In this document: in pieces, positions 1 to 64,000 of the stretch
How the letters are laid out: every line of letters begins with the position of its first letter
How positions within the stretch are numbered: the stretch's first letter is position 1
NCBI RefSeq assembly: GCF_013388255.1
Contig: NZ_CP058215.1
Coordinates: forward strand, 2,046,001-2,110,000
Source: Methanolobus zinderi
GTDB lineage: Archaea > Halobacteriota > Methanosarcinia > Methanosarcinales > Methanosarcinaceae
Length of the DNA stretch: 64,000 nt
Direction of reading: 5' to 3'
Notes under the pieces: generated by a model
What the model saw: only the letters and a program-made list of their open reading frames with translations
What the model was told of the DNA's origin: nothing
The model's database searches: none
Program-made: the position numbers and the translations under genes

Positions 1-230
1 AGGATCTTGAGGATATATTTGCAGGCAAGGAATATGAAGTACTCCTCATCCAGTCATATTCCAACGACTGGCCTGTGAACAGGTCATCTTCCGGTTCTGA
101 CCTGACAAATATAACCCCGGTTAAGAATCTCTTTGTTGTGGGTGACGGAGCAAAGGGAAAAGGTGGAATTGAAGTTGAAGGTGTTGCCCTTGGAGTGGAA
201 AACACCATGGAAAAAATAATGGAGCATTGA
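1..230 (+). CDS. FAD-dependent oxidoreductase, C-terminal end (partial)
   Basis: Only the last 75 codons are inside the window (reading frame begins at base 3; TGA at 228-230). The tail carries FVVGDGAKGKGGIEVEG, a hydrophobic strand followed by Gly-Asp and a Gly-rich turn. That pattern matches the last FAD-contacting motif of two-dinucleotide-binding flavoproteins such as amine oxidases and phytoene-desaturase-like enzymes. The substrate cannot be told from this fragment. It converges on the DJ-1 gene, with only 22 bases between the two stops. Family call is an inference from a short segment; the N-terminal Rossmann motif would lie outside the window. Confidence 0.6.
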   Translation, partial: DLEDIFAGKEYEVLLIQSYSNDWPVNRSSSGSDLTNITPVKNLFVVGDGAKGKGGIEVEGVALGVENTMEKIMEH

Positions 231-252
231 TGCTCCGGCTTTTATTGATCAA

Positions 253-756
253 TCATTTATTTAGAAGTTCCATCATTTCCCTGCCAAATGCGAACAGGTC
301 ATGAGGACTTCTGGAAGTGATCAGATTACCATCGACCACGACTTCCTCATCATATATGTCCGCACCCGCGGCCTTCAGGTCATCGATAACTCCCGGCCAG
401 CTTGTAGCCTTCCGGCCTTTGATAACACCAGCAGAGATCAATAGCTGGGGGCCATGGCATATTGCCGCAACAGGCTTGTTCTCTTTAAAGAAATGCCTGG
501 TTATTTCAAGTGCATTAGAATCAAGGCGCATCTTCTCAGGACCCTTTCCACCGGAAATTACCAGAAGGTCATACTCTGCAGGATCAATCTCATCAAAACC
601 CAGATCGACATTAACAGAGTAGCCGTGTTTGCCCGTAATTGTTCCCCTCTGGAGAGATGCGATCTTTGCATCCACTCCTTCTTCCTTAAGACGGTGATAC
701 GGATAGATCAGTTCCACATCCTCAAAGCCGTCCGCTCCGAATACAAGTGCTTTCAA
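253..756 (-). CDS. DJ-1/PfpI family protein (protease/deglycase-like)
   Basis: A 167-residue protein of the size typical for archaeal PfpI. The nucleophile elbow AICHGP places Cys100 and His101 exactly where the Pyrococcus PfpI enzymes have them, and Glu74 of GGKGPEK is the third residue of that triad. Glu12 in GFEDVE is also conserved. The family includes cytosolic peptidases and glyoxalase/deglycase-type stress proteins; sequence does not separate these activities. The start is TTG at 756-754, chosen because GGGAG lies eight bases upstream and the protein begins MKALVFG, a normal PfpI beginning. Single gene, convergent with the flavoprotein fragment. Confidence 0.9.
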   Translation of the reverse strand: MKALVFGADGFEDVELIYPYHRLKEEGVDAKIASLQRGTITGKHGYSVNVDLGFDEIDPAEYDLLVISGGKGPEKMRLDSNALEITRHFFKENKPVAAICHGPQLLISAGVIKGRKATSWPGVIDDLKAAGADIYDEEVVVDGNLITSRSPHDLFAFGREMMELLNK

Positions 757-967
757 AATATCAACTCCCGATACAGTATTCTGGTCGTCGGTATATGTAG
801 CTTATGCCAGAGAAGGAATAATATCAGACACAGTAGAACTATTTAAAAAAGAATTTCATAGAAAAGAAATAATGTGTAGGAACATTATTGCTTATTAGTA
901 TTTATACGATTTTTTACTAATACCAAATACGGACCAATGTGTCTTAAGTAAGCCCTCCTTTCATAGT

Positions 968-1021
968 TGCCTCGCAGAAAGACATGTATGACCATCATAG
1001 GGCGTGTCAAGCTGTGAGGCA
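968..1021. other. Two-helix inverted repeat, possible hairpin
   Basis: TGCCTCGCAG (968-977) pairs with CTGTGAGGCA (1012-1021) with one G-U, and just inside it GACATG (981-986) pairs with CGTGTC (1003-1008). The hairpin lies in the 292-base spacer between the divergently transcribed DJ-1 gene and the end of the DUF1059 gene. It could be the 3' end of the DUF1059 transcript or a separate small RNA. No clear U-tract follows on either side, so a terminator role is not certain. The rest of the spacer is AT-rich and shows no gene. Confidence 0.35.
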
Positions 1022-1048
1022 CCTATACAGGTAAGGTTTTCAGTTTTT

Positions 1049-1276
1049 TCAGGGTTTTGGAAGATGACCACAGCCACAGCTTCTCCCAAGGAAGGCTGAT
1101 ATCCTGTGTTTCAGTTCGTGGACTTCTTCATGGGACATTGTTTCAAGCAGGTCCTTGTGCTCGGTGTCAACATGATCGAACATTTTCTGTTCAACTTCTT
1201 CCAGGTCATATCCCATTGCCATGTAGCTACAATTGCCGATGCCCACGTCAGTGCATTTTACCATTCTTACCTTCAT
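1049..1276 (-). CDS. DUF1059 family small protein
   Basis: A 75-residue protein with the layout of DUF1059: an N-terminal CTDVG segment, a central acidic helix (DLEEVEQKMFDHVDTEH) and a second helix around HEEVHELKHRI. Cysteines at about residues 8 and 16 and a C-terminal CGCGH cluster could bind a metal, but no biochemical role is established for the family. The DUF1059 core normally ends near residue 60, so the Gly/Cys/His tail is an addition. Upstream sequence (about 1300-1320) is AT-rich and suits a promoter. Monocistronic. Confidence 0.8.
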   Translation of the reverse strand: MKVRMVKCTDVGIGNCSYMAMGYDLEEVEQKMFDHVDTEHKDLLETMSHEEVHELKHRISAFLGRSCGCGHLPKP

Positions 1277-1499
1277 AATCCATGCTCCTTTATGTAAGTA
1301 TAAATCTAATGAAAGTAGTAGGATATAAATCTAGTTTTCCGCTTTTTGTATTAAAGCAGATTGAAAATGTTTTCAACCGGGTTTTTAGAACCTGCCTTCA
1401 GAGAAATACCCGTATTAGTATTTCAGTTTCCTAATGTGATTTAAGCCGGTCCGGGAATCTTTTTTATGGGCAAATGGGAAGATACGGAAGTGTTCCGAA

Positions 1500-2021
1500 A
1501 TGAGAAGATATGTGTTGATGAGCGGAGTGGTTTTTCTTATTCTGCTGGCAGGCATTATGAGTATGGGTTGTGAAAGCCGGGAAGAGCAGATAAGAGCAAT
1601 AGAAGATACTGAGATCACTGTAAGGAGTATCGAGGTTAACGAGTTCAGCTCGGATCTTATCGACCTGAATGTAACCCTTGATATCTACAACCCAAACGAT
1701 GTCACTGCCAGACTTGAAAGAATGAATTATACAGTCTATGCAAACGATGTGAACATCGGCAACGGAAGCTTTGAGGAAGCTGTTGAGATACCGCCTGAAG
1801 AAGGCAGAAGGACATCAACCAACTTTACTACAGAACCAACAATTGTACCGGCTACGATCTTCAGTGCCCTGAGACAGGGAGAGCTTGTATGGAGTGTTGA
1901 GGGAGTACTGTATTTTGATACACCCCTGGGAACCTTTGAACAGCCATTCTCCGGGAATATTTCAGAAACCCAGAACAATACAGGACAAGAAGAGATATCT
2001 GATAACAGCTCTGAAGAGTAA
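1500..2021 (+). CDS. LEA14/WHy-domain lipoprotein
   Basis: A 173-residue protein with an N-terminal hydrophobic segment ending in a lipobox (SMGCES, Cys near residue 24), so it is probably exported and lipid-anchored outside the membrane. Residues about 35-150 look like a WHy/LEA14 beta-sandwich (VNEFSSDLIDLNVTLDIYNPN; SFEEAVEIPPE), a fold linked to desiccation and stress tolerance but of unknown biochemical role. The tail is Asn/Gln/Glu-rich. ATG at 1500 follows a weak purine stretch. It lies alone between the divergent DUF1059 gene and the next, same-strand gene. Confidence 0.75.
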   Translation: MRRYVLMSGVVFLILLAGIMSMGCESREEQIRAIEDTEITVRSIEVNEFSSDLIDLNVTLDIYNPNDVTARLERMNYTVYANDVNIGNGSFEEAVEIPPEEGRRTSTNFTTEPTIVPATIFSALRQGELVWSVEGVLYFDTPLGTFEQPFSGNISETQNNTGQEEISDNSSEE

Positions 2022-2111
2022 GGGGGAATGGGATAGGGCAGATTTAAGCCATTGAGAAAATAATCATTCTGCTATAGCTATTTATCATTATGATACAATA
2101 GTTAATAAACC

Positions 2112-2660
2112 ATGAAAGTAAGTGACCTGAGATCCATGCTCGTTTTCAGTGCCAGGGAGGAAGCCATCTTCAGAAATTTCGACCTTCCCAGGGACGCTTT
2201 TTATCCAATGCTGCTATCACTGAAAATTGGAGGGGCGTGGAGTTATTCTGCAGAGCATCTGAAAAGTATCTCTGTTATGAAGGTCTATACTCTCTATGAC
2301 GAAGAAACGAAGATCGGAAACACTGTAGAAGAGATATACCTGCTTATAGACCCTGAAGTGTTAAAAAAGGAAGGACATGTGAACCGACTGGAAAAATGCG
2401 GCAACAAAGAATCAAGGGTATTGCTCATCAGACCACATTCAATAACCCTCAATGCAAAAAGGATACTTGTGGCGAAGATAAGCACGGAGAAAAGAAAGAT
2501 CTTCATCGGGGACACACTTGAGAACGTTGTGATGTTCACAGGCCCTTCGGCCTATTATGCCGCCCACGAGATGGAGCACCTGGAGAATACAGAAGTTGAA
2601 GGATTGCCCATGTGGTCTTTCGAGTATGTATTTCAGGATGATGAAAGCCGGAGCCATTAG
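2112..2660 (+). CDS. Conserved-looking hypothetical protein
   Basis: 182 residues, soluble, no signal peptide or membrane segment. I do not recognise the family. Visible features are an N-terminal MKVSDLRSMLVFSAREEAIF, a central basic strand-rich part (residues about 85-140) and a C-terminal AAHEMEHLE histidine/glutamate-rich helix that could be mistaken for a metal site but lacks HExxH spacing. There is no Shine-Dalgarno before ATG 2112, while a TATA-like stretch lies about 30 bases upstream, so a leaderless transcript is possible. Converges with the next gene. Confidence 0.6.
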   Translation: MKVSDLRSMLVFSAREEAIFRNFDLPRDAFYPMLLSLKIGGAWSYSAEHLKSISVMKVYTLYDEETKIGNTVEEIYLLIDPEVLKKEGHVNRLEKCGNKESRVLLIRPHSITLNAKRILVAKISTEKRKIFIGDTLENVVMFTGPSAYYAAHEMEHLENTEVEGLPMWSFEYVFQDDESRSH

Positions 2661-2677
2661 ACTATATCTATTTTGAT

Positions 2678-3133
2678 CTAAGTGTTTTCTTTTAAAAAAC
2701 GTAGCCATCTTCTGGCTTCGGCCACACGCTGACGTGCGAACACTTCATGGAACTGCTTCCTTTTTTCTTTTGCCTTACCTTCCTCGATGTCCTTAAGGTC
2801 CATTATCGTGCGCATCAGGCCTGCTGCTTCGTCAAAGAGCCTTTTTGCTTCTTCCCTTGTCAACCTCTCGGTCTTTAGTTCAAGTTTATCCTCGTTCGCT
2901 TTATCCTGGAGGTAGGAAATATAATTGTCTATCTGCTTACGGTCCTCATCCGTAAGCTCTTTTTTCATAAGCAAATCCCAGACGATCTCATGGAAATTAT
3001 ATACATTCCCATCAACCTCAGTACGATATGGTACTTCTTCACCTACCCAGAAAAGACGGGTATTCAGTGCTGCGAGGAGCTGTCGCCTTTCTCTTGCACT
3101 GATGTAATCATCATTATCTGATTTTTTTATCAT
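2678..3133 (-). CDS. DUF5788-like hypothetical protein
   Basis: 151 residues, highly charged and helical, no membrane segment. The start is the ATG at 3133 because GGGGA lies six bases upstream; an upstream in-frame codon at 3172 has no ribosome site. The motif RRQLLAALNTRLFWVGEEVP and a C-terminal helix rich in Arg/Lys resemble the methanogen family annotated DUF5788; that name is from memory and not checked. Function is unknown. It converges on the preceding gene with 17 bases between stops and is divergent from the TPR gene. Confidence 0.65.
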   Translation of the reverse strand: MIKKSDNDDYISARERRQLLAALNTRLFWVGEEVPYRTEVDGNVYNFHEIVWDLLMKKELTDEDRKQIDNYISYLQDKANEDKLELKTERLTREEAKRLFDEAAGLMRTIMDLKDIEEGKAKEKRKQFHEVFARQRVAEARRWLRFLKENT

Positions 3134-3340
3134 ATGATCCCCGGCATTTAATTTTAGTAGCAGACATTCCACAAATAAGTTTTGACAACGCCTACCATAA
3201 CTATAAGAAAGAGATCACGTCCGATTTCATCAAAGTAATTATTTATATACTATTATATAACTATTTATAACGATGGAAGATTCCTTCCGGCTAATATCAT
3301 GATGAAATTCGATCTATGATTGTTGATACAAGGTGTTATT

Positions 3341-4225
3341 ATGGGAATGATGGACGAAGTAAAAACAAAAAAGAAATTAAAAGCCGCTGAAACCTGGTTC
3401 AATATGGCTGAAACTGCCAAAACACAGGAAAAACAGGTAGAGTATTATACCAAATCACTGGATTATAACCCATATAATGCCGAGGCATGGTTCAGGAAAG
3501 GGCGTGTTCTGGAAAAGATGGGGCGTTTCAATGACGCACAGAGAAGTTTTGACCATGCGATCGAGATAGATCCAGATTACCAGGGCCTTATAGGAAAAAC
3601 GGACACCTTCGAGCCCACAATCGACTCGGAATCAGAGCAGTTTTCCGATTCCGATGAATTTGAGATAATACATCCTCAGGCAGAGCAAAAAGATGAATGG
3701 GTTACTGAAAAGGCAGAAGACCAGAGTATAGGATTCACACCACCTGTAGGGGAGGAATCAATCTTTTCCGGCCTTGGAAACAGTAATGAGGATGAAAGCT
3801 TCGATGATAACACCTTTGTAGGACCGGAAACAAGAGAGGATGAATTTTCGCAGGAAATTCCCACCCAGGACGAGGAGGAAATTACTTTTGCTGCCGTATC
3901 AGGTGTAGAAAGGGATGAAGAAAATTCAGAAGAAGTGGTATCTCCAATCTCCAGCAAAGAAGAGATAACCGGAAGCATAATTGGCTCTGAGCCTGAAACA
4001 GCTCCCGTATCAGACTCCTTCCTGACTGGTGATACTTCTGCCGGCAAAGCTGAAAAGGACATGCAAATGCCCGGATCAGACATATCACGTACCGGAAATC
4101 CCGGAGTTAGCGGATCTGAAAGTGGCCAGGTGGACGTCAGGATACCCCCCAATGAAATGATAAAATTCTGGCTTGTGGGTATCGTGGCAATTGTGATAGC
4201 ATTCAAGTTACTGGAATTTATCTGA
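3341..4225 (+). CDS. TPR-repeat protein with C-terminal membrane anchor
   Basis: 294 residues. Residues about 15-85 form two tetratricopeptide-like repeats (AETWFNMAETAKTQEKQVEY; AEAWFRKGRVLEKMGRFNDA), which normally bind protein partners. A long acidic Ser/Glu/Asp-rich linker follows (about 90-265), and the last 20 residues (MIKFWLVGIVAIVIAFKLLE) form one membrane helix, so the protein is tail-anchored with the TPR in the cytoplasm. ATG 3341 is preferred to TTG 3320 because AGGTG sits five bases before it. A client complex cannot be inferred from the neighbours. Confidence 0.75.
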   Translation: MGMMDEVKTKKKLKAAETWFNMAETAKTQEKQVEYYTKSLDYNPYNAEAWFRKGRVLEKMGRFNDAQRSFDHAIEIDPDYQGLIGKTDTFEPTIDSESEQFSDSDEFEIIHPQAEQKDEWVTEKAEDQSIGFTPPVGEESIFSGLGNSNEDESFDDNTFVGPETREDEFSQEIPTQDEEEITFAAVSGVERDEENSEEVVSPISSKEEITGSIIGSEPETAPVSDSFLTGDTSAGKAEKDMQMPGSDISRTGNPGVSGSESGQVDVRIPPNEMIKFWLVGIVAIVIAFKLLEFI

Positions 4226-4410
4226 TAATGGAATATGGAGGACAGGGGAACTGATGTGATGAAACATCATCTTATACAGTGACCCTGTCCTTTTAACCAA
4301 AGGATTCTGTGCTATCTTTGCGATAATGCACTTCAAACTTTTTTTATAATTCCAAAATCCAGTTCTGACTATTCTAAAAACAGTATTCGGTTAAAAAGTA
4401 AGATGGGGCT

Positions 4411-4437
4411 GCTCAGTTAAAGCAAACTGCACTGAGC
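4411..4437 (-). terminator. Hairpin terminator of the small-ORF unit
   Basis: GCTCAGT (4411-4417) and ACTGAGC (4431-4437) form a perfect seven-pair stem; reading the minus strand, the stem is followed by AGCCCCATCTTACTTTTT. The same trailer type, CCCCATCTTATTTTTT, follows the hairpin at 48154-48189, which supports a terminator reading. It ends the transcript of the 21-residue ORF just upstream. Confidence 0.55.
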
Positions 4438-4463
4438 GATTCATCAAAGGAAATATCTATACT

Positions 4464-4529
4464 CTACTCGAACTTATCACGCTCACGCAGTCTGCGTGGT
4501 GTTGCATGATACTCATGCCTGTGTTTCAT
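4464..4529 (-). CDS. Small basic ORF, 21 residues
   Basis: ATG at 4529, stop TAG at 4466-4464. The peptide begins MKHRHEYHATPRRL and is strongly basic with five Arg and three His. GGGAG lies seven bases before the ATG, a TATA-like TCTATATAGTAC lies about 90 bases upstream, and a hairpin with a U-rich trailer closes the unit. Directly upstream, an 18-codon ORF beginning MKKPWRGK ends with TAA one base before this ATG, so the two could be coupled. It fills most of the 476-base gap between the TPR and RNase H genes. Small proteins are known to be translated in Methanosarcina, but no homology is claimed. Confidence 0.45.
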   Translation of the reverse strand: MKHRHEYHATPRRLRERDKFE

Positions 4530-4701
4530 CTTATATCTCCCTGAGATTCACGGAGCATGTGATTTTTCCCCTCCATGGTTTTTTCATGAAAGCACACATA
4601 TGCTTGAATGTACTATATAGATTCCCCAATATAAATAGATATTTTGAATTATAAATACTTACAATTCCACAATATTATATAGTCATAAAATAATATTATT
4701 T

Positions 4702-5622
4702 ATGCAAGGGATAACATCCTGTGTACGGCTGAAAACCATAGAGATAATCAGTACCAGAGACATGGATCTAATTACCTTTGACGGCTCATGCAGTCCTAAT
4801 CCGGGTGGCTGTATGGGGGTGGGCTGGGTGGTTACACTTAACAACAGCTCATACTCGATACTCGGAAACGACCGCCTTGATAAAAGCAATAGCAATAACG
4901 CTCTTTTTGCAGAATATATTGCCCTGAAAAAAGGCATGCTTGAATATGTGAAAGCTGACGGACAGGGACCTCTTACTGTGATCGGGGACAGCCAGACCGT
5001 GATCTACCAGATGCGAGGTATCTACCCGATAGAAAACCATCATATAAAGGCCATATATGAGGATATAAGTTCTATTATCAAACAGTACGAACTTGATATA
5101 CATTTCAGATGGGTTCCTAGGATACAGAACCAGAGAGCCGACAGGCTTTCAAAATCAAAGCAAAAGGTCCGGATAGAATATCCGAATGACAGAAAATGCA
5201 TTATGGATATTGAAATCGCACCGATATCGAATAACCTCAGACGTAAGATATCAGCAATGAATTCAACTCCTTTCCCTTCCGCAAAGATGTATAAGAGACT
5301 GCATCCGGGATCAAAGGACCTTTTATCCGGGATGGAATTGTATGAATTGCAGAAAATGGCCGGCAGGGAAGCAACAGCAAAAGCTGCCCTGGAATTTGCA
5401 GGAAAAACAGATAAAATGAAGCACCTGCAGGCCCAGGCCCTGAGGTGGATGCTCAGGGGACTGGCAGTAGACCTTGCAATACATAAGGTAAGATTTGACG
5501 TTGAAAACAAGAAAGCTCCTAAAAAGAGCAGCAAGAAGAAAAAGATGAAGAAAAAAAATACCTCTAAATCCTCAGGCGGCAGATCAAAATACTATGTTAA
5601 CAGGAAAACTTTTGCTTTTTAA
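4702..5622 (+). CDS. RNase H-fold protein with basic C-terminal tail
   Basis: 306 residues. Residues about 21-150 are an RNase HI domain: Asp in ITFDGS, Glu in FAEYIALKKGM, Asp in VIGDSQTV and Asp in QRADRLSK give the D-E-D-D metal site, so hydrolysis of RNA in RNA/DNA hybrids is likely. The following helical part (about 180-265) is not recognised, and a Lys/Ser-rich tail (KKSSKKKKMKKKN) probably binds nucleic acid. TATTATATAG lies about 27 bases before ATG 4702, which would give a leaderless start; ATG 4762, next to the catalytic domain, is the alternative. Longer than plain RNase HI (about 150 residues). Confidence 0.8.
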   Translation: MQGITSCVRLKTIEIISTRDMDLITFDGSCSPNPGGCMGVGWVVTLNNSSYSILGNDRLDKSNSNNALFAEYIALKKGMLEYVKADGQGPLTVIGDSQTVIYQMRGIYPIENHHIKAIYEDISSIIKQYELDIHFRWVPRIQNQRADRLSKSKQKVRIEYPNDRKCIMDIEIAPISNNLRRKISAMNSTPFPSAKMYKRLHPGSKDLLSGMELYELQKMAGREATAKAALEFAGKTDKMKHLQAQALRWMLRGLAVDLAIHKVRFDVENKKAPKKSSKKKKMKKKNTSKSSGGRSKYYVNRKTFAF

Positions 5623-5715
5623 TTCCACAATCTTCTTTTTTCGTATTGCAGATACGAACTTAACTGCATAAAGAACATCTATGCTTATCTAGAATGAAAG
5701 CAAAAGAGTTCATTG

Positions 5716-6447
5716 ATGTTCGGCCGGTTCAAATATTCCGATGAGATATTCTACGGAGAGTTCAGTGACGGGATTGTCACCTCCCATGATGGTGACGGGA
5801 AAACATACGAGATGGAGGAACTTGAGGTTCTTCCGCCAAGCCTTCCTTCAAAGATAATATGTGTGGGCCTGAACTACCATGACCATGCGGTCGAGCTTGG
5901 TATGAAGGTTCCCGAAGAGCCTATAATTTTCCTGAAACCTTCATCGTCCATGATAGGACATAAAGATAAGATAATCTATCCTAAGTCCAGCCAGAGAGTT
6001 GACTATGAGGGCGAGCTTGCAGCGATCATCGGAAAAAAGTGCAAGAACATAAGTTATGAACGGGCCTATGACGTGATCGCCGGATTTACCTGTTTCAATG
6101 ATGTTACGGCCAGGGACCTCCAGAGCAGGGATGGTCAGTGGACCAGATCCAAAAGCTTTGACACTTTTGCACCGGTGGGGCCTTTTATTGTACCGGTTGA
6201 GGAATTCGAAGTTGATAACGCACCCATAAAGACACGTGTCAACGGAGAGATCAGGCAGGATTCCAATACTTCCAATCTTATATTTGACATACCCTACCTG
6301 ATAGAGTTCATATCAGGCATAATGACACTGGAAGTGGGGGATATTATAGCAACAGGAACCCCTCCCGGTGTTGGTGAACTTAACCCCGGTGATTTTGTGG
6401 AAATTGAAATCGAAGGTATCGGAATTTTAGGAAATGAGGTCGCATAA
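5716..6447 (+). CDS. Fumarylacetoacetate hydrolase family protein
   Basis: 243 residues covering the complete FAH catalytic domain. ICVGLNYHDHA, the metal ligands in YEGELAAIIGK and the FNDVTARDLQ segment are all present, as is the closing TGTPPGVG loop. The family contains acylpyruvases, oxaloacetate decarboxylases and related C-C bond hydrolases or isomerases using Mg or Mn; substrate is not predictable here. ATG at 5716 directly follows an in-frame TTG. The stop overlaps the ATG of the winged-helix gene by one base (TAATG), so the two are translationally coupled. Confidence 0.88.
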   Translation: MFGRFKYSDEIFYGEFSDGIVTSHDGDGKTYEMEELEVLPPSLPSKIICVGLNYHDHAVELGMKVPEEPIIFLKPSSSMIGHKDKIIYPKSSQRVDYEGELAAIIGKKCKNISYERAYDVIAGFTCFNDVTARDLQSRDGQWTRSKSFDTFAPVGPFIVPVEEFEVDNAPIKTRVNGEIRQDSNTSNLIFDIPYLIEFISGIMTLEVGDIIATGTPPGVGELNPGDFVEIEIEGIGILGNEVA

Positions 6448-6746
6448 TGCTGTTCGATCAGATAAACAAAGAACTGGAACTTGCAGAACGCCATCTAATG
6501 GTCTTAAAAGCGGTAATCGAACGTGGTCCTATCGGAATACTGAAACTTTCCGAGGATACGGGAATGCCCACTCATAAAGTACGCTATTCTCTCCGTATAC
6601 TTGAGCAAGAACAACTTATCAAGCCCTCTTCCCACGGAGCTGTTGCAGGCGATGCGGTGGAACAGTTCATGTCTGATTTTGAAAGCGATATCTGTGATGT
6701 GATCTCCAAGGCAGCCCATATAAGAGAGATAGGCAAGCCTGAGTGA
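6447..6746 (+). CDS. Winged-helix DNA-binding protein
   Basis: 99 residues. ERHLMVLKAVIERGPIGILK and the helix-turn-helix segment around EDTGMPTHKVRYSLRILEQE (residues about 35-55) give a typical archaeal winged helix; the remainder is a short acidic helical tail that could dimerise. It is probably a transcription regulator. The ATG overlaps the stop of the FAH-family gene, so the two are made together; it may control that operon. No ligand-binding domain is present. Confidence 0.78.
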   Translation: MLFDQINKELELAERHLMVLKAVIERGPIGILKLSEDTGMPTHKVRYSLRILEQEQLIKPSSHGAVAGDAVEQFMSDFESDICDVISKAAHIREIGKPE

Positions 6747-6844
6747 GCACATTTAAGTCAGGTTCTTACAATTCACCTAGCATATCGTGATCAGTAAAAT
6801 TTTGATCGATCTTAATCGAGATTCTATCTTTGCGGAGAATACAG

Positions 6845-8554
6845 ATGACATTAACCGATGATGACAAAAAGACAGTAGAAAAATATGCACTCCAGAATGC
6901 TGTAAAATACGGACAGGCGCCACAGATAGGAGCCGTTATGGGTCGTGTTATGGGTGAATGCCCTCACCTGCGTTCAAAGGCAAAGGAAGTTACTCCTTTT
7001 ATCCAGGAAATACTTACCGAAGTTGCAAAAGGAAATCCGGATCAATGGCAGGCCAGGCTTGAGGAGATCGCACCTGAACTGATCGAGGAACTCTGCGCCA
7101 AAAAGGAACCTGACAAAGGTCTGAAAGAACTCGATATAGAGGAAGGACAGAAGGTCGTGATGCGCTTTGCACCAAATCCCAATGGTCCGCCGACCCTTGG
7201 AAGTACCCGCGGTATTGTTGTAAACTCCGAGTATGTGAAAAAGTATGGTGGTAAGTTCATCATACGCTTCGATGACACCGATCCCCAGACTAAACGCCCC
7301 ATGCTCGAGGCATATGACTGGTATATAGATGACTGCAAATGGCTCGGGGCAGACCCTGACGAAGTAGTTATCGCCTCTGACAGGGTCCCCGTATATTATG
7401 ATTATGCGAAAAAACTCATAGAAATGGGACATGCGTATGTCTGCTTCTGTGACGGTGCGGATTTCAAGAAATTCAAGGATGCAAAAGAACCATGCCCTCA
7501 CAGGGACGTCAGTCCTGAAGAGAACCTAGAACACTGGGAGAAAATGACAGCCGGAGAATACGAAGAGAAATCCGCTGTCCTGCGTATCAAGACGGATATC
7601 AGGCACAAGGACCCTGCATTGCGTGACTTCGGTGCTTTCAGAATAGTCAAGACCCCGCATCCGCGTCCGGAGGTAGGAGATAAGTACTGTGTCTGGCCGT
7701 TGCTTGATTTTGAGGGTGCCATCGAGGACCATGAACTCGGTATGACCCACATTATCAGAGGCAAGGACCTGATGGACAGTGAGAAACGCCAGACCTATAT
7801 CTACGACTATCTTGGATGGGAATACCCGAAAACCACACACTGGGGTCGCGTGAAGATGCACGAGTTCGGAAAGTTCAGTACCAGTGCACTGCGTAAGGCT
7901 ATCGAGGACGGAGAGTATTCAGGCTGGGACGACCCACGGCTGCCAACCCTGCGTGCCCTTCGCAGAAGAGGTATTCTCCCCGAGGCAATTCGCAAGTTCT
8001 TTATAGAAATGGGTGTTGGTGAAACTGATATCAGCATCAGCATGGATACCCTTTATGCAGAGAACCGCAAACTCGTGGATCCGACTGCAAACAGGTACTT
8101 CTTCGTCTGGGATCCGGTTGAGATCGAGATCACAGGCAAGGAGCCCTGCACAGCAACCCCGCCCCTGCACCCCACAGAAAACCGCGGAAACCGTGAAATC
8201 GAGGCAGGTCCGAAGCTATACATTTGTAAAGAAGATGCGGACAAGCTCTCTGCTGGCTCGAAGATAAGGCTAAAGGATCTCTACAATGTTGAGATCACTT
8301 CTCTTGAACCCCTGCAGGCAGCTTACCTGAACGATTCCATTGAATCAGTGAAAAAAGAGAAGATGAGGATAGTTCACTGGGCACCTTCCAACGGAATACC
8401 CGTAACCGTGCTATCACCTGATGGTGAGTTCCACGGAACAGGTGAAAAGCAGATAGCTAATGAGCTGGACAATATGGTTCAGTTTGAGAGGTTTGGTTTC
8501 TGTCGCATTGACAGTGTCAATGAAGAAGTGATAGCATATTATACGCATAAATAA
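6845..8554 (+). CDS. gltX: Glutamyl-tRNA synthetase (archaeal type)
   Basis: 569 residues, cytosolic, charges tRNA-Glu (and often tRNA-Gln in archaea lacking GlnRS). The N-terminal 100 residues are the archaeal helical extension. The Rossmann fold begins at MRFAPNPNGP, where the HIGH signature reads TLGS; FDDTDPQTKRP follows, and the KMSKS-like loop is KFSTS near residue 345. The C-terminal beta-barrel anticodon domain is complete. ATG 6845 has GGAG eight bases upstream. The TLGS form matches my memory of Methanosarcina GltX, so it is probably lineage-specific rather than a defect. A tRNA-Glu gene lies at 56505. Confidence 0.94.
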   Translation: MTLTDDDKKTVEKYALQNAVKYGQAPQIGAVMGRVMGECPHLRSKAKEVTPFIQEILTEVAKGNPDQWQARLEEIAPELIEELCAKKEPDKGLKELDIEEGQKVVMRFAPNPNGPPTLGSTRGIVVNSEYVKKYGGKFIIRFDDTDPQTKRPMLEAYDWYIDDCKWLGADPDEVVIASDRVPVYYDYAKKLIEMGHAYVCFCDGADFKKFKDAKEPCPHRDVSPEENLEHWEKMTAGEYEEKSAVLRIKTDIRHKDPALRDFGAFRIVKTPHPRPEVGDKYCVWPLLDFEGAIEDHELGMTHIIRGKDLMDSEKRQTYIYDYLGWEYPKTTHWGRVKMHEFGKFSTSALRKAIEDGEYSGWDDPRLPTLRALRRRGILPEAIRKFFIEMGVGETDISISMDTLYAENRKLVDPTANRYFFVWDPVEIEITGKEPCTATPPLHPTENRGNREIEAGPKLYICKEDADKLSAGSKIRLKDLYNVEITSLEPLQAAYLNDSIESVKKEKMRIVHWAPSNGIPVTVLSPDGEFHGTGEKQIANELDNMVQFERFGFCRIDSVNEEVIAYYTHK

Positions 8555-8611
8555 GGGATAAAAACTGTCCCTTTGCTTTTTTTCTTTATTTCAATTCCAC
8601 ACTACATTATA

Positions 8612-9583
8612 TCAATCACTGAAAATCCTGTAGTAGGCCCTGTCTTCAAAAAACACAAGCACAGCTTCACAGCTGACAGAATCATAGTTGTTATCTGCTG
8701 CCTTCAGGCCCTTTGGCAACCATACTGCACGTCCTGAAAAACCTTTTTTCCTGAGAACTGCAATTGTTTCAAGCACCATAAGGGAAGGACATTTGCAATT
8801 CTCAACAAGAACTGAGTTATCATAATCAAGGCGAAAGTCTTCCCCGAACAACTCCATGCCTCTTTCGACATGGTACAGCTCTCTGTAATCATAACCCTCC
8901 TCCAGGCATTTATTAAGACGCAAGCTGCCACATTTTCTAATCCATTCGTTGTGATTTTTCTGTAGTTGCTCTTCACGAATGGCTTCCTCTTTTTGCCGCT
9001 TCTCAAAGAGCAGGGCAGTTTCACGTTCTTTTCTCAGGAATTCACGTCTGGCGTTTTCATTGTATGTTTTCAGCTGCTCCTTCGCCTCGTTCCATCTACT
9101 CATCCGCTGTCTGGCATCATCCAGTACTTCATTGATACAGATATCACATTCCAGCACACGGCGGGCTTTCAGGATAATCAGGTCCTTAATGTTCACTTTC
9201 CCTTTTTTCAGACGTGCCGGCCTGAACTCCCTCTCATATGTGCTTTCATCCAGTTTTTTACCTGCGGTATACACAAGGTCCTCAATCTCTATATCGCCCG
9301 ATTCATCAAAAAGAGGATATTCCATCTCGATATCGAATATATATTTATGATCAAGACTTAAGGGGAGCACACCATATGCCACGGAAGGAAAAAACCTCAC
9401 ATCCAGCATCACTCCGGTGGAATAATGTTCATGCTCCATACCCTTTGCATGAAGCTTTGAATGGTCCATGGGACTTATGGGCCAGTGAAGAGATTGTTCT
9501 ACCATACTTTCTTCAGAGACCGAGTCCTTCTTATCAGGACACAGTTTCACTCTTCCCTTTACTTCAGCCATTGAATCGTACAT
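8612..9583 (-). CDS. Hypothetical protein with central coiled coil
   Basis: 323 residues, soluble. I do not recognise it. The N-terminal half is strand-rich (residues about 50-130); residues about 150-215 form a strongly charged coiled-coil-like helix (ARREFLRKERETALLFEKRQ); the C-terminal 100 residues carry ENCKCPS and an LPKGL turn resembling a small alpha/beta unit. Cysteine pairs (CDIC, CKC) could bind metal. ATG 9583 is preceded almost immediately by AGCAGGT; the ATG four codons in is an equal candidate. Converges with gltX, 57 bases between stops. Confidence 0.6.
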   Translation of the reverse strand: MYDSMAEVKGRVKLCPDKKDSVSEESMVEQSLHWPISPMDHSKLHAKGMEHEHYSTGVMLDVRFFPSVAYGVLPLSLDHKYIFDIEMEYPLFDESGDIEIEDLVYTAGKKLDESTYEREFRPARLKKGKVNIKDLIILKARRVLECDICINEVLDDARQRMSRWNEAKEQLKTYNENARREFLRKERETALLFEKRQKEEAIREEQLQKNHNEWIRKCGSLRLNKCLEEGYDYRELYHVERGMELFGEDFRLDYDNSVLVENCKCPSLMVLETIAVLRKKGFSGRAVWLPKGLKAADNNYDSVSCEAVLVFFEDRAYYRIFSD

Positions 9584-9781
9584 ACCTGCTCACACATAAT
9601 TTCATCTTGTTGGATCGTACTTAGCTGAAGATTTGATATCTCTGTATATTAAATTGAAGAAACTGTGGTGAAAGTATTAGCAAAACTCAGGCAGAAATCC
9701 GAAATAACATACAAACTGGAATAAGAAGAAAGTAGAAAATTAAAAAGAATCAGATCAGACAGATATCCAGGTTAATCCGGA

Positions 9782-10018
9782 TCATGCAGAGCATTCCTGG
9801 ACCATGATCTTTGAAGCCATCCCTTTTCCGAGCGCATAACTGCACCCGTTCAGCTCAACGATAAGGGAACCCATGTTGTCTCTCTTTATCCTGAGGAAAG
9901 AATTCTCGATAAATCCCATGGATATGAGGCGATTCATCAGGGAACGACCTGCGTTGATGGATACGATCTTACTTGTTTTGCCTTCAGGCATCATAACCAA
10001 CGGCATTACTGGAGCCAC
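9782..10018 (-). CDS. feoA: FeoA-domain protein
   Basis: 78 residues forming one FeoA domain, a small SH3-like barrel: LMNRLISMGFIENSFLRI, then the turn around GSLIVELNGCSYALGKGMA. FeoA is a cytosolic accessory of the FeoB ferrous iron transporter. The start is GTG at 10018, chosen for the GAGGTG five bases upstream. No FeoB lies in the window, so this is a stand-alone copy that may instead act as a regulator partner. It is divergent from the U32 gene; the 208-base spacer is AT-rich with an AACTCA-TGAGTT palindrome near 10170. Confidence 0.85.
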   Translation of the reverse strand: MAPVMPLVMMPEGKTSKIVSINAGRSLMNRLISMGFIENSFLRIKRDNMGSLIVELNGCSYALGKGMASKIMVQECSA

Positions 10019-10226
10019 CTTTTCACCTCTTATATTTTAAGTTGTCTTTCAGGACATGTTTTTACCATATTTGTCCTTTATAGGGATGCCTAACATCCTT
10101 TGACAAATCGATATAGTGTTTAATACTATATATAAGTTCCCGAGTACGAACAAAAGTTGACAATTAAACAAACTCACTTGAGTTAGTGACAGAAAGGATT
10201 TAAAGAATAGTTCATATCCATAAACC

Positions 10227-11456
10227 ATGCCAAAAGACATGAAAAAAAGATCAGCACCGGAACTTGCAATGGGAGTCAGGAATATGGCTTCCCTCAAAGC
10301 TTGCAAAGATAATACCGATGCAGTCTACTTCTCCCTTGACAGGCTCAGTCTCAGGTCAAGGGCTCAGGACATCACAACAGATAATCTGGTCGATTTTGTA
10401 GAGAGTGTACATGAATACGGAATAAAGGCTTACCTTGCGGTAAATTCCGTGATTTACCCTGATGATCTGCAGGAACTGAACGAGGTGATGGAAACTGCGG
10501 CATCTGCGGAGGTTGATGCGGTGATTGTCTGGGACCCGGCAGCCATTATGAAAGCAGCAGCTAATGACCTGGAAATACATATATCCACCCAGGCAAACGT
10601 CTCAAACCAGGAAACCGTCAATTTCTATGAATCCATGGGTGCAAGCAGGGTGGTGCTTGCCAGGGAGCTCAGCCTGGACCAGATCAAGTATATCAGAGAA
10701 AACACAGACCTTGAACTGGAGGCTTTCGTACATGGTGCCATGTGCCAGGCAGTGTCAGGCAGATGTTACCTCTCGGCATACCTGCTGGGAAAGTCCGGCA
10801 ACTGCGGAGAGTGCAGCCAGCCCTGCAGATGGGAATGGTCACTACATTCGGATAGCGGTGAGAAGGTGGATATCGAAGGAAAATATCTCATCAGTGCAAA
10901 GGACCTCTGCATGATAGAACACATTCCTGCACTGTTGGAAGCCGGTATTGACTCCTTCAAGGTAGAAGGGAGACTGCGCAACCCCGGCTACACTTCCACG
11001 GTTTCAAGATGCTACAGAAAAGCTATTGACGATTACTTTAATGGGACCTATAAGCCGGAGTCTGCGGCTTTGCTAAAAAAGGAAATGGAACTGGAATATA
11101 ACCGCGGGTTTTCTACCGGATTCTACTTCGGCTACCCCGGACCTGAAGGGCTTGCATGCAATCATGATATGAACGCATCCCCTGTAAAGAGGGAAGCTGT
11201 GGGAATCGTGACAAACTTCTATCCGAAAAATAACGCAGCTTCCGTGAAACTTCTGGAACAGGGGCTCAGGACAGGAGATCAGATAATCATCGAAGGTAAG
11301 ACCACCTATGTCGAGCAGGAAGTATTGTCCCTGATGGTCGAAGGAGAGAAAGTAAGTTCTGCGGAAAAAGGCATGGAAACCGGACTGGCTGTTGTTGACA
11401 GGGTCCGGAAGAACGACCGCGTGTTCAGGATAGAAAAGGATATCCACTGGAAGTAA
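10227..11456 (+). CDS. U32 peptidase-family protein (RNA-hydroxylation/UbiU-like)
   Basis: 409 residues. Residues about 10-290 form the U32 TIM-barrel-like domain: ISTQANVSN, VVLARELSLDQI, EAFVHGAMC, and cysteines in SGRCYLS and GNCGECSQPCR that match the Fe-S cluster ligands of characterised U32 proteins. DSFKVEGRLR is the family signature. The C-terminal 90 residues form a beta-barrel. Bacterial relatives (TrhP, RlhA, UbiU/V) hydroxylate RNA or ubiquinone using prephenate or related donors rather than digesting protein, so the old peptidase label should be treated with care. No Shine-Dalgarno precedes ATG 10227. Confidence 0.87.
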   Translation: MPKDMKKRSAPELAMGVRNMASLKACKDNTDAVYFSLDRLSLRSRAQDITTDNLVDFVESVHEYGIKAYLAVNSVIYPDDLQELNEVMETAASAEVDAVIVWDPAAIMKAAANDLEIHISTQANVSNQETVNFYESMGASRVVLARELSLDQIKYIRENTDLELEAFVHGAMCQAVSGRCYLSAYLLGKSGNCGECSQPCRWEWSLHSDSGEKVDIEGKYLISAKDLCMIEHIPALLEAGIDSFKVEGRLRNPGYTSTVSRCYRKAIDDYFNGTYKPESAALLKKEMELEYNRGFSTGFYFGYPGPEGLACNHDMNASPVKREAVGIVTNFYPKNNAASVKLLEQGLRTGDQIIIEGKTTYVEQEVLSLMVEGEKVSSAEKGMETGLAVVDRVRKNDRVFRIEKDIHWK

Positions 11457-11486
11457 TAGGATTCCTCCAATGTCTTTGGTGATCTG

Positions 11487-11858
11487 TCAGTACAAAAGCA
11501 TAAGTGTATAAATTAGTTGTACAATTGAGAAAAACAATGTTGAAACCAGGATCATTATTGACATTGTGGTCCTGAACTCCTCCCTGCCCCTGAGCAGGAA
11601 AAAAGTATGTGCCAGAAAAGCAAAGATACCGCTTAAAGAAACAAGCAGTGATATCAGCAAGCCATAATAGCTTCCCTGATATACAAGTACAAGGCCGTAA
11701 ATAACTACGAAAAGGATTGGAAAATGAAGCAACAGGAATAAGTTTATACCTCCGGGCATCCTGAACAGTTTCCACTCTTCCCAGTATGCCGAATCGATCT
11801 CATGATTTATCAGGAGAATCGCATTCAACAAATAGATCCAGAATAATGTTCCACCCAT
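11487..11858 (-). CDS. Small four-helix membrane protein
   Basis: 123 residues with four hydrophobic helices (about 2-18, 40-60, 65-90 and 98-120). The conserved-looking loop NHEIDSAYWEEWKLFRMPGG between helices 1 and 2 holds a His, several acidic and two Trp residues and is probably functional. I do not recognise a named family with confidence. Convergent with the U32 gene (30 bases between stops). Integral membrane protein of unknown role. Confidence 0.65.
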   Translation of the reverse strand: MGGTLFWIYLLNAILLINHEIDSAYWEEWKLFRMPGGINLFLLLHFPILFVVIYGLVLVYQGSYYGLLISLLVSLSGIFAFLAHTFFLLRGREEFRTTMSIMILVSTLFFSIVQLIYTLMLLY

Positions 11859-12079
11859 AGTCCCTCTTTTTTAGATTGGTGTCCATTAAATATTAGTTTA
11901 CAGGGAATAACAGACATCATGAAACTATATAGTTTATTTACAAAAATATATTTCTTCTAGACAAAACTTATCTCAATCTTAAACTATAGAAATCGGCAGA
12001 ACCCGGAAAGGGTCTGATAAGCAAAGTATTGTCAGAAAATTTACCTTCTGATTCAGGTTCAATAAGGACAGGTAATATT

Positions 12080-12397
12080 ATGGATACTCAAGATTCAGTA
12101 AATCAGCATGTTTTTGATAAAGCCAGATCTGCAGTCATTGATATCAACGATACAGAAGCCGCAGAAGCAGCCCGGGAAGCCCTTGATATGGGTCTGGATC
12201 CCGTGGATGTCATCGAGCAGGGATTCGTAGAGGGAATGAGGACCATGGGAGATATGTTCGAAGAAGGTAAGCTTTCTCTTATCCAGATACTTGCTGCCTC
12301 AAAGACCATGAACATAGGTATAGAGATACTGAAGACAAAGGTCATTGCAACAAATGATAACACAGGTTTTTTCGGTAACCTTGTTGTTAACTACTAA
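12080..12397 (+). CDS. Corrinoid-protein cap domain only (truncated MtaC/MttC-like)
   Basis: 105 residues matching the helical N-terminal cap domain of methyltransferase corrinoid proteins: ALDMGLDPVDVIEQGFVEGM, then GDMFEEGKLSLIQILAAS. In MtaC, MtbC and MttC this is followed by a cobalamin-binding Rossmann domain with DxHxxG; here the protein stops at the first strand (GNLVVNY) and no such domain follows in any frame. It therefore cannot bind B12 in the usual way. It is either a degraded gene or a stand-alone cap-type protein. AGGT precedes ATG 12080 by nine bases. The promoter is AT-rich (11935-11990). Confidence 0.72.
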   Translation: MDTQDSVNQHVFDKARSAVIDINDTEAAEAAREALDMGLDPVDVIEQGFVEGMRTMGDMFEEGKLSLIQILAASKTMNIGIEILKTKVIATNDNTGFFGNLVVNY

Positions 12398-12511
12398 GGT
12401 CAGTATTAAAAAATCAAGACAACTTTACCGATTTCTCTTTTTCTCAACGATTATTATTTTACCAATATTCCAGGATAAAATTCATTTAAAGGCCTGAATA
12501 TCCTGAATATC

Positions 12512-13213
12512 TTAATCCATCAGATCAATTGTGGCGTTTACAAGTATCTGCTGACTCAGTGGCATTGTCAGCAATATCCCGACTATATAGATCAATAGAT
12601 TCAATGCAACAGGCCACTGCAAGAGCATTCCCGCATAATATGGAACCACCCCTGCAAGAGCGATCAAAGCTATAATAACACATAGTACCGTACTTGCTAC
12701 AAAGTTCTCCTTTACAAGCTCTATGCTTTCTGACAGGGCATCCGTGATACCATATCTTTTGATCACAAACAGAGGTAGCACGAATAATATGAAGATAGCA
12801 GGTATCGAGACTATACAGGCCATGAGGATTGATATCACGACCATTAAAATAATGATAACAATCTCAGGCAGGATCACGCCGGCCAGCGTAAGAACTGCGA
12901 CAATGGAAAGTCCCAGAACTACATAGAGCACTGCCCATATGATAAAAAACAGGATCATTATAGCAAACATCAGAATAGTATATATCCAGCTTCTAAGAAA
13001 ATTACCCGAACAAAAACCCTCAAAAACATCGACGATCTTCACACTTTCCTGCCTTGCTCCCTTTGAGAGCATTAAGACAAATCCGTAAATAAGCGGAGGA
13101 GCGGTAATCAGCAGTATTGAACCAAAAGTAAGGATCAATGTTGCCGGCCCGTATACAGGCAGATTGTCAAGAACATTTCTGAAGGAGTTTTTGAGCAGTC
13201 GGTTATATTCCAT
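12512..13213 (-). CDS. Polytopic membrane protein, unknown function
   Basis: 233 residues with about six membrane helices and an N-terminal amphipathic start (MEYNRLLKNSFRNVLDNLPV). The paired long hydrophobic helices and the cytoplasmic turn YGITDALSESIELVKENF resemble archaeal and bacterial families of stress- or envelope-linked membrane proteins (DUF975/DUF4013 style), but I cannot assign one. ATG 13213 is chosen because AAGGA lies seven bases before it; the ATG at 13228 has no such site. Divergent from the deaminase gene. Confidence 0.65.
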   Translation of the reverse strand: MEYNRLLKNSFRNVLDNLPVYGPATLILTFGSILLITAPPLIYGFVLMLSKGARQESVKIVDVFEGFCSGNFLRSWIYTILMFAIMILFFIIWAVLYVVLGLSIVAVLTLAGVILPEIVIIILMVVISILMACIVSIPAIFILFVLPLFVIKRYGITDALSESIELVKENFVASTVLCVIIALIALAGVVPYYAGMLLQWPVALNLLIYIVGILLTMPLSQQILVNATIDLMD

Positions 13214-13303
13214 TTTTCTGTCCTTCATTGTTAATATATAAAAGAGAAGTTATATATTATATTAAAATTTATGCATATTAGCTGATCACAGCGAGGGAAA
13301 CAT

Positions 13304-13735
13304 ATGGACAAATTCATGCAGCTTGCAATAGAAGAAGCAAAAGAAGGACTTGAAGAAGGAGGAATTCCCATCGGGTCCGTCCTTGTAAAGGATGGCGAGG
13401 TCGTGGGGAAAGGCCACAACATGAGGGTACAGGAAAATGACCCCCTTGCACATGCTGAGATCGTGTGCATCAGGAATGCCGGAAGAATAGGAAAGTACAA
13501 TGATACGGTTCTGTATTCCACACTGATGCCATGTTATCTCTGTGCCGGAGCTGCAGTTCAGTTTGGAATAAAGGAAGTCATTGTCGGTGAATCCGAGAAC
13601 TTCGAGGGTGCTTCCGAATTCATGAAGGAACACGGGATCAATGTGACAGATCTCGATCTTGAAGAATGCAGAGAGATGATGGCTGAATTCATCCTTGAAA
13701 AACCGGAGATCTGGAACGAGGATATAGGAGAATGA
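13304..13735 (+). CDS. Cytosine deaminase, FCY1-like
   Basis: 143 residues of the zinc-dependent CDA deaminase fold. HAEIVCI (His and catalytic Glu) and PCYLCAGA (two Cys ligands) form the site. The C-terminus, KPEIWNEDIGE, closely matches yeast cytosine deaminase Fcy1, whose tail closes over the pyrimidine, so cytosine to uracil is the likely reaction, in pyrimidine salvage. Guanine and tRNA adenosine deaminases of the same fold lack this tail. ATG 13304; GAGGG lies eight bases upstream. Converges with the histidine kinase gene. Confidence 0.87.
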   Translation: MDKFMQLAIEEAKEGLEEGGIPIGSVLVKDGEVVGKGHNMRVQENDPLAHAEIVCIRNAGRIGKYNDTVLYSTLMPCYLCAGAAVQFGIKEVIVGESENFEGASEFMKEHGINVTDLDLEECREMMAEFILEKPEIWNEDIGE

Positions 13736-13751
13736 AACAGAAATAAGAAGA

Positions 13752-15584
13752 TTATGCTTTCCGGATGCTTGCCCAGAAAACACTGCCTCTGCCTTCCGGA
13801 TTGTTATCGACTCCCACCCTTCCACCATGAAGGTCGATTGTCCTCTTTGCAATTGCAAGACCAAGGCCTGTGCCCTTAACACCTTTCTTTTTTTCGGATA
13901 AACGTTTGAAACGCTCAAAAACCCCTGATTTCTCACTGTCCGGTATACCGTCCCCGTTGTCGGTCACCTTTACTTTCCATTCCTCCCCAAGGTCTTCTAT
14001 CTCAATTTTAATAATACTTTCAGATGGTCCGTACTTTATAGCGTTGGAAAGGTAGTTGGAGAAAACTCCTTCGATCACAGGATTCACCATTGACGGATAG
14101 GTCCTGTCAAGATCCATTTCCAGTGAGATGTTCTTTGATCCAAGCTCCATTTCGAAGTTATTAGCAACATCACATAGTATCGATCTCAGATCCATGGCTT
14201 TGAATTCAAGATGTTCAAGATCCTCAAGTTTGGCAAACTGAGCTGCAGACTCGATCATATCTATCAGCCTTTTGATATTGTTATTTATCAGTTTGAGCCT
14301 CTCAAGTCTGGCTGGATCAGTCTCATCCTGCATAAGCACAGTGGTAAATCCCTTTGCAATACCTGCCGGGTTCAGCAGATCATGTCTGAGAATATCGGTA
14401 AAGAGGTCTTTCATTTCATTAAGCGATTGCAGGTTCCCTGCATACTCTTTCAACTGTTTTTCCGCCTCTTTGCGCTGGGTGGTGTCCCTTACAATGCAGA
14501 TTACACCGTTATCCAGAGCAGTCAGGGAGATTTCCTGGAAGAAACTGCTGCCATCTTTTCTCAGGCCAATGGATTCTCCTTTCCATTCACCTTTCACTGA
14601 AAATGCCGGTATCACAGTTTCATATATCTTTCTTATCTCAGATTCCCCATAGAGCATCTTCCAGGATCTGCCAAGGAGCTCATCCGGACTATCATATCCA
14701 TGTATCCTGGCATGTGCGGCATTGACATATACATAGTGTCCGCGTTCATCAAGTATGGCAATGCCATCCACAGAAGATTCCATGGCAGTGGTCCTGTGCT
14801 TTAAGCATTCCTCTACCTTTTTGCGAAGGGTGATATCCTCACCCGAACTCAGGACCCCAACGGTATGACCGTTGTCATCTTTCAGGGACTTGCTATACCA
14901 GGAGATTATTTTTTCTTCTCCGTTCCTGGCCAGTACAGGTCCTTCCGAATAAACGATATCACCGTTATCCGAATGCATTATATCCAGATATTTTTCAAGG
15001 GATGTGGGACGGAAATATTCAGGTACGAAAGTGTCGAGCCATTTTTTCCCCAGTATCTCATTTTCTTCATATCCGAGTATCTCTGTTGCCCTTTTATTGA
15101 CAAGGGTCACCTTCTGGTCCTTATCAAAAACAAGTATCATTACCCCCGCAACGTCAAGATAGCTCTGTGCCTGATCGCGTTCGAACATAATCCTGTCATG
15201 CAACGACTTAATTCTCAGAAGAGACATCACCCTCATCTTAAGCTCAAGTCCGTCAATGGGTTTTGTCAAAAAGTCATCCGCATGTGACTCCATACCTTTG
15301 AGACGATCTTCCCTTCCAGAGAGAGCAGTCACAAGAATAACAGGTATAAACTGGGTTTCTGCAGACTGCTTGATCATCTCACATACCTGATAACCATTCA
15401 TATCCGGCATCATTACATCAAGAAGGACAAGATCCGGCCTCTCGACCACAGCCTTCTCAAATGCTTCCAGGCCGCCGTATGCGGTGATAATATCGTAGTC
15501 AGAACTAAGATACGCCTCAAGAAGTTCAACATTCATGGGCTCATCGTCTGCAATTAGTATCCTGGGTCTTACAGATGGGGTCAT
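13752..15584 (-). CDS. Response regulator-PAS-PAS-histidine kinase
   Basis: About 610 residues, no membrane segment. Order: receiver domain at residues 5-125 (acceptor Asp in LVLLDVMMPD), PAS at about 145-260 (VNKRATEILGYEENEILG), PAS at about 270-385 with a PAC end (CIVRDTTQRKEAE), a HisK dimerisation helix with the phosphorylated His in ILRHDLLNPA, and a complete ATPase domain (NAIKYGP, DNGDGIPD, GTGLGLAIAK). A receiver placed before the sensor suggests a relay component. Start ATG 15584 lacks a clear ribosome site. No cognate output protein is adjacent. Confidence 0.9.
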   Translation of the reverse strand: MTPSVRPRILIADDEPMNVELLEAYLSSDYDIITAYGGLEAFEKAVVERPDLVLLDVMMPDMNGYQVCEMIKQSAETQFIPVILVTALSGREDRLKGMESHADDFLTKPIDGLELKMRVMSLLRIKSLHDRIMFERDQAQSYLDVAGVMILVFDKDQKVTLVNKRATEILGYEENEILGKKWLDTFVPEYFRPTSLEKYLDIMHSDNGDIVYSEGPVLARNGEEKIISWYSKSLKDDNGHTVGVLSSGEDITLRKKVEECLKHRTTAMESSVDGIAILDERGHYVYVNAAHARIHGYDSPDELLGRSWKMLYGESEIRKIYETVIPAFSVKGEWKGESIGLRKDGSSFFQEISLTALDNGVICIVRDTTQRKEAEKQLKEYAGNLQSLNEMKDLFTDILRHDLLNPAGIAKGFTTVLMQDETDPARLERLKLINNNIKRLIDMIESAAQFAKLEDLEHLEFKAMDLRSILCDVANNFEMELGSKNISLEMDLDRTYPSMVNPVIEGVFSNYLSNAIKYGPSESIIKIEIEDLGEEWKVKVTDNGDGIPDSEKSGVFERFKRLSEKKKGVKGTGLGLAIAKRTIDLHGGRVGVDNNPEGRGSVFWASIRKA

Positions 15585-15902
15585 TTCAATCAAGCTTCAG
15601 CAAGTTCAGAGACATCGAAATGTCAATATAAATTATACAAGTACCAGAGCTGCATATAGATTTAATAGTAATTATACATATCCGTAAAAAATAAGAAAAA
15701 GATATGTGCCGGCAATTAACTTACTGACAACAATCAATCTTTTTTACATCATGATTATGAGCATAAGCAGATCGACATGCAGAGACACTTATTTATACTT
15801 CCGACCAGAATTTTGATTTGATCAGACCAGGCAGATCTTATGCAAATATCCTGCTACGACATGGAGCAGATCAAAAAATTTAGTCTGGCCTGAAAATGGA
15901 GT
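15585..15902. promoter_or_regulatory. Divergent promoter region
   Basis: This 318-base AT-rich spacer separates the divergent kinase and protease genes. TTATTTATACTT at about 15789-15800 is a candidate TATA box for the protease gene, and TTTAATAGTAATTATAC (about 15660-15676) may serve the kinase. I see no ORF and no strong hairpin. Confidence 0.35.
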
Positions 15903-17078
15903 ATGAGCGAACAGGGGGACCATGTCATTATTCGAAGAATTGACCTGTCTTTTATGGTCAAGGTACTCTGTATAATGCTGGTAAGCTGCAACGTTGCAGC
16001 TACCGGCGATATTGAGAAAGAGCACGCAGACATCTACAGCCGGAATAATGTAAAGACAGCTTTGCCTGTGCCTTACTACGATCAGGGAGATACAAGCTGG
16101 TGCCTTTATTCCTGTCTTTCAATGATGCTCAGCTACAATAACAGAAATATCGAACCATGGGAAATTGCCTCATATTTCGATTCGGGACATGACGAGACCT
16201 TCGAGGGTCAGTACAATGTATTTGACAATTCACTGGAGAACTATTTCAGCGAAAAATGTTCTATTCAAATAAAAAGAACGGTGTGGGGTTTTAACATCGG
16301 TAATTTCGATGTTGAAAATTTCGATTCCCGGATAAGAGAAAATATTGACAGAGGACAGCCTGTTTTGCTTGCGTTCCAGTACACTGACCCTGCCGGTGCG
16401 AAGAAAGGACATGCTATTGTTGCGACTGGTTACGATGAAGAATGTATATATCTGACAGATCCCAGTGGTGCTATTACAGAGGACTTCTTCGCACATAAAG
16501 AAGGACACATTGCCGTACCCGTTAGCTGGTATGAGTTCAATGAGAGACTTGTCAGAGAAATAATGCTGACAAACCTTGCATTTACCATAGAGATCACAGA
16601 AGATGCACCTTCAAGCAGTCCTGATGGGTCCATATATCTGGTTGACAGCACGGACCATAACTACAGTCATGTGTATTTCACAAATCGCTCCAACAAAAAT
16701 GATGTCGGCCTTTTGCGCCTTGACGGGAAATATGAAAACGGTTACCTTATTGTCAGGCAGGACAATATTTCCAGAGAAAGAAAGATCTCTTTACAGGACA
16801 GCATGAGCCTTTACTTTACAGTTGCCAACCCGACCCCTGAACAGAAAAACTATACCGTTACCAGTGAAGTGGTCAGCAAAGAATCCGGCAATAAGATAGA
16901 TAACTTCTTTTTTTCAAGCGAGATAGAAGTTGAAGGTGGCAAAGACCTCTCAAAGGGAATCAACTATTCAAATCAGATTGAAAAGCTTCCCGCCGGAGAC
17001 TATTCTTTTACTTTAATACTTTCTGATGATAAAGGAAAGCATATTGATTCGCTATCATTCGAGCTATATATTCCCTGA
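15903..17078 (+). CDS. Secreted C39-like cysteine peptidase
   Basis: 391 residues. A hydrophobic N-terminal helix (MVKVLCIMLVSCNVAAT) predicts export. Residues about 50-235 are a papain-fold C39-type domain: catalytic Cys in GDTSWCLYSC, His in KGHAIVATGYD, and Asp in YLTDPSG. Gln or Asp of the oxyanion hole lies just before the Cys (YYDQGDTSWC). The C-terminal 140 residues form beta-rich repeats with Asn-rich loops, probably an extracellular Ig-like binding unit. In bacteria C39 enzymes process peptides; here with no transporter nearby it may be an envelope protease. ATG 15903 sits one base after GGAG, so ATG at about 15954 is possible. Confidence 0.75.
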   Translation: MSEQGDHVIIRRIDLSFMVKVLCIMLVSCNVAATGDIEKEHADIYSRNNVKTALPVPYYDQGDTSWCLYSCLSMMLSYNNRNIEPWEIASYFDSGHDETFEGQYNVFDNSLENYFSEKCSIQIKRTVWGFNIGNFDVENFDSRIRENIDRGQPVLLAFQYTDPAGAKKGHAIVATGYDEECIYLTDPSGAITEDFFAHKEGHIAVPVSWYEFNERLVREIMLTNLAFTIEITEDAPSSSPDGSIYLVDSTDHNYSHVYFTNRSNKNDVGLLRLDGKYENGYLIVRQDNISRERKISLQDSMSLYFTVANPTPEQKNYTVTSEVVSKESGNKIDNFFFSSEIEVEGGKDLSKGINYSNQIEKLPAGDYSFTLILSDDKGKHIDSLSFELYIP

Positions 17079-17507
17079 AAATGTATCAGTACTCAGGAAT
17101 CCTTTATTCAATAGAGAAATATTAAATGGAATCCAGATAGTGAAGAGGTCGATATATACAAGTCAATAATATAAATATCTATTAAATAATTACACATCAA
17201 AAAAATACCGCATAAACCCCCATATTTCCACTGGAGAATATATAGCAAAGTAATGATAACAAAGGTCAGACTTTAATTACACCTTTGCTTAAATTATAAT
17301 CCAGTATGAAATTCATTCAAGATATGGTTAAATACAATCGATTTACTTTTCTAATTTGCAGACAGAGGCGCCGGGAGTGCTATGTCTGAATAGGTTCGGT
17401 GTGAAGTAACGGAGTGAAACAAAACCAAATGATAACTGTGCCTGTATGGCAGAGGTCATTTTATAAATATATAAAAACCAATACCAGAGAACTATGGGGG
17501 AAAATAA

Positions 17508-17669
17508 TTGTATTGGGCAAGGTTTTGGGAAGATGAACGTAACAGGATACTAAGAGAAGTACCGGTACATGCTAACGACAAAAATGAAGCAACCAGGTTA
17601 TTCAGACACGATTTTCCGTACATAAGCAGTTTTGAGTTGATCTCACCTCATAAACGAATGGACAGATAA
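17508..17669 (+). CDS. Putative small protein, TTG start, 53 residues
   Basis: TTG at 17508, TAA at 17667-17669. GGGGG lies seven bases before the TTG and TTTATAAATATATA about 45 bases before it, so promoter and ribosome site are well placed. The peptide (start LYWARFWEDERNRILREV) is charged, aromatic-rich and does not look random, but I do not recognise it. It could be the surviving part of a longer gene. It lies in the 767-base gap 17079-17845; the first 350 bases of that gap hold no ORF and only AT-rich sequence plus a GC-richer patch at 17365-17450. Confidence 0.35.
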   Translation: MYWARFWEDERNRILREVPVHANDKNEATRLFRHDFPYISSFELISPHKRMDR

Positions 17670-17845
17670 GCAAGCCGCCATAAAGGCAGATTATGCAAAA
17701 CTGTTCCATACAGGTCCTTCTTTTTTCTGATTACTTTCTTTTTCTTTTCCCGGAATATCCACAGGACATGTATAGCCATTGACAGAGCATTCCTCGAAAC
17801 GACAATTATTACTAAAATAAGCATATAAAACAAAAGGGGAGTAAA

Positions 17846-18208
17846 ATGATCGAGATAATACAGGGTTTGCCGGATAAAGTTGTAGCAGTTCGCCTGAGTG
17901 GTGTGGTAAAAGGAGAAGATTATGACAATATACTGGCTCCTGCCATTGAGGAAAAATTGAAGGATTACGAAAAGATTCGCTTACTTTATCAATTGGGTCC
18001 GGATTTTGAGAAATTTAGCCGAGAGGCTATGTGGGAAGATGCAAAACTTGATATGCAGAACTTCACTTCATTCGAAAAGATTGCAGTTGTATCCAATGTG
18101 GAATGGATGATCACCGCTATGGAACTTTTCAAACATGTTATTCCGGGACAGGTAAAGACATATAGCAACGAAGAGCTCACCGAAGCTAAAGACTGGATAA
18201 GTAAATGA
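17846..18208 (+). CDS. SpoIIAA-like (STAS-related) protein
   Basis: 120 residues matching the SpoIIAA-like family (DUF3478): VVAVRLSGVVKGEDYDNIL at the start, a central strand LLYQLGPDFEKF, and the second half FEKIAVVSNVEWM with EEAMWEDAK-type helices. The fold resembles STAS domains that bind sigma regulators or sulfate-transporter tails; family members with lipid or hydrophobic ligands are known, and no role is set for archaea. GGGGAG five bases upstream supports ATG 17846. Monocistronic, convergent with the metal exporter. Confidence 0.82.
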   Translation: MIEIIQGLPDKVVAVRLSGVVKGEDYDNILAPAIEEKLKDYEKIRLLYQLGPDFEKFSREAMWEDAKLDMQNFTSFEKIAVVSNVEWMITAMELFKHVIPGQVKTYSNEELTEAKDWISK

Positions 18209-18247
18209 GTCCTATACCAGATTTAGTATAAAAAAATATGAAAACGA

Positions 18248-19126
18248 TCATTCATTTAAATTGAAGACACACTGTTTATTAGAACAGGAACCCTCACTTT
18301 CCAGTTCAAGTGTAGAATGTTCTATACCATAGTCTTCCAGCTTATCTTTAATTAATTGTCTTATTTCATCAGGGTTCTGCAGAAGATACTGATCCTCAAC
18401 GATAACATGAGCTGTCAGAATACTTATTTCTCCTTCAAGTGACCATATGTGCATATCATGGACCTTCTTTGTCCCTTTGACCGACAGGATCAGGTTGTTG
18501 ACCTCATCTGTGTCGATGTGACTGGGAACACCCTGCAGAAGAAGATTGAATGTCTCCCTGGCGTTTCTGGAAACTCCCCATAGTACAAATGCTGTGAACC
18601 CTATAGTCATGATAGGGTCTATTATCGGAGCGTTCCAGTATCTCATGATCACTGCTCCAATGAGAAGAACTATCCATCCCAGAATGTCCTCCAGAAGATG
18701 CCATGATAATACTTTCTCATTCTGACTTAGCCCTTTTTTAAGCCTGAAGTATCCCAGACCGTTGATTGTGACACCTATAAGTGCGATTACGATCATTCCT
18801 CCGGCATCTACAGGCTCAGGATTAAGCAGACGTGGAATAGCCTGGGATAATATGAATAGCGAACCTGCCACAAGTACCACAGCAGCGAATAGAGCAGACA
18901 AAAGAGACAATCTTCGATATCCAAAGGTCATTTTTTCAGTTGCAGGTTTTTTTGCCTGCCTTTCTGCCAGCCAGGCAACTATCAATGCAAAACTATCAAC
19001 AAAGTCATGAAGTGCATCTGCCAGCAGGGCTAAACTGTTTGTCAGAAGTCCTCCTACAACCTCAATTAAAGTGAAAAGAATATTTAAGGAGGCAGCAAAA
19101 CCCACATTTTTTTCTCTGTCTGCCAT
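18248..19126 (-). CDS. Cation diffusion facilitator (Zn/Co/Cd exporter)
   Basis: 292 residues. Six membrane helices (residues about 10-195), with the metal site formed by ALHDFVDS in helix 2 and WHLLEDILGW in helix 5 (HxxxD twice, the Zn-preferring pattern of ZitB/CzcD). The cytoplasmic ferredoxin-like domain follows (VHDMHIWSLEG, AHVIVEDQ). It exchanges protons for divalent metal, expelling it from the cell. The tail GSCSNKQCVF adds two Cys that may sense metal. ATG 19126 has no ribosome site and follows an in-frame TTG. Confidence 0.92.
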   Translation of the reverse strand: MADREKNVGFAASLNILFTLIEVVGGLLTNSLALLADALHDFVDSFALIVAWLAERQAKKPATEKMTFGYRRLSLLSALFAAVVLVAGSLFILSQAIPRLLNPEPVDAGGMIVIALIGVTINGLGYFRLKKGLSQNEKVLSWHLLEDILGWIVLLIGAVIMRYWNAPIIDPIMTIGFTAFVLWGVSRNARETFNLLLQGVPSHIDTDEVNNLILSVKGTKKVHDMHIWSLEGEISILTAHVIVEDQYLLQNPDEIRQLIKDKLEDYGIEHSTLELESEGSCSNKQCVFNLNE

Positions 19127-19238
19127 GGACAAATATTGATTAGTACCGTTATTAAGTCTTTTGTCATTTGTTTAATAGCTAGTATTCAGTAGGCAATACA
19201 GATAATTAGGAAATAGACAAAAATCTGTAATCAGGTCT

Positions 19239-19469
19239 TTAACCGTCATCCCCGATAGCATCCACCGGACAGCTGGATAGTGCTTCATCAGACAACTCTG
19301 TCTCAGAATCACCTTCTGGTTGCTTGTAGACATAGGCATGTGTGCCATCTTCTGCCATCTTGAAATTATCAGGAGCCGTGTCTACACATAATTCACACCC
19401 TATACATTCCTCATCGACATAATAAGAACCTGAAACATTTTCAGGAACCTTGTTACTATTATCAGCTAT
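19239..19469 (-). CDS. 4Fe-4S ferredoxin (single cluster) with probable AUA start
   Basis: About 76 residues. CIGCELC plus a C-terminal CPVDAI gives the four Cys ligands of one [4Fe-4S] cluster; the NVSGSYYVDEECIGCE block is typical of methanogen ferredoxins, which carry electrons in the cytosol. In this family translation usually begins MADxxNK; here the matching codon is ATA at 19469, with GGGGG exactly eight bases before it. Alternatives are TTG 19475 (only two bases from the same GGGGG) and GTG 19559 with no ribosome site and an implausible N-terminus. Confidence 0.8.
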   Translation of the reverse strand: MADNSNKVPENVSGSYYVDEECIGCELCVDTAPDNFKMAEDGTHAYVYKQPEGDSETELSDEALSSCPVDAIGDDG

Positions 19470-19693
19470 ATTCAATTCCCCCTGGTGAATATCAATAAAA
19501 AGAAGATGCTCGCAGGATAAGTTTTTTTCGATAACAATGCTACCTGTAAAAAAAGGCACAGGAACTTATCACATACAATGCATGAGTATTAACAACGCAA
19601 ATAAATTAAAACTACATGTGAAGAACAAAGTCATGTAATAAAAACAATTATAAAGTACCACCAGTATACAAATAACGTAAGGGGGGTTAATTT

Positions 19694-20170
19694 ATGAGAA
19701 AGCAATTTTTAATATTGTTTGTAGTGGTGCTAGCTGTTTTTGCAGCTATCGGATGTACAGATACCGAGGACCAGCCGGTAACTAATGAAACTGATATTAT
19801 CGAAGAGGAAGAAGTCACAGGCGATGAGATCCTTGAAGACATCGGAATATCAGATGGAAACGAGAATCAGATAACAATCAGTGAAGAGGGTTATGATCCA
19901 TCGGAGATGGAAATCCCTGTCGGTGGAACCGTTACATGGGTAAATGAAGGTGCTACCGCACAGAGTGTAGTTGCCGATGACGGGACCTTTGATTCAGGAG
20001 AGATAGCAGAAGGTGAATCGTTTAGCTATACGTTTGATGATACCGGAATTCACCAGTAAGGTTCCGACCAGGACCCATCGCTTGAAGGTGTGATCACCAT
20101 CACAGAAAGCGGGGAAGCCCTGCAGGAAGATCAAAGCGGGAACACCACAGTAGTACCTGCGGATGGATGA
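19694..20170 (+). pseudogene. Cupredoxin-like lipoprotein gene, interrupted by TAA
   Basis: The frame encodes a lipoprotein (MRKQFLILFVVVLAV, lipobox IGC, Cys21), an acidic linker and a cupredoxin-type beta-sandwich. A TAA at 20057-20059 stops it at 121 residues, just where the intact paralogue at 21652 has a Tyr codon (QYGSDEDP). The frame continues openly for 37 more codons (GSDQDPSLEGVITIT) to TGA at 20168-20170, still matching the paralogue. It is therefore a nonsense-mutated copy, or a protein that ends early. The copper ligands are missing: the usual His is Gln (ATAQSVV) and no Cys is present. AGGGGGTTAATTT precedes ATG 19694. Confidence 0.75.
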
Positions 20171-20456
20171 GATAAAACCTGAACTTCAAAAACAACTTTT
20201 TTAAATTGTTATTTATTAAGTAACTATGTTTCAAAACAATATTACTTGTTTTAATCAAATGCAGTACATAAAACATAGATCTTGCAATTTACGCCATCAA
20301 CAGGCAGTAAATATTAAATGGCTCAAAGGAATAAAATGTTCAATTATATATGAAATTCATAGAAGATTTACATAACCAAATGCAGTAAGCCATGTGATCA
20401 AATAAAAAGACTTATAAAATACAATTGACATAGTGTTATAATAAGGGGGTTAATTA

Positions 20457-20660
20457 ATGCAAAAAGCATTGTTAATATTTGCATTACTTGTAGGCATGTT
20501 CCTGACCATCGGATGTACAGACCTTGAAGGTGAAGATGAGATGGAAGATGACGAAGAAATGGATGTAGAGGATGAGGATCTGGGAATTGAAGAATCGTTT
20601 GCGACTCAGGGTCCGGATGCTTCTCAGCTTTCTAAAGTTACAGTAGATGAGTTCACTTAA
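20457..20660 (+). CDS. Short acidic lipoprotein
   Basis: 67 residues. Signal peptide MQKALLIFALLVGMFLTIGC with lipobox Cys20, then a Glu/Asp/Met-rich segment (EDEMEDDEEMDVEDED) and a short tail. There is no further domain, so it is either a small exported acidic peptide or the surviving end of a longer gene. The leader AAGGGGGTTAATTA is nearly the same as those of the neighbouring lipoprotein genes at 19694, 20714 and 21652, which suggests a common origin and similar expression. Function unknown. Confidence 0.65.
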   Translation: MQKALLIFALLVGMFLTIGCTDLEGEDEMEDDEEMDVEDEDLGIEESFATQGPDASQLSKVTVDEFT

Positions 20661-20713
20661 AAGATTCCAGTGACCAGAATAATTGGGAGCAGAAGTAAAT
20701 TAGGGGGTTAATT

Positions 20714-21421
20714 ATGAGAAAGCAATTATTAATATTGTTTGTGGTGATGCTAGCTGTTTTTGCGGCTATCGGATGTACAGACACAGAAGACCAGCCGACA
20801 ACAGAAGAAAACATTACAGGCGATGAAGAAGAGATAACAGGTGCGGAAGAGGATATCGAAGAAAATGTAAGCGACGCTGAAGAAGAAATGACAGATTCTG
20901 AAGACGAAGAAATGAACATTGTGGAAACAGCGATTGACGCAGGTTCTTTTGATACACTCGTACTTGCCCTTGAAACCACCGGATTAGATGCAACCCTTAG
21001 CGAAGAAGGGCCATACACGGTATTTGCACCAACGGACGACGCTTTTGAAGAGCTTCCTGAGGGAACACTTGATGCATTAATGGAAGATGAAGAACAGCTC
21101 TCCGAAGTGCTTACTTACCATGTGGTTTCTGGTGAATACATGGCAAGCGATCTAACTGACGGGACCACACTTGAAACCGTCCAGGGTGAAATGATCACCA
21201 TTAATGTCACTGATGACAATGTAATGGTCGACGATGCAAATGTCGTACAGCCAGATATTGTAGCCAGTAATGGTGTGATTCATGTCATAGATGCTGTAAT
21301 ACTGCCACCTTCGATGGCTGAGGAAGACATGATGGGAAATGATTCCATGAATAATGATTCAATGGACAATGAAACCATGGAATCTGAAAATGGAGACGTA
21401 GTAGTAGTACCAGCAGAGTAA
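20714..21421 (+). CDS. Fasciclin-domain lipoprotein
   Basis: 235 residues. The first 20 residues are the same signal peptide as in the two cupredoxin paralogues (MRKQLLILFVVMLAVFAAIG, Cys21). An acidic linker (22-75) leads to one fasciclin (FAS1) domain at about 76-205: IDAGSFDTLVLAL, the H1-type FAPTDDAFEEL and the H2 segment VIHVIDAVILP are clear. FAS1 domains mediate adhesion outside the cell. The tail is Met/Asn/Asp-rich (MMGNDSMNNDSMDNETM). SD AGGGGGTTAATT. A terminator follows. Confidence 0.9.
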   Translation: MRKQLLILFVVMLAVFAAIGCTDTEDQPTTEENITGDEEEITGAEEDIEENVSDAEEEMTDSEDEEMNIVETAIDAGSFDTLVLALETTGLDATLSEEGPYTVFAPTDDAFEELPEGTLDALMEDEEQLSEVLTYHVVSGEYMASDLTDGTTLETVQGEMITINVTDDNVMVDDANVVQPDIVASNGVIHVIDAVILPPSMAEEDMMGNDSMNNDSMDNETMESENGDVVVVPAE

Positions 21422-21431
21422 GACTTTGAAT

Positions 21432-21470
21432 GGCAGCAATTTTTAAAACTGCTGCCTACAAGCTTTTTTT
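21432..21470 (+). terminator. Intrinsic-type terminator after the fasciclin gene
   Basis: GGCAGCA (21432-21438) pairs with TGCTGCC (21450-21456), and a run of seven T follows at 21464-21470. It separates the fasciclin gene from the second cupredoxin gene, which therefore has its own promoter. Confidence 0.7.
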
Positions 21471-21651
21471 ATTATTTATAAATTATTTATTAATCAGAAT
21501 TATCCTTAATTTCTATAGTGTCAGCTATGTAATCCGGAGAAGTAGATAAGAAAATTCAAGAGTATAAGAGTTACTGAATTTGTTTTCAGGTGATATTATT
21601 AACCTGAAAACAGAACTTAATTTAATATATTTATTTAGGAAGGGGGTAATT

Positions 21652-22281
21652 ATGAGAAAGCAATTATTGATATTGTTTGTAGTAATGTTAGCTGTGTTTG
21701 CAGCTATCGGATGCACAGACACAGAAGATCAGCCAGTTGAAAATGAAACACCTGTGGACCAGCCGACTACAGTGCCAAGTGATGAAGAGATGACGGGTGA
21801 AGAGGACATGATGGAAGAAGAGGATGATATCATGGACGAAGAAGAAACGTTGGAAGAAGAGGACATGATGGAGGAAGAGAATGATACCATGGGTGAAGAA
21901 GAAATGATAGAAGACATGATGGAGGAAGAGAACGATACCATGGATGATGAGGAAATGATGGGAGATGGAGAAACCATGATCACGATTGATGGAGATGGAT
22001 TTGCTCCTGCCGAGACAGAAATTTCCGTTGGTGAAACCGTTACATGGACAAATGAAGATAACACAATTCACAGTGTAGTGGCAGATGATGGTACATTCGA
22101 TTCCGGTGAACTTGATGAAGGCGAAGAATTCAGCTATACCTTTGACGAGGCGGGAACTTACCAGTACGGATCCGATGAAGACCCGTTCTTTGATGGTACA
22201 GTAACCGTTGCCTCCGAAGAAGGAACTACTACCACCAGTACAGTCACAAATGGTAATATAACAGTACCTGCAGATGCATAA
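21652..22281 (+). CDS. Cupredoxin-fold lipoprotein without copper ligands
   Basis: 209 residues. Signal peptide identical in style to the fasciclin gene (Cys21). Residues about 42-108 are a repeated Met/Glu/Asp linker. The cupredoxin sandwich runs from about 109 (MITIDGDGFAPAETEISVGE) and keeps one His (TIHSVVADDG), but where blue-copper proteins have Cys-x-x-His-x-Met it reads YQYGSDEDPFFDG. So it should not form a type 1 copper site, though the fold is kept. ATG 21652 has AAGGGGG seven bases upstream. It ends in a Thr-rich tail and is the intact partner of the broken gene at 19694. Confidence 0.85.
   Translation: MRKQLLILFVVMLAVFAAIGCTDTEDQPVENETPVDQPTTVPSDEEMTGEEDMMEEEDDIMDEEETLEEEDMMEEENDTMGEEEMIEDMMEEENDTMDDEEMMGDGETMITIDGDGFAPAETEISVGETVTWTNEDNTIHSVVADDGTFDSGELDEGEEFSYTFDEAGTYQYGSDEDPFFDGTVTVASEEGTTTTSTVTNGNITVPADA
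21805..21965 (+). repeat. Tandem coding repeat in the acidic linker
   Basis: Three imperfect copies begin with GACATGATGGA at 21805, 21862 and 21913 (spacing 57 and 51 bases, both multiples of three). They encode DMMEEE(D/N)D(T/I)M units, so linker length can change by whole units without a frameshift. Confidence 0.75.
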
Positions 22282-22565
22282 GATCTGCAAGAACTTATTC
22301 GAATATATTGGATAAAAACGATTTAATTTTTTCCGCCGACTGAACATCTAATCAGAAGATGCGGCTTACAGATTCGGATTTATCGAAAGGAGATTTATAA
22401 ATCAGGACGAGAGGACTTAAAAGCAAATTTTATCATATTTGTGAATACATTTCTTTGCCTACAGATAGTAAAAAATATCGAGAAGATTCGATTCACTTTT
22501 AAAGAAGTAAGAACATATACCAAATATAGAGAAAAACGTCTGTATTCCATACTGGGAGGAGTTAT

Positions 22566-23129
22566 ATGGGTGTAGAAGACATAATGAAGGAGATCACAGA
22601 CGAGAACGAAAGCATAATAAATTCTAAAACCTTGCTCGGAGAACCTTTTACATGGGCGGGGAAAACAGTAATGCCAGTAATTAAAATGTCTGCAGGATAT
22701 GGAAGCGCTGGTGGAGAACGTAATAAGGAAAAAAGCCAGGGATTTGCCGGCGGAGGTTATGCAGGCGTCAACATGGAACCAATTGCCTTTGTTGTCATAG
22801 CTGAAGATGATGTCAGGCTGTTGAGCATAACCGGAAAGCACAGATATAGCAGCGTAATTGACATGATCCCTGAAGTCGCAAGTAAGATACCTGAAGCTGT
22901 AGAGAGAGCCAAGGTGGCAAGCAACGAGGTTGCTGAAAAGGCCAAGCGCAAGTCTGAGCAAGCCGGCAAAATGATCAAAGAGAAGGGATCAGCCCTAAGG
23001 AAAGAAACAAAAGAAGAAGCAGAAGCCCTCCAAGAAAAAGCAAGTGAAGAGAAGGCAGAACTTGAGGAAGCCGCAGAAGAAACAGAAATGGAAACTTCAA
23101 GCGGCAAGTGGGGAGGATCATCTAAGTAA
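22566..23129 (+). CDS. GerW/YtfJ-family protein with coiled-coil tail
   Basis: 187 residues. Residues about 1-110 match the GerW (sporulation YtfJ) family: INSKTLLGEPFTWAGKTVMP, the Gly-rich GFAGGGYAGVNMEP and VVIAEDDVRLL. The family is widespread in non-sporulating prokaryotes and its reaction is unknown. Residues about 115-180 add a charged coiled coil (AKRKSEQAGKMIKEKGS). GGGAGG lies eight bases before ATG 22566. Cytosolic; monocistronic. Confidence 0.82.
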   Translation: MGVEDIMKEITDENESIINSKTLLGEPFTWAGKTVMPVIKMSAGYGSAGGERNKEKSQGFAGGGYAGVNMEPIAFVVIAEDDVRLLSITGKHRYSSVIDMIPEVASKIPEAVERAKVASNEVAEKAKRKSEQAGKMIKEKGSALRKETKEEAEALQEKASEEKAELEEAAEETEMETSSGKWGGSSK

Positions 23130-23740
23130 TCTCCCAATTAAAAGCTTCGAGGGCCTTTTTTAGCGAGAAGATATCATAGATTATTTTGTGTCTGTAGCCA
23201 GACTTCATATTGTTGATACGAATCCATTGAAGGGATGAATCACAGAAGAATACAGATATTCACAAAATATTATCTTCTCTTGTAGTGTCGAATCCGGATC
23301 CAATTTAAAATCCGGATCTGACCATCATAGACAAAAAGTATACACTCTTTTTATCAGAAATCATTATGATAGATGAATCTATGCAAGAATTACCTGATAA
23401 AGACTTTTTTATAGATTATTTTGAGAATAAATAATCTAATTACACTTTTTTATGTTGAATTTTATTGAAATCATATTCTGAGCATTTTTCAGAGTTTTTT
23501 GACAGATCAATAATGGATAAATTAATTTTAATATACATGACTGATCCATAATTTTAAAAAATGATTTTAAGTTGCCAATATTGCTGAAGTTTTAGTAATA
23601 ATTAGATATAAATACTTAAAACACAATTAGAGCTGTTTAAAATCTTATAAACTAAAAATTATAAATCATACATATTTAAACTAATTTTAACTTGATTATT
23701 ACACCATATAATGCAATTATTACTATAAAATGGAGTGAAA
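23130..23740. other. Long AT-rich spacer
   Basis: This 611-base spacer is strongly AT-rich. ATCCGGAT occurs twice within 30 bases (about 23290-23316), giving a short palindrome pair. A 22-codon ATG frame at 23366-23434 has no ribosome site and is not annotated. The promoter for the decarboxylase gene is probably among the TA-rich stretches at 23640-23720. I see no other gene. Confidence 0.4.
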
Positions 23741-24913
23741 ATGAAAAAAGAGAAGTATGGATTCCCCCTGGATGACTATATTTCCGCCAGGGATTTTAAA
23801 AAGATCAAAAACTTTTCCAGAGACAAGGAGACACCGCTCCTAATAGTTGACCTGGAAAAGATCGGAAACATGTACGACCAGATAATCGAGTACATGCCTT
23901 TTGTCAAGGTACATTATGCAGTAAAGGCAAATCCGATGGATGAGGTCATCAGTACACTTCGGGACAGAGGTTCCAGCTTTGATGCCGCGACGATCTATGA
24001 GGTTGACCAGTTGCTCAAACTTGGCGTTGGTCCTGAGCGTATAAGCTATGGTAACACAATAAAAAAGGAGAAGGATATCGCATATGCTTATGAGAAAGGA
24101 ATCAGACTATTTGCCACGGATTCCGAAAGCGACCTCAGAAAACTTGCAAAAAATGCGCCCGGTTCAAAGGTGTTCTTCAGGGTTCTTACTGAGAGTGACG
24201 GTGCGGACTGGCCGCTTTCCAGAAAGTTCGGTGCCCATCCAGACATAATATATAAGCTTATCCTCAAATCCCATTCACTGGGGCTGGAGCCCTACGGCCT
24301 GTCCTTCCACGTAGGTTCCCAGCAACGTGATATAGGACAATGGGACAACGCACTTTCAAAATGCAAGTATCTTTTCACGGCTGTAGCCGAAAAGGGAGTA
24401 AAACTCAAGATGATAAATCTAGGTGGTGGTTTCCCTGCTAAATATCTGTCCCCCGCAAATGAAATTGAAACATATGCCCGGGAAATATACCGTTTCATAC
24501 ACGAAGATTTCGGAGACGAATTCCCGGAAATTATCATAGAACCCGGCAGATCCCTGACCGCTGATGCTGGAATAATAGTGAGTGAAGTTGTGATGGTATC
24601 AAAAAAGGCAAGATTGAACCAGTACAGATGGGTGTATCTCGACATCGGAAAGTTCGGCGGACTCATAGAAACGCTCGACGAGTGCATCAAATATCCCATA
24701 TACTGTGAGAAAAAAGGATATGCTGAAGAGGTTATCCTTGCAGGCCCCACCTGTGACAGTATGGATATACTCTACGAGGATCACAAATATACCTTCCCGC
24801 ATACTCTCAAAGAAGGAAACAGAGTATACATATTCACAACAGGAGCCTATACACAAAGCTATTGTTCCGTCGCATTCAATGGATTCCCTCCACTGAAGGC
24901 CTACGTCATATAA
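23741..24913 (+). CDS. Ornithine/diaminobasic amino acid decarboxylase, fold III
   Basis: 390 residues of the PLP-dependent alanine-racemase-fold decarboxylases. Lys in HYAVKANP binds PLP; FHVGSQ, GGGFP and EPGR line the phosphate site; GPTCDSMD supplies the active-site Cys and the Asp found in ornithine decarboxylases. Diaminopimelate enzymes usually carry GPxCESxD here, so putrescine formation from ornithine, perhaps also from lysine, is favoured. ATG 23741 has GGAG five bases upstream. Methanogens commonly use arginine-derived routes to polyamines, so this gene may have been acquired; it stands alone in an AT-rich neighbourhood. Confidence 0.85.
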   Translation: MKKEKYGFPLDDYISARDFKKIKNFSRDKETPLLIVDLEKIGNMYDQIIEYMPFVKVHYAVKANPMDEVISTLRDRGSSFDAATIYEVDQLLKLGVGPERISYGNTIKKEKDIAYAYEKGIRLFATDSESDLRKLAKNAPGSKVFFRVLTESDGADWPLSRKFGAHPDIIYKLILKSHSLGLEPYGLSFHVGSQQRDIGQWDNALSKCKYLFTAVAEKGVKLKMINLGGGFPAKYLSPANEIETYAREIYRFIHEDFGDEFPEIIIEPGRSLTADAGIIVSEVVMVSKKARLNQYRWVYLDIGKFGGLIETLDECIKYPIYCEKKGYAEEVILAGPTCDSMDILYEDHKYTFPHTLKEGNRVYIFTTGAYTQSYCSVAFNGFPPLKAYVI

Positions 24914-24936
24914 AAATAATCTACTTCTGATCGGAC

Positions 24937-24958
24937 CGGGAGATTTCTCCCGATTTTA
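24937..24958 (+). terminator. Terminator after the decarboxylase gene
   Basis: CGGGAGA (24937-24943) and TCTCCCG (24946-24952) form a perfect seven-pair stem with a two-base loop, followed by ATTTTATT. The rest of the spacer up to 25133 holds no gene. Confidence 0.65.
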
Positions 24959-25133
24959 TTTACATGCTGCAACTAGAATAATTACAAAAAATCAGTTCCA
25001 GTCAATGGACACTGCAAAATCACCTGCTTTTACTTTGTCCCGGATTTATGCATATTGGAATTTGTTATGACAGATATCTAAAAGCATATGGATGCAAAAC
25101 ACCACCCCTGCTTTCCTGTGCTTTAAATCCACA

Positions 25134-25583
25134 TCAGTCATCATCATCGCCGGGTGGCTCGTCCATCACAGATTCATGCCTGTAGTATTTTCTTGGAGTA
25201 TTCCTGTTCCGCCAGCCGACATAGTTGTATAGAAGTTCAAAGTCCTCCTGAGGAAATTCCATGACAAAATCCCTGAGAAAGAGATCCTTTCTTGCCAGTG
25301 CCTCATCTTTTTCAAGGAACCACAATAGAATGGCAATTGCTGCCATCTCCGAGCCTTCTGAATCATCACCCCAGTGAAACTTATCCGCATTCCGGGAAAT
25401 ATCATGCTCATCCAGTATTTCAGGAGTAAGAGGGGAACCGTAGATGAACAGTTCCTTTGTTTCCCATACTCCCCTGACTTCCAGTCCTCTGCCATTCACT
25501 TTAGACATACGTGCAGCCTTTTCATCCACCACGGCATCCAGAACGTCAAGAACTTTGTCTGCAATAGAGCCAATTATTCCCAT
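25134..25583 (-). CDS. Acidic soluble protein (DUF6166-like), third gene of secreted operon
   Basis: 149 residues, no signal peptide, so cytosolic. KFHWGDDSEGSEMAAIAILL and the following LRDFVMEFPQEDFELLYNYV resemble the DUF6166 pattern of a Trp-Gly strand, an Ala/Ile helix and a final F-P-x-x-D-F helix; this is a recollection, not a search. The end is Asp-rich. AGGAGG six bases before ATG 25583 sets the start. Sixteen bases separate it from the gene upstream, so it belongs to the same transcript as the two exported proteins. Its role could be regulatory or protective. Confidence 0.6.
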   Translation of the reverse strand: MGIIGSIADKVLDVLDAVVDEKAARMSKVNGRGLEVRGVWETKELFIYGSPLTPEILDEHDISRNADKFHWGDDSEGSEMAAIAILLWFLEKDEALARKDLFLRDFVMEFPQEDFELLYNYVGWRNRNTPRKYYRHESVMDEPPGDDDD

Positions 25584-25599
25584 AGTCATCCTCCTGAAA

Positions 25600-26061
25600 T
25601 TACATTACTGCCTTTACATCCACCTTTTTCCTGAACTCATCAAGAGTAGTAGTAGAATCCAGATAATCCTGAATATCAGCCGTCTGCACAGTGACCTCGT
25701 AGAGAGGATCATTTCCGTCATACATCTCTATGATCACCAATTCCGTATCCGGTGCGGTTTCAGCCGCTACTCCCATTATATACAGCCAAGTGAGAAGTGC
25801 ATCGGTGTCTGATTTAACTGATGGCTGGTCATATCTGACAAGTACCTGCTCATCAGTAACCTCTACCACAGCATCATCAATCCCCTGGAAAGTCAGGGAT
25901 TCGTAAATTGACATGCTTGCAGCCCTGTCAACATCATAACTGTCCGAGACCATGGAATTCCATTCCGTGCTGTCAGCAACAGAAGTACTATCATCATCCC
26001 CTCCTGAGAAGAGGAGGAACAACAGTACTATTCCTATTATTGCAACTGTTCTTTTCTTCAT
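25600..26061 (-). CDS. Membrane-anchored protein, second gene of secreted operon
   Basis: 153 residues. An N-terminal helix (VAIIGIVLLFLLFSGG) exports or anchors the protein; the remaining 130 residues form an alpha/beta domain containing LLTWLYIMGVAAETAPDTEL and VTVQTADIQDYLD. I do not recognise it. There is no Cys at the helix end, so lipid attachment is not expected. Its ATG overlaps the stop of the 715-residue gene by four bases (ATGA, 26058-26061), so the two are translationally coupled and probably work together outside the membrane. Confidence 0.65.
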   Translation of the reverse strand: MKKRTVAIIGIVLLFLLFSGGDDDSTSVADSTEWNSMVSDSYDVDRAASMSIYESLTFQGIDDAVVEVTDEQVLVRYDQPSVKSDTDALLTWLYIMGVAAETAPDTELVIIEMYDGNDPLYEVTVQTADIQDYLDSTTTLDEFRKKVDVKAVM

Positions 26062-28205
26062 AAGTCGTATTCCTCCCCGTTATTGTAGCTTATTGCAGGA
26101 TTGCTGCGTTTGACCACCTGGCAATTATCCCATTTCCAGGGTTTCCAGCTGCTTCCGGAATCTTTAATAGCAACATCGCCTATCGGGTTTTCCCATTCGT
26201 CCGTGGGTATGTAATAAGTTCCATCTTTTCTTGTGACCTTTACCCACTGATCAGGACTTACCTCATGTCCTTCCCCATTCTCATCTGTATAGGGCATTGA
26301 ATAGGAGGGTCCGTCTGAGGTCTGTGTAACTTTACCGTATGAATCCAGGAATGCGTTGGGTGTGGAAGTTCCTATTGGACCATTTGTTATTACTCCCTGC
26401 CTGGCATCGCTGTTCTTTATTGCATTGTCAAGTTTAGGCAGGATCATAACCACTTTTTCAGTTACTTCCAATCCGGTCTTTACAAGATCACCAACCACAG
26501 GTATCTTGTCAGCAACTTCCTGTCCACCTTTTGTAACTACATAGAGAGCTTTTGCAGTGGTACCCGAGGACCCTTTCATCTCACTGAGCTTTTCAGTGTC
26601 CTTGTAGGCACCATAGTACTTGTCAACCTCTTCTTTCACGCTGTTGAGCTTGTCCATTTTCTCAAAGTTCTTTGCTATCTTAGAGTCACCATAAGTATCT
26701 GAGAAGAATGAAGCTGCTTCGTGTCCGGTCTTGAGTTTTTCCATGCTTTCCTTTCTGGTCTTGTCAATAGCATCAAGATAGATCGTTTCAGTGAGTTTTT
26801 CGGCAACTTTCTCCTTTCCTTCGTAATCCGAACCGCCACCCACTTCTACTGGCTCGCCTTCCTCAAAGGTAAAGTCCTCTCCAAAGACGTCTTTGATTAC
26901 AGCCCTGTTGGATTCCACTTCCTGTTCTACACCTGTGTCCATTTCATCAAGTTTGTCGATATCCTCAGAACTTTCACCTCTTATCATATCGATGATCTTG
27001 GCCTGCTCCTGCGTGGATTCAACAAATTCTTCTGGAAGGACATAGTTCATCTGGATGTTCTGAAGATCTTCGATATCCTGCTTATCGATATCCTCTACGT
27101 CTACCTCGCCTTCATACCGGACCATTCCCTCCTCTTCCAGAATATCATACACTAAAAACAGATCATCAATATCCATGGGTTCGTCATCAGATTCTATGAA
27201 TCCAGTATCCTCAGGTTCTGTATCATCATCTGTAAGAGATGGGATGTCCTCTGGAACCGGGTCCTGCAAAGAATCATCTTCTGCATCTGCAATAGAATTT
27301 TCTATCAGATCTTCCTGTAAAGTTGTATCCTCCTCTATTCCTTCACCAATGGCACCACTTGCGACAGACTGTTCTACAAGTGTGTTGAAGATGTTCTCGG
27401 CTACAGGCTGGATCTCAGGCAAAAGAACATTATAGCCATCTATGGTTACAACAACACGGGTTCCATAGGGACTTGGAGCATTGAACATAATATCGCTGCT
27501 TACCGTCCATTCAGGATTTTCAGACATGGACATCCGCTCATCCATATCCCAGTAATCAATACTTCTCATTTCAGGTTCAAGATCAGATTCCGAGAAATAG
27601 ACCAGACCCAGGTGTTTATCGTCACCCACATACCAGACCCCATTATCATTGATATCCGGCTTGACCTCTTTTGCGGCAGCAATCACTATTTCATTGATGT
27701 CTTCTTCTGTATGTTCAACTACCTGAGGTTCCGGACTGCTCACCGTTCCTGAAAGGACGCCACTTGCAGCAGATTCCTCCACAAGTCTGATAAATATGTT
27801 ATCAGCTACCGTTTCGATCTCAGATAAGGGAAGATAATGACCTTCTATAGTAACATAGACCTGTTCTCCCCCGGGAGTCGGAGCTGTGAATGATGCAGAA
27901 CTTAGACTGTATCCGGACTGGTCAGTCGTTTCCCCTGTCATCATGATCATCGGATCATCTACATCCCAGTAATCCACACTCTTCATCTCATCCTTCAGAG
28001 GACCATTCTCCCAGAAACCTACTACTCCCACATGGTCTTGATCCTCGCCATACCATGCAAAATCTTCAGTGAAACCGGGTTGTGCCTCTTTTCCGGCTTC
28101 GTAGACAATGGTTTTTACCTCTTCATAATTGTATTCTGCTGTAGCTACAGGTACAGACAGCAAAAAAACAATAAATATAACAATACTAAATATATCAATT
28201 CTCAT
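26058..28205 (-). CDS. Large secreted protein with duplicated N-terminal domain
   Basis: 715 residues. Signal peptide (FSIVIFIVFLLSVPVATA), then two copies of one domain of about 125 residues (about 25-150 and 170-297), each ending with a helix of type VADNIFIRLVEESAASG / VAENIFNTLVEQSVASG. An acidic linker (300-350) leads to a long helical part (350-590) with an amphipathic hydrophobic stretch, EVADKIPVVGDLVKTGLEV, and a Trp/Gly-rich C-terminal domain (SSWKPWKWDNC). I do not recognise any segment. Modular order, a membrane-active-looking middle and a variable end recall secreted effector proteins, but no toxin motif is present. First gene of a three-gene operon. Confidence 0.7.
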   Translation of the reverse strand: MRIDIFSIVIFIVFLLSVPVATAEYNYEEVKTIVYEAGKEAQPGFTEDFAWYGEDQDHVGVVGFWENGPLKDEMKSVDYWDVDDPMIMMTGETTDQSGYSLSSASFTAPTPGGEQVYVTIEGHYLPLSEIETVADNIFIRLVEESAASGVLSGTVSSPEPQVVEHTEEDINEIVIAAAKEVKPDINDNGVWYVGDDKHLGLVYFSESDLEPEMRSIDYWDMDERMSMSENPEWTVSSDIMFNAPSPYGTRVVVTIDGYNVLLPEIQPVAENIFNTLVEQSVASGAIGEGIEEDTTLQEDLIENSIADAEDDSLQDPVPEDIPSLTDDDTEPEDTGFIESDDEPMDIDDLFLVYDILEEEGMVRYEGEVDVEDIDKQDIEDLQNIQMNYVLPEEFVESTQEQAKIIDMIRGESSEDIDKLDEMDTGVEQEVESNRAVIKDVFGEDFTFEEGEPVEVGGGSDYEGKEKVAEKLTETIYLDAIDKTRKESMEKLKTGHEAASFFSDTYGDSKIAKNFEKMDKLNSVKEEVDKYYGAYKDTEKLSEMKGSSGTTAKALYVVTKGGQEVADKIPVVGDLVKTGLEVTEKVVMILPKLDNAIKNSDARQGVITNGPIGTSTPNAFLDSYGKVTQTSDGPSYSMPYTDENGEGHEVSPDQWVKVTRKDGTYYIPTDEWENPIGDVAIKDSGSSWKPWKWDNCQVVKRSNPAISYNNGEEYDL

Positions 28206-28287
28206 ATAATATTTGGTAGATTTAATTTGATATAAAGGTTTTTAGTAAGCAGCAACACTACCAAATATACGGGAGAAATTGCAGCTA

Positions 28288-31200
28288 TTAGAAAAGCTTC
28301 AATTCCTGCACCAACAAATTATACTGCTTTTCAAGCTCAGGGAGTAGAGTGGAAACCTCATCCAGCCGACCATCCCTGGAAGCTTCATCCGTTTTTGCAG
28401 CTATATTGCTCAGAGCCATGGCACCGATGTTGGCTGAAGAGCCCTTTATCTTATGAGCATACCAGCTTATTTTTTCAGCATCGTTGTTCTCTATGCTCTC
28501 CCGGAGAGATCTTACCTGTCCGGGCATATCTTCAAGGAAAATACCGATCAGTTTTCTGGCAAGTTCCTCTTCACCCATTACCCTTTCAATAAGCGCATCC
28601 CTGTCAAAGACGCCGGGGGCGGACATATCATCGGATTTCTCCTGAATTGGGCTGGAAGCTGCTTTTTCCTGCGGTATTGCAAGTCTCCACTTTTCCATTA
28701 ATTGCATGAGTGACTTCAGAGAAACGGGTTTTGCGATATAGTCATCCATTCCGGCTTCCAGACATCGCTCCCGGTCTCCTTTCATGGCGTGTGCGGTCAT
28801 TGCGATGACAGGAATATCATGCTTGCGGACCGCAGAATCCGGGTCTCTTATTATACGGGTAGCCTCGAATCCGTCCATCCCGGGCATCTGTACGTCCATG
28901 AAGACCAGGTCATAAGGCAACATCTCAAGGGCATTTACAGCTTCTGAACCGCTTGCCACTGTATCCACACGATAGCCGATCTTCTGGAGCATGCTCTGGG
29001 CTACTTTCTGGTTTACTATATTATCCTCTGCCAGCAATATCCTCAGACTGTAATGCTTTGCTGAGTCCGAAACTGCAGTATCACTGGAAACGGTTTCAAC
29101 ATCCTGTTCTTTTCTTCCCAGGACATTGGACAATACATTGAACAATTCCGTATGTTTAACAGGCTTTGTCAGATGAGCTTCAAAGTATCTCTTTCCCGGA
29201 TTCCGGATATCAGGGTGTTGTCCCAGAGAACTTAACATGATAAGATCGGTGTCCGCTATCTTCTCATCAGACTTGATGATTCTTGCAACGGTCGCCCCGT
29301 CCATACCCGGCATATGCATGTCCAGTATCACGGTCTGGAAAGGATTTTCATCATCGAGGGCACGGTAGATGGCCTGTAATGCCGTCGGACCGTCCACTGC
29401 CTCTTCTACAGTTGCACCCCATGAAAACAATCGCTTATAAAGGATCTCACGGTTTGTGGCATTATCATCCACGATCAGGATCCTGGCACCTTTGACCTCT
29501 TCGGTATTTGTCTCCTTTCGGTCTGATCGACCCTGTTTCTCCAGACTTACCGTAAACCAGAACTCAGAACCTTTGCCTTCTTCACTTTCAACACCCATGT
29601 TGCCACCCATCATCTCAACAAGTTGTTTGGAGATGGTGAGCCCAAGCCCTGTACCACCGTACTTGCGTGTCGTGGAATTATCCAGCTGACTGAACTTATC
29701 GAAGATGAGATCCATTTTCTCCCCGGATATACCAATACCCGTATCCTTTACAGAGAAACGCAGTGTGGCTTCAGAATCGGTCTGGGACTCAAGGGTCACA
29801 TGCACGACCACCTCACCCTCGTCCGTGAATTTGACCGCATTTCCGGCCAGGTTGGTGAGTATCTGCTGCAGACGTCCGGGATCACCACGAACACAGACAG
29901 GAACATCAGGAGCCGCAGCACATATGAATTCAAGCTGCTTTTCATGGGCCTTGATGGATATAATGGAGGCAAAGTCATCCAGCACACTTTGCAGGTCAAA
30001 ACCTACAGTTTCCATTTCGACCTTACCGGCCTCTATCTTTGAGAAATCAAGGATATCATTGATGATATCAAGAAGGGATTCCCCGCTTACCCTGACAGTC
30101 TCGGCATAGTGCCTCTGCTCGTCGGTAAGTTCGGTATCCAGCAGCAGCCCTGTCATGCCGATCACACCGTTCATGGGGGTTCTGATCTCATGGGACATGT
30201 TTGCCAGGAATTCACTTTTTGCCCTTGTGGCCTCCTCGGCTCGTATCAGAGCAATATCAAGTTCCCTGTTCTTCTTTTCCAGCTCATGTGCGTATGTGAG
30301 CAGTTTCTCTTCTGCGAGTTTGCTTTCGGTAACATCCTGCACCATACCTACAGAGCGAATAACATTTCCGCTGGAATCCCTTTCATGGATACATTTTTCC
30401 TGAACATAGCGTACCTCTCCGGTATCCCTGCGGATGACACGATGATCAACACTGTAGTATTCTTCTTCATGATCCAATGAATCAGAATAGGCATCGTCCA
30501 CAATTCTGCGGTCATCTGGATGTACGCATTGCAGAAAAGCCTCATAAGTTGCCTCGAATTCCTGGGGTTTGAGCCCGAATATCCGATATACTTCATCAGA
30601 CCATGTGAGACGGTCCTCAGCCACATCCAGCGTCCAGCTTCCGACATGAGCGATCTCCTGGGATCTGGCAAGGGATGCCTCACTTTCCCTCAATGCATCT
30701 TCGGTCCTTTTGCGCTCGGTAATATCGCGTGAGACACCGAGAATACCGATGAAATCCTCGCTTTCGTTATACATCCCGGAGATAGTAACTTCCGTCCATA
30801 CGGTAGAACCATCCTTACAGGGCTGTTCAAGCTGGAATCGTTGTGATGGGAACAGTTCACCCTGTGAAACCGCTTTCCGGGCTAACTCCATTCCTTTGAC
30901 ATAATGATGCAGGGAATTAGGAGCCAGGATTTCATCGGGCTTTTGTCGCATTACCTCCTCAGGCTTGTAGCCACGAAGTTTTTCAACAGAGGGACTTACA
31001 TACGTAAACCTGCCTTCCTGATCCATTGTCCATATTACATCCGAGGAATTATCAGCCAGAAGTCTGTGTCGCTCCTCGCTCTCCCTGAGAAGTTCTTCGG
31101 CGCGTTTGCGATCTGTTATATCCGATAGAATAAGAGTAAGACCGATTACATTGTCTTCTGAATCCTTAAGAGGACTATACAGGTTTGAATACCAGCGCCT

Positions 31201-32445
31201 GTTGTGTGAGCTCTCACCATATTCCTCGATGAGTGTAAATGCCTCACCTGCAAGTGCACGATCGAAATTTTCCTGCGCTTTTTTGCGGTCATCGGGGTCT
31301 GTGATGTAATCCAGCATGCAGTCTCCGGTTTCAATCCTGGAACCCCAGATATTCTTCATTGTAGCCTGATGATTTTTGTTGAAAGCAAGATAACAATAAT
31401 CCCTGTCAAGGGCGAATATCACTACATTTTCAGGGCTTTCGATCAGGCCTTGCAGAACATTATAAGCCTGACGATATTTTTCCTCACTCTGTTGCAGGGC
31501 TTCTTCAGCCTTTTTCTCTTCTACGGCATTCCAGACCGAATCCATTAGCAGGGTCAGTTGCAGTACATCGTTGTCATTATAATCCGATTCCTTGTTCGCA
31601 ACAGCTACAACAGCAACTATCTTTCCGTTTTTGAAAACAGGCACGGTCATATATTTATATAGCTCAACATGACCTTCAGGGTAACCTTTTTTCAATGGGT
31701 TATCAGCCTGGAAATCATTTACTATGATCGGCCTGCGCTGTCTGACGGCCTCTCCCCATATGCCGGTATCCTCCAGTTTATAGATTGTCTGGGGTTCGAC
31801 AATTGCGCACTCCTCCATAACATCCTTTGACCAGGTATTGAGGCTGAATTCCTTTTTATACTCGTCATAATAATAGATGTAACCGATCTTGCTTTGAGTG
31901 AGTTTTATCGCTTCATCAAGTGCGAAATCAAGAAAGTCCTGAATTGAACCGGAATCGTATTGCAGAATTGAGACAAGGCTTCTTAATCGTTCATCTCCGT
32001 TACGAAGCTCGTCCTTGGCTCTTTTGCGCTCACTTATATCCGTGGTTATACCTTCCACATGTGAGGGTTTATTGTTCATGTCATAGACAATTTCAGAGTA
32101 TTCATGTACCCATAGAATACTGTTATCAGGCCTTAGCACACGATATTCAACCGAAGCATGGCCAACGCTTTCTCTTTGTTTTGCAGCATATTCTACTTTA
32201 TCCATATCATCAGGATGGACTGATCCGTCCCAGAGACCATTATTGCCCATGACCTGCCGGAGATCAAGGTCAAAACTGTTACCTGAAGAAACACGGATGT
32301 CAAGTAGCTTAAGATCGGGAAAAGTTGCGGACCAGACGATCGCATCCATCGATCGGAGGAAAATATCCTGAAAACGCCGTTTATCTGTAGTATCAATGTT
32401 CCTGAATTCCGACACACTACCACCCGTAAAATTTTGTTTTGTCAA
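28288..32445 (-). CDS. Hybrid histidine kinase: PAS-GAF-PAS3-HK-REC-REC-HPt
   Basis: 1385 residues, soluble. Order: PAS (about 25-145), GAF (about 155-315), three PAS domains (about 325-455, 455-580, 585-715; PAC ends TDITERKR-like), HisKA with His in [12 protein letters not shown], complete ATPase domain ([19 protein letters not shown]), receiver 1 ([12 protein letters not shown]), receiver 2 ([16 protein letters not shown]) and an HPt with His in [13 protein letters not shown]. All phospho-relay residues are intact, so it can run a full four-step relay. No Cys of a haem or flavin PAS can be claimed. TTG 32445 with GGGTG upstream is the probable start. Divergent from the FilR1 regulator. Confidence 0.93.
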
Positions 32446-32715
32446 TGTTACACCCTTCCTTTTTCAGCAGGACCATAGACACATACAAAAAATATAACTA
32501 TATCCAATAAAATTTTATTGAAGCATTTTTATATAATGTTGTTGTGTGTGTGATGATACTATATAAAAATACTCATTCCAATAATATATTAAAATATTAA
32601 CTATAGTAATTAATTTCCGCAAGTTATATTTACTAAAGTTACTTCTTGTAAATACCGATCTTTTTATCGGGACCACTGATACAAAAAGGAAATCTTTTCG
32701 CAGGAGTTGTACAAC

Positions 32716-33501
32716 ATGAAGAAACCGTTGCTTGATGTAGTGTTTGCATCCGACAAAAGAAAAAATATACTCCTGTTACTCCAGGATGGTCCCAGAGAAA
32801 TGGAAGAGCTTCTGAAATCAATTGATACAAGCAGACAGGCATTACTCCCGCAAATAAAGATACTTGAAGACCATTATCTTATAAGTCGGTCGGATGACTC
32901 CTATGATCTGACCTCAGTGGGAAAGTTAGTGTTTGATGAAATTTTCCGTTTACTGAGTACCATTGAGGTCTTTGATGGCAATACCGACTACTGGGGAAGT
33001 CACAACCTCGATTTTATACCCCCACATCTGCTTAAAAGAATAAAGGAGATGGGGAAATGCGAGCAGGTAAAGCTCTCACTTACGGAGTCATATCAATTGA
33101 ACCAGGATGTGGTCGAAACCACCTTCATCTCAGAAAACTTCTTTGTCATTACTTCCTTTTTTCACCCCGATTATCCAAGGGTTTTCCATGAAATGACCAG
33201 TGAAAAGGTTACCGTAAATATAATCGTTCATAAAGATGTCTTTGAAAAGATACAAAAAGACCACAGGGAACATTTCCAGAAACTCATAGACGGCGGATAT
33301 TTCAAACTCTATGTTTACCCGGAAAAAATGGGTTTCCAGGTTATTGCACACAACGACTATCTTCTGCTACTGCGCCTGCTAACAAAAGAGGAAGAAGTCG
33401 ATATCAAGCACATGCTATGCTCCAATCCCGAAGCTCTTGAATGGGCAACGGAGCTCTTTGATCATTATCGCAAAGATGCTGCTCCGGTAAGCAAGCTCTA
33501 G
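32716..33501 (+). CDS. FilR1-type winged-helix regulator
   Basis: 261 residues. Winged helix at about 5-75 (RKNILLLLQDGPREMEELLK, then LLPQIKILEDHYLISRSDD), followed by the FilR1/DUF1724 domain (about 130-255; FHPDYPRVFHEMTSEKVTVN). Methanosarcinales carry many such proteins; the Msr and MreA members control methyltransferase and catabolic genes. ATG 32716 follows GGAG by nine bases. It is divergent from the giant hybrid kinase across 270 AT-rich bases and may answer to the same signal. Confidence 0.88.
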   Translation: MKKPLLDVVFASDKRKNILLLLQDGPREMEELLKSIDTSRQALLPQIKILEDHYLISRSDDSYDLTSVGKLVFDEIFRLLSTIEVFDGNTDYWGSHNLDFIPPHLLKRIKEMGKCEQVKLSLTESYQLNQDVVETTFISENFFVITSFFHPDYPRVFHEMTSEKVTVNIIVHKDVFEKIQKDHREHFQKLIDGGYFKLYVYPEKMGFQVIAHNDYLLLLRLLTKEEEVDIKHMLCSNPEALEWATELFDHYRKDAAPVSKL

Positions 33502-33519
33502 ATATAAAAATTTGAAAAC

Positions 33520-33607
33520 TGGTGCGGGAGGTGCGATTCGAACGCACGAACTCCTACGAGACAGGGTCCTAAGCCCTGCGCCTTTGGCCAGGCTGGGCAA
33601 CCCCCGC
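33520..33607 (-). tRNA. tRNA-Leu (TAG anticodon)
   Basis: Read from the minus strand, the acceptor stem GCGGGGG pairs with CTCCCGC, the long variable arm typical of leucine tRNA is present, and the T arm is GTGCG-TTCGAAT-CGCAC. The anticodon loop contains CTTAGGA, giving UAG, which reads CUA. The discriminator A is at 33523 and CCA is encoded at 33522-33520. Body length is 85 bases, normal for tRNA-Leu. Confidence 0.93.
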
Positions 33608-33787
33608 ACAGACGGATGATAAACACTGCTAACTGGGATTGTTCACATATTAAGATTGCGCATCTGCATAACAATATCGATAAAAAGAGTGTGCACTTTC
33701 AGACTAGGAAATGCCCGAAGATATACACGACGAACATTGCGAGTATGAAGAATTTTACGATTAACGGGGTGTAGGGGTAGAGAAAGC

Positions 33788-33815
33788 CCAGGTTCTTCAG
33801 ACCTGGGATGAATCG
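33788..33815 (+). mobile_element. Left-end hairpin of the tnpB element
   Basis: CCCAGGT and ACCTGGG form a seven-pair hairpin around TTCTTCAG, about 130-150 bases before the tnpB start. Such subterminal hairpins mark IS200/IS605 left ends. The exact left boundary and flanking target motif are not visible, since a second copy is not present. The 33608-33945 spacer also holds a weak minus-strand frame (33643-33882) that I do not accept as a gene. Confidence 0.45.
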
Positions 33816-33945
33816 TACCCCACTGGTTTTTGATTAACTCATCGTAACAACGTTCAACTACTCCATCTATCGAAAAAAGCAAACACTCAAAGTAACATTA
33901 AAATAATAAGAAATCAATATATTGTTGTTGTTTTTAGGTGAATGT

Positions 33946-35331
33946 ATGGTCCGAAAAGAAGATCAGAACTGTAGAAATCTCAGGTTTTCTATTCATCCAA
34001 CTCCTGAACAAGAAGCAAAGTTGGAAGAAACAATGGAAACCTGCAGAAGACTATGGAACGATTTGCTTTCAAGCAGAGTTGAACTGTTTGATGTATATGG
34101 ACTATATCCGGATTCAAGACTACTCGAAAAACAACTCAAATTTTATGAATATACTAATAATATACATTCTCAAGTAAGATTAAATGTGTTTGAAAGAGTA
34201 CAACAGGCATATTTCAAGTTTCTAGATGATATCAAGAACGGTAGACTTAAAGGAAGTAAACCAAAACGAGGCACTTTTGTTAAGAGAGAAGACGTTCCTG
34301 TGGGAAAGCTGTCGTATTCGATCCCATCTAAAAATAGCTCAAAATTCATTCAATATGATGGTATCCTGCCCAGAGGACATCCAAAATTCAAGGGAAAGGA
34401 AGGCTACCATAGTTTCACCTATAAACAATATGGAAATGGATGGAAACTAACTGGAAACAAACTGTTTTTGTCAAAGATAACCAGTAAAAATGATCTGATC
34501 AAGATCGATATCAATAATGATATTATTCAGGGCAGACCAAAGACCTGTACCATAAAAAAAGAAGGAAATAAATGGTTTGCTTTTGTAACAGTAGAAATTC
34601 CTGATAATCCTGGACCAATTATACCAGTAACCATGATAGGTATCGATCTTGGTCTTGAATCATTAATAGCAACATCAGATGGTGAGTTCATCGAACCACC
34701 TGAGTTGTTCAGAGAAGCAGAGAAAAGGTTAGCTATCGAACAAAGAAAACTTGCAAGAATGGAATATGGTTCCCAGAACTACCGAAAGCAAAAGAAAAAA
34801 GTGAACAGGATTCACAGAAAAATCGCAAAGGCAAGAAACCATTTCTCACATTGTTTAAGCAAGATGCTTGTTGGGAAGTACGACCTGATAGTATTCGAAA
34901 ACCTGAAAATTAAAAACCTTGTCAAAAACTCAAGACTAGCCAAGTCTATCCATGATGCAGGATGGTCAAGGATTGTCCAGCATACTGAGTACAAGGCTGC
35001 TGAGAAAGGAAAGACAGTTGAAAAGGTTGATCCCAAGAATACTTCTCAGATATGTTCGGTATGTGGAAAGAAGAAGAAGACAAAACTAAAATTAGCAGAT
35101 AGGGTGTTTGAGTGTGAGCATTGTAAATCTTCTTTAAACAGAGATATCAACGCTGCGGTCAACATCCTCAGGAAATCTAAAGCATACAAGGATACCGTGA
35201 GGCTCGCGGGAATTAACGGCTGTGAAGTTGGAACCACTACAACCAGTTCTGTAACTGGGTTGCAAGTTCCGACGATGAATCAGCAATTGCTCAACCTTGT
35301 ACAAGGTAGAGACTTCTTAAGGGTTCAATAG
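33946..35331 (+). CDS. tnpB: TnpB RNA-guided nuclease (IS200/IS605 family)
   Basis: 461 residues, full length. RuvC-type catalytic Asp in GIDLGLESL, Glu in IVFENLKIKN and Asp in NRDINAA are all kept, and a zinc ribbon (CSVCGKKKK ... CEHCK) sits between the last two. The N-terminal helical and WED-like part is complete. TnpB proteins cut DNA at sites next to their element using an RNA made from the element's right end. No tnpA accompanies it, so it is an IS1341-type element needing a transposase elsewhere. AGGTG precedes ATG 33946. The surroundings are AT-rich. Confidence 0.92.
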   Translation: MVRKEDQNCRNLRFSIHPTPEQEAKLEETMETCRRLWNDLLSSRVELFDVYGLYPDSRLLEKQLKFYEYTNNIHSQVRLNVFERVQQAYFKFLDDIKNGRLKGSKPKRGTFVKREDVPVGKLSYSIPSKNSSKFIQYDGILPRGHPKFKGKEGYHSFTYKQYGNGWKLTGNKLFLSKITSKNDLIKIDINNDIIQGRPKTCTIKKEGNKWFAFVTVEIPDNPGPIIPVTMIGIDLGLESLIATSDGEFIEPPELFREAEKRLAIEQRKLARMEYGSQNYRKQKKKVNRIHRKIAKARNHFSHCLSKMLVGKYDLIVFENLKIKNLVKNSRLAKSIHDAGWSRIVQHTEYKAAEKGKTVEKVDPKNTSQICSVCGKKKKTKLKLADRVFECEHCKSSLNRDINAAVNILRKSKAYKDTVRLAGINGCEVGTTTTSSVTGLQVPTMNQQLLNLVQGRDFLRVQ

Positions 35332-35359
35332 AACCCAACGACTTTAGTCGTTGGAGTAG
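35321..35359 (+). ncRNA. Right end of the tnpB element, probable guide-RNA scaffold
   Basis: Two perfect hairpins lie head to tail: GGGTTC-aata-GAACCC (35321-35336) and CCAACGACT-tt-AGTCGTTGG (35335-35354), sharing two bases. TnpB guide RNAs are made from the 3' part of tnpB through this end, and the guide is the flanking sequence, here starting near AGTAGTCAGTAAATTGTTCA (about 35355). The transcript probably begins inside tnpB and is co-expressed with it. Confidence 0.6.
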
Positions 35360-35466
35360 TCAGTAAATTGTTCATGGTATCACAGTAAAATATAATCATA
35401 TCCTATAAAAGCATTACCAGAATCAGCAGACCCTCATGATTAAAAATTAATAACGCTGCGGGACTG

Positions 35467-35757
35467 TCATCGATGGAATATCAGACCTCTGTGGTCCAGT
35501 ACCCTGTAGAAACGGACCTTCAGAAAATCGGTGATCACAAAGGCTACAAGGGCATAGATCCATATGAATCCGGCTAATTTCCAGCCGATAGGATTTATGT
35601 AGAAGCCATACACCGCAACCAGTGTTGCAAGGAACTTTGTTACCACAGCAGACCAGAAGAGGATTCCTGCAGGCTTGATAGACCAGAAAGGACCCCTGGT
35701 GCGTGCCAGAAAGATCGTCAGGTGGCCTGCTATGGCCAGCTTTAAGAAGATGAAGGA
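35467..35757 (-). pseudogene. C-terminal remnant of a P-type H+-ATPase
   Basis: An open minus-strand frame of 96 codons with no start codon, bounded by TAG at 35760-35758 and ending in TGA at 35467-35469. It begins SFIFLKLAIAGHLTIFLART, continues GPFWSIKPAGILFWSAVVTK and ends with two membrane helices and RFYRVLDHRG, the clear end of a plasma-membrane type P-ATPase (proton pump). The catalytic DKTG and nucleotide domains are absent. Its upstream edge is four bases from the stop of the permease gene, so a deletion or rearrangement has removed about 700 codons. Confidence 0.85.
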
Positions 35758-35763
35758 CTATAA

Positions 35764-37086
35764 TTATCTGTTATTCTTATGTATCTTTTTTATTCCCCGG
35801 CCTGTAATATTTCTGTAAACAGCTTCCACCGCAAAGGATGAGACAACCATCACGATCAATATCCATATGGAATTGAAGGATACGGAAACAGTATGCCATA
35901 TCAACGCAATGAGAGCTACGATACAGACAAACACTCCCGTAGCAGACAGAACCCTTGAACTGTTAGTCTTTCTGGAAAGTACCAGGTTTGCAGCATTAAC
36001 ACCGGCAAATATCAGTAAAAAGCCGGCGCTTCCCATTATGGAGATACTTGAAAGATCGAATATATTCGCTATGATTAAAGTGAAAATACTGGTTATAAGC
36101 AGTCCTTCAACCGGGCGGTTCCATATCTTTTTCTCAAGTGATGGAGGCAATTCACCATCCTTGGCAATGATATAGCTTACCCGGGAAGCTCCGTAGAGTG
36201 TTGCATTGATCGCAGAGGCAGTCGACAGAAGTGCCGCCACCGCAATTAAACTGAAACCGATATTTCCCATGAAGGGTTTCGCTGCAACCGCCAGTGCGTA
36301 ATCCTTTGCCTGCACGATAGTATCAACTGACACATTGCCCACGGTCACTATTGCTATCAGAACATACAGGATAATAACAAAAACAACTGCAGTATAATAT
36401 GCACGTGGAAGTGTCTTCCCCGGATCTTCCACGTCCTTTGCCGTGTTTGCTATAAGCTCGAATCCTTCGTATGCAAGGAAAATGATCATACCCCCTGCCA
36501 GAAGCTGCAGAGGACCGGATCCTGCAAGCGAGAATAATTGTTGCGAACCGACACCCCTTATACCGAAGGCTATGAATGTTATCAGTATGGCAAGTTTGAA
36601 ACCGACTATCCATTCTTCAGCCTTGCCTACAACCCTGGAGCCGATTATATTCAGGGAAGTAAGAAGAATCACTACACCACTTATGAGTACATGTTTCATA
36701 AGGGTCTGGGCCGAGGCCGGGAAGAAAACAGATCCGTAACTTCCAAATGCATAGGCATACAGGGATAACATAACAACGTAACTCAGCCACAGCAGGACAT
36801 TCATTCCACCGGTCAGTATACCCTCACCGAATGCCTGGTTCAGAAATTCCACGGTTCCACCTTCTGAAGGGAACTTTACTGACAGCTTTGCGTAGGAATA
36901 AGAGGTCACCAGTGCCACCATTCCCGCCATAAAAAATGCAATCGGAGTAGCTTTACCGCTGAGCTGGACTGCAATACCAAGGACTGCGAATATTCCTCCC
37001 CCGACCATTCCACCGATACCTATTGAAACCGAAGATAGGTACCCAATTCTTCCCCCGGAACGGGATTGACCACTGGCAGATGTCAC
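35764..37086 (-). CDS. APC-family amino acid permease (copy 1)
   Basis: 440 residues with about 12 membrane helices. VSIGIGGMVGGGIFAVLGIA is the APC helix 1 glycine signature that binds the substrate amino and carboxyl groups; helix 6 has FLAYEGFELIANTAKDVEDP, the typical APC loop. It imports or exchanges an unknown amino acid or amine. The start is GTG 37086 with GGAG nine bases upstream. It lies 37 bases after a paralogue on the same strand (37124), so the two form a duplicated operon. Its 3' side abuts a pseudogene. Confidence 0.9.
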   Translation of the reverse strand: MTSASGQSRSGGRIGYLSSVSIGIGGMVGGGIFAVLGIAVQLSGKATPIAFFMAGMVALVTSYSYAKLSVKFPSEGGTVEFLNQAFGEGILTGGMNVLLWLSYVVMLSLYAYAFGSYGSVFFPASAQTLMKHVLISGVVILLTSLNIIGSRVVGKAEEWIVGFKLAILITFIAFGIRGVGSQQLFSLAGSGPLQLLAGGMIIFLAYEGFELIANTAKDVEDPGKTLPRAYYTAVVFVIILYVLIAIVTVGNVSVDTIVQAKDYALAVAAKPFMGNIGFSLIAVAALLSTASAINATLYGASRVSYIIAKDGELPPSLEKKIWNRPVEGLLITSIFTLIIANIFDLSSISIMGSAGFLLIFAGVNAANLVLSRKTNSSRVLSATGVFVCIVALIALIWHTVSVSFNSIWILIVMVVSSFAVEAVYRNITGRGIKKIHKNNR

Positions 37087-37123
37087 AAATCATCACTCCA
37101 CTGATATTATGCTAAAGAGACAG

Positions 37124-38416
37124 CTATACCCTCCTTTTCTTCAGGGGTCTTCCCGAGTAGCTTCTATATACCCACTCTGTAACAAAACAAAGAATAATTA
37201 TGGCTGCGAGTAAGATTAAAGTCATTGCCGATTTTCCCAGCTGGTAATATACAAGGACCACAAGGAAAACAACACTGCTCAAAAGAGAGGCCCATATAAG
37301 AAACGGCCTTGCGCCAGTTTCCCGATACAGGCGCAGATGTGCGATATTAACGGCCACATAAATTATAAGCAAAGCAGCACTGGCAATCATCCCCAGACCC
37401 TCCACTTGAAGGAAATTAGTGCATAGTATAACCAGAACTGCTGTAATGAAAAGACCTTCGGTACTTCTCTTCCAGATAGTTCTTTCAAATACCACAGGAA
37501 GTTCACCTTTTTTGGCTATAAGATAGCTCACATTAGCTCCGCTGTATAAAGACGCATTGATGGCTGAGGAAGTCGAGAACAATGCAGCAATTGCCATTAT
37601 CTTGAATCCTGCCGACCCCAGGAAAGGTTTTGCAGCTGCAGCGAGCGCATAATCCTTAGCTGTAGAGATCTGTGAAATAGAGAGATTTCCAACCACGGTC
37701 AGGCTTACAAGCACATAGATACAGATCACTATCAGTACGCTCAGATAAAGGGCCTTTGGAAGTGTTTTTTTGGGATCTTCCATGTCTTCAGCAGCATTTG
37801 TTATCAGACTGAAACCCTGGTATGCAAGAAAGACTATCCCTGCTCCGTAGAAAATATGAGAGGTGGCGGGAAAAGAACCCACAGACAGATTTGACGGGCT
37901 GACAAAGATAAGCCCCGCCGTGGCGAAGATCAGCAACACTCCTACCTTAATGGAAACAATGAATAACTCGGATTTTCCTACGGCTTTGGAACCCAGAAAA
38001 TTGACAGCTGTAAAGAGGACTATTATCAATGTAGCTAATATATTGATCCATATCTGGGATGAGCCAGCAGGCAGAAAAGTTACTGCATAGGATGAAAAAC
38101 CTTTGGCATAAAGTGCCAGTCCGAACACATAGGCAGTCCACAGAAGAATGTTCAATCCTCCGGTTAATACCGTGTCACCAAAACCCTTTATAAGAAACTC
38201 CACCGGTCCTCCTGCAGACGGATAAGTAACACCAAGTTTTGCAAAGGAATAAGTACTCAGGAGAGCAACAGAGCCTGCAATCAAAAAGGAAATGTACACA
38301 GCATTACCGGCAATCTGTGTCGCAACGCCGAAGATCGAAAATATTCCGGCACCAACCATTGCTCCTACACCAATGGAAGTTGCTGACCACAGACCCATGG
38401 ATTTTGATGATGACAT
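37124..38416 (-). CDS. APC-family amino acid permease (copy 2)
   Basis: 430 residues, about 12 membrane helices, same family as the next gene (similar SIGVGAMVGAGIFSIFGVAT, VFLAYQGFSLITNAAEDMED). Full-length for an APC amino acid permease; substrate unknown. The first gene of the pair, starting at ATG 38416 with a weak GGGTTCGG upstream. The two copies differ through most loops, so the duplication is old and substrates may differ. The upstream spacer (38417-38658) is divergent with the DUF3267 gene and AT-rich. Confidence 0.9.
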   Translation of the reverse strand: MSSSKSMGLWSATSIGVGAMVGAGIFSIFGVATQIAGNAVYISFLIAGSVALLSTYSFAKLGVTYPSAGGPVEFLIKGFGDTVLTGGLNILLWTAYVFGLALYAKGFSSYAVTFLPAGSSQIWINILATLIIVLFTAVNFLGSKAVGKSELFIVSIKVGVLLIFATAGLIFVSPSNLSVGSFPATSHIFYGAGIVFLAYQGFSLITNAAEDMEDPKKTLPKALYLSVLIVICIYVLVSLTVVGNLSISQISTAKDYALAAAAKPFLGSAGFKIMAIAALFSTSSAINASLYSGANVSYLIAKKGELPVVFERTIWKRSTEGLFITAVLVILCTNFLQVEGLGMIASAALLIIYVAVNIAHLRLYRETGARPFLIWASLLSSVVFLVVLVYYQLGKSAMTLILLAAIIILCFVTEWVYRSYSGRPLKKRRV

Positions 38417-38658
38417 TTACCGAACCCAACATGGCATTCTTATTGATAACTGATAAGTGTTACCACTCCCTTTAAAAAGAGACACAGATAATTTAGTCAA
38501 AAAGGAAAAGATAAACATATTCTATCTTGAAAGTTGATAGCTTTTCAAAGAATAAGCCATCTTATACTGTCCTGTAAATAGTATGATACAATATTGCAAA
38601 AGATTGTGCTGCAAAAAATGAAGGTAATAAAATAAGATTAAGCAGGAAAATACCCCTG

Positions 38659-39240
38659 GTGAACTCTCAGAGACATGATTCTCTGAAAGAGAATAACTGG
38701 GTTCAGCTTAAGGAACCCGGAGATATTTTTAGCGCTATAGTTGCTTCACTACCCCTGATGATCCTGAATTTAATGTTAACTATCGCGATTTTCGCTGTTG
38801 TACAGCAGCCCGTTACACTGGCAGATTTTGGCATAGTTCAGGATGGCTTCCAGATAAACATTGACCTGCGGATTATTGTAGGATTTCTGATACTTCTGAT
38901 ATTCCACGAACTGCTGCACCTGATTTTAGTTCCTGACTTTGTCTCATCTAAAAAAACATACGCCGGCATTACTCCCCTGGGAGGTTTTGTTTACTCAGAA
39001 GAAGAGATTCAAAGATCAAGGTATCTTATGATCACTATAGCACCCTTTTTAATCATATCAGTAATAATTCCGCTTGTTCTTGGAGTTCTGGGTATATTGT
39101 CACAACCATTAAAAATACTCATCCTGCTTAACTCCATGGCATCCTCAGTGGACTTACTGACATTCATATTAATATTAACACAGGTACCCACTGGTTCATA
39201 CCTTACCAGCAACGGTACGAGAACCTACTGGAAAAAATGA
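38659..39240 (+). CDS. DUF3267 membrane zincin-like protein
   Basis: 193 residues with four membrane helices (about 25-50, 70-95, 122-145, 150-178). IFHELLHLILVPDF gives the HExxH-type metal site in a helix, as in the DUF3267 family of putative membrane zinc metalloproteases. The third ligand is not evident. Start is GTG 38659 with AGGA eleven bases upstream. Role unknown in archaea; site-specific cleavage of a membrane protein is possible. Converges with the photolyase gene. Confidence 0.78.
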   Translation: MNSQRHDSLKENNWVQLKEPGDIFSAIVASLPLMILNLMLTIAIFAVVQQPVTLADFGIVQDGFQINIDLRIIVGFLILLIFHELLHLILVPDFVSSKKTYAGITPLGGFVYSEEEIQRSRYLMITIAPFLIISVIIPLVLGVLGILSQPLKILILLNSMASSVDLLTFILILTQVPTGSYLTSNGTRTYWKK

Positions 39241-39254
39241 TAATTTTAAATTAA

Positions 39255-40631
39255 TCAGACTGAGCGGAATACTACAAGGGACCTTGCCCTCTCAACACTG
39301 TGATCCACCATGGGCCTACGATATGCCGCATCCTCAGGCAGTTCAGCCTTCTCAAGTGCGTGAATGGCCTTAGGCTTGAATTCTGAAAGTTCCTGAACCC
39401 ATTTTTTGATATATTTACATTCGGGATCGTATTTTCTCTGTTGCAGCCATGGATTGAATATCCGGAAAAAGGGCTGTGAGTCCGCCCCAGTGGAAGCTGC
39501 CCATTGCCAGTTACCGTTATTCACACACGGATCGTAATCCACAAGCTTGCTGGCAAAGTATCTCTCACCCCAGCGCCAGTCAAGATGCAGGTCCTTTACC
39601 AGAAACGATGCGGTGATCATCCTTACCCGATTGTGCATATAGCCCGTTTCATTGAGCTCCCTCATGCCCGCATCCACGATCGGAAAGCCGGTGTTGCCCG
39701 AGCACCATGCTCCAAAACCAGGCTGGTCGTAGTCCCAGGATATCTTCTCGAACTTCTCCCTGAAAGCAGATTTGAACACATGCGGATAGTGATATGCTAT
39801 GTGAGTGAAAAAGTCACGCCAGTAAAGTTCCCTGACCAGAGTGTGACCTGCTCCCAGTTCTTCCTTCAGGGAATGGTAAAACTCCCTTATGGAAATCGTT
39901 CCCAGTTTGTTGTGTGCGGAAAGTCCTGTGGTTCCGCTGATCGAGGGATAATCCCTCAGTTCATCGTAATTCTCGAATTGCGAAACATCTTCCAGGATCT
40001 TCAGGGCGTTTTCCCTTCCACCGGTGGCAAATAGTTGCTCATTGTATGAAGGTAATAATTTACGTGGGTCATCAGGTTGATCGAGATTAATATCGTTGGT
40101 AAAGAAGTCCGAATCCTGGATCGTTGAAGGAACAGGGACCTTTCTTTCAGAAGCAGTTCGATAGAACTGAGAAAAAACAGAATAAGGTTTACCCTTTTGC
40201 GTTAGAACAGTACCGGGCTCAGTGAGAAGAGCATCATGATACTCCAGCAGCATAATATTGGAATTTTCGCATTTTTGCTTGATCGATTCATCCCTCTTCC
40301 TGCTAAAAGGCGTATAATCCCGGTTAAGAAAAACAGCATCTATGCCGATCTTATCGTCAAGTACGCCGATAATATCCTCAGGAAGTCCTGAAAAAAGATA
40401 TAATCGCCCGCTTTTTGATTCAAAATCCTGACTGAGGTCTTCCAGAGATTCGACCAGAAACTGAAATGCATTTGCATTAAAATACTCCCTTTCGGGGTCG
40501 GCAAGCCTTGGATCAAATATAAAGCATGGTAAAACTTCATCCGAGGATTCCATAGCTTCCCTCAGGCCGGTGTTGTCCTCAATACGCAGGTCCCTCCTGA
40601 AAATAAAAAGTGACCTTCTGAACTTCGGCAT
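39255..40631 (-). CDS. phrB: Class I deoxyribodipyrimidine photolyase
   Basis: 458 residues. The N-terminal antenna-chromophore Rossmann domain starts RSLFIFRRDLRIEDNTGL; the FAD domain has NTGFPIVDAGMRELNETGYM and DYDPCVNNGNWQWAASTGAD. This is the bacterial class I CPD enzyme that uses blue light to split pyrimidine dimers. Residue types around the FAD-binding helices match functional enzymes. Its ATG overlaps the stop of the SOUL gene by one base (TAATG), so it is the second gene of a coupled pair. A light-dependent repair enzyme fits a shallow habitat. Confidence 0.94.
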   Translation of the reverse strand: MPKFRRSLFIFRRDLRIEDNTGLREAMESSDEVLPCFIFDPRLADPEREYFNANAFQFLVESLEDLSQDFESKSGRLYLFSGLPEDIIGVLDDKIGIDAVFLNRDYTPFSRKRDESIKQKCENSNIMLLEYHDALLTEPGTVLTQKGKPYSVFSQFYRTASERKVPVPSTIQDSDFFTNDINLDQPDDPRKLLPSYNEQLFATGGRENALKILEDVSQFENYDELRDYPSISGTTGLSAHNKLGTISIREFYHSLKEELGAGHTLVRELYWRDFFTHIAYHYPHVFKSAFREKFEKISWDYDQPGFGAWCSGNTGFPIVDAGMRELNETGYMHNRVRMITASFLVKDLHLDWRWGERYFASKLVDYDPCVNNGNWQWAASTGADSQPFFRIFNPWLQQRKYDPECKYIKKWVQELSEFKPKAIHALEKAELPEDAAYRRPMVDHSVERARSLVVFRSV

Positions 40632-41215
40632 TACTCCACCTCCACTGCAATGTCATTTCGCATCATCGTGGGAGGTATCCAGGGAGGATTGTATCTCATC
40701 AGAAAGTATTCTCCTTTTGTAACAATACCATTGCTTTTGAGTACCTTCTCAAGCTGCATCCTGTGTTTCTCGTAACTTGAATCACTTACATAACCCGAAA
40801 AGGCAATGGTTGCAAGTTTCCGGGTGGTGAGTTCTGTAATTTTGACGTTATTTTCCCCGGGTTCCGGAGCGTTACTTAAATCATATTCATGCGGAAGAAT
40901 GAAGGACATATTCACTCCGCCTGTCTCCCTGTGTGAGATCACAGGTGCGGTCATCTCAATTTTTGTATTAGCCCTGTTATTTCCGGATATGTACCGCGCA
41001 AGTGTCGAAAAAGCGGAATTCGTATCATCCGCAGTTGTAGAGATCAGTATAAGGTTTTCGTACTGCCTTATCTCAACACCTTCATCCAGTTCATCCAATA
41101 GAGAATATTTTATTTTTTCCGCGCTCATCGACATCATCACCCCCATGATAAACCATATTACGACCAGAACGATCGCAACACTCAATATAGCGAAAATAAC
41201 TCCCTCTTTCTCCAT
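40631..41215 (-). CDS. SOUL haem-binding family protein, membrane-anchored
   Basis: 194 residues. An N-terminal membrane helix (FAILSVAIVLVVIWFIMGVMM) anchors it; residues about 35-190 form a SOUL domain (YSLLDELDEGVEIRQYENLI, IEMTAPVISHR, GYFLMRYNPPW-like YFLMRYNPPW). SOUL proteins bind haem or tetrapyrroles; the ligand here is not shown. First gene of the SOUL-photolyase unit, 1-base coupled. A GGAG site lies fourteen bases before ATG 41215, rather far. Why a haem-binder precedes a photolyase is unclear. Confidence 0.88.
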   Translation of the reverse strand: MEKEGVIFAILSVAIVLVVIWFIMGVMMSMSAEKIKYSLLDELDEGVEIRQYENLILISTTADDTNSAFSTLARYISGNNRANTKIEMTAPVISHRETGGVNMSFILPHEYDLSNAPEPGENNVKITELTTRKLATIAFSGYVSDSSYEKHRMQLEKVLKSNGIVTKGEYFLMRYNPPWIPPTMMRNDIAVEVE

Positions 41216-41348
41216 AAAGATAGATTACTCCTGAAACTTAAAGGTTTTTAGACAAAAATATACTATTTAAAAAAATGCTATAATATATAGTCCTGGTATT
41301 AATTATATTTTAATAAGTTTTATATATAGGACTTTCATTTCAATAAGC

Positions 41349-42008
41349 ATGATCGAAGCTCTGATCTTTGACTGCGATGGCGTGCTGGTAGATTCCATGC
41401 ATCTGCATGCAAAAGCCTGGAAAATAGCCTTTGAAGAGGCAGGGATAGGAATTAACGAGAAGGATATCTACTGGATGGAGGGTGCAAATGACAGAGGTAT
41501 TATCGAAATGGTACTAAAGAATGCAGGAATTACCTCCGACAATGATATATTCAGATCGGTTCCGGTACGCAAACATGAATTATTTAATGTCGATGAAGTC
41601 AGATCCTTCGATGGTATTAGCGAATACCTGAGGGAACTCAAAGATAAGCTTAAACTTGCAGTGGTGTCGGGTTCTGACAAAAATGCCCTTGAAACGATGA
41701 CAGGAAAATTCTTTCCGGATATTTTCGACGTAATGGTCAGTGGCAATGATGTCAGCCACGGAAAACCACAGCCAGATCCTTATAATAAAGCTGTTGATGA
41801 GCTGGGAGTCTGCAGGGAAAACTGTATTGTTGTAGAAAATGCACCACTCGGAGTTCAAGCTGCAAAGGCTGCAGGCCTTTTCTGTATTGGTCTGCCGACC
41901 TACGTGGACAAAAACGACCTTAAACATGCCGATGTTGTGTTAAGGGACCATGCAGAACTCATTGAATATCTCAGGAAGATACAGGCTACAGAAAAAATAA
42001 TATGCTAA
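41349..42008 (+). CDS. HAD-family phosphatase (beta-phosphoglucomutase-like)
   Basis: 219 residues. Motif I FDCDGVLVDS, motif II VVSGS, Lys of motif III in VSHGKPQPDP and the acidic pair in VVENAPLGV give a complete HAD active site with a helical cap at about 15-85. This subfamily includes sugar-phosphate phosphatases and beta-phosphoglucomutase. TTTATATATA lies about 25 bases before ATG 41349 and no Shine-Dalgarno is seen, so the mRNA is probably leaderless. Its last four bases overlap the convergent glycosyltransferase gene. Confidence 0.86.
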   Translation: MIEALIFDCDGVLVDSMHLHAKAWKIAFEEAGIGINEKDIYWMEGANDRGIIEMVLKNAGITSDNDIFRSVPVRKHELFNVDEVRSFDGISEYLRELKDKLKLAVVSGSDKNALETMTGKFFPDIFDVMVSGNDVSHGKPQPDPYNKAVDELGVCRENCIVVENAPLGVQAAKAAGLFCIGLPTYVDKNDLKHADVVLRDHAELIEYLRKIQATEKIIC

Positions 42009-43153
42009 GCTCGGTCTTTAGCATTTTTACTAGATATATCTTCCAGTAATTTTCTGACAGATGCAGGTCCGTAGAAAGATTCGGCCTGCTCCCTCAGTCT
42101 GATGGTATTTTCCCGGAACTTTCCTTCAAAGACCACTTCTCTGATCATTGAGAGTAGCTCCTCACCGGAAACGGAATAATCAAGTCTTCTTCCATAACCC
42201 CTCTCCTCTACCGTTGTGGCATTGTTCTCCTGTTCGTTGTGACCCCGGTCCGGGAAAGAGAAAAGCGGCAGTCCAAAGCTCAGTGTTTCCATGAGTGTAC
42301 CGTGTCCTCCTGCGGATATCACAAGATAGCTTGCCTTATAAAAGGGAAATGGGTCTGCTATAAAACTGTAGATTCTGGAATTTTCCGGGACATTCTCCAG
42401 TACATTGATATCAAGACTCGGACCCGCTATTAGCGTATAGTTTATTTTGGAGTCCATCCGTGCAGCATCCAGGATCTTATCGAATATTTCTCTCCTGTAG
42501 CCAAAACCTCCGATGGTGCACAGAACATGTGGTTTTTTCAGATCAGGCGTTTCCACCTCACTGGATCTTTTCCTGACCAGAGGACCACTGAAGTTTAGCT
42601 TATGTTGCACATCTTCCGGGAATGCGAGGTTGCGGGAGCACACGGTATAAGGCTCGGGAAAATCAGGGATTATGATGCCATCGATCCTGTGGTAGATAAA
42701 ATGATAGAAACTTCTGACAAGTCCCCCCAGCAATCCCACCATGGGACTTTTATCGCGGAAGAATTCCTCCATGTTGGACTGGTTAACGATCATATAGGTA
42801 CTTATTTTCCTGAATCCGGCAGCAAGTACACCAAGATAGTAACCGTCGGATACGACTACATCGGGATCCGTGTCTTTTACAAGCCTCAGCACCGAGAGAA
42901 TATTTTCCGGAGATATACTCCTGGCAGTGTGCTTAATGGAAGCTTCCAGATTCAGGGAACCCTCCCTTCCCACAAGTTTTAGCTCCTGCGGAATCTCACG
43001 AACAGTATATCCAGATTTTTCCATCAGTTCCTTTGAGTAGCCGTAGGCTCCGAAATGCACAGTGTGACCTGCAGACAGGAGTTCCCTTCCCAGGGCAATA
43101 CTCCTGCCGGTATGGCCAAGACCTTCACCACAGGTAAAAAGAAGAACATTCAT
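42005..43153 (-). CDS. MJ1255/VC2487-like glycosyltransferase (copy 1)
   Basis: 382 residues. FTCGEGLGHTGRSIALGREL is the N-terminal nucleotide-sugar loop of the MJ1255 family (GT-B fold); the C-terminal donor site is SAGGHGTLMETLSFGLPL. It probably transfers a sugar to a lipid or polymer in the cytoplasm. ATG 43153 is set by GGCGGT eight bases upstream and by alignment with the paralogue at 45633; the upstream TTG at 43189 is not needed. It overlaps the convergent HAD gene by four bases. Part of the envelope cluster to 46.8 kb. Confidence 0.88.
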   Translation of the reverse strand: MNVLLFTCGEGLGHTGRSIALGRELLSAGHTVHFGAYGYSKELMEKSGYTVREIPQELKLVGREGSLNLEASIKHTARSISPENILSVLRLVKDTDPDVVVSDGYYLGVLAAGFRKISTYMIVNQSNMEEFFRDKSPMVGLLGGLVRSFYHFIYHRIDGIIIPDFPEPYTVCSRNLAFPEDVQHKLNFSGPLVRKRSSEVETPDLKKPHVLCTIGGFGYRREIFDKILDAARMDSKINYTLIAGPSLDINVLENVPENSRIYSFIADPFPFYKASYLVISAGGHGTLMETLSFGLPLFSFPDRGHNEQENNATTVEERGYGRRLDYSVSGEELLSMIREVVFEGKFRENTIRLREQAESFYGPASVRKLLEDISSKNAKDRA

Positions 43154-43348
43154 TGAAATTACCGCCAGTTGTTTTTGATAATCATGCATTCGTACCCGCA
43201 GATTAACACATACAAATACTAGATAATATATTTCTCTTTATTATTTATATATCTCAGTGTTAGCTATATTTTATATAGAAAAAGTATTTATTCGGTACTT
43301 TTTTTATATATCCATATAAAGTTCATCTTACTAAAAACAACCAGGTAC

Positions 43349-44383
43349 GTGATAAGTTTGTTCCGGAGATCAGATATCGATGAGCAGAAGATCATTTCTT
43401 CTGACGGTGCGGCCGAATATTTAGAGAATGGATGGAGCAGGGCAGATCTGCACGTACACAGCTGTTGCTCCTATGACGTACCACCTTCTAGATCCATGCA
43501 TCCTGAGAATCTGCTTACAAAAGCGAAGAAAAGGGATCTCGATTTTGTAACATTCACAGACCATGATACTGTCAAAGCATATGACCTGCTGGGATGGAAA
43601 AGAGATGACCTTACAACCGGTGTTGAGCTATCCATTAAAGATACCAATAATGTTGGCCACACCGTTCATATCAATGTTTTCGGATTTGACAGGCAACAAT
43701 ACAGGGAGTTTAACAGTCTGGCGGAAAAGGAAGGTAATATCTACAGTGTTATCGAATATTTCAGGGATAACGGGCTTCCTTACATGTACAACCATCCTTT
43801 CTGGTTCCAGATGGGCGACAAGCCTAACATCGACGCAATTTTCGAACTTGCCAGACATTTCCCGGTGATAGAATACAACATGCAGGACCTCAGGCAAAAG
43901 AATCTCTTTTCAATGGACCTGGCCCGCCGGTATGGAAAAGGAATGGCAGTCACAACAGACAGCCATACAGGCAGTATCGGAAAAGTCTATACCATCGCGC
44001 AGGGAGATGATTTCCATGATTATTTCACAAACATATGCAAAGGCCGCTACTTGATGGTAGTGGATGAGCCGATATGGAAGCACCTGACCAGGGAAACCAG
44101 TGCATGGATAGAACTTGTATTCAGTATGGAAAAACAGATACGTGAAGAGATGGGCTTTACCACAGGGGTTGGAAGAATAGACAGGCTGGTGAACCTTTTC
44201 GACAAATACGGCCTCAGCAACCATCACACGTTCAACAATACCACGATGAACATCATGCAACTGGTATCCAGATCCGGGCTGCCGGTATTTCTCTATATGC
44301 TGTCCAAGCAGCCGCAGGTCTCAAGGATAGGCAAAATGTTCAATGCACTGCCACAGACCACTCCAGATGGGAATCTGTTTTAA
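43349..44383 (+). CDS. PHP-domain phosphoesterase
   Basis: 344 residues. DLHVHSCCSYD, FTDHDT, YNHPFW and TTDSHTG supply the His/Asp metal ligands of a PHP domain (residues about 30-220), a trinuclear-metal phosphoesterase fold. The C-terminal 120 residues are helical and not recognised. It is oriented away from the glycosyltransferase and toward the flippase-like gene. In archaea such PHP genes sit beside MJ1255-type transferases, suggesting a sugar-phosphate or lipid-phosphate substrate. GTG 43349 is the probable start. Confidence 0.82.
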   Translation: MISLFRRSDIDEQKIISSDGAAEYLENGWSRADLHVHSCCSYDVPPSRSMHPENLLTKAKKRDLDFVTFTDHDTVKAYDLLGWKRDDLTTGVELSIKDTNNVGHTVHINVFGFDRQQYREFNSLAEKEGNIYSVIEYFRDNGLPYMYNHPFWFQMGDKPNIDAIFELARHFPVIEYNMQDLRQKNLFSMDLARRYGKGMAVTTDSHTGSIGKVYTIAQGDDFHDYFTNICKGRYLMVVDEPIWKHLTRETSAWIELVFSMEKQIREEMGFTTGVGRIDRLVNLFDKYGLSNHHTFNNTTMNIMQLVSRSGLPVFLYMLSKQPQVSRIGKMFNALPQTTPDGNLF

Positions 44384-44386
44384 TAT

Positions 44387-45421
44387 TCAGTCCGGCTTTT
44401 TATTCAGTATCTCTCCCATGAGATCGCTGTCATGAAGTATCTTGAAACTTACAAGACCACCTATGAGCAGATTTATGTAGAAAGTAAAGGCCCTCCAGAT
44501 GATCACGAGTACGCCGAGCATATAGGCAGGTACGAACGTGGAGAACAGGGTTGTGGCACCGAATTCCGCAATACCGCTTGAACCGGGAGTTGCGGGAACT
44601 ATGAGCAGAATGAACAATAATACCTGAGTTGCAAAAGCATACAGGAAAAAGGGCTCCGAGCCCAGACCCAGCAAAAGTGCGGGAATGAGGGAGAATTCCA
44701 GTACCCAGAATATGATCGTAAAAAGCATTCCAAAGAATAGACCCCTGCGCCCTTCATTTATGAAATCATGACTGCACTGGCTGAAGTGTCCGATCTCCTT
44801 TTCGATCCTGTGAGGCAGATTCCTTATGAAAGCTCTTTTTCCGGTAAATCTGGAGAAGGCACCTGCCGAAATATGAATGAAGTTTGCCAGCTTACCCGGT
44901 CTTTTTACCGAATAGCCCAGCAGGAAAATTACAGCAAACATGATCCCCACACCTGCAAGCAGCAGAATATCAAGTCTGGGATCGTTTATCCTGCCACGCA
45001 GGAAATATACCGCTATAGGAGAGGCGATCAGTATCACAATTGCATCCAGCAGGCGTTCGGTCACCACCACAGCAGTGGCTTTTCCCACAGGCATGTACCT
45101 TTTGCTGAGAAGGTGAACCCTCAACGGCTCCCCGCCTGCCGAGGAAGGGGTTATGGATGCAAGAAAGACACTTGAGGTAACTATCTCTATGGCATCAAGG
45201 AACTTTACATTATATCCTATGGCCTTTGACATGGAGGTGGTGCGCAGTCCCCATACGACGAAAGATAGTAAATGAAGCAGCAGAGCACCAAAGATAAATT
45301 CCATTCGCATGCCAAGAATCAGATCCAGAGTCTGCCGGTCCCAGACAAATACAAAGATAAGGAAAACCGAAATAAAGCTTATTCCCAGGGTTATCGTCAA
45401 TAGTTTTGTGAACTGATTCAT
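44387..45421 (-). CDS. UPF0104/flippase-like membrane protein
   Basis: 344 residues with eight membrane helices, matching the lysylphosphatidylglycerol-synthase transmembrane / UPF0104 family (TPSSAGGEPLRVHLLSKR and VPATPGSSGIAEFGATTLF). Family members move or modify lipids, and in archaea are linked to lipid-carrier glycosylation. It is converging on the PHP gene (3 bases apart) and divergent from the second glycosyltransferase, so all four genes of the cluster are packed. Substrate not known. Confidence 0.85.
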   Translation of the reverse strand: MNQFTKLLTITLGISFISVFLIFVFVWDRQTLDLILGMRMEFIFGALLLHLLSFVVWGLRTTSMSKAIGYNVKFLDAIEIVTSSVFLASITPSSAGGEPLRVHLLSKRYMPVGKATAVVVTERLLDAIVILIASPIAVYFLRGRINDPRLDILLLAGVGIMFAVIFLLGYSVKRPGKLANFIHISAGAFSRFTGKRAFIRNLPHRIEKEIGHFSQCSHDFINEGRRGLFFGMLFTIIFWVLEFSLIPALLLGLGSEPFFLYAFATQVLLFILLIVPATPGSSGIAEFGATTLFSTFVPAYMLGVLVIIWRAFTFYINLLIGGLVSFKILHDSDLMGEILNKKPD

Positions 45422-45632
45422 CCGTAACCTTCACAATTTTATTTGTAGGGTAAATTGAAGCATGTTATAGACTATCGGTTTTTATAATAATTTGATGGTA
45501 TTGAAAATACCGCTGATTTGAGTACCCGGCTTAATACCGGATGAATACAGACGTTTCAAACAATTTAATAATAAAGAAAGATCATTATCGTTCCCGTGAA
45601 GTATCCTGCAATACGGAAAAAAGGTGTTATCA

Positions 45633-46844
45633 ATGAAAGTTATGATATTTGTCTGCGGAGAGGGACTCGGACACACGAGCAGGTGTATTTCCCTGGCAAG
45701 AGAGATGGAATCCACCGGACATGAGGTTCATTTCGGAGCCTACGGATATTCGGCAGAGCTGATAAAGCGCAAAGGATATGCGGTCCACAATATACCCTCG
45801 GAGGTCACACTTGTAGGAAAAGCAGGCAAGCTGAACCTCAAGAGGTCCATACTCGCCACTTTTAAAAGAGGACAATTCCTCAGCATAATCAGGATCTCAA
45901 GGCTTCTCAAAAGAATACGCCCCGACGTTGTGATTTCGGACAGCTATTACATCGGTGTCATGGGCTCAAAAGCCAGAAGCATTCCCACCTATCTTATCAT
46001 CAACCAGTCAAGCATGGAGCAGTTCTTCATGCAAAAGGGCATATCAAGCAGAATAGTAGGAGAATTTGTGAAAAAGTTCTACAGCGGTGTATTCAGGATG
46101 ATAGACGGGATCATCATCCCCGATTTTCCAATGCCACATACCATCTGCCGGAAAAATCTAGATTTTAAAGAAGAAATACTGGAAAAGGTGTTCTACAGCG
46201 GACCACTCATAGGCAAAAAGTTTGAAGAGGTAAAGGAGCTGGAACTCAAAAAACCCCATATCCTTTCCACACTTGGTGGTTTTGGCTATCGTGAGCCTAT
46301 TTTCAGAAAAGTTATCCAGGCTGCCGAGATGGATGAGGAGATCAATTACACACTGCTTTCAGGACCGAATGTGAATCCGAATATATTCGAATCACTGCCC
46401 TCCAATGTGAAAGTACTTGAATTCATTGACGACCAGTTTCCCTATCTGAGATCATCAGACATTGTCATCGCTCCGGGAGGGCACAGCACCATGATGGAGG
46501 CTTTCAGTTTCGGAGTACCCATGATATCCTTCCCGGATATGAACCACACCGAGCAGCAGAACAACTCATCCGCCCTTGATGAGGACGGACTTGGCAGGAA
46601 ACTCGGATACTCAACACCACCTGAAGAGATACTGGAAGGCATCAAGGAAGTTCTGGGAAATAAAAAGTACAAAGACAAAGCCATGCGAATGAAGAAGCTG
46701 GCTGAGGAACTTGACGGACCCGCAGCAATATGCAGGATGCTTGAATCGGAGTTCAGCAGTAAACCCAGAGATAAGAGCAAGAAACGCAAACTTATTGCGT
46801 TCAGCAATCTAAAGAAGAAAATAGCAGTCAAAAAAAGGCATTAA
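45633..46844 (+). CDS. MJ1255/VC2487-like glycosyltransferase (copy 2)
   Basis: 403 residues, paralogous to the gene at 42005: same VCGEGLGHTSRCISLAREME opening and same APGGHSTMMEAFSFGVPM donor site. It adds a basic C-terminal tail (RDKSKKRKLIAFSNLKKKI) that may bind the membrane surface. AAGGTG six bases before ATG 45633 fixes the start. The two transferases share the family fold but differ in the acceptor half, so they likely add different sugars or act on successive intermediates. Confidence 0.88.
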   Translation: MKVMIFVCGEGLGHTSRCISLAREMESTGHEVHFGAYGYSAELIKRKGYAVHNIPSEVTLVGKAGKLNLKRSILATFKRGQFLSIIRISRLLKRIRPDVVISDSYYIGVMGSKARSIPTYLIINQSSMEQFFMQKGISSRIVGEFVKKFYSGVFRMIDGIIIPDFPMPHTICRKNLDFKEEILEKVFYSGPLIGKKFEEVKELELKKPHILSTLGGFGYREPIFRKVIQAAEMDEEINYTLLSGPNVNPNIFESLPSNVKVLEFIDDQFPYLRSSDIVIAPGGHSTMMEAFSFGVPMISFPDMNHTEQQNNSSALDEDGLGRKLGYSTPPEEILEGIKEVLGNKKYKDKAMRMKKLAEELDGPAAICRMLESEFSSKPRDKSKKRKLIAFSNLKKKIAVKKRH

Positions 46845-46984
46845 ACGTTCTTATTTTTACTGTTTATTATGATTTTATCACTATATGCAGGATGCAAAGC
46901 CGGTTACAGGACTTTCATGAAAATAATATTGCTCTGAAAAATTATTGATATACGAGAATGTTTTATAAGAAAAACTCCTTTTTG

Positions 46985-47240
46985 GACAAAAGAAAAGGTA
47001 GGATGAGGCACCTGATAAACCACCACGCTTTAAGGTGCCTCTTTCCTTGTTGATCCGAGATGTCCCCACATCTCTTAAACCCCCACTCCTCAACCCACTT
47101 CCGGTTGAGAAAGAAGGAAAGCTGCCTGATTACCCATTAAAAGCATCTCTTTCCTTCGTGTCTGAGATATTCCCCAATATCTCCCTTTAACTCCACTCCA
47201 CAGAGTTTGCAAGCTTCCCAATGCCTGCAACCACTAATTA
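46985..47240 (-). ncRNA. Candidate structured RNA, two related units
   Basis: No gene lies in 46845-47491. Five inverted repeats crowd into 47005-47183: GAGGCACCT/AGGTGCCTC (47005-47041), GAGATGT/ACATCTC around CCCC (47057-47074), CTCAACC/GGTTGAG (47089-47109), GAAGGAAAG/CTTTCCTTC (47113-47157) and GAGATATT/AATATCTC around CCCC (47164-47183). On the minus strand two units align, each with a GAGAT-GGGG-ATCTC hairpin followed by AAGGAAAGAG and a GGT(A/T)ATCAGG element. The first hairpins differ in sequence but both stay fully paired. A TATA-like TTATATG is near 47253 and a U-rich trailer (CCTACCTTTTCTTTT) follows 46999, which supports the minus strand. Confidence 0.6.
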
Positions 47241-47491
47241 GTTGTTTTCACATATAACCAGAACGGATTATAATCTGATCAATGTTACTATCTTTTTTTG
47301 ACGAAGAATGTTTCAATACCATTAAAATTTCAGCTGTGCTCGAAATAATAATTGAATAATGAATATATTTTGCTTTTTTATTGCATACCAGAAAATAATG
47401 GTACACCAATTGTCCTATGTAGTACACATGAAGAGCGGGCAATAGTCGAGAGCTTCAAAAACAATTCCGGGATTCTGAAAACAAAGCACAG

Positions 47492-48088
47492 CTACCTGTT
47501 GTGGAAAAGTCTCCTAGAATAGACACTTATGGTAATCCCGACCAGGCCCACTACAGCAAAGAATATAAGGTGACTGAGAATACCGACATCGGATATCATC
47601 TCCTGAAGACTATTGTGAAAATGGTAACCGACTAATATCAAAGTAGGGAAATAGACAGCCAGGGCCAGCAGGTCATAAAACGCAAATTTTTGCCAGGGAA
47701 CATTTGTAGATCCTGCAACGATTGGACCAAAAATACGAAGACCAACGATCAAGCGCAGTGAAAAAATGGTTTTACCACCGTGGTCCTGCATTAAAGTTTC
47801 ATAGCGGGCAATCTTTTTTTTATCATTAATGCGGTCGAAATGTGAGAGCAATCTATTGCCACGCCTGCTGAGAAAGTATAATAACAGATCACCAAAAATA
47901 CCGGCGATCAGGCTGACAGCAATAACGAGCCAGATCTCTCCATAACCCAGACTGGCAATGTACCCTACGACCAGAAGAAGAACTTCTTCAGGTAGTGGTA
48001 TGAAAGACCCCAGGAAGGCAAGGGTGATAAATATCCCGGCATAGGATAAATGCTCTAAATAGGGTACTATTAATTCCCAGTTGCTCAC
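47492..48088 (-). CDS. DedA-family membrane protein
   Basis: 198 residues, four to five membrane helices. The SNARE-associated/DedA signature lies at about 40-150: GSFIPLPEEVLLL at the first helix, GDLLLYFLSRRG, and the conserved RLIVGLRIFGPIVAG. DedA proteins act in membrane lipid homeostasis; bacterial ones affect undecaprenyl-phosphate recycling. Start is GTG 48088 without a ribosome site. Single gene in this window; the SIMPL gene upstream ends with its own terminator. Confidence 0.88.
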   Translation of the reverse strand: MSNWELIVPYLEHLSYAGIFITLAFLGSFIPLPEEVLLLVVGYIASLGYGEIWLVIAVSLIAGIFGDLLLYFLSRRGNRLLSHFDRINDKKKIARYETLMQDHGGKTIFSLRLIVGLRIFGPIVAGSTNVPWQKFAFYDLLALAVYFPTLILVGYHFHNSLQEMISDVGILSHLIFFAVVGLVGITISVYSRRLFHNR

Positions 48089-48153
48089 TTATGATTAATT
48101 AGTAATTTAATGTTTAAGGTTCTTTCTGGCAGGAAACGTTTAAAAAATAAGAT

Positions 48154-48189
48154 GGGGTTGCAGTCATGTACCTCTCATCCTGCAACCCC
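48154..48189 (-). terminator. Terminator downstream of the SIMPL gene
   Basis: GGGGTTGCAG (48154-48163) and CTGCAACCCC (48180-48189) make a perfect ten-pair stem. Read on the minus strand it is followed by ATCTTATTTTTTAAA. It separates the SIMPL and DedA genes. Confidence 0.8.
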
Positions 48190-48226
48190 TGAATTTTCTG
48201 TTTTAAATCTATTATGTCCCGGCCTG

Positions 48227-48976
48227 TTATCCGATGTAGTATGTAACCTGTACTGACATTGAGACTGTGGACTCTCCCGGCTCGATTGGTGTGGAAGCTG
48301 CCCCGTCTTCCATTGGTACTGCTTCTCTGTCAGCCGCATAGTAGACCGGAGAGTTACCACCCTCGTTTACGGATGCTGTCTGCACGCCTGTGATCTCAAC
48401 ACCCAGGCTGTCGGCAAGTTCACCGGCCTTTGATGAGGCATCGGCTATGGCTTCGTTCATGAGATCTTCACGAAGCTCTTCCTGCATGTCATCGGATGCT
48501 GAGAAGGAAATGCTTCCGATCTGATTGGCACCTGCAGCCGTTGACCTGTCGATTATCTCACTCAGGCTGTCAAGGTCTGTGGTTGTGACCTGCACGCTGT
48601 TGGATGCGGAGTAGCCTGTGATCCTCCTTTCCCCTTCATAGTTGTAGACCGGATAGACGGAAACAGATGATGTCCGTATCTCCCTGTCCTCCAGACCTAT
48701 GGACTTGAGCTCTTCCATGACAGCGCTCATGATGGCTGCATTCTTGTCGGTTGCTTCCTTTGCTGTTTCGGATTCGATCACAACACCAATACTTAAACTG
48801 GCGGTGTCAGGTACGACCTTCTGTTCGGCATACCCGTTCATGGTGATAGTGTCTGCCGAATTCTGTTCTGAGCCACCCTGCGCGATGGCGTATATCGTCA
48901 GCGACATCACCACCAGTACAATTGATAGTGCAATTATGGCTAAATAGGTTTTATCGTTTTTATTTTCCTGTGACAT
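48227..48976 (-). CDS. SIMPL-domain (DUF541) protein, membrane-anchored
   Basis: 249 residues. A membrane anchor (LAIIALSIVLVVMSLTIYAI) is followed by the SIMPL domain (about 40-245): GYAEQKVVPDTASLSIGVV, VYNYEGERRITGYSASNS and TSVSVYPV. The family occurs in oxidative-stress and kinase-linked proteins; the bacterial YggE member is periplasmic and the eukaryotic SIMPL binds a kinase. Here it is extracellular. ATG 48976 or the GTG at 48982 are both possible. Probably a monocistronic stress gene. Confidence 0.85.
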   Translation of the reverse strand: MSQENKNDKTYLAIIALSIVLVVMSLTIYAIAQGGSEQNSADTITMNGYAEQKVVPDTASLSIGVVIESETAKEATDKNAAIMSAVMEELKSIGLEDREIRTSSVSVYPVYNYEGERRITGYSASNSVQVTTTDLDSLSEIIDRSTAAGANQIGSISFSASDDMQEELREDLMNEAIADASSKAGELADSLGVEITGVQTASVNEGGNSPVYYAADREAVPMEDGAASTPIEPGESTVSMSVQVTYYIG

Positions 48977-49210
48977 TTTCACATTCTTCCTTTACGGTGA
49001 TCTGTTTACCGCCAATTGTGTGGCAGTTACTGCAATTGATAGAATGTGCTGCACATATTAAAAAATTGTTTAAACTTCAAGTTGAGTTGTAGTTATGTGT
49101 GGTGATGGATGATGATGAAGCCACACAGGAAATAAACACCTTTGATAATATTCCGGAAGCATCACAATATAGTGTCCGCTGTTAGTTCCCAGCAGATAAA
49201 AATGATAGAA

Positions 49211-49477
49211 TCACAGCCACTTATATCCATGTCCACGAGTAATTATTTCAAGTACGTAAATCATGTCATCCTCAATTGCAAAAATTGCCCGGTAATCACC
49301 TATGCGTAATCTATAAAGATCCTGTCGGCCTCTGGTTCCCTTCAGCTTTTTAATATCGTTAGCAAAGGGATCATACTCTAATTTCCGAAGCCCTTCTACG
49401 AGCCTGTTCTTTGTTTCAAGATCCAGAGCAGTCAGGAGTTTCCTTACATGGGGATGTATACTTACCTGATATTTCAT
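49211..49477 (-). CDS. RelE-type toxin
   Basis: About 88 residues of the RelE/ParE toxin fold: YQVSIHPHVRKLL start, GRQDLYRLRIGDYRAIFAI with the Arg residues that cut mRNA in RelE, and EIITRGHGYKWL. RelE toxins degrade ribosome-bound mRNA. GTG at 49486 would add three residues; ATG 49477 is favoured by family alignment. It lies ten bases after the antitoxin stop on the same strand, so it is expressed and neutralised with it. Confidence 0.87.
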   Translation of the reverse strand: MKYQVSIHPHVRKLLTALDLETKNRLVEGLRKLEYDPFANDIKKLKGTRGRQDLYRLRIGDYRAIFAIEDDMIYVLEIITRGHGYKWL

Positions 49478-49488
49478 GTTGCTCACTT

Positions 49489-49680
49489 TCAGATTTCATC
49501 CAGTGAGACAAATTGATCCTTCTCTTCCAGACGCCTGTACATACGGTCCATAAATTCGTCTTTATCGGCCATATCCATCAGACGCTCAAGAATATCGCTA
49601 TAGGTTTCCCCCTTTTGACCATAGCTTTTCAGCCTGTCCCTCACCGCCTTGGTGGTTGGTATAGTTGTTGTCTGGCTCAT
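49489..49680 (-). CDS. Antitoxin of the RelE-type pair
   Basis: 63 residues. TTTIPTTKAVRDRLKSYG is a ribbon or helix-type DNA-binding start common to archaeal antitoxins paired with RelE, and the C-terminal EEKDQFVSLDEI probably covers the toxin. GGAG nine bases before ATG 49680. An inverted repeat over the promoter (49722-49767) is the likely target of its own repression. Confidence 0.82.
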   Translation of the reverse strand: MSQTTTIPTTKAVRDRLKSYGQKGETYSDILERLMDMADKDEFMDRMYRRLEEKDQFVSLDEI

Positions 49681-49721
49681 GTTCTGATTCTCCTGAGTCT
49701 TGAAATATATAATGTATTAAG

Positions 49722-49767
49722 AGTAGTTATATGTAATTATTACTGATATTTATAGCTTATAACTACT
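49722..49767 (-). promoter_or_regulatory. Promoter/operator of the toxin-antitoxin pair
   Basis: AGTAGTTATA (49722-49731) and TATAACTACT (49758-49767) form a perfect ten-base inverted repeat. A minus-strand TATA box, CTATAAATATC, lies between the arms near 49746-49756, about 70-75 bases before the antitoxin ATG. An antitoxin bound to both arms would block TBP access, so autoregulation is likely. The remaining spacer to 50009 has no gene. Confidence 0.6.
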
Positions 49768-50009
49768 TATAATTGGTAATAATATCCTTCTCATCATATT
49801 TTCCCTAAATAAAGAAACAGGAATTGTCAAATTAGTCTCAAAGGCAATTCACGCCAACATGTCAACGCCTTGTAAAAAAGGAATCCTGATCAAGAAACAC
49901 GATAGCTTCAAAGTTCAGCTACAAGGTGTGTGTATATAACAAATATAATTAAAAATTCAAAAAACAGTTACTAATCAGTTAATAATTCACAGAATAAGAA
50001 AAGAATAGA

Positions 50010-50081
50010 TGCGCCGACCGGGATTCGAACCCGGGTTTAAGGCTTGGAAGGCCTCAGTCATAGCCACTAGACCATCAGCGC
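50010..50081 (-). tRNA. tRNA-Gly (TCC anticodon)
   Basis: The minus strand folds with acceptor GCGCTGA/TCGGCGC, T arm CCGGGTTCGAATCCCGG, anticodon stem GAGGC/GCCTT and loop CTTCCAA, giving UCC, which reads GGA. Length is 72 bases with discriminator A at 50010. CCA is not encoded (TCT follows). Confidence 0.94.
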
Positions 50082-50202
50082 AAGATTGTAACTCATACAA
50101 GCGTTTTTTCGGATATAACGTTTTCGCCCGGTGCCGGTAAGGCAAATAACTATATTTTGTATCGGACGTATCAAAGCTTACGAACAAGTACAGAGGGTAA
50201 AT

Positions 50203-51207
50203 TTGGCCGACGCTGCAATCCACACGGAAAAGATAACAAAGAAATATGACGGGCTGACTGCTGTTGACAATGTAGATATCACTGTTGAGAAGGGAGAGTT
50301 ATTCGGACTTCTCGGTCCCAACGGTGCGGGTAAGTCCACACTTATCGGCATGCTCTCCACCATGATACGACCCAGCTCGGGAAATGCCTCGGTCTGGGGT
50401 TATGACATCAGGTCTGATTCCACAAAGGTACGCAAGTCCATTGGCGTTGTTTTCCAGGATACCACCCTTGACCAGAAACTCACCGGAAGGGAGAATCTGG
50501 ACCTTCACGGACGGCTGTACGGATTGCCAAAGAAACTGCGCCACCAGAGAATCAGTGAAGTGCTGGAACTGGTGGAGCTCTCGCAATGGGAAGACGAGAT
50601 AGTACAGAAATACTCCGGCGGAATGATGCGCAGGCTTGAGATCGCCAGGGGACTGATGCACCATCCCAACGTCCTTTTCATGGACGAGCCCACGCTCGGA
50701 CTCGATCCCCAGACAAGGAACCATATCTGGGACTACATAAAAGATCTCAACCGGGAAAAGAGCATCACCATCATACTCACGACCCATTACATGGAAGAGG
50801 CCGACAGGCTCTGCAAACGTCTGGCCATTATCGACCATGGAAAGATTATCGCCAGGGGAACTCCGCAGGAATTAAAATCTGCGCTCGGCGGGGATATACT
50901 CACACTCGAGCTTGCAACAACAGAAGGCGCCGGAAAGTTAACCGAACACTACAAAGCAAACCCATCGTCCGGCAGCGTATCCGCATCTGACAACATTGTT
51001 AAGATAACAACCGCGGACGGTGAGCGCACTATACCCGAAGTATTAAAGATCACATCACAGCTTGACCTGGATATCCGGTCAGTGAGCCTGCACAAGCCAA
51101 CCCTTGACGATGTTTTCCTTCACCACACCGGAAAAGGCATCAGGGATGCAGAGTCCGGTGCCGGAACAATGAAAACACTCAGAAGGCGCAGCAGGGCAGG
51201 CAAATAA
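50203..51207 (+). CDS. ABC transporter ATP-binding protein (DrrA type), orphan
   Basis: 334 residues. Walker A GPNGAGKST, signature YSGGMMRRLE, Walker B VLFMDEPTLGLDP and the switch His in LTTHYMEEAD are all intact, so it is a working ATPase. The C-terminal 110 residues are the DrrA/CcmA-type domain of multidrug or polyketide exporters. No permease gene lies on either side: the next gene is uvrB on the other strand. TTG 50203 with GAGGG five bases upstream is the start; the preceding reading frame from 50131 lacks a ribosome site. Its partner must be elsewhere or lost. Confidence 0.88.
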   Translation: MADAAIHTEKITKKYDGLTAVDNVDITVEKGELFGLLGPNGAGKSTLIGMLSTMIRPSSGNASVWGYDIRSDSTKVRKSIGVVFQDTTLDQKLTGRENLDLHGRLYGLPKKLRHQRISEVLELVELSQWEDEIVQKYSGGMMRRLEIARGLMHHPNVLFMDEPTLGLDPQTRNHIWDYIKDLNREKSITIILTTHYMEEADRLCKRLAIIDHGKIIARGTPQELKSALGGDILTLELATTEGAGKLTEHYKANPSSGSVSASDNIVKITTADGERTIPEVLKITSQLDLDIRSVSLHKPTLDDVFLHHTGKGIRDAESGAGTMKTLRRRSRAGK

Positions 51208-51215
51208 GATGAAGA

Positions 51216-53198
51216 TCACACCGCATAGTTCTCTCGCAGTTCTTTTATCCGGTCCCTGAGCTCAGCAGCCCTCTCGAATTCCAGATTCTTGGCCGCAAGG
51301 TGCATTTCTGCCTCAAGGTCGATCACCATATCCGAAAGTTCCGTACTGGAAAGGTCCTCTGCTATCGCCATGACCTCTGAGACTTCCTCATACTCCTTTG
51401 GCTCTACAAGCTCCTTCTGCAATGCCTTCTGGATGGTCATGGGAGTAATGTTATGCTCACGGTTGAACTCCATCTGGAGTTCACGACGCCTGTTGGTCTC
51501 CTGTATGGCACGCTCCATTGAACCTGTCATATTGTCCGCGTAAAGAATCACACGACCCTCGGAATTCCTGGAAGCACGTCCGATGGTCTGGATCAATGAG
51601 CGTTCCGAACGCAGGAAACCCTCCTTATCAGCATCAAGTATCGCAACAAAGGCAACTTCAGGTATGTCCAGACCTTCCCTCAGCAGGTTGATTCCCACAA
51701 GTACATCGAACTCACCCTTTCGCAGATCCCTGACGATCTCCGCACGCTCAAGCGTGTCTATGTCAGAGTGCATATAGCGTACCCTGATGCCAAGTTCCAC
51801 AAGATAGTCCGTCAGGTCCTCAGCCATCTTCTTTGTAAGGGTTGTCACAAGTGTGCGGAAACCTTCAGCAGTAACCTTCCTGACCTCACCTATCAGGTCA
51901 TCTACCTGATTCTCAATGGGTCTCACGGTCACCTCCGGATCAACAAGACCTGTGGGACGGATGATCTGCTCCACGACAGCCTTACTCTTCTTCAGTTCGT
52001 GTTCCGCAGGTGTGGCCGACACATAGAGTACATTGTTCAGCTGCCTTTCAAACTCGTCGTAGCGCAGAGGACGGTTATCGTATGCTGAAGGCAGGCGGAA
52101 ACCATAGGATATGAGCGAATCCTTCCTTGCATGGTCACCATTATGCATACCCCGTATCTGTGGTATTGTCACATGGGATTCATCTATAACAACAAGATAG
52201 TCTTCCGGGAAGAAGTTCAGCAGGGAAGATGGTGGTTCTCCCGGTTTGCGTCCGTCGAAATGTCGTGAATAATTCTCGATGCCACTGCAGTAACCGAGTT
52301 CTCTGATCATCTCTATATCGAATCGTGTACGCTGCTCAAGTCTCTGAGCCTCAAGGAGTTTGTTCTGCGATTTCAGATTATCCAGCTGGTCCCCAAGCTC
52401 GGCCTCTATCGACCTGAGCGCCCCTTCGATATACTCTTCCGGCATAACGAAATGCTTTGCAGGATATATCATGGTGCTCTCGCCAGGAGCAAGTTCATGA
52501 ATGATTTTTCCGGAAACTGGTTCAAAATATGCAATCCTGTCAATTTCATCACCGAACAACTCTATCCTTACTCCCTGCAACTCCTGGGCTGGATAGACCT
52601 CGATGGTATCGCCCCTTGAACGAAACTTTCCCTGACTGAACTCTATATCGTTGCGTTCATACTGAATGTTGATGAGGTCCTCGAAGAGCTTTCTTTTTTC
52701 TATTTCCTCGCCCACAGTCAGGATAACCGACATCTTACGCCACTCCTCAGGCGAACCCAGGTTATAGATGCAGGATACACTGGATACAACAATCACATCT
52801 TTGCGCTCAAGCAGGGACCTCGTAGCAGAAAGACGCAGCCTGTCTATCTCTTCATTGATAGAGGAATCCTTTTCGATATAGGTATCCGTGGTGGGAAGGT
52901 AAGCCTCGGGCTGATAATAATCATAGTAACTTACAAAATACTCCACCGCATTATCCGGAAAGAAATCCCGGAACTCGGAGAAAAGCTGTGCTGCAAGGGT
53001 CTTGTTATGTGCGATCACAAGTGTTGGTTTCTGTATATTCTGGATCACATTTGCAACTGTGAAGGTCTTACCTGAACCTGTTACACCCAGCAATGTCTGA
53101 TGTTTTTTATTATCCAGATATCCCTCTGAGAGCTGTGCTATGGCCTTTGGCTGATCACCTCTTGGCTCATAGTCGGATACAAGTTTGAACGGACGCAT
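51216..53198 (-). CDS. uvrB: UvrB excinuclease subunit
   Basis: 660 residues, full length. [17 protein letters not shown] is Walker [17 protein letters not shown] is motif II/III with the beta-hairpin region before it ([12 protein letters not shown]); motif [13 protein letters not shown] is intact; the C-terminal UVR motif ([20 protein letters not shown]) binds UvrC. It loads onto damaged DNA with UvrA and directs incision. Bacterial nucleotide excision repair genes of this type occur in Methanosarcinales, probably by ancient transfer. uvrA and uvrC are not in the window. ATG 53198 lacks a clear ribosome site. Confidence 0.97.
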
Positions 53199-53315
53199 CA
53201 GTAGTGATATTGAACTGAAAGCCTATAAACATATTCACAGTGGCTACTCATGCGCATTACAGATTTGTGAATAACTAAAAACAACTTAACAGGATCACAG
53301 CTTAACCACAAAAAC

Positions 53316-53567
53316 TCATCTGAATACAATAAAGTACATCACCATAAGGACTATCGCCAGTATCAGCAGAGTCTGCACACTGCTTTTATCAGAGCCAAAC
53401 ACTATCGGGATAGGACCTATCATAATAATCCCGCCTCCCTTCACATCAGCCTCCTGATTTTCCTGTTCACCACTGTTTTTGAACATCGATCCCAGGCTAC
53501 CGGATATTAGTAAAAGAAAACCCAGCATAATCAATAACAAGCCAGCGTAAATGAGTAGTGATGACAC
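53316..53567 (-). CDS. DUF131 small membrane protein (copy B)
   Basis: 83 residues with helices at about 3-25 and 60-80 and the signature GGGIIMIGPIPIVFGSDKSS between them. Its family (DUF131/TIGR00304) is confined to archaea; role unknown. The start is GTG 53567 because AAGGAGG lies eight bases upstream and the codon overlaps the stop of copy A (TAGTG). It is the downstream gene of a coupled pair of paralogues, so the two proteins may form a heteromeric membrane unit. Confidence 0.82.
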   Translation of the reverse strand: MSSLLIYAGLLLIMLGFLLLISGSLGSMFKNSGEQENQEADVKGGGIIMIGPIPIVFGSDKSSVQTLLILAIVLMVMYFIVFR

Positions 53568-53803
53568 TAAAACATCCTCCTTGTGAACAGGTAAATTAGT
53601 GCTATTATCACACCTGCCCACAACATGGTAGATGTGATCTCAGGTGACGAGCCAAAAGCTATAGGGATAGGCCCGATGAGCAGCACTCCTCCGAAGTTGC
53701 CTCCCGAATCCCCTGCTGACAGGATCGTACCTAAAAACACAAGCACAAATCCCAGAAAGATCAATAGAATGCCAGCCTGTATGGCTTTTTGAGAAGAGCT
53801 CAT
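53567..53803 (-). CDS. DUF131 small membrane protein (copy A)
   Basis: 78 residues with two membrane helices (about 8-27 and 58-76) and the conserved GGVLLIGPIPIAFGSSPE loop of DUF131. First gene of the coupled pair. The spacer before it (53804-53829) is only 26 bases, so transcription may start with the Gln/Pro-rich winged-helix gene, placing all three in one operon. Confidence 0.82.
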   Translation of the reverse strand: MSSSQKAIQAGILLIFLGFVLVFLGTILSAGDSGGNFGGVLLIGPIPIAFGSSPEITSTMLWAGVIIALIYLFTRRMF

Positions 53804-53829
53804 AGTATAAGAAAAAGGATTTGCGGGAT

Positions 53830-54618
53830 TTATACCCTGTGATGGAACTGTGGCGGAACATTTACACCGGTTTCGGGATATGATGTTTCCACTTCGTCAC
53901 CGACATACCTGTACTCACGCTGAGTCCTGTTTCCACGGCGCTCCAGCAGCTTCTTCCTGAACATCCTTGAAAGATACGTGGACACGGTACTCTGTTTTAT
54001 TGGACCGTATATCCTTTCGTACTGCTGCTGGACATCCTGTGAAGAGAACCAGACTCTTGGATATTCGTACTTTAAGAAAAGTTCAAGCCTCTCATTAATA
54101 GTAAGTGAAGAATCATTGATCCTGTCCCTTAAAGAGGACGGACGTGCACGGACCTGATTCCTGTGCACATCCTGCTCCCTGGCAGCATTCATATCGGGCA
54201 CGGCCGGTTGAGCTTGTTGCTTGTGGAGTGGTGGTGGTTGGGCAATAGAGGAGTTTTGCTGAACCGGCTGTCCGTTGTAATAATAAGGTGCCGCCATAGG
54301 AGGTAGATAATAATTATTTGGTTGGTAAACTGGTTGTTGTCCCTGCAACTGCTGGTAGAACTGTGGTGGTACCTGCTGTTGCATGGGCATCTGTCCCTGT
54401 GGCTGCTGAACTGGTGCCTGGTTTGGCACTGGCTGTTGAGCTGTTGGAACAGGACCAGTATTAGATGAGTGAATGGACGAAGGTTCGGAATCTATTTGGT
54501 TCTCGTCCTCTAGCGAGTCTATGAAAGCGAGTATACACCGTTTCCAGTGTTTCCCGCCAAATTCTACACTCGTGCTTTCTGCACCATCTTCTGCGATGAT
54601 CTCAAGCCGAACCTTCAT
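53830..54618 (-). CDS. Winged-helix protein with Gln/Pro-rich linker
   Basis: 262 residues. Residues about 1-45 are a short alpha/beta unit (MKVRLEIIAEDGAESTSVEF, WKRCILAFIDSLED). A linker of about 100 residues follows, rich in Gln, Pro and Tyr, with QQ and PQ repeats. The C-terminal part (about 165-245) is a winged helix (YEYPRVWFSSQDVQQQYERI, STYLSRMFRKKLLERRGN). It probably binds DNA or partners through the linker. The ATG overlaps the stop of a small leader ORF (ATGA). An ATG at 54648 in the same frame is the alternative. Confidence 0.75.
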   Translation of the reverse strand: MKVRLEIIAEDGAESTSVEFGGKHWKRCILAFIDSLEDENQIDSEPSSIHSSNTGPVPTAQQPVPNQAPVQQPQGQMPMQQQVPPQFYQQLQGQQPVYQPNNYYLPPMAAPYYYNGQPVQQNSSIAQPPPLHKQQAQPAVPDMNAAREQDVHRNQVRARPSSLRDRINDSSLTINERLELFLKYEYPRVWFSSQDVQQQYERIYGPIKQSTVSTYLSRMFRKKLLERRGNRTQREYRYVGDEVETSYPETGVNVPPQFHHRV

Positions 54619-54644
54619 CCTTTTTGCCTCTTGTGCGCATCCAT
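54615..54644 (-). CDS. Leader ORF 2 (9 codons)
   Basis: ATG 54644, nine sense codons (MDAHKRQKG), TGA at 54617-54615. The stop overlaps the main ATG at 54618 (ATGA). GAGGGG precedes the ATG with four bases of spacing. Together with leader ORF 1 it forms a two-step coupling array. Confidence 0.35.
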   Translation of the reverse strand: MDAHKRQKG

Positions 54645-54677
54645 TCATCCCCTCAGATGTGTGGATTCACATACCAT
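54645..54677 (-). CDS. Leader ORF 1 (10 codons)
   Basis: ATG 54677, ten sense codons (MVCESTHLRG), TGA at 54647-54645. The next leader ATG begins at the very next base (TGAATG). The block ATCTGAGGGGAT(A/G)AATGG before its ATG is repeated before leader ORF 2, so both carry the same Shine-Dalgarno. Translation evidence is positional only. Confidence 0.35.
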   Translation of the reverse strand: MVCESTHLRG

Positions 54678-55185
54678 TTATCCCCTCAGATAATGGTTGC
54701 TCGTTTTATCTTGATCCGTTGATACGTGATCACATCCGGAACACAATGTTTCCGTGTGACCTGCAATTACTTGAATGAAAGTAATAATATATAAATATTC
54801 CGTTTGATATTAGTAGGCATTTGTTTTTAGATAGAATAAAGCCCTATTAGCCCTTATTTTATCATTTTAAAGTATTAAGACAGCTATACTACCCTTCCTA
54901 CAAATTAGTAACTGCAATTCATGGTAGATATACCTTTCTTTTTTGCTCTGATAAAGGGATTGAACTCTCGCCATGGCATGTGAATACTGCATTAAAGTCA
55001 CAATTGTCCGAATAAACGTGTTAAAACATATTATTTGTCAAAAAACACTCTAATACAGGAAAACAGGCTGTTTTTTGTGAAAGCGAAAAATACGTACGAA
55101 CTGTGAAAAGATCCCAGAAAAAAGAAAGGCTGCCCTAAATATGCTTGCAGTTGATTTATATCTGATGATACCATAGTATGCCCCT
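54678..55185. promoter_or_regulatory. Promoter region of PAN and of the winged-helix gene
   Basis: About 508 bases without a gene, AT-rich. GATTTATATC at 55150-55159 is about 27 bases before ATG 55186 of the PAN gene, so the PAN message is probably leaderless. GATAAAACG near 54700 (minus strand) may serve the winged-helix operon. I see no hairpin or repeat in the rest. Confidence 0.4.
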
Positions 55186-56424
55186 ATGTCAAACAGTAGT
55201 GCTGAGTCGCCGGTTGACACTGAAAACCCGAATATGGGGACAAATATAGAGTCAGAAGATTCTGAAAACAAGGATGTTGATTCACTTCTCAAGGAGATAG
55301 AAGTCCTGAAAGTGAATAATGAGAACATGCGGGCAAAGCTACTTGAATCAAGTATGCTGGCCAACAGCTATCTGGAAGAAGCAAACAAACTCAAAAAACA
55401 GATAGAACAACTTACAAGGCCACCACTTTTCATTGCCAGTGTGATGGAAGTGGAAGATGACATGGCAGTCATAAGACAGCATGGTAACAACCAGGAGGTT
55501 GTCACAAAGATACCTGCGAATTTCCAGGGAGAGATCCAGCCCGGAATGAGGGTCTGTGTGAATGCTGCATTCTCTATAATATCCATTATCAGCAGGGCAG
55601 CCGATGTGCGCGCTCAGGTAATGGAACTTATCAATTCACCCGGAATAGACTATGATATGATAGGAGGACTTGACGATGTCCTCACAGAAGTTATCGAATC
55701 CGTAGAGTTACCGCTTACAGAGCCGGAACTCTTCGAGAACATAGGTATTGAGCCACCGACAGGAGTACTGCTCCACGGTGCCCCAGGTACCGGAAAAACA
55801 CTTATCGCAAAGGCTGTTGCGTCCCGCGCGCAGGCAACTTTTGTGCGTATGTCCGGTTCCGACCTGATCCAGAAGTTCGTGGGTGAAGGTGCGCGCCTTG
55901 TGAAGGACGTGTTCCAGATGGCAAGGGACAAGGCTCCCTCGATTCTGTTCATCGACGAGATCGATGCCGTGGGAGGTATGCGTACCCACGACGGTACCAC
56001 AGGTTCCGCGGAAGTCAACAGGACAATGCTCCAGTTACTTGCGGAGATGGACGGTTTTGACGCAACAAGGGATGTTAAGATCATTGCCGCAACCAACAGG
56101 ATAGACCTGCTTGATCCGGCATTGCTCCGCCCTGGACGTTTTGACCGTGTAATAGAGGTGCCGATACCCGATGAGAAGGGTCGCGCAGAGATCCTCAAGA
56201 TACACACCCGCAAGATGAATCTTGACTCCGATGTCGACTTTGACAAACTCGCAAGGCTGACAGACGGCCTGAGCGGTGCCGACCTCAAGGTTGTCACAAA
56301 GGAAGCCGGAATGTTTGTCCTCAGAAGACGCGGCGACAAGATAACAATGAAAGACCTCATGGAAGCCTACGAGAAGGTTGTCACAGAGGAAGATACAAGT
56401 ACACCACACGGTATGTTTGCATGA
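55186..56424 (+). CDS. pan: Proteasome-activating nucleotidase (PAN)
   Basis: 412 residues. Coiled coil (about 30-76), OB domain (about 80-155), then the AAA+ module: Walker A GAPGTGKT, Walker B LFIDEIDAVG, second region NRTMLQLLAEMDGF and RPGRFDRVIEVP. It unfolds proteins for the 20S proteasome. The C-terminal HbYX motif that opens the proteasome gate ends here MFA, with Phe where Tyr is usual, so docking may be weaker or the residue is tolerated. ATG 55186 with a TATA box at 55150 suggests a leaderless mRNA. Confidence 0.96.
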   Translation: MSNSSAESPVDTENPNMGTNIESEDSENKDVDSLLKEIEVLKVNNENMRAKLLESSMLANSYLEEANKLKKQIEQLTRPPLFIASVMEVEDDMAVIRQHGNNQEVVTKIPANFQGEIQPGMRVCVNAAFSIISIISRAADVRAQVMELINSPGIDYDMIGGLDDVLTEVIESVELPLTEPELFENIGIEPPTGVLLHGAPGTGKTLIAKAVASRAQATFVRMSGSDLIQKFVGEGARLVKDVFQMARDKAPSILFIDEIDAVGGMRTHDGTTGSAEVNRTMLQLLAEMDGFDATRDVKIIAATNRIDLLDPALLRPGRFDRVIEVPIPDEKGRAEILKIHTRKMNLDSDVDFDKLARLTDGLSGADLKVVTKEAGMFVLRRRGDKITMKDLMEAYEKVVTEEDTSTPHGMFA

Positions 56425-56504
56425 GCAAATATACCCATATTTTTTGAACGAAAGTTTAATATGCATTAAGTTACTTTCAAGATGCTGTTAAGCCAAAACC
56501 AATT

Positions 56505-56582
56505 GCTCCGATAGTGTAGCACGGCCAATCATGTAGGACTCTCACTCCTGCGACTGGGGTTCGAATCCCCATCGGAGCACCA
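56505..56582 (+). tRNA. tRNA-Glu (CTC anticodon)
   Basis: Acceptor GCTCCGA/TCGGAGC, anticodon stem TAGGA/TCCTG around CTCTCAC giving CUC (reads GAG), T arm TGGGGTTCGAATCCCCA. Discriminator A at 56579 and encoded CCA at 56580-56582. The 3' end faces an accessory region, a common integration site. Confidence 0.95.
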
Positions 56583-56857
56583 TTCTTCTAATTTTCTTTA
56601 ATGGCGTTCATTAAAAACGTTATTTCAGGATATATATTGTTTTTCGATTTGGGTTTAAAGTTGAATTATTAATGCAACTTGCATATTTTTGATGACTGCA
56701 TGTCAAAAGTAGACTTAAGGCAGCAGATTGTTTTTACTCATGTTTTAGAAGTCATGCCGATTTAAAAGAGTGCCATTAGAAAATTTCGAACCTATTTTTC
56801 AAAGAATCATTTTATAACATACATGCAAAGAGCAGGCATGGAGGAGATATACATTAA

Positions 56858-56974
56858 ATGGCTTCGTGGGGATTCACTGAAAAAAAGACCTGGGCGAATC
56901 ATTATTTGGAGATTGACCCCGAACTGGTGAGGAAAGAGTATTTGTCATGTGTTCCGGAATTAATAATCTATTAA
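56858..56974 (+). CDS. Short ORF or gene fragment, 38 residues
   Basis: ATG 56858 to TAA 56974. The peptide starts MASWGFTEKKTWANHYLEID and reads like the N-terminus of a longer soluble protein, but stops after 38 residues. GGAGGAG is present but eleven bases away. It is in the spacer between tRNA-Glu and the interrupted gene, and is probably a remnant of an inserted gene. The rest of 56583-57027 shows no ORF. Confidence 0.3.
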   Translation: MASWGFTEKKTWANHYLEIDPELVRKEYLSCVPELIIY

Positions 56975-57027
56975 ACTACTAAGCAAAAACTAAATGTTTT
57001 TTACAAGTAAAAATACTTCTTTTGGTT

Positions 57028-57546
57028 ATGTCACTACCACCAAGCATAGAAATGCCTACTGAAGCAGATATTATAAAGGCATGTAAAGAATTTGAAACAT
57101 ATGAAACAAGAGATGTCATGTATAAAGTTGCATTATTGCACATACAGAACTACTGGGAAAAACCAGTAGATATGGCAGATGCAATCGGAGTTTTGTTGTT
57201 ATCATGGAATCAACAGTTTTATAGAATTCACAAAGGCTTAGACCTTAAGAGAGTAGAAGATTGCATAATCAAAAACATGGATTACCTTAGTGAACTAAAA
57301 GGAAGAACAATCAATTCCTTATGAAACGAAGATGATGAGAATATTAAAACAATATTTAATGAATTCAATGATGCACTTCAAGGTTTGGATGGTGTGAAAA
57401 GTGCGGTATCGACAGCAAAAAAACTCCATTTGTTAGCCCCTGATTTTTTTCCACTATGGGACGCCAGTATAGCAAGAAAGTACAAGGTATATAAAAGATT
57501 ACAAATTGCCACCAATGGAAAAATCGATCCTAAAAATAATCGATGA
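57028..57546 (+). pseudogene. Interrupted hypothetical gene (in-frame TGA)
   Basis: The frame from ATG 57028 reads 98 residues, TGA at 57322-57324, then continues for 73 more codons (NEDDENIKTIFNEFNDALQG, then KKLHLLAPDFFPLWDASIARKY) to TGA 57544-57546. The segment HLLAPDFFPLWDxxIA is a pattern of uncharacterised bacterial proteins. Both halves read as coding, so the TGA is probably a nonsense mutation. AT-rich compared with the core genes, as expected of an acquired gene. Confidence 0.55.
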
Positions 57547-57579
57547 GTACAATTGTTCCAAATATTCTAAAAAATGGAT

Positions 57580-57861
57580 TTAACATACAATTGTTGCACT
57601 GATTTCTCTGAATCCCTTTACAGCACAAGGCCTTCCAGGTACAATATCATTAAAAGCATCATATGAAAAATCAATTCCATTTTCAATAAGCATTGGATAC
57701 AATTTTCTAAGATGTAATTCATGCAATTTTTTGTTGCCAAAATCTATTTGTTTTTTTCCTCGTGCTTCTCCACGTTTGCATACCTCGACATCATAACCGA
57801 GTTTTTCTGCAGTTTCAAAAAAGCGATTTACAAAATCATTAACATTGATAATTTTGGTCAT
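57580..57861 (-). CDS. Small hypothetical protein
   Basis: 93 residues from ATG 57861 (an upstream ATG at 57879 would add six). KIINVNDFVNRFFETAEKLG begins a helical basic protein; IDFGNKKLHELHLRKLYPML follows, and the C-terminus VPGRPCAVKGFRE is conserved-looking. No family recognised. AT-rich and convergent with the interrupted gene. Function unknown. Confidence 0.5.
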   Translation of the reverse strand: MTKIINVNDFVNRFFETAEKLGYDVEVCKRGEARGKKQIDFGNKKLHELHLRKLYPMLIENGIDFSYDAFNDIVPGRPCAVKGFREISATIVC

Positions 57862-57954
57862 ATGAAGTATTGTAAACACTCTTACTTATAAGAATTTTGT
57901 TTTCTTTGAAATAGGTACATCCCATACGTCGAACAATCCTTCGGTATAAGGAGC

Positions 57955-57984
57955 ATAGGGGCCCGGGCTGAAGCCCGGGCCCTA
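57955..57984. repeat. GC-rich palindrome
   Basis: TAGGGGCCCGGGCT-GA-AGCCCGGGCCCTA (about 57956-57984) is a 13-pair near-perfect hairpin with one bulged G and a GA loop, in sequence otherwise rich in A/T. It resembles the hairpin ends of IS200/IS605-like elements and may be a solitary end or a small non-autonomous element. Confidence 0.55.
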
Positions 57985-58050
57985 GAAGTGTAACTCCGTA
58001 TTTAGGATCTTGTAAAAAGTCAATAGAACATTATCAAAAATAAAGATTAA

Positions 58051-58734
58051 CTAAAGTAAAATACAAGAAAAAGAACCATCTTCATATCCAAAATATTTTA
58101 AACAATCCATGTACGATTGATTTATCTTTTTTGCGAACTCTCTGTCTGCGGTATAAAAATCAACAGGTTCTAATTTTGGAAGGTTAGTCATTAGTTCACG
58201 ATATATTTTCTCATCATTCGTATCTTTGAAATATACACTGGTTGTTTTTTCTTTTATGCCTGACAAGTGTTCATGATCAAGGCCTAATATAGAAATCTCT
58301 TCAGATATGTGCTGATCTAATCTTTTGAATAAAGATTGTGAATACCTTTCTCCAAGTTCTGCTAAAAAAGTAGGAAGAGCATCACGATTATTTTCTTGTA
58401 AAAAATCAACAACTTCATCATATACCAGGTCTAGAAAATTTGAGATTCCAGGATTTGAAGATTTTACTTTCTTGAAGGCTTGTACCAGCTTATCCTGATA
58501 CTCAAATTTAGTCATTTTAGTGTTATTGAAAATTGGCAAGATTTCCTTTAAAAGTTTTACAATTGTTTGATTAATTTTGTTCTTGAAGTTATTTTCAGAT
58601 TCTTTTAAAGCAGTTGAACACAAAAAAAGTTCATCATGTCTCCTATCTTTAAAAAGTATCAAACATTTTTTATGCAAGCGGTCTTTGGGATTAGCAAGAC
58701 CAATAATTATATTGGAATCGATTGAAAAATTCAT
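58051..58734 (-). CDS. PIN-like nuclease domain protein
   Basis: 227 residues. SIDSNIIIGLANP places an Asp at the first PIN position; ALKESE supplies a Glu; DFYTADREFAKKI carries the late Asp. The spacing fits a PIN RNase, but it is about 90 residues longer than VapC-type PINs and the middle (FLDLVYDEVVDFLQE, ELGERYSQSLFKRL) is extra. I do not recognise the subfamily. The gene starts two bases after the stop of the partner gene at 58737, so the two are one unit. AT-rich island context. Confidence 0.6.
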   Translation of the reverse strand: MNFSIDSNIIIGLANPKDRLHKKCLILFKDRRHDELFLCSTALKESENNFKNKINQTIVKLLKEILPIFNNTKMTKFEYQDKLVQAFKKVKSSNPGISNFLDLVYDEVVDFLQENNRDALPTFLAELGERYSQSLFKRLDQHISEEISILGLDHEHLSGIKEKTTSVYFKDTNDEKIYRELMTNLPKLEPVDFYTADREFAKKINQSYMDCLKYFGYEDGSFSCILL

Positions 58735-58736
58735 TT

Positions 58737-59477
58737 TTACAGTGCTAAAACTTCGAAAACTGCATCGTTATCTTTTACATTTTGGCTATCAATATAATTG
58801 CTTAAACTTAAGAATGAATGGAAAACCTGAAAATCATCAAATGTAACTTTGCCCCGATGAAAAGCTTCAACATAGATTAAAGAAAAAACCAATTTATTCA
58901 AAACTTGTGAATCACTCGTTTTGCTAACCGGAATTTTTAAAGCTTCTTTTGTAGTTTCTTGTATCAGATAAAATACTTGATTTAAAACCAACAACTGATC
59001 TATATCTTGATCAACATTCCACATTTCAGAGTTAATTACATCCCTTATGGAAACAATTCTTCCATTCAATTTTTGAAGAGACAGATTTAAAATCTGATGC
59101 ATCTGTTTTGTATTCATATTAACTCTTTGATGGTGCAAATCTTTGAAAATATCTTTTATCTCATCTAATTCAGTTATCGTTTTCTCCAGATCTTTAACAA
59201 AGTTCTTATCGTTCGTCCTAGTTGCTACAAGATCTGTAAAAGCATCTAGTATTTTTTCACGCTGCTCATAATCAAGATTAGAAATCTTGTTTATTCCTTT
59301 TTGGAATAAGTATGATTGACGCATAGACCTTAAGTAGTCAATCCCACCAGTAACAGGTCTCAATACAAATGTAATTGATTCAAACATATCAGTAGAAAAA
59401 CTATTTAAGATAGAGTTAACTGAACCAAATTCACCTGTATAACAACTTTCCATTATGTTGATATGTTCTATTTTCAT
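58737..59477 (-). CDS. Helical partner protein of the PIN cassette
   Basis: 246 residues, mostly helical and soluble. Not recognised. Long amphipathic helices (about 80-125; LVVLEKTITELDEIKDIFKD-like) and no metal or nucleotide motifs. It is the upstream gene of the pair; the PIN gene follows two bases after its stop. A neutralising or adaptor protein for the nuclease is a reasonable guess, with no direct evidence. No Shine-Dalgarno is obvious before ATG 59477. Confidence 0.5.
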   Translation of the reverse strand: MKIEHINIMESCYTGEFGSVNSILNSFSTDMFESITFVLRPVTGGIDYLRSMRQSYLFQKGINKISNLDYEQREKILDAFTDLVATRTNDKNFVKDLEKTITELDEIKDIFKDLHHQRVNMNTKQMHQILNLSLQKLNGRIVSIRDVINSEMWNVDQDIDQLLVLNQVFYLIQETTKEALKIPVSKTSDSQVLNKLVFSLIYVEAFHRGKVTFDDFQVFHSFLSLSNYIDSQNVKDNDAVFEVLAL

Positions 59478-59676
59478 AAATTTATAGCTTTCGCAGATTT
59501 AGTACTACAAAAACAAATCGCGAAATTAGAAGTTAGCATTAGATTTAGATCAATTCAATTTACCTCAAAAGGCAATTCATTCTTTCTGCAGATCTGCCAG
59601 GATATTTCTGCAGCTGTCTTGTTGAACTTCCCGGACAACACATTTTTTCGAGCACAAAGCTTAGCAAATGCTACCG

Positions 59677-60000
59677 TTATACCCCATCATTACCTTTTCT
59701 TCTCAGATATTTGCGTGCTTCCCCAAGATACAAAGCTCCTTCTCTCGGCTTTTCAGGCGGCTCCACCCGATCTATCCGTCTTGGTCTTGCATCACCTGTT
59801 TCAACCACATACAGGTCAGATTCAATATCACCGAAGAATACATTGTCAGGATCTTCCAATCCGTTTTGTGCCTTGATAGTATCCAGTGGTCCATGCTCAC
59901 TTTTTTTGATAGGGGATTGAGATTTCTTTTTACCAGATTCTACTTGTGGTTTACCTTCAGACTCTTTATCATTCTGCTCTTTACCCACTCTAATCACCAT
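59677..60000 (-). CDS. Hydrophilic hypothetical protein
   Basis: 107 residues, very charged and disordered-looking, with a short ordered end (FFGDIESDLYVVETGDARPR, GEARKYLRRKG). Not recognised. GTG five codons in has GGTGAT upstream and could be the start instead of ATG 60000. Competing plus-strand frames in the same interval are poorer because they are rich in rare codons and hydrophobic runs, so the minus frame is preferred with modest confidence. Beyond this lies the 60.1 kb gene. Confidence 0.4.
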   Translation of the reverse strand: MVIRVGKEQNDKESEGKPQVESGKKKSQSPIKKSEHGPLDTIKAQNGLEDPDNVFFGDIESDLYVVETGDARPRRIDRVEPPEKPREGALYLGEARKYLRRKGNDGV

Positions 60001-60153
60001 CTTAATATTTAATCCGAAACGACTTAAACATTACACTAAGATACAGATTATATCTGAAACTCTGCCGAAAACACTGGCGGTACACCCATTTGCTCTGAAT
60101 CCGCCTATAGCAAAGGTTAATGCATTTTAAATACTAGATCAGGGTAAGAAAAG

Positions 60154-61137
60154 ATGAGGATAAAGTCCTTTTTCCTATTAGCCATATTCATAGTCCTGTT
60201 GTCCAGCCAGGTCACTTCAGCTCATGTCCCCCGGTTTGCAGACGACGGATATTCCATCGATTCTGCAATAAAAGTCGAAGACCCGCTCAAATCATGGGTA
60301 TTCTATTCTCAACTTCCGGATAACAGCACTGTGCAATACTATACATTTCAGATGCAGAAAGGCGACAGACTCAAATTATCACTTTTAACACCACAAAGAG
60401 GAGATTTTGTTCCCAGTGTCGTCCTGACAGGTCCGGGTATTGATGAAAAAGAGGATGTTCCCGAATATATAGACATTCCCGAAAACAGCGGTGCATGGTC
60501 AATTGAAGGAAAAATGCCTGATAGAGCTTCTTATGAAGCCTTTACCCCTTCAAAACATTACACATTACTGGACATCGATACTACTGCGCCTGCGACCGGC
60601 CAGTATTACGTTGCAGTCCATTCCACAACGACCGGAGGAGAATATGCATTGGGAATCGGATATACAGAGTCATTCAAACTGACAGAATGGATAACAGTAC
60701 CGGCCTATACCATAAAAATACACCTGTGGGAAGGGCAATCCGTCTTTTCGATCTTCGCACCACTTGTTGTCACATTGCTGGCAGGACTTGTGATAGCATT
60801 CAAAAGACAAAAGAATCTTTCTTATTTTGCAATTGCAGGCATAATAGCAGGACTATTCTATATTGGAAGTGCAGCAATGAAGCTTTATCAGATGATGGTC
60901 GCAATGGAAGGAACCAGTGCGGGCCCTTCAATAGGCCTAACAACTGCCTTTATTATCGTTTCTGCAACACTTGGAATCATTCTCCTGAAGCTGTCATTAA
61001 AAGACACAATAGGAACTAAAGAAAGATCATTGATGCTCTTGATTGGTATAGCAGGTCTTTTTACATGGTCAGGGGTATTCATAGGTCCGGCAATTGCAAT
61101 AATGGCAGTCATTATCCCAGCAGATCTGCATCTTTAG
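60154..61137 (+). CDS. Exported membrane protein with beta ectodomain
   Basis: 327 residues. Signal peptide (MRIKSFFLLAIFIVLLSSQV, cleavage after TSA), an extracellular beta domain (about 30-180; STVQYYTFQMQKGDRLKLSL, QYYVAVHSTTTGGEYALGIG, as in PPC-type sandwich domains), then four membrane helices (about 200-220, 228-245, 262-285, 295-320). The order suits a surface receptor or lectin-like sensor anchored by a small membrane bundle. No family can be assigned. Single gene. Confidence 0.7.
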   Translation: MRIKSFFLLAIFIVLLSSQVTSAHVPRFADDGYSIDSAIKVEDPLKSWVFYSQLPDNSTVQYYTFQMQKGDRLKLSLLTPQRGDFVPSVVLTGPGIDEKEDVPEYIDIPENSGAWSIEGKMPDRASYEAFTPSKHYTLLDIDTTAPATGQYYVAVHSTTTGGEYALGIGYTESFKLTEWITVPAYTIKIHLWEGQSVFSIFAPLVVTLLAGLVIAFKRQKNLSYFAIAGIIAGLFYIGSAAMKLYQMMVAMEGTSAGPSIGLTTAFIIVSATLGIILLKLSLKDTIGTKERSLMLLIGIAGLFTWSGVFIGPAIAIMAVIIPADLHL

Positions 61138-61301
61138 TGTCTAATCCGGACATTTGAACAGAGGGTCAGGACAAATCAGGATATGCACAGAGCCGAATAC
61201 CAATTGTTTTTATCCCGGATCCAACAAATGGGCATTTTGGAATTTATAATAGCAAATAATCATACAAAAGATATTAAAAGTATTACCAACTTTAAACTTC
61301 C

Positions 61302-61949
61302 ATGATAACTATGACTGAATTCTCAACAGAAGACAAAAACAGAAAAATACCCGGCTTTGAAGAAGCCGCGAAGTTCCACGGTCATGTCTGTCCCGGACTG
61401 ACCATTGGTTATATTGCAGCCAAAGCGGGAATTGAAAAACTAAAAAGTGAAAGAGAGATAGACGAGCAACTTGTCACAATCGTGGAGAACGACGCATGTG
61501 GAGTGGATGCAGTGCAGGTCCTCACCGGATGCACAATCGGAAAAGGTAATCTCATCTACCGTGACCATGCAAAGCAGGTGTTCACATTCATCTGCAGAGA
61601 CAGTGGCAAAGCCGTCAGAGTGGCACTGAGAGCGAGCTTCAATATTGATGATATCGATCCCGAAGTCAGTGAACTACGGCCAAGGGTGATGTCAGGTACA
61701 GCCACAGAGGAAGAAACACAAGAATACAGGAAGCGCATGGACGGAATATCCAGGACCATGAGAGAAACTCCCGTAGAGGAAATGTTCGACATTAAGTTCG
61801 TGGATGTGGAAATCCCACAGAAAGCAAGGATATTCAACTCAGTCAAATGTTCAAAGTGCGGGGAAATGATGGCTGAATCCAGAGCAAGGGTTCAAAATGG
61901 AGAATTTGTCTGCATCCCGTGTTATGAAGAGTATACAAGAGGCTGGTAA
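61302..61949 (+). CDS. FmdE-family protein with zinc ribbon
   Basis: 215 residues. FHGHVCPGLTIGYIAAKAGI, the conserved CxGxxDAVQVLTG-like VDAVQVLTGCTIGKG and DHAKQVFTF give the FmdE N-terminal domain (formylmethanofuran dehydrogenase subunit E family); the C-terminus holds CSKCGEMM...CIPCYE, a Cys4 zinc ribbon. FmdE-type proteins are associated with molybdenum or tungsten enzymes; a cofactor-related role is probable but unproven. ATG 61302, or the ATG at 61311, is the start. Upstream of the iron-type transporter but with its own spacer of 291 bases. Confidence 0.85.
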   Translation: MITMTEFSTEDKNRKIPGFEEAAKFHGHVCPGLTIGYIAAKAGIEKLKSEREIDEQLVTIVENDACGVDAVQVLTGCTIGKGNLIYRDHAKQVFTFICRDSGKAVRVALRASFNIDDIDPEVSELRPRVMSGTATEEETQEYRKRMDGISRTMRETPVEEMFDIKFVDVEIPQKARIFNSVKCSKCGEMMAESRARVQNGEFVCIPCYEEYTRGW

Positions 61950-62240
61950 ATAACAAATTAAATTCTACAAACCTGCTTTCACGTTTTTAGATCTACAACT
62001 GCTTCTTTTTTCTTTTTAATACATTAACACGTTGTATTCATTGAATACAACAGTTTCCGACATTTTATTTTTGTCAATCAAAACTCTGGATGAAATTGAT
62101 TTCTCAAATCGCTCTATTTGCAAATACTTTTGTTTTTATGATTTTAGCTGTTTTTTGTTTTATCTAGTATGAAAAAACAATAAATTATTAATATTTAATT
62201 AACATAAGATGTGTAAAAGTAAGACGCTTGGAGAAGGCAA

Positions 62241-63410
62241 ATGAAGCAGAACAAAAGAAAACAGGTTATACTCGTTTTAACGCTACTGGCCCTTTTTTCA
62301 TTATTATCCGGCTGTATGGGAAACTCATCCGGCACTCAGGACACAGATACAACCGGCCATAGTGCCGATACGATAAGCATCACTGATGCAATAGGAAGGA
62401 CAGTGGAAGTACCGGAATCCCCCGAATATGTAATCTGTTCCGGTTCTGGATGCCTGAGATACCTTACATATCTTGAGGCGCAGGACAGGATCGTCGCCGT
62501 GGATAGCATAGAGACAAGGGAATCAGAGTATGACGCAAGACCATACGCACTTGCAAACCCACAGTTCAGGGATTACCCGGTTTTCGGAGAGTTCAGGGGT
62601 AACGATGATCCCGAGAAGATACTGACACTGGACCCGCAGCCACAGGTAATTTTTAAGACCTATTCAGCTTCGGGATATGACCCGGCGGAGTTGCAGGAAA
62701 AGACAGGAATTCCCGTAGTAGTCCTCAATTACGGAGACATGGTCAATAACAGGAATGAAATGTACCAGGCACTTCGCACAATGGGAGAGGTCATGGGCAA
62801 AGAAGAACGTGCAGAGGAGGTAATCTCATTCTTTGATACAAGTATTGCCGATCTCAATGAGCGTACCGCAGATATTGCAGAGGAAAATAAGACCACATGT
62901 TACGTAGGTGGTATAGCCAGGTCAGGTCCTCACGGTTTCCAGTCTACCGAGCCAAGTTATCCTCCTTTCCTGTTCACCAGCGCAAAGAATGTTGCATATA
63001 ATTCAAACCTCAGCACCGCAGAAGTCTCCAGAGAAAGCATACTCGGATGGGACCCCGAGATAATTTTTGTCGACCTGTCCACCGTACAGCTGGAAGATCA
63101 GTCAAGTGCCCTCTACCAGCTTCGACATGATGAATCATACCAGCAGTTAAGCGCGGTCAAAAGCGGCGAAGTCTACGGAGTACTGCCATACAACTGGTAC
63201 ACACAGAACCACGGATCCGTACTCGCAGACGCTTATTTTGCAGGTAAACTACTGTATCCCGACAAGTTCGAGGATGTTGACCTTGAGGAAAAGACAATAG
63301 AGATCTATACATTCCTGGTGGCAGGAGGCGATGAGCAGAAGGGACGGGAAGTCTACGAGAATATGATAAATGTCTTCTCAGTCCCTGCATTCACAAAAAT
63401 GGATGTATGA
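62241..63410 (+). CDS. Iron/siderophore-type ABC substrate-binding lipoprotein
   Basis: 389 residues. Signal with lipobox LLSGCMG (Cys25), then the two-lobed BtuF/FepB-like fold: VEVPESPEYVICSGSGCLRY, ILTLDPQPQVIF, and late Trp/Tyr residues (LPYNWYTQNHGS). Such proteins bind iron chelates, haem or cobalamin outside the cell. GGAG eight bases before ATG 62241. Its stop overlaps the ATG of the permease (ATGA), so the two are coupled. Substrate not assignable. Confidence 0.88.
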   Translation: MKQNKRKQVILVLTLLALFSLLSGCMGNSSGTQDTDTTGHSADTISITDAIGRTVEVPESPEYVICSGSGCLRYLTYLEAQDRIVAVDSIETRESEYDARPYALANPQFRDYPVFGEFRGNDDPEKILTLDPQPQVIFKTYSASGYDPAELQEKTGIPVVVLNYGDMVNNRNEMYQALRTMGEVMGKEERAEEVISFFDTSIADLNERTADIAEENKTTCYVGGIARSGPHGFQSTEPSYPPFLFTSAKNVAYNSNLSTAEVSRESILGWDPEIIFVDLSTVQLEDQSSALYQLRHDESYQQLSAVKSGEVYGVLPYNWYTQNHGSVLADAYFAGKLLYPDKFEDVDLEEKTIEIYTFLVAGGDEQKGREVYENMINVFSVPAFTKMDV

Positions 63411-64000
63411 GAATGTACAGTGAAAAAGGCGAGATCAGCCGGAGATACAGGGAGCACACCGGCAGGAAGATCAGCTACATCCTTGGTGGTATCACACTAC
63501 TTATGGTGATAACTATCCTGTCGATCTCAACAGGATCTGTGGACATCCCTCCTTCAGTAGTGGTTATGACCCTTGCCGGAAATAGCGTGTCAAGCACCTG
63601 GGACAGTATCATATGGAACGTAAGACTGCCTCAGGTACTCACTGCGATCATCGCAGGTGCCGGCCTGGCTGTAACAGGAGTTGTGATGCAGTCCATCCTC
63701 CGCAATCCCCTTGGATCTCCTTTCACACTGGGAATCTCAAATGCAGCAGCATTCGGGGCGGCATTCTCCATAATCATACTGGGAGCAGGCAGTACCAGCA
63801 GCAGTGTAGGAGATGCGGTAACCATCAATAACCCGCATACCACCACGGCGGTAGCATTCCTGTTTGCCATGCTGGTCACCGTCATCATTCTGGCATTCTC
63901 AAGACTCAGAAGCACAAGTCCCGAGGTCATGATACTTGTCGGAGTCGCAATGGGTTCATTATTCACCGCCGGAACCATGTTTCTGCAGTACTTTGCCGAT
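63407..64000 (+). CDS. FecCD-family ABC permease (partial, runs off window)
   Basis: The first 198 codons are visible. ATG 63407 overlaps the previous stop by four bases; the ATG two codons on is an alternative. The sequence is hydrophobic with the FecCD start NVRLPQVLTAIIAGAGLAVTG, then MQSILRNPLGSPFTLGISNAA, the family signature that contacts the ATPase. It forms the membrane channel for the substrate captured by the lipoprotein. The C-terminal half and the ATPase gene should follow beyond 64000. Confidence 0.9.
   Translation, partial: MRMYSEKGEISRRYREHTGRKISYILGGITLLMVITILSISTGSVDIPPSVVVMTLAGNSVSSTWDSIIWNVRLPQVLTAIIAGAGLAVTGVVMQSILRNPLGSPFTLGISNAAAFGAAFSIIILGAGSTSSSVGDAVTINNPHTTTAVAFLFAMLVTVIILAFSRLRSTSPEVMILVGVAMGSLFTAGTMFLQYFAD

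Follow-up and report, generated by a model that had tools for sequence, protein, structure and literature searches.

A putative family of multicopy small RNA genes sharing an 18-bp-iterated promoter in Methanolobus

The locus in Methanolobus zinderi

Positions 46985-47260 of the window (the whole 64,000-nucleotide stretch of M. zinderi DNA analysed here) contain no credible gene, the sole reading frame being one of 70 aa on the minus strand, in keeping with the gene-free stretch described in the first-pass annotation. Read 5' to 3' on the minus strand, the locus consists of an array of elements phased at 18 bp, a TATA box, a 5' hairpin, unit 1, a linker hairpin, unit 2, a T-rich trailer, and a relic of a gene on the opposite strand (Table 1). 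The five inverted repeats listed previously were all located on the minus strand: GAGATATT-GGGG-AATATCTC at 47164-47183, GAGATGT-GGGG-ACATCTC at 47057-47074, CTCAACC...GGTTGAG at 47089-47109, GAGGCACCT/AGGTGCCTC at 47005-47041, and GAAGGAAAG/CTTTCCTTC at 47113-47157. That inventory overlooked a sixth, the 5' hairpin at 47207-47230. The block AAGGAAAGAG is common to both units, as is the element reported as GGT(A/T)ATCAGG, which reads GGTAATCAGG in unit 1 and GGTTTATCAGG, with one extra T, in unit 2. The TATA-like TTATATG reported upstream was found within GGTTATATG, the U-rich trailer corresponds to the T-rich segment after unit 2, and the spacing from the TATA box predicts a transcription start near 47229.

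Table 1. Coordinates of the RNA element in the window and of the zinc-ribbon protein genes
Feature	Position	Strand	Basis or remark
sRNA element as a whole	46995-47230	minus	one copy of the putative multicopy RNA gene family
Upstream array, four 18-bp-phased elements GAAATTTTAATGGTATTG, AAACATTCTTCGTCAAAA, AAAGATAGTAACATTGAT, CAGATTATAATCCGTTCT	47260..47331	minus	lag-18 autocorrelation and PWM scan
BRE/TATA box GGTTATATG	47251..47259	minus	TATA-like word statistics over 116 copies
5' hairpin TTGCAGGC-ATTGGGAA-GCTTGCAA, loop ATTGGGAA	47207..47230	minus	probable 5' end of the RNA
Unit 1: hairpin A (GGGG loop) 47164-47183 and degenerate hairpin B	47110..47198	minus	covariance model match, 33.2 bits
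Linker hairpin CTCAACCggaagtgGGTTGAG, joining unit 1 to unit 2	47089..47109	minus	inverted repeat and fold
Unit 2: hairpin A (GGGG loop) 47057-47074 and hairpin B 46995-47048	46995..47088	minus	covariance model match, 114.5 bits
Hairpin B loop GTGGTG in unit 2	47021-47026	minus	loop positions 94-98% conserved across the family
T-rich trailer and conserved 3' block (TTTTTCTTATAAAAC..CTCGTA)	46921..46994	minus	downstream TATAAA excess
Relic of FilR1-type gene 3' end (HYMQDAKPVTGLS*)	46879..46920	plus	alignment to FilR1 3' end at locus L323 of genome G026
Zinc-ribbon protein genes L479 and L507	G000 2350179-2350313 and 1623571-1623696		structured G-rich 5' leaders, array promoter

The minus strand of the element folds at -101.4 kcal/mol (z -5.8 relative to shuffles), and the plus strand gives z -6.7, with none of 200 shuffles as stable as the real sequence. 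Two other readings of the locus were discarded. A small open reading frame across the 5' hairpin (GUGGGGAAAAUGA..) lacks its AUG in many copies, and a kink-turn in hairpin B was set aside, since the bases required for its G-A pairs form G-C or A-U pairs instead. A search of the whole window against Rfam 15 returned two tRNAs only, and the best score for the element itself was 16.9 bits where 40 was needed, below the gathering cut-off, in agreement with the earlier statement that no known RNA family matches.

A covarying family and its distribution

In a DNA search, several Methanolobus genomes proved to contain the element, in full or in part. With R2, a covariance model built for the unit, we searched 186 genomes of the order; it matched 11 of the 27 Methanolobus genomes and gave no match in the other 26 genera. 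The resulting collection contains 146 units (143 distinct) at 116 loci, single-unit loci (86) being commoner than double-unit loci (30). Among the richer genomes there are 32 units in genome G012, 22 each in G026 and G021, 21 in G010, 19 in G006, and 15 each in G015 and M. zinderi, the last in about a dozen dispersed copies. Neither plasmids nor phages gave a match when searched for the RNA, and scans of public collections with 15- to 16-nt patterns returned mostly chance matches, though Methanolobus surfaced among them. One candidate (L013 in G028) was rejected, its match covering only 30 nt with no comparable structure. In G026, two loci (L328 and L332, at 2839831 and 3072025) are near-identical over the units and trailer and both converge on a FilR1 gene, and a further loop copy at 3072754 is cut off by the end of the linearised chromosome. 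In g8, another genus of the same taxonomic family, each genome carries two paralogous RNA genes (L414-L423) that have promoter sequence, a GGAGUGG linker and G-rich-loop hairpins in common with the Methanolobus RNA; the relationship is distant, and none of these genes is recovered by the unit model.

The covariance search, which the first-pass annotation had proposed as a check, revealed covarying pairs in the homologous units. In the 146-unit alignment, 96.2% of cells pair, and double changes occur in 18 of the 22 pairs, with 224 double-change cells observed compared with 64 in shuffles. When the partner is slid by 1 to 3 columns, pairing falls to 38-49%. At pair 36/98, 62 sequences have A-U and 58 have G-C; at pair 131/169, 76 sequences have G-C and 56 have A-U. 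This alignment was fitted to the covariance model and leans towards its structure, and an unguided alignment shows the same pair exchanges; the significance values are inflated because paralogues are not independent. The exchange between ATGT/ACAT and ATATT/AATAT, read earlier as a compensatory change, is real, and the 146 units confirm it as covariation. Departures from pairing on the minus strand are G-U in 175 cases and A-C in 50, with G-U exceeding A-C in 17 of 21 pairs, suggesting that the minus strand encodes the selected RNA.

Sequence conservation is concentrated in the loops. Both GUGGUG and GGGG are 94-98% conserved at each position, and GGG is found in the loop of 69 of 75 5' hairpins, whose stems differ and which fold at a mean of -12.6 kcal/mol, compared with -6.9 kcal/mol when shuffled. 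The loop sequence AAGCGTGGTGGTTT is almost confined to the family's own copies in three genomes. As judged from the alignment, the stems are interchangeable and the G-rich loops (GGGG and GUGGUG) are held fixed.

A shared promoter and the neighbouring genes

A TATA-like word lies 25-110 nt (mostly 58-63 nt) ahead of unit 1 in 89 of the 116 copies, compared with 8.7 in shuffles. Upstream of it, the sequence repeats every 18 bp (autocorrelation z 18.4 at lag 18 and 6.2 at lag 36, over 89 copies), and the best palindrome, GAAATTnnAAnGnCnTTnAAA, is mostly found 54, 72, 90, 108 or 126 bp (n x 18) before the TATA box. The same upstream array is present in the copies of G026, an R15-like genome with loci at, for example, 214446 (+), 602219 (-), 1863176 (+) and 2934087 (+). 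Downstream, TATAAA occurs within 110 nt of 72 of 116 copies, compared with 12 in shuffles. Scanning the window with an array-plus-TATA PWM gave a score of 50.5 for the element and 14.5 for the runner-up. Taken together, these data strongly suggest that the copies share a dedicated promoter. Covariation, G-U bias and a promoter at near-fixed spacing agree in supporting the first-pass reading of the locus as a structured RNA of two related units on the minus strand; its dispersed, multicopy nature and its pairing with FilR1 genes go beyond that annotation.

Downstream of the runner-up site in the window (17254-17500, plus strand; 14.5 bits) lies a 5' hairpin, CAGACAgaggcgccgggagtgctaTGTCTG, whose loop contains GGGAGTG; the site is possibly a diverged relative in the gap between genes that end at 17078 and start at 17846. 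A PWM scan covering 864 kb of the M. zinderi genome gave extra matches at 2354705 and 2356259, near a FilR1 gene, which are probable diverged relatives.

At the orthologous site in five genomes without the element (G022, G005, G025, G019 and G007), the glycosyltransferase gene is about 0.7 kb nearer to the DedA gene, implying that the element was gained or lost as a block; gain in the M. zinderi lineage would be a simpler reading than loss elsewhere. This shorter site, along with the dispersal of the copies, is what a selfish or passive repeat of the MITE or REP type, spreading and folding by chance, would leave behind. Against such a repeat, no flanking terminal inverted repeats were found (the flanks of the empty site are too diverged for target-site duplications to be read), and the compensatory changes, the one-strand G-U bias and the promoter spacing all persist in diverged copies, which argues for selection on an RNA. 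We therefore regard a selfish origin as very improbable and have little doubt that these are genes of a real sRNA family.

The 864-kb scan also matched the promoters of two copies of a gene for a 45-aa zinc-ribbon protein that carries the sequence LKQLKECPECKARL... This protein is found in all 27 genomes, including those free of the RNA. Among the genes sampled, 13 of 14 from RNA-bearing genomes have an array promoter (scores of 6.7 to 26.5); in RNA-free genomes, by comparison, the promoter score is 0 or below in 15 of 16, and 1 of 16 has the array promoter. In the Archaea, zinc finger micro-proteins form an established class, and in Haloferax they have roles in stress adaptation (PMC6562870). 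The zinc-ribbon protein is the best candidate for a first partner of the RNA, the one link between them being the shared promoter.

The copies are also associated with genes of the FilR1 family (PF08350). At 21 of 116 loci a convergent FilR1 gene has its 3' end 77-84 nt from the end of the RNA copy, and a FilR1 gene lies within 500 nt of 52 of 116 copies, compared with about 3% expected from gene density. The spacer between RNA copy and convergent gene is conserved. Across the 27 genomes, FilR1 number tracks unit number (Spearman 0.73, kinship ignored), with 22-57 FilR1 copies in 8 of the 11 RNA-bearing genomes and 6-20 in RNA-free genomes. One of the 34 FilR1-family regulator genes of M. zinderi lies in the window at 32680-33498 (plus strand). 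These observations raise the possibility that each RNA locally regulates its convergent FilR1 gene through tail-to-tail transcription, a 3' overlap or a shared bidirectional terminator. However, more than half of the copies, including that in the window, have no FilR1 gene within 500 nt and yet keep the promoter and the structure, and co-duplication can explain the neighbourhood; we consider local control unlikely. Over 80 nt, the 3' flank of the window copy can be aligned to the G026 locus L323, where it covers the spacer and the final codons of the FilR1 gene (alignment score 84, against at most 30 in 300 shuffles), and by this alignment the copy keeps only a relic of a lost convergent FilR1-type partner. 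The idea that FilR1 genes are themselves driven by the sRNA promoter was rejected, since as a class these genes lack the array in their upstream regions.

Possible modes of action and relation to known systems

We propose that the element encodes a small RNA, about 235-280 nt long, that acts in trans. The array could be bound by a stress regulator (possibly one responding to cold) and would let one regulator switch on every copy together, so that many copies might be transcribed at once. The RNA would then act as a multivalent decoy, its GGGG and GUGGUG loops, presented on interchangeable stems, capturing an RNA-binding partner, for which the co-regulated zinc-ribbon protein is the best candidate. 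For this explanation as a whole (a trans-acting sRNA gene, a dispersed paralogous family and a multivalent decoy) we judge the case to be evenly balanced, and the decoy mechanism taken by itself is tentative.

Two other modes of action would also involve the G-rich loops. If the RNA were a trans-acting antisense sRNA, the GUGGUG and GGGG loops would pair with C-rich sites in mRNAs and the number of copies would set the dose; the loops are indeed the constrained part of the RNA, and pairing is the usual mode of sibling sRNAs whose loops are fixed and whose stems vary. Nevertheless, CACCAC, ACCACC, CCACCA and CCACTCC are not enriched in 534 translation-start regions of the M. zinderi genome, the duplex energy with FilR1 mRNA is equalled or bettered by 5 of 60 permuted probes, and a Shine-Dalgarno sequence, being itself G-rich, cannot be masked by a loop of this composition. 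An antisense role is therefore doubtful. Alternatively, the loops might mimic the Shine-Dalgarno sequence and pair with the 3' end of 16S rRNA, as GGTGG (17:1) and TGGGG (10:1) are enriched in the ribosome-binding sites of the same genome, yet the loop retains GGUGGU, in which one pair would have to be G-U, and almost never has the better-matching GGUGAU, making a ribosome-directed RNA very unlikely. The decoy is favoured over antisense pairing because the antisense tests gave nothing, a comparison that is weak in that it covers 534 start regions and simple words.

CsrB is known to capture CsrA. The likeness of CsrB and CsrC to the Methanolobus RNA is one of design only, in that the same G-rich loop motif recurs on several hairpins: CsrB and RsmZ bind CsrA/RsmA through loops bearing GGA, whereas the loops here are GGGG and GUGGUG, and the RNA described here comes from dispersed multicopy archaeal genes and has a partner in candidate form only. 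A more far-reaching and speculative reading, to which we give little credence, is that the dozen or more sRNA copies and the zinc-ribbon gene form an archaeal regulon on one 18-bp-iterated promoter, with the RNA as a sponge for the zinc-ribbon protein (or for FilR1-type regulators) in a circuit resembling that of CsrA and CsrB.

Qrr and LhrC are multicopy sibling sRNAs of bacteria and resemble this family in their paralogous copies, fixed loops and variable stems, but their loops are C/U-rich rather than G-rich, their sequences are unrelated, and the 18-bp-period promoter array is a feature of the Methanolobus genes. To our knowledge, most archaeal sRNAs are single-copy and few have mechanisms. 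The intergenic regulatory RNAs sRNA154, sRNA162 and sRNA41 of Methanosarcina mazei, also of the Methanosarcinaceae, are single-copy, and the unit model finds nothing outside Methanolobus. No conserved RUGAUGA or CUGA boxes of C/D box sRNAs were detected in the 146 units, on which Rfam was likewise silent.

The closest parallel lies in the same genus. The main text of a differential RNA sequencing (dRNA-seq) study of M. psychrophilus R15 describes nine "highly conserved" sRNAs induced by cold (8 C) and sharing an upstream "cold box" (PMC5378194). In the 22-unit genome G026, the gene over position 26,651 encodes a PAS-HisKA-REC kinase, as that text describes for Mpsy_0031, suggesting that G026 fits R15. 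The nine R15 sRNAs probably belong to the family described here, and if they do, transcription has already been shown in a relative. Sequences, a structure, a repeat period, a link to FilR1 and a family assignment are all absent from that main text, and the family, its structure, the promoter period and the gene pairing would be new even if the identity is true. In that case the R15 sRNAs, until now listed simply as cold-induced, would gain structure, members and a candidate regulatory element. A covarying family of up to 32 units per genome, with its periodic array and regulator pairing, may offer a handle on the posttranscriptional stress response of methylotrophic methanogens.
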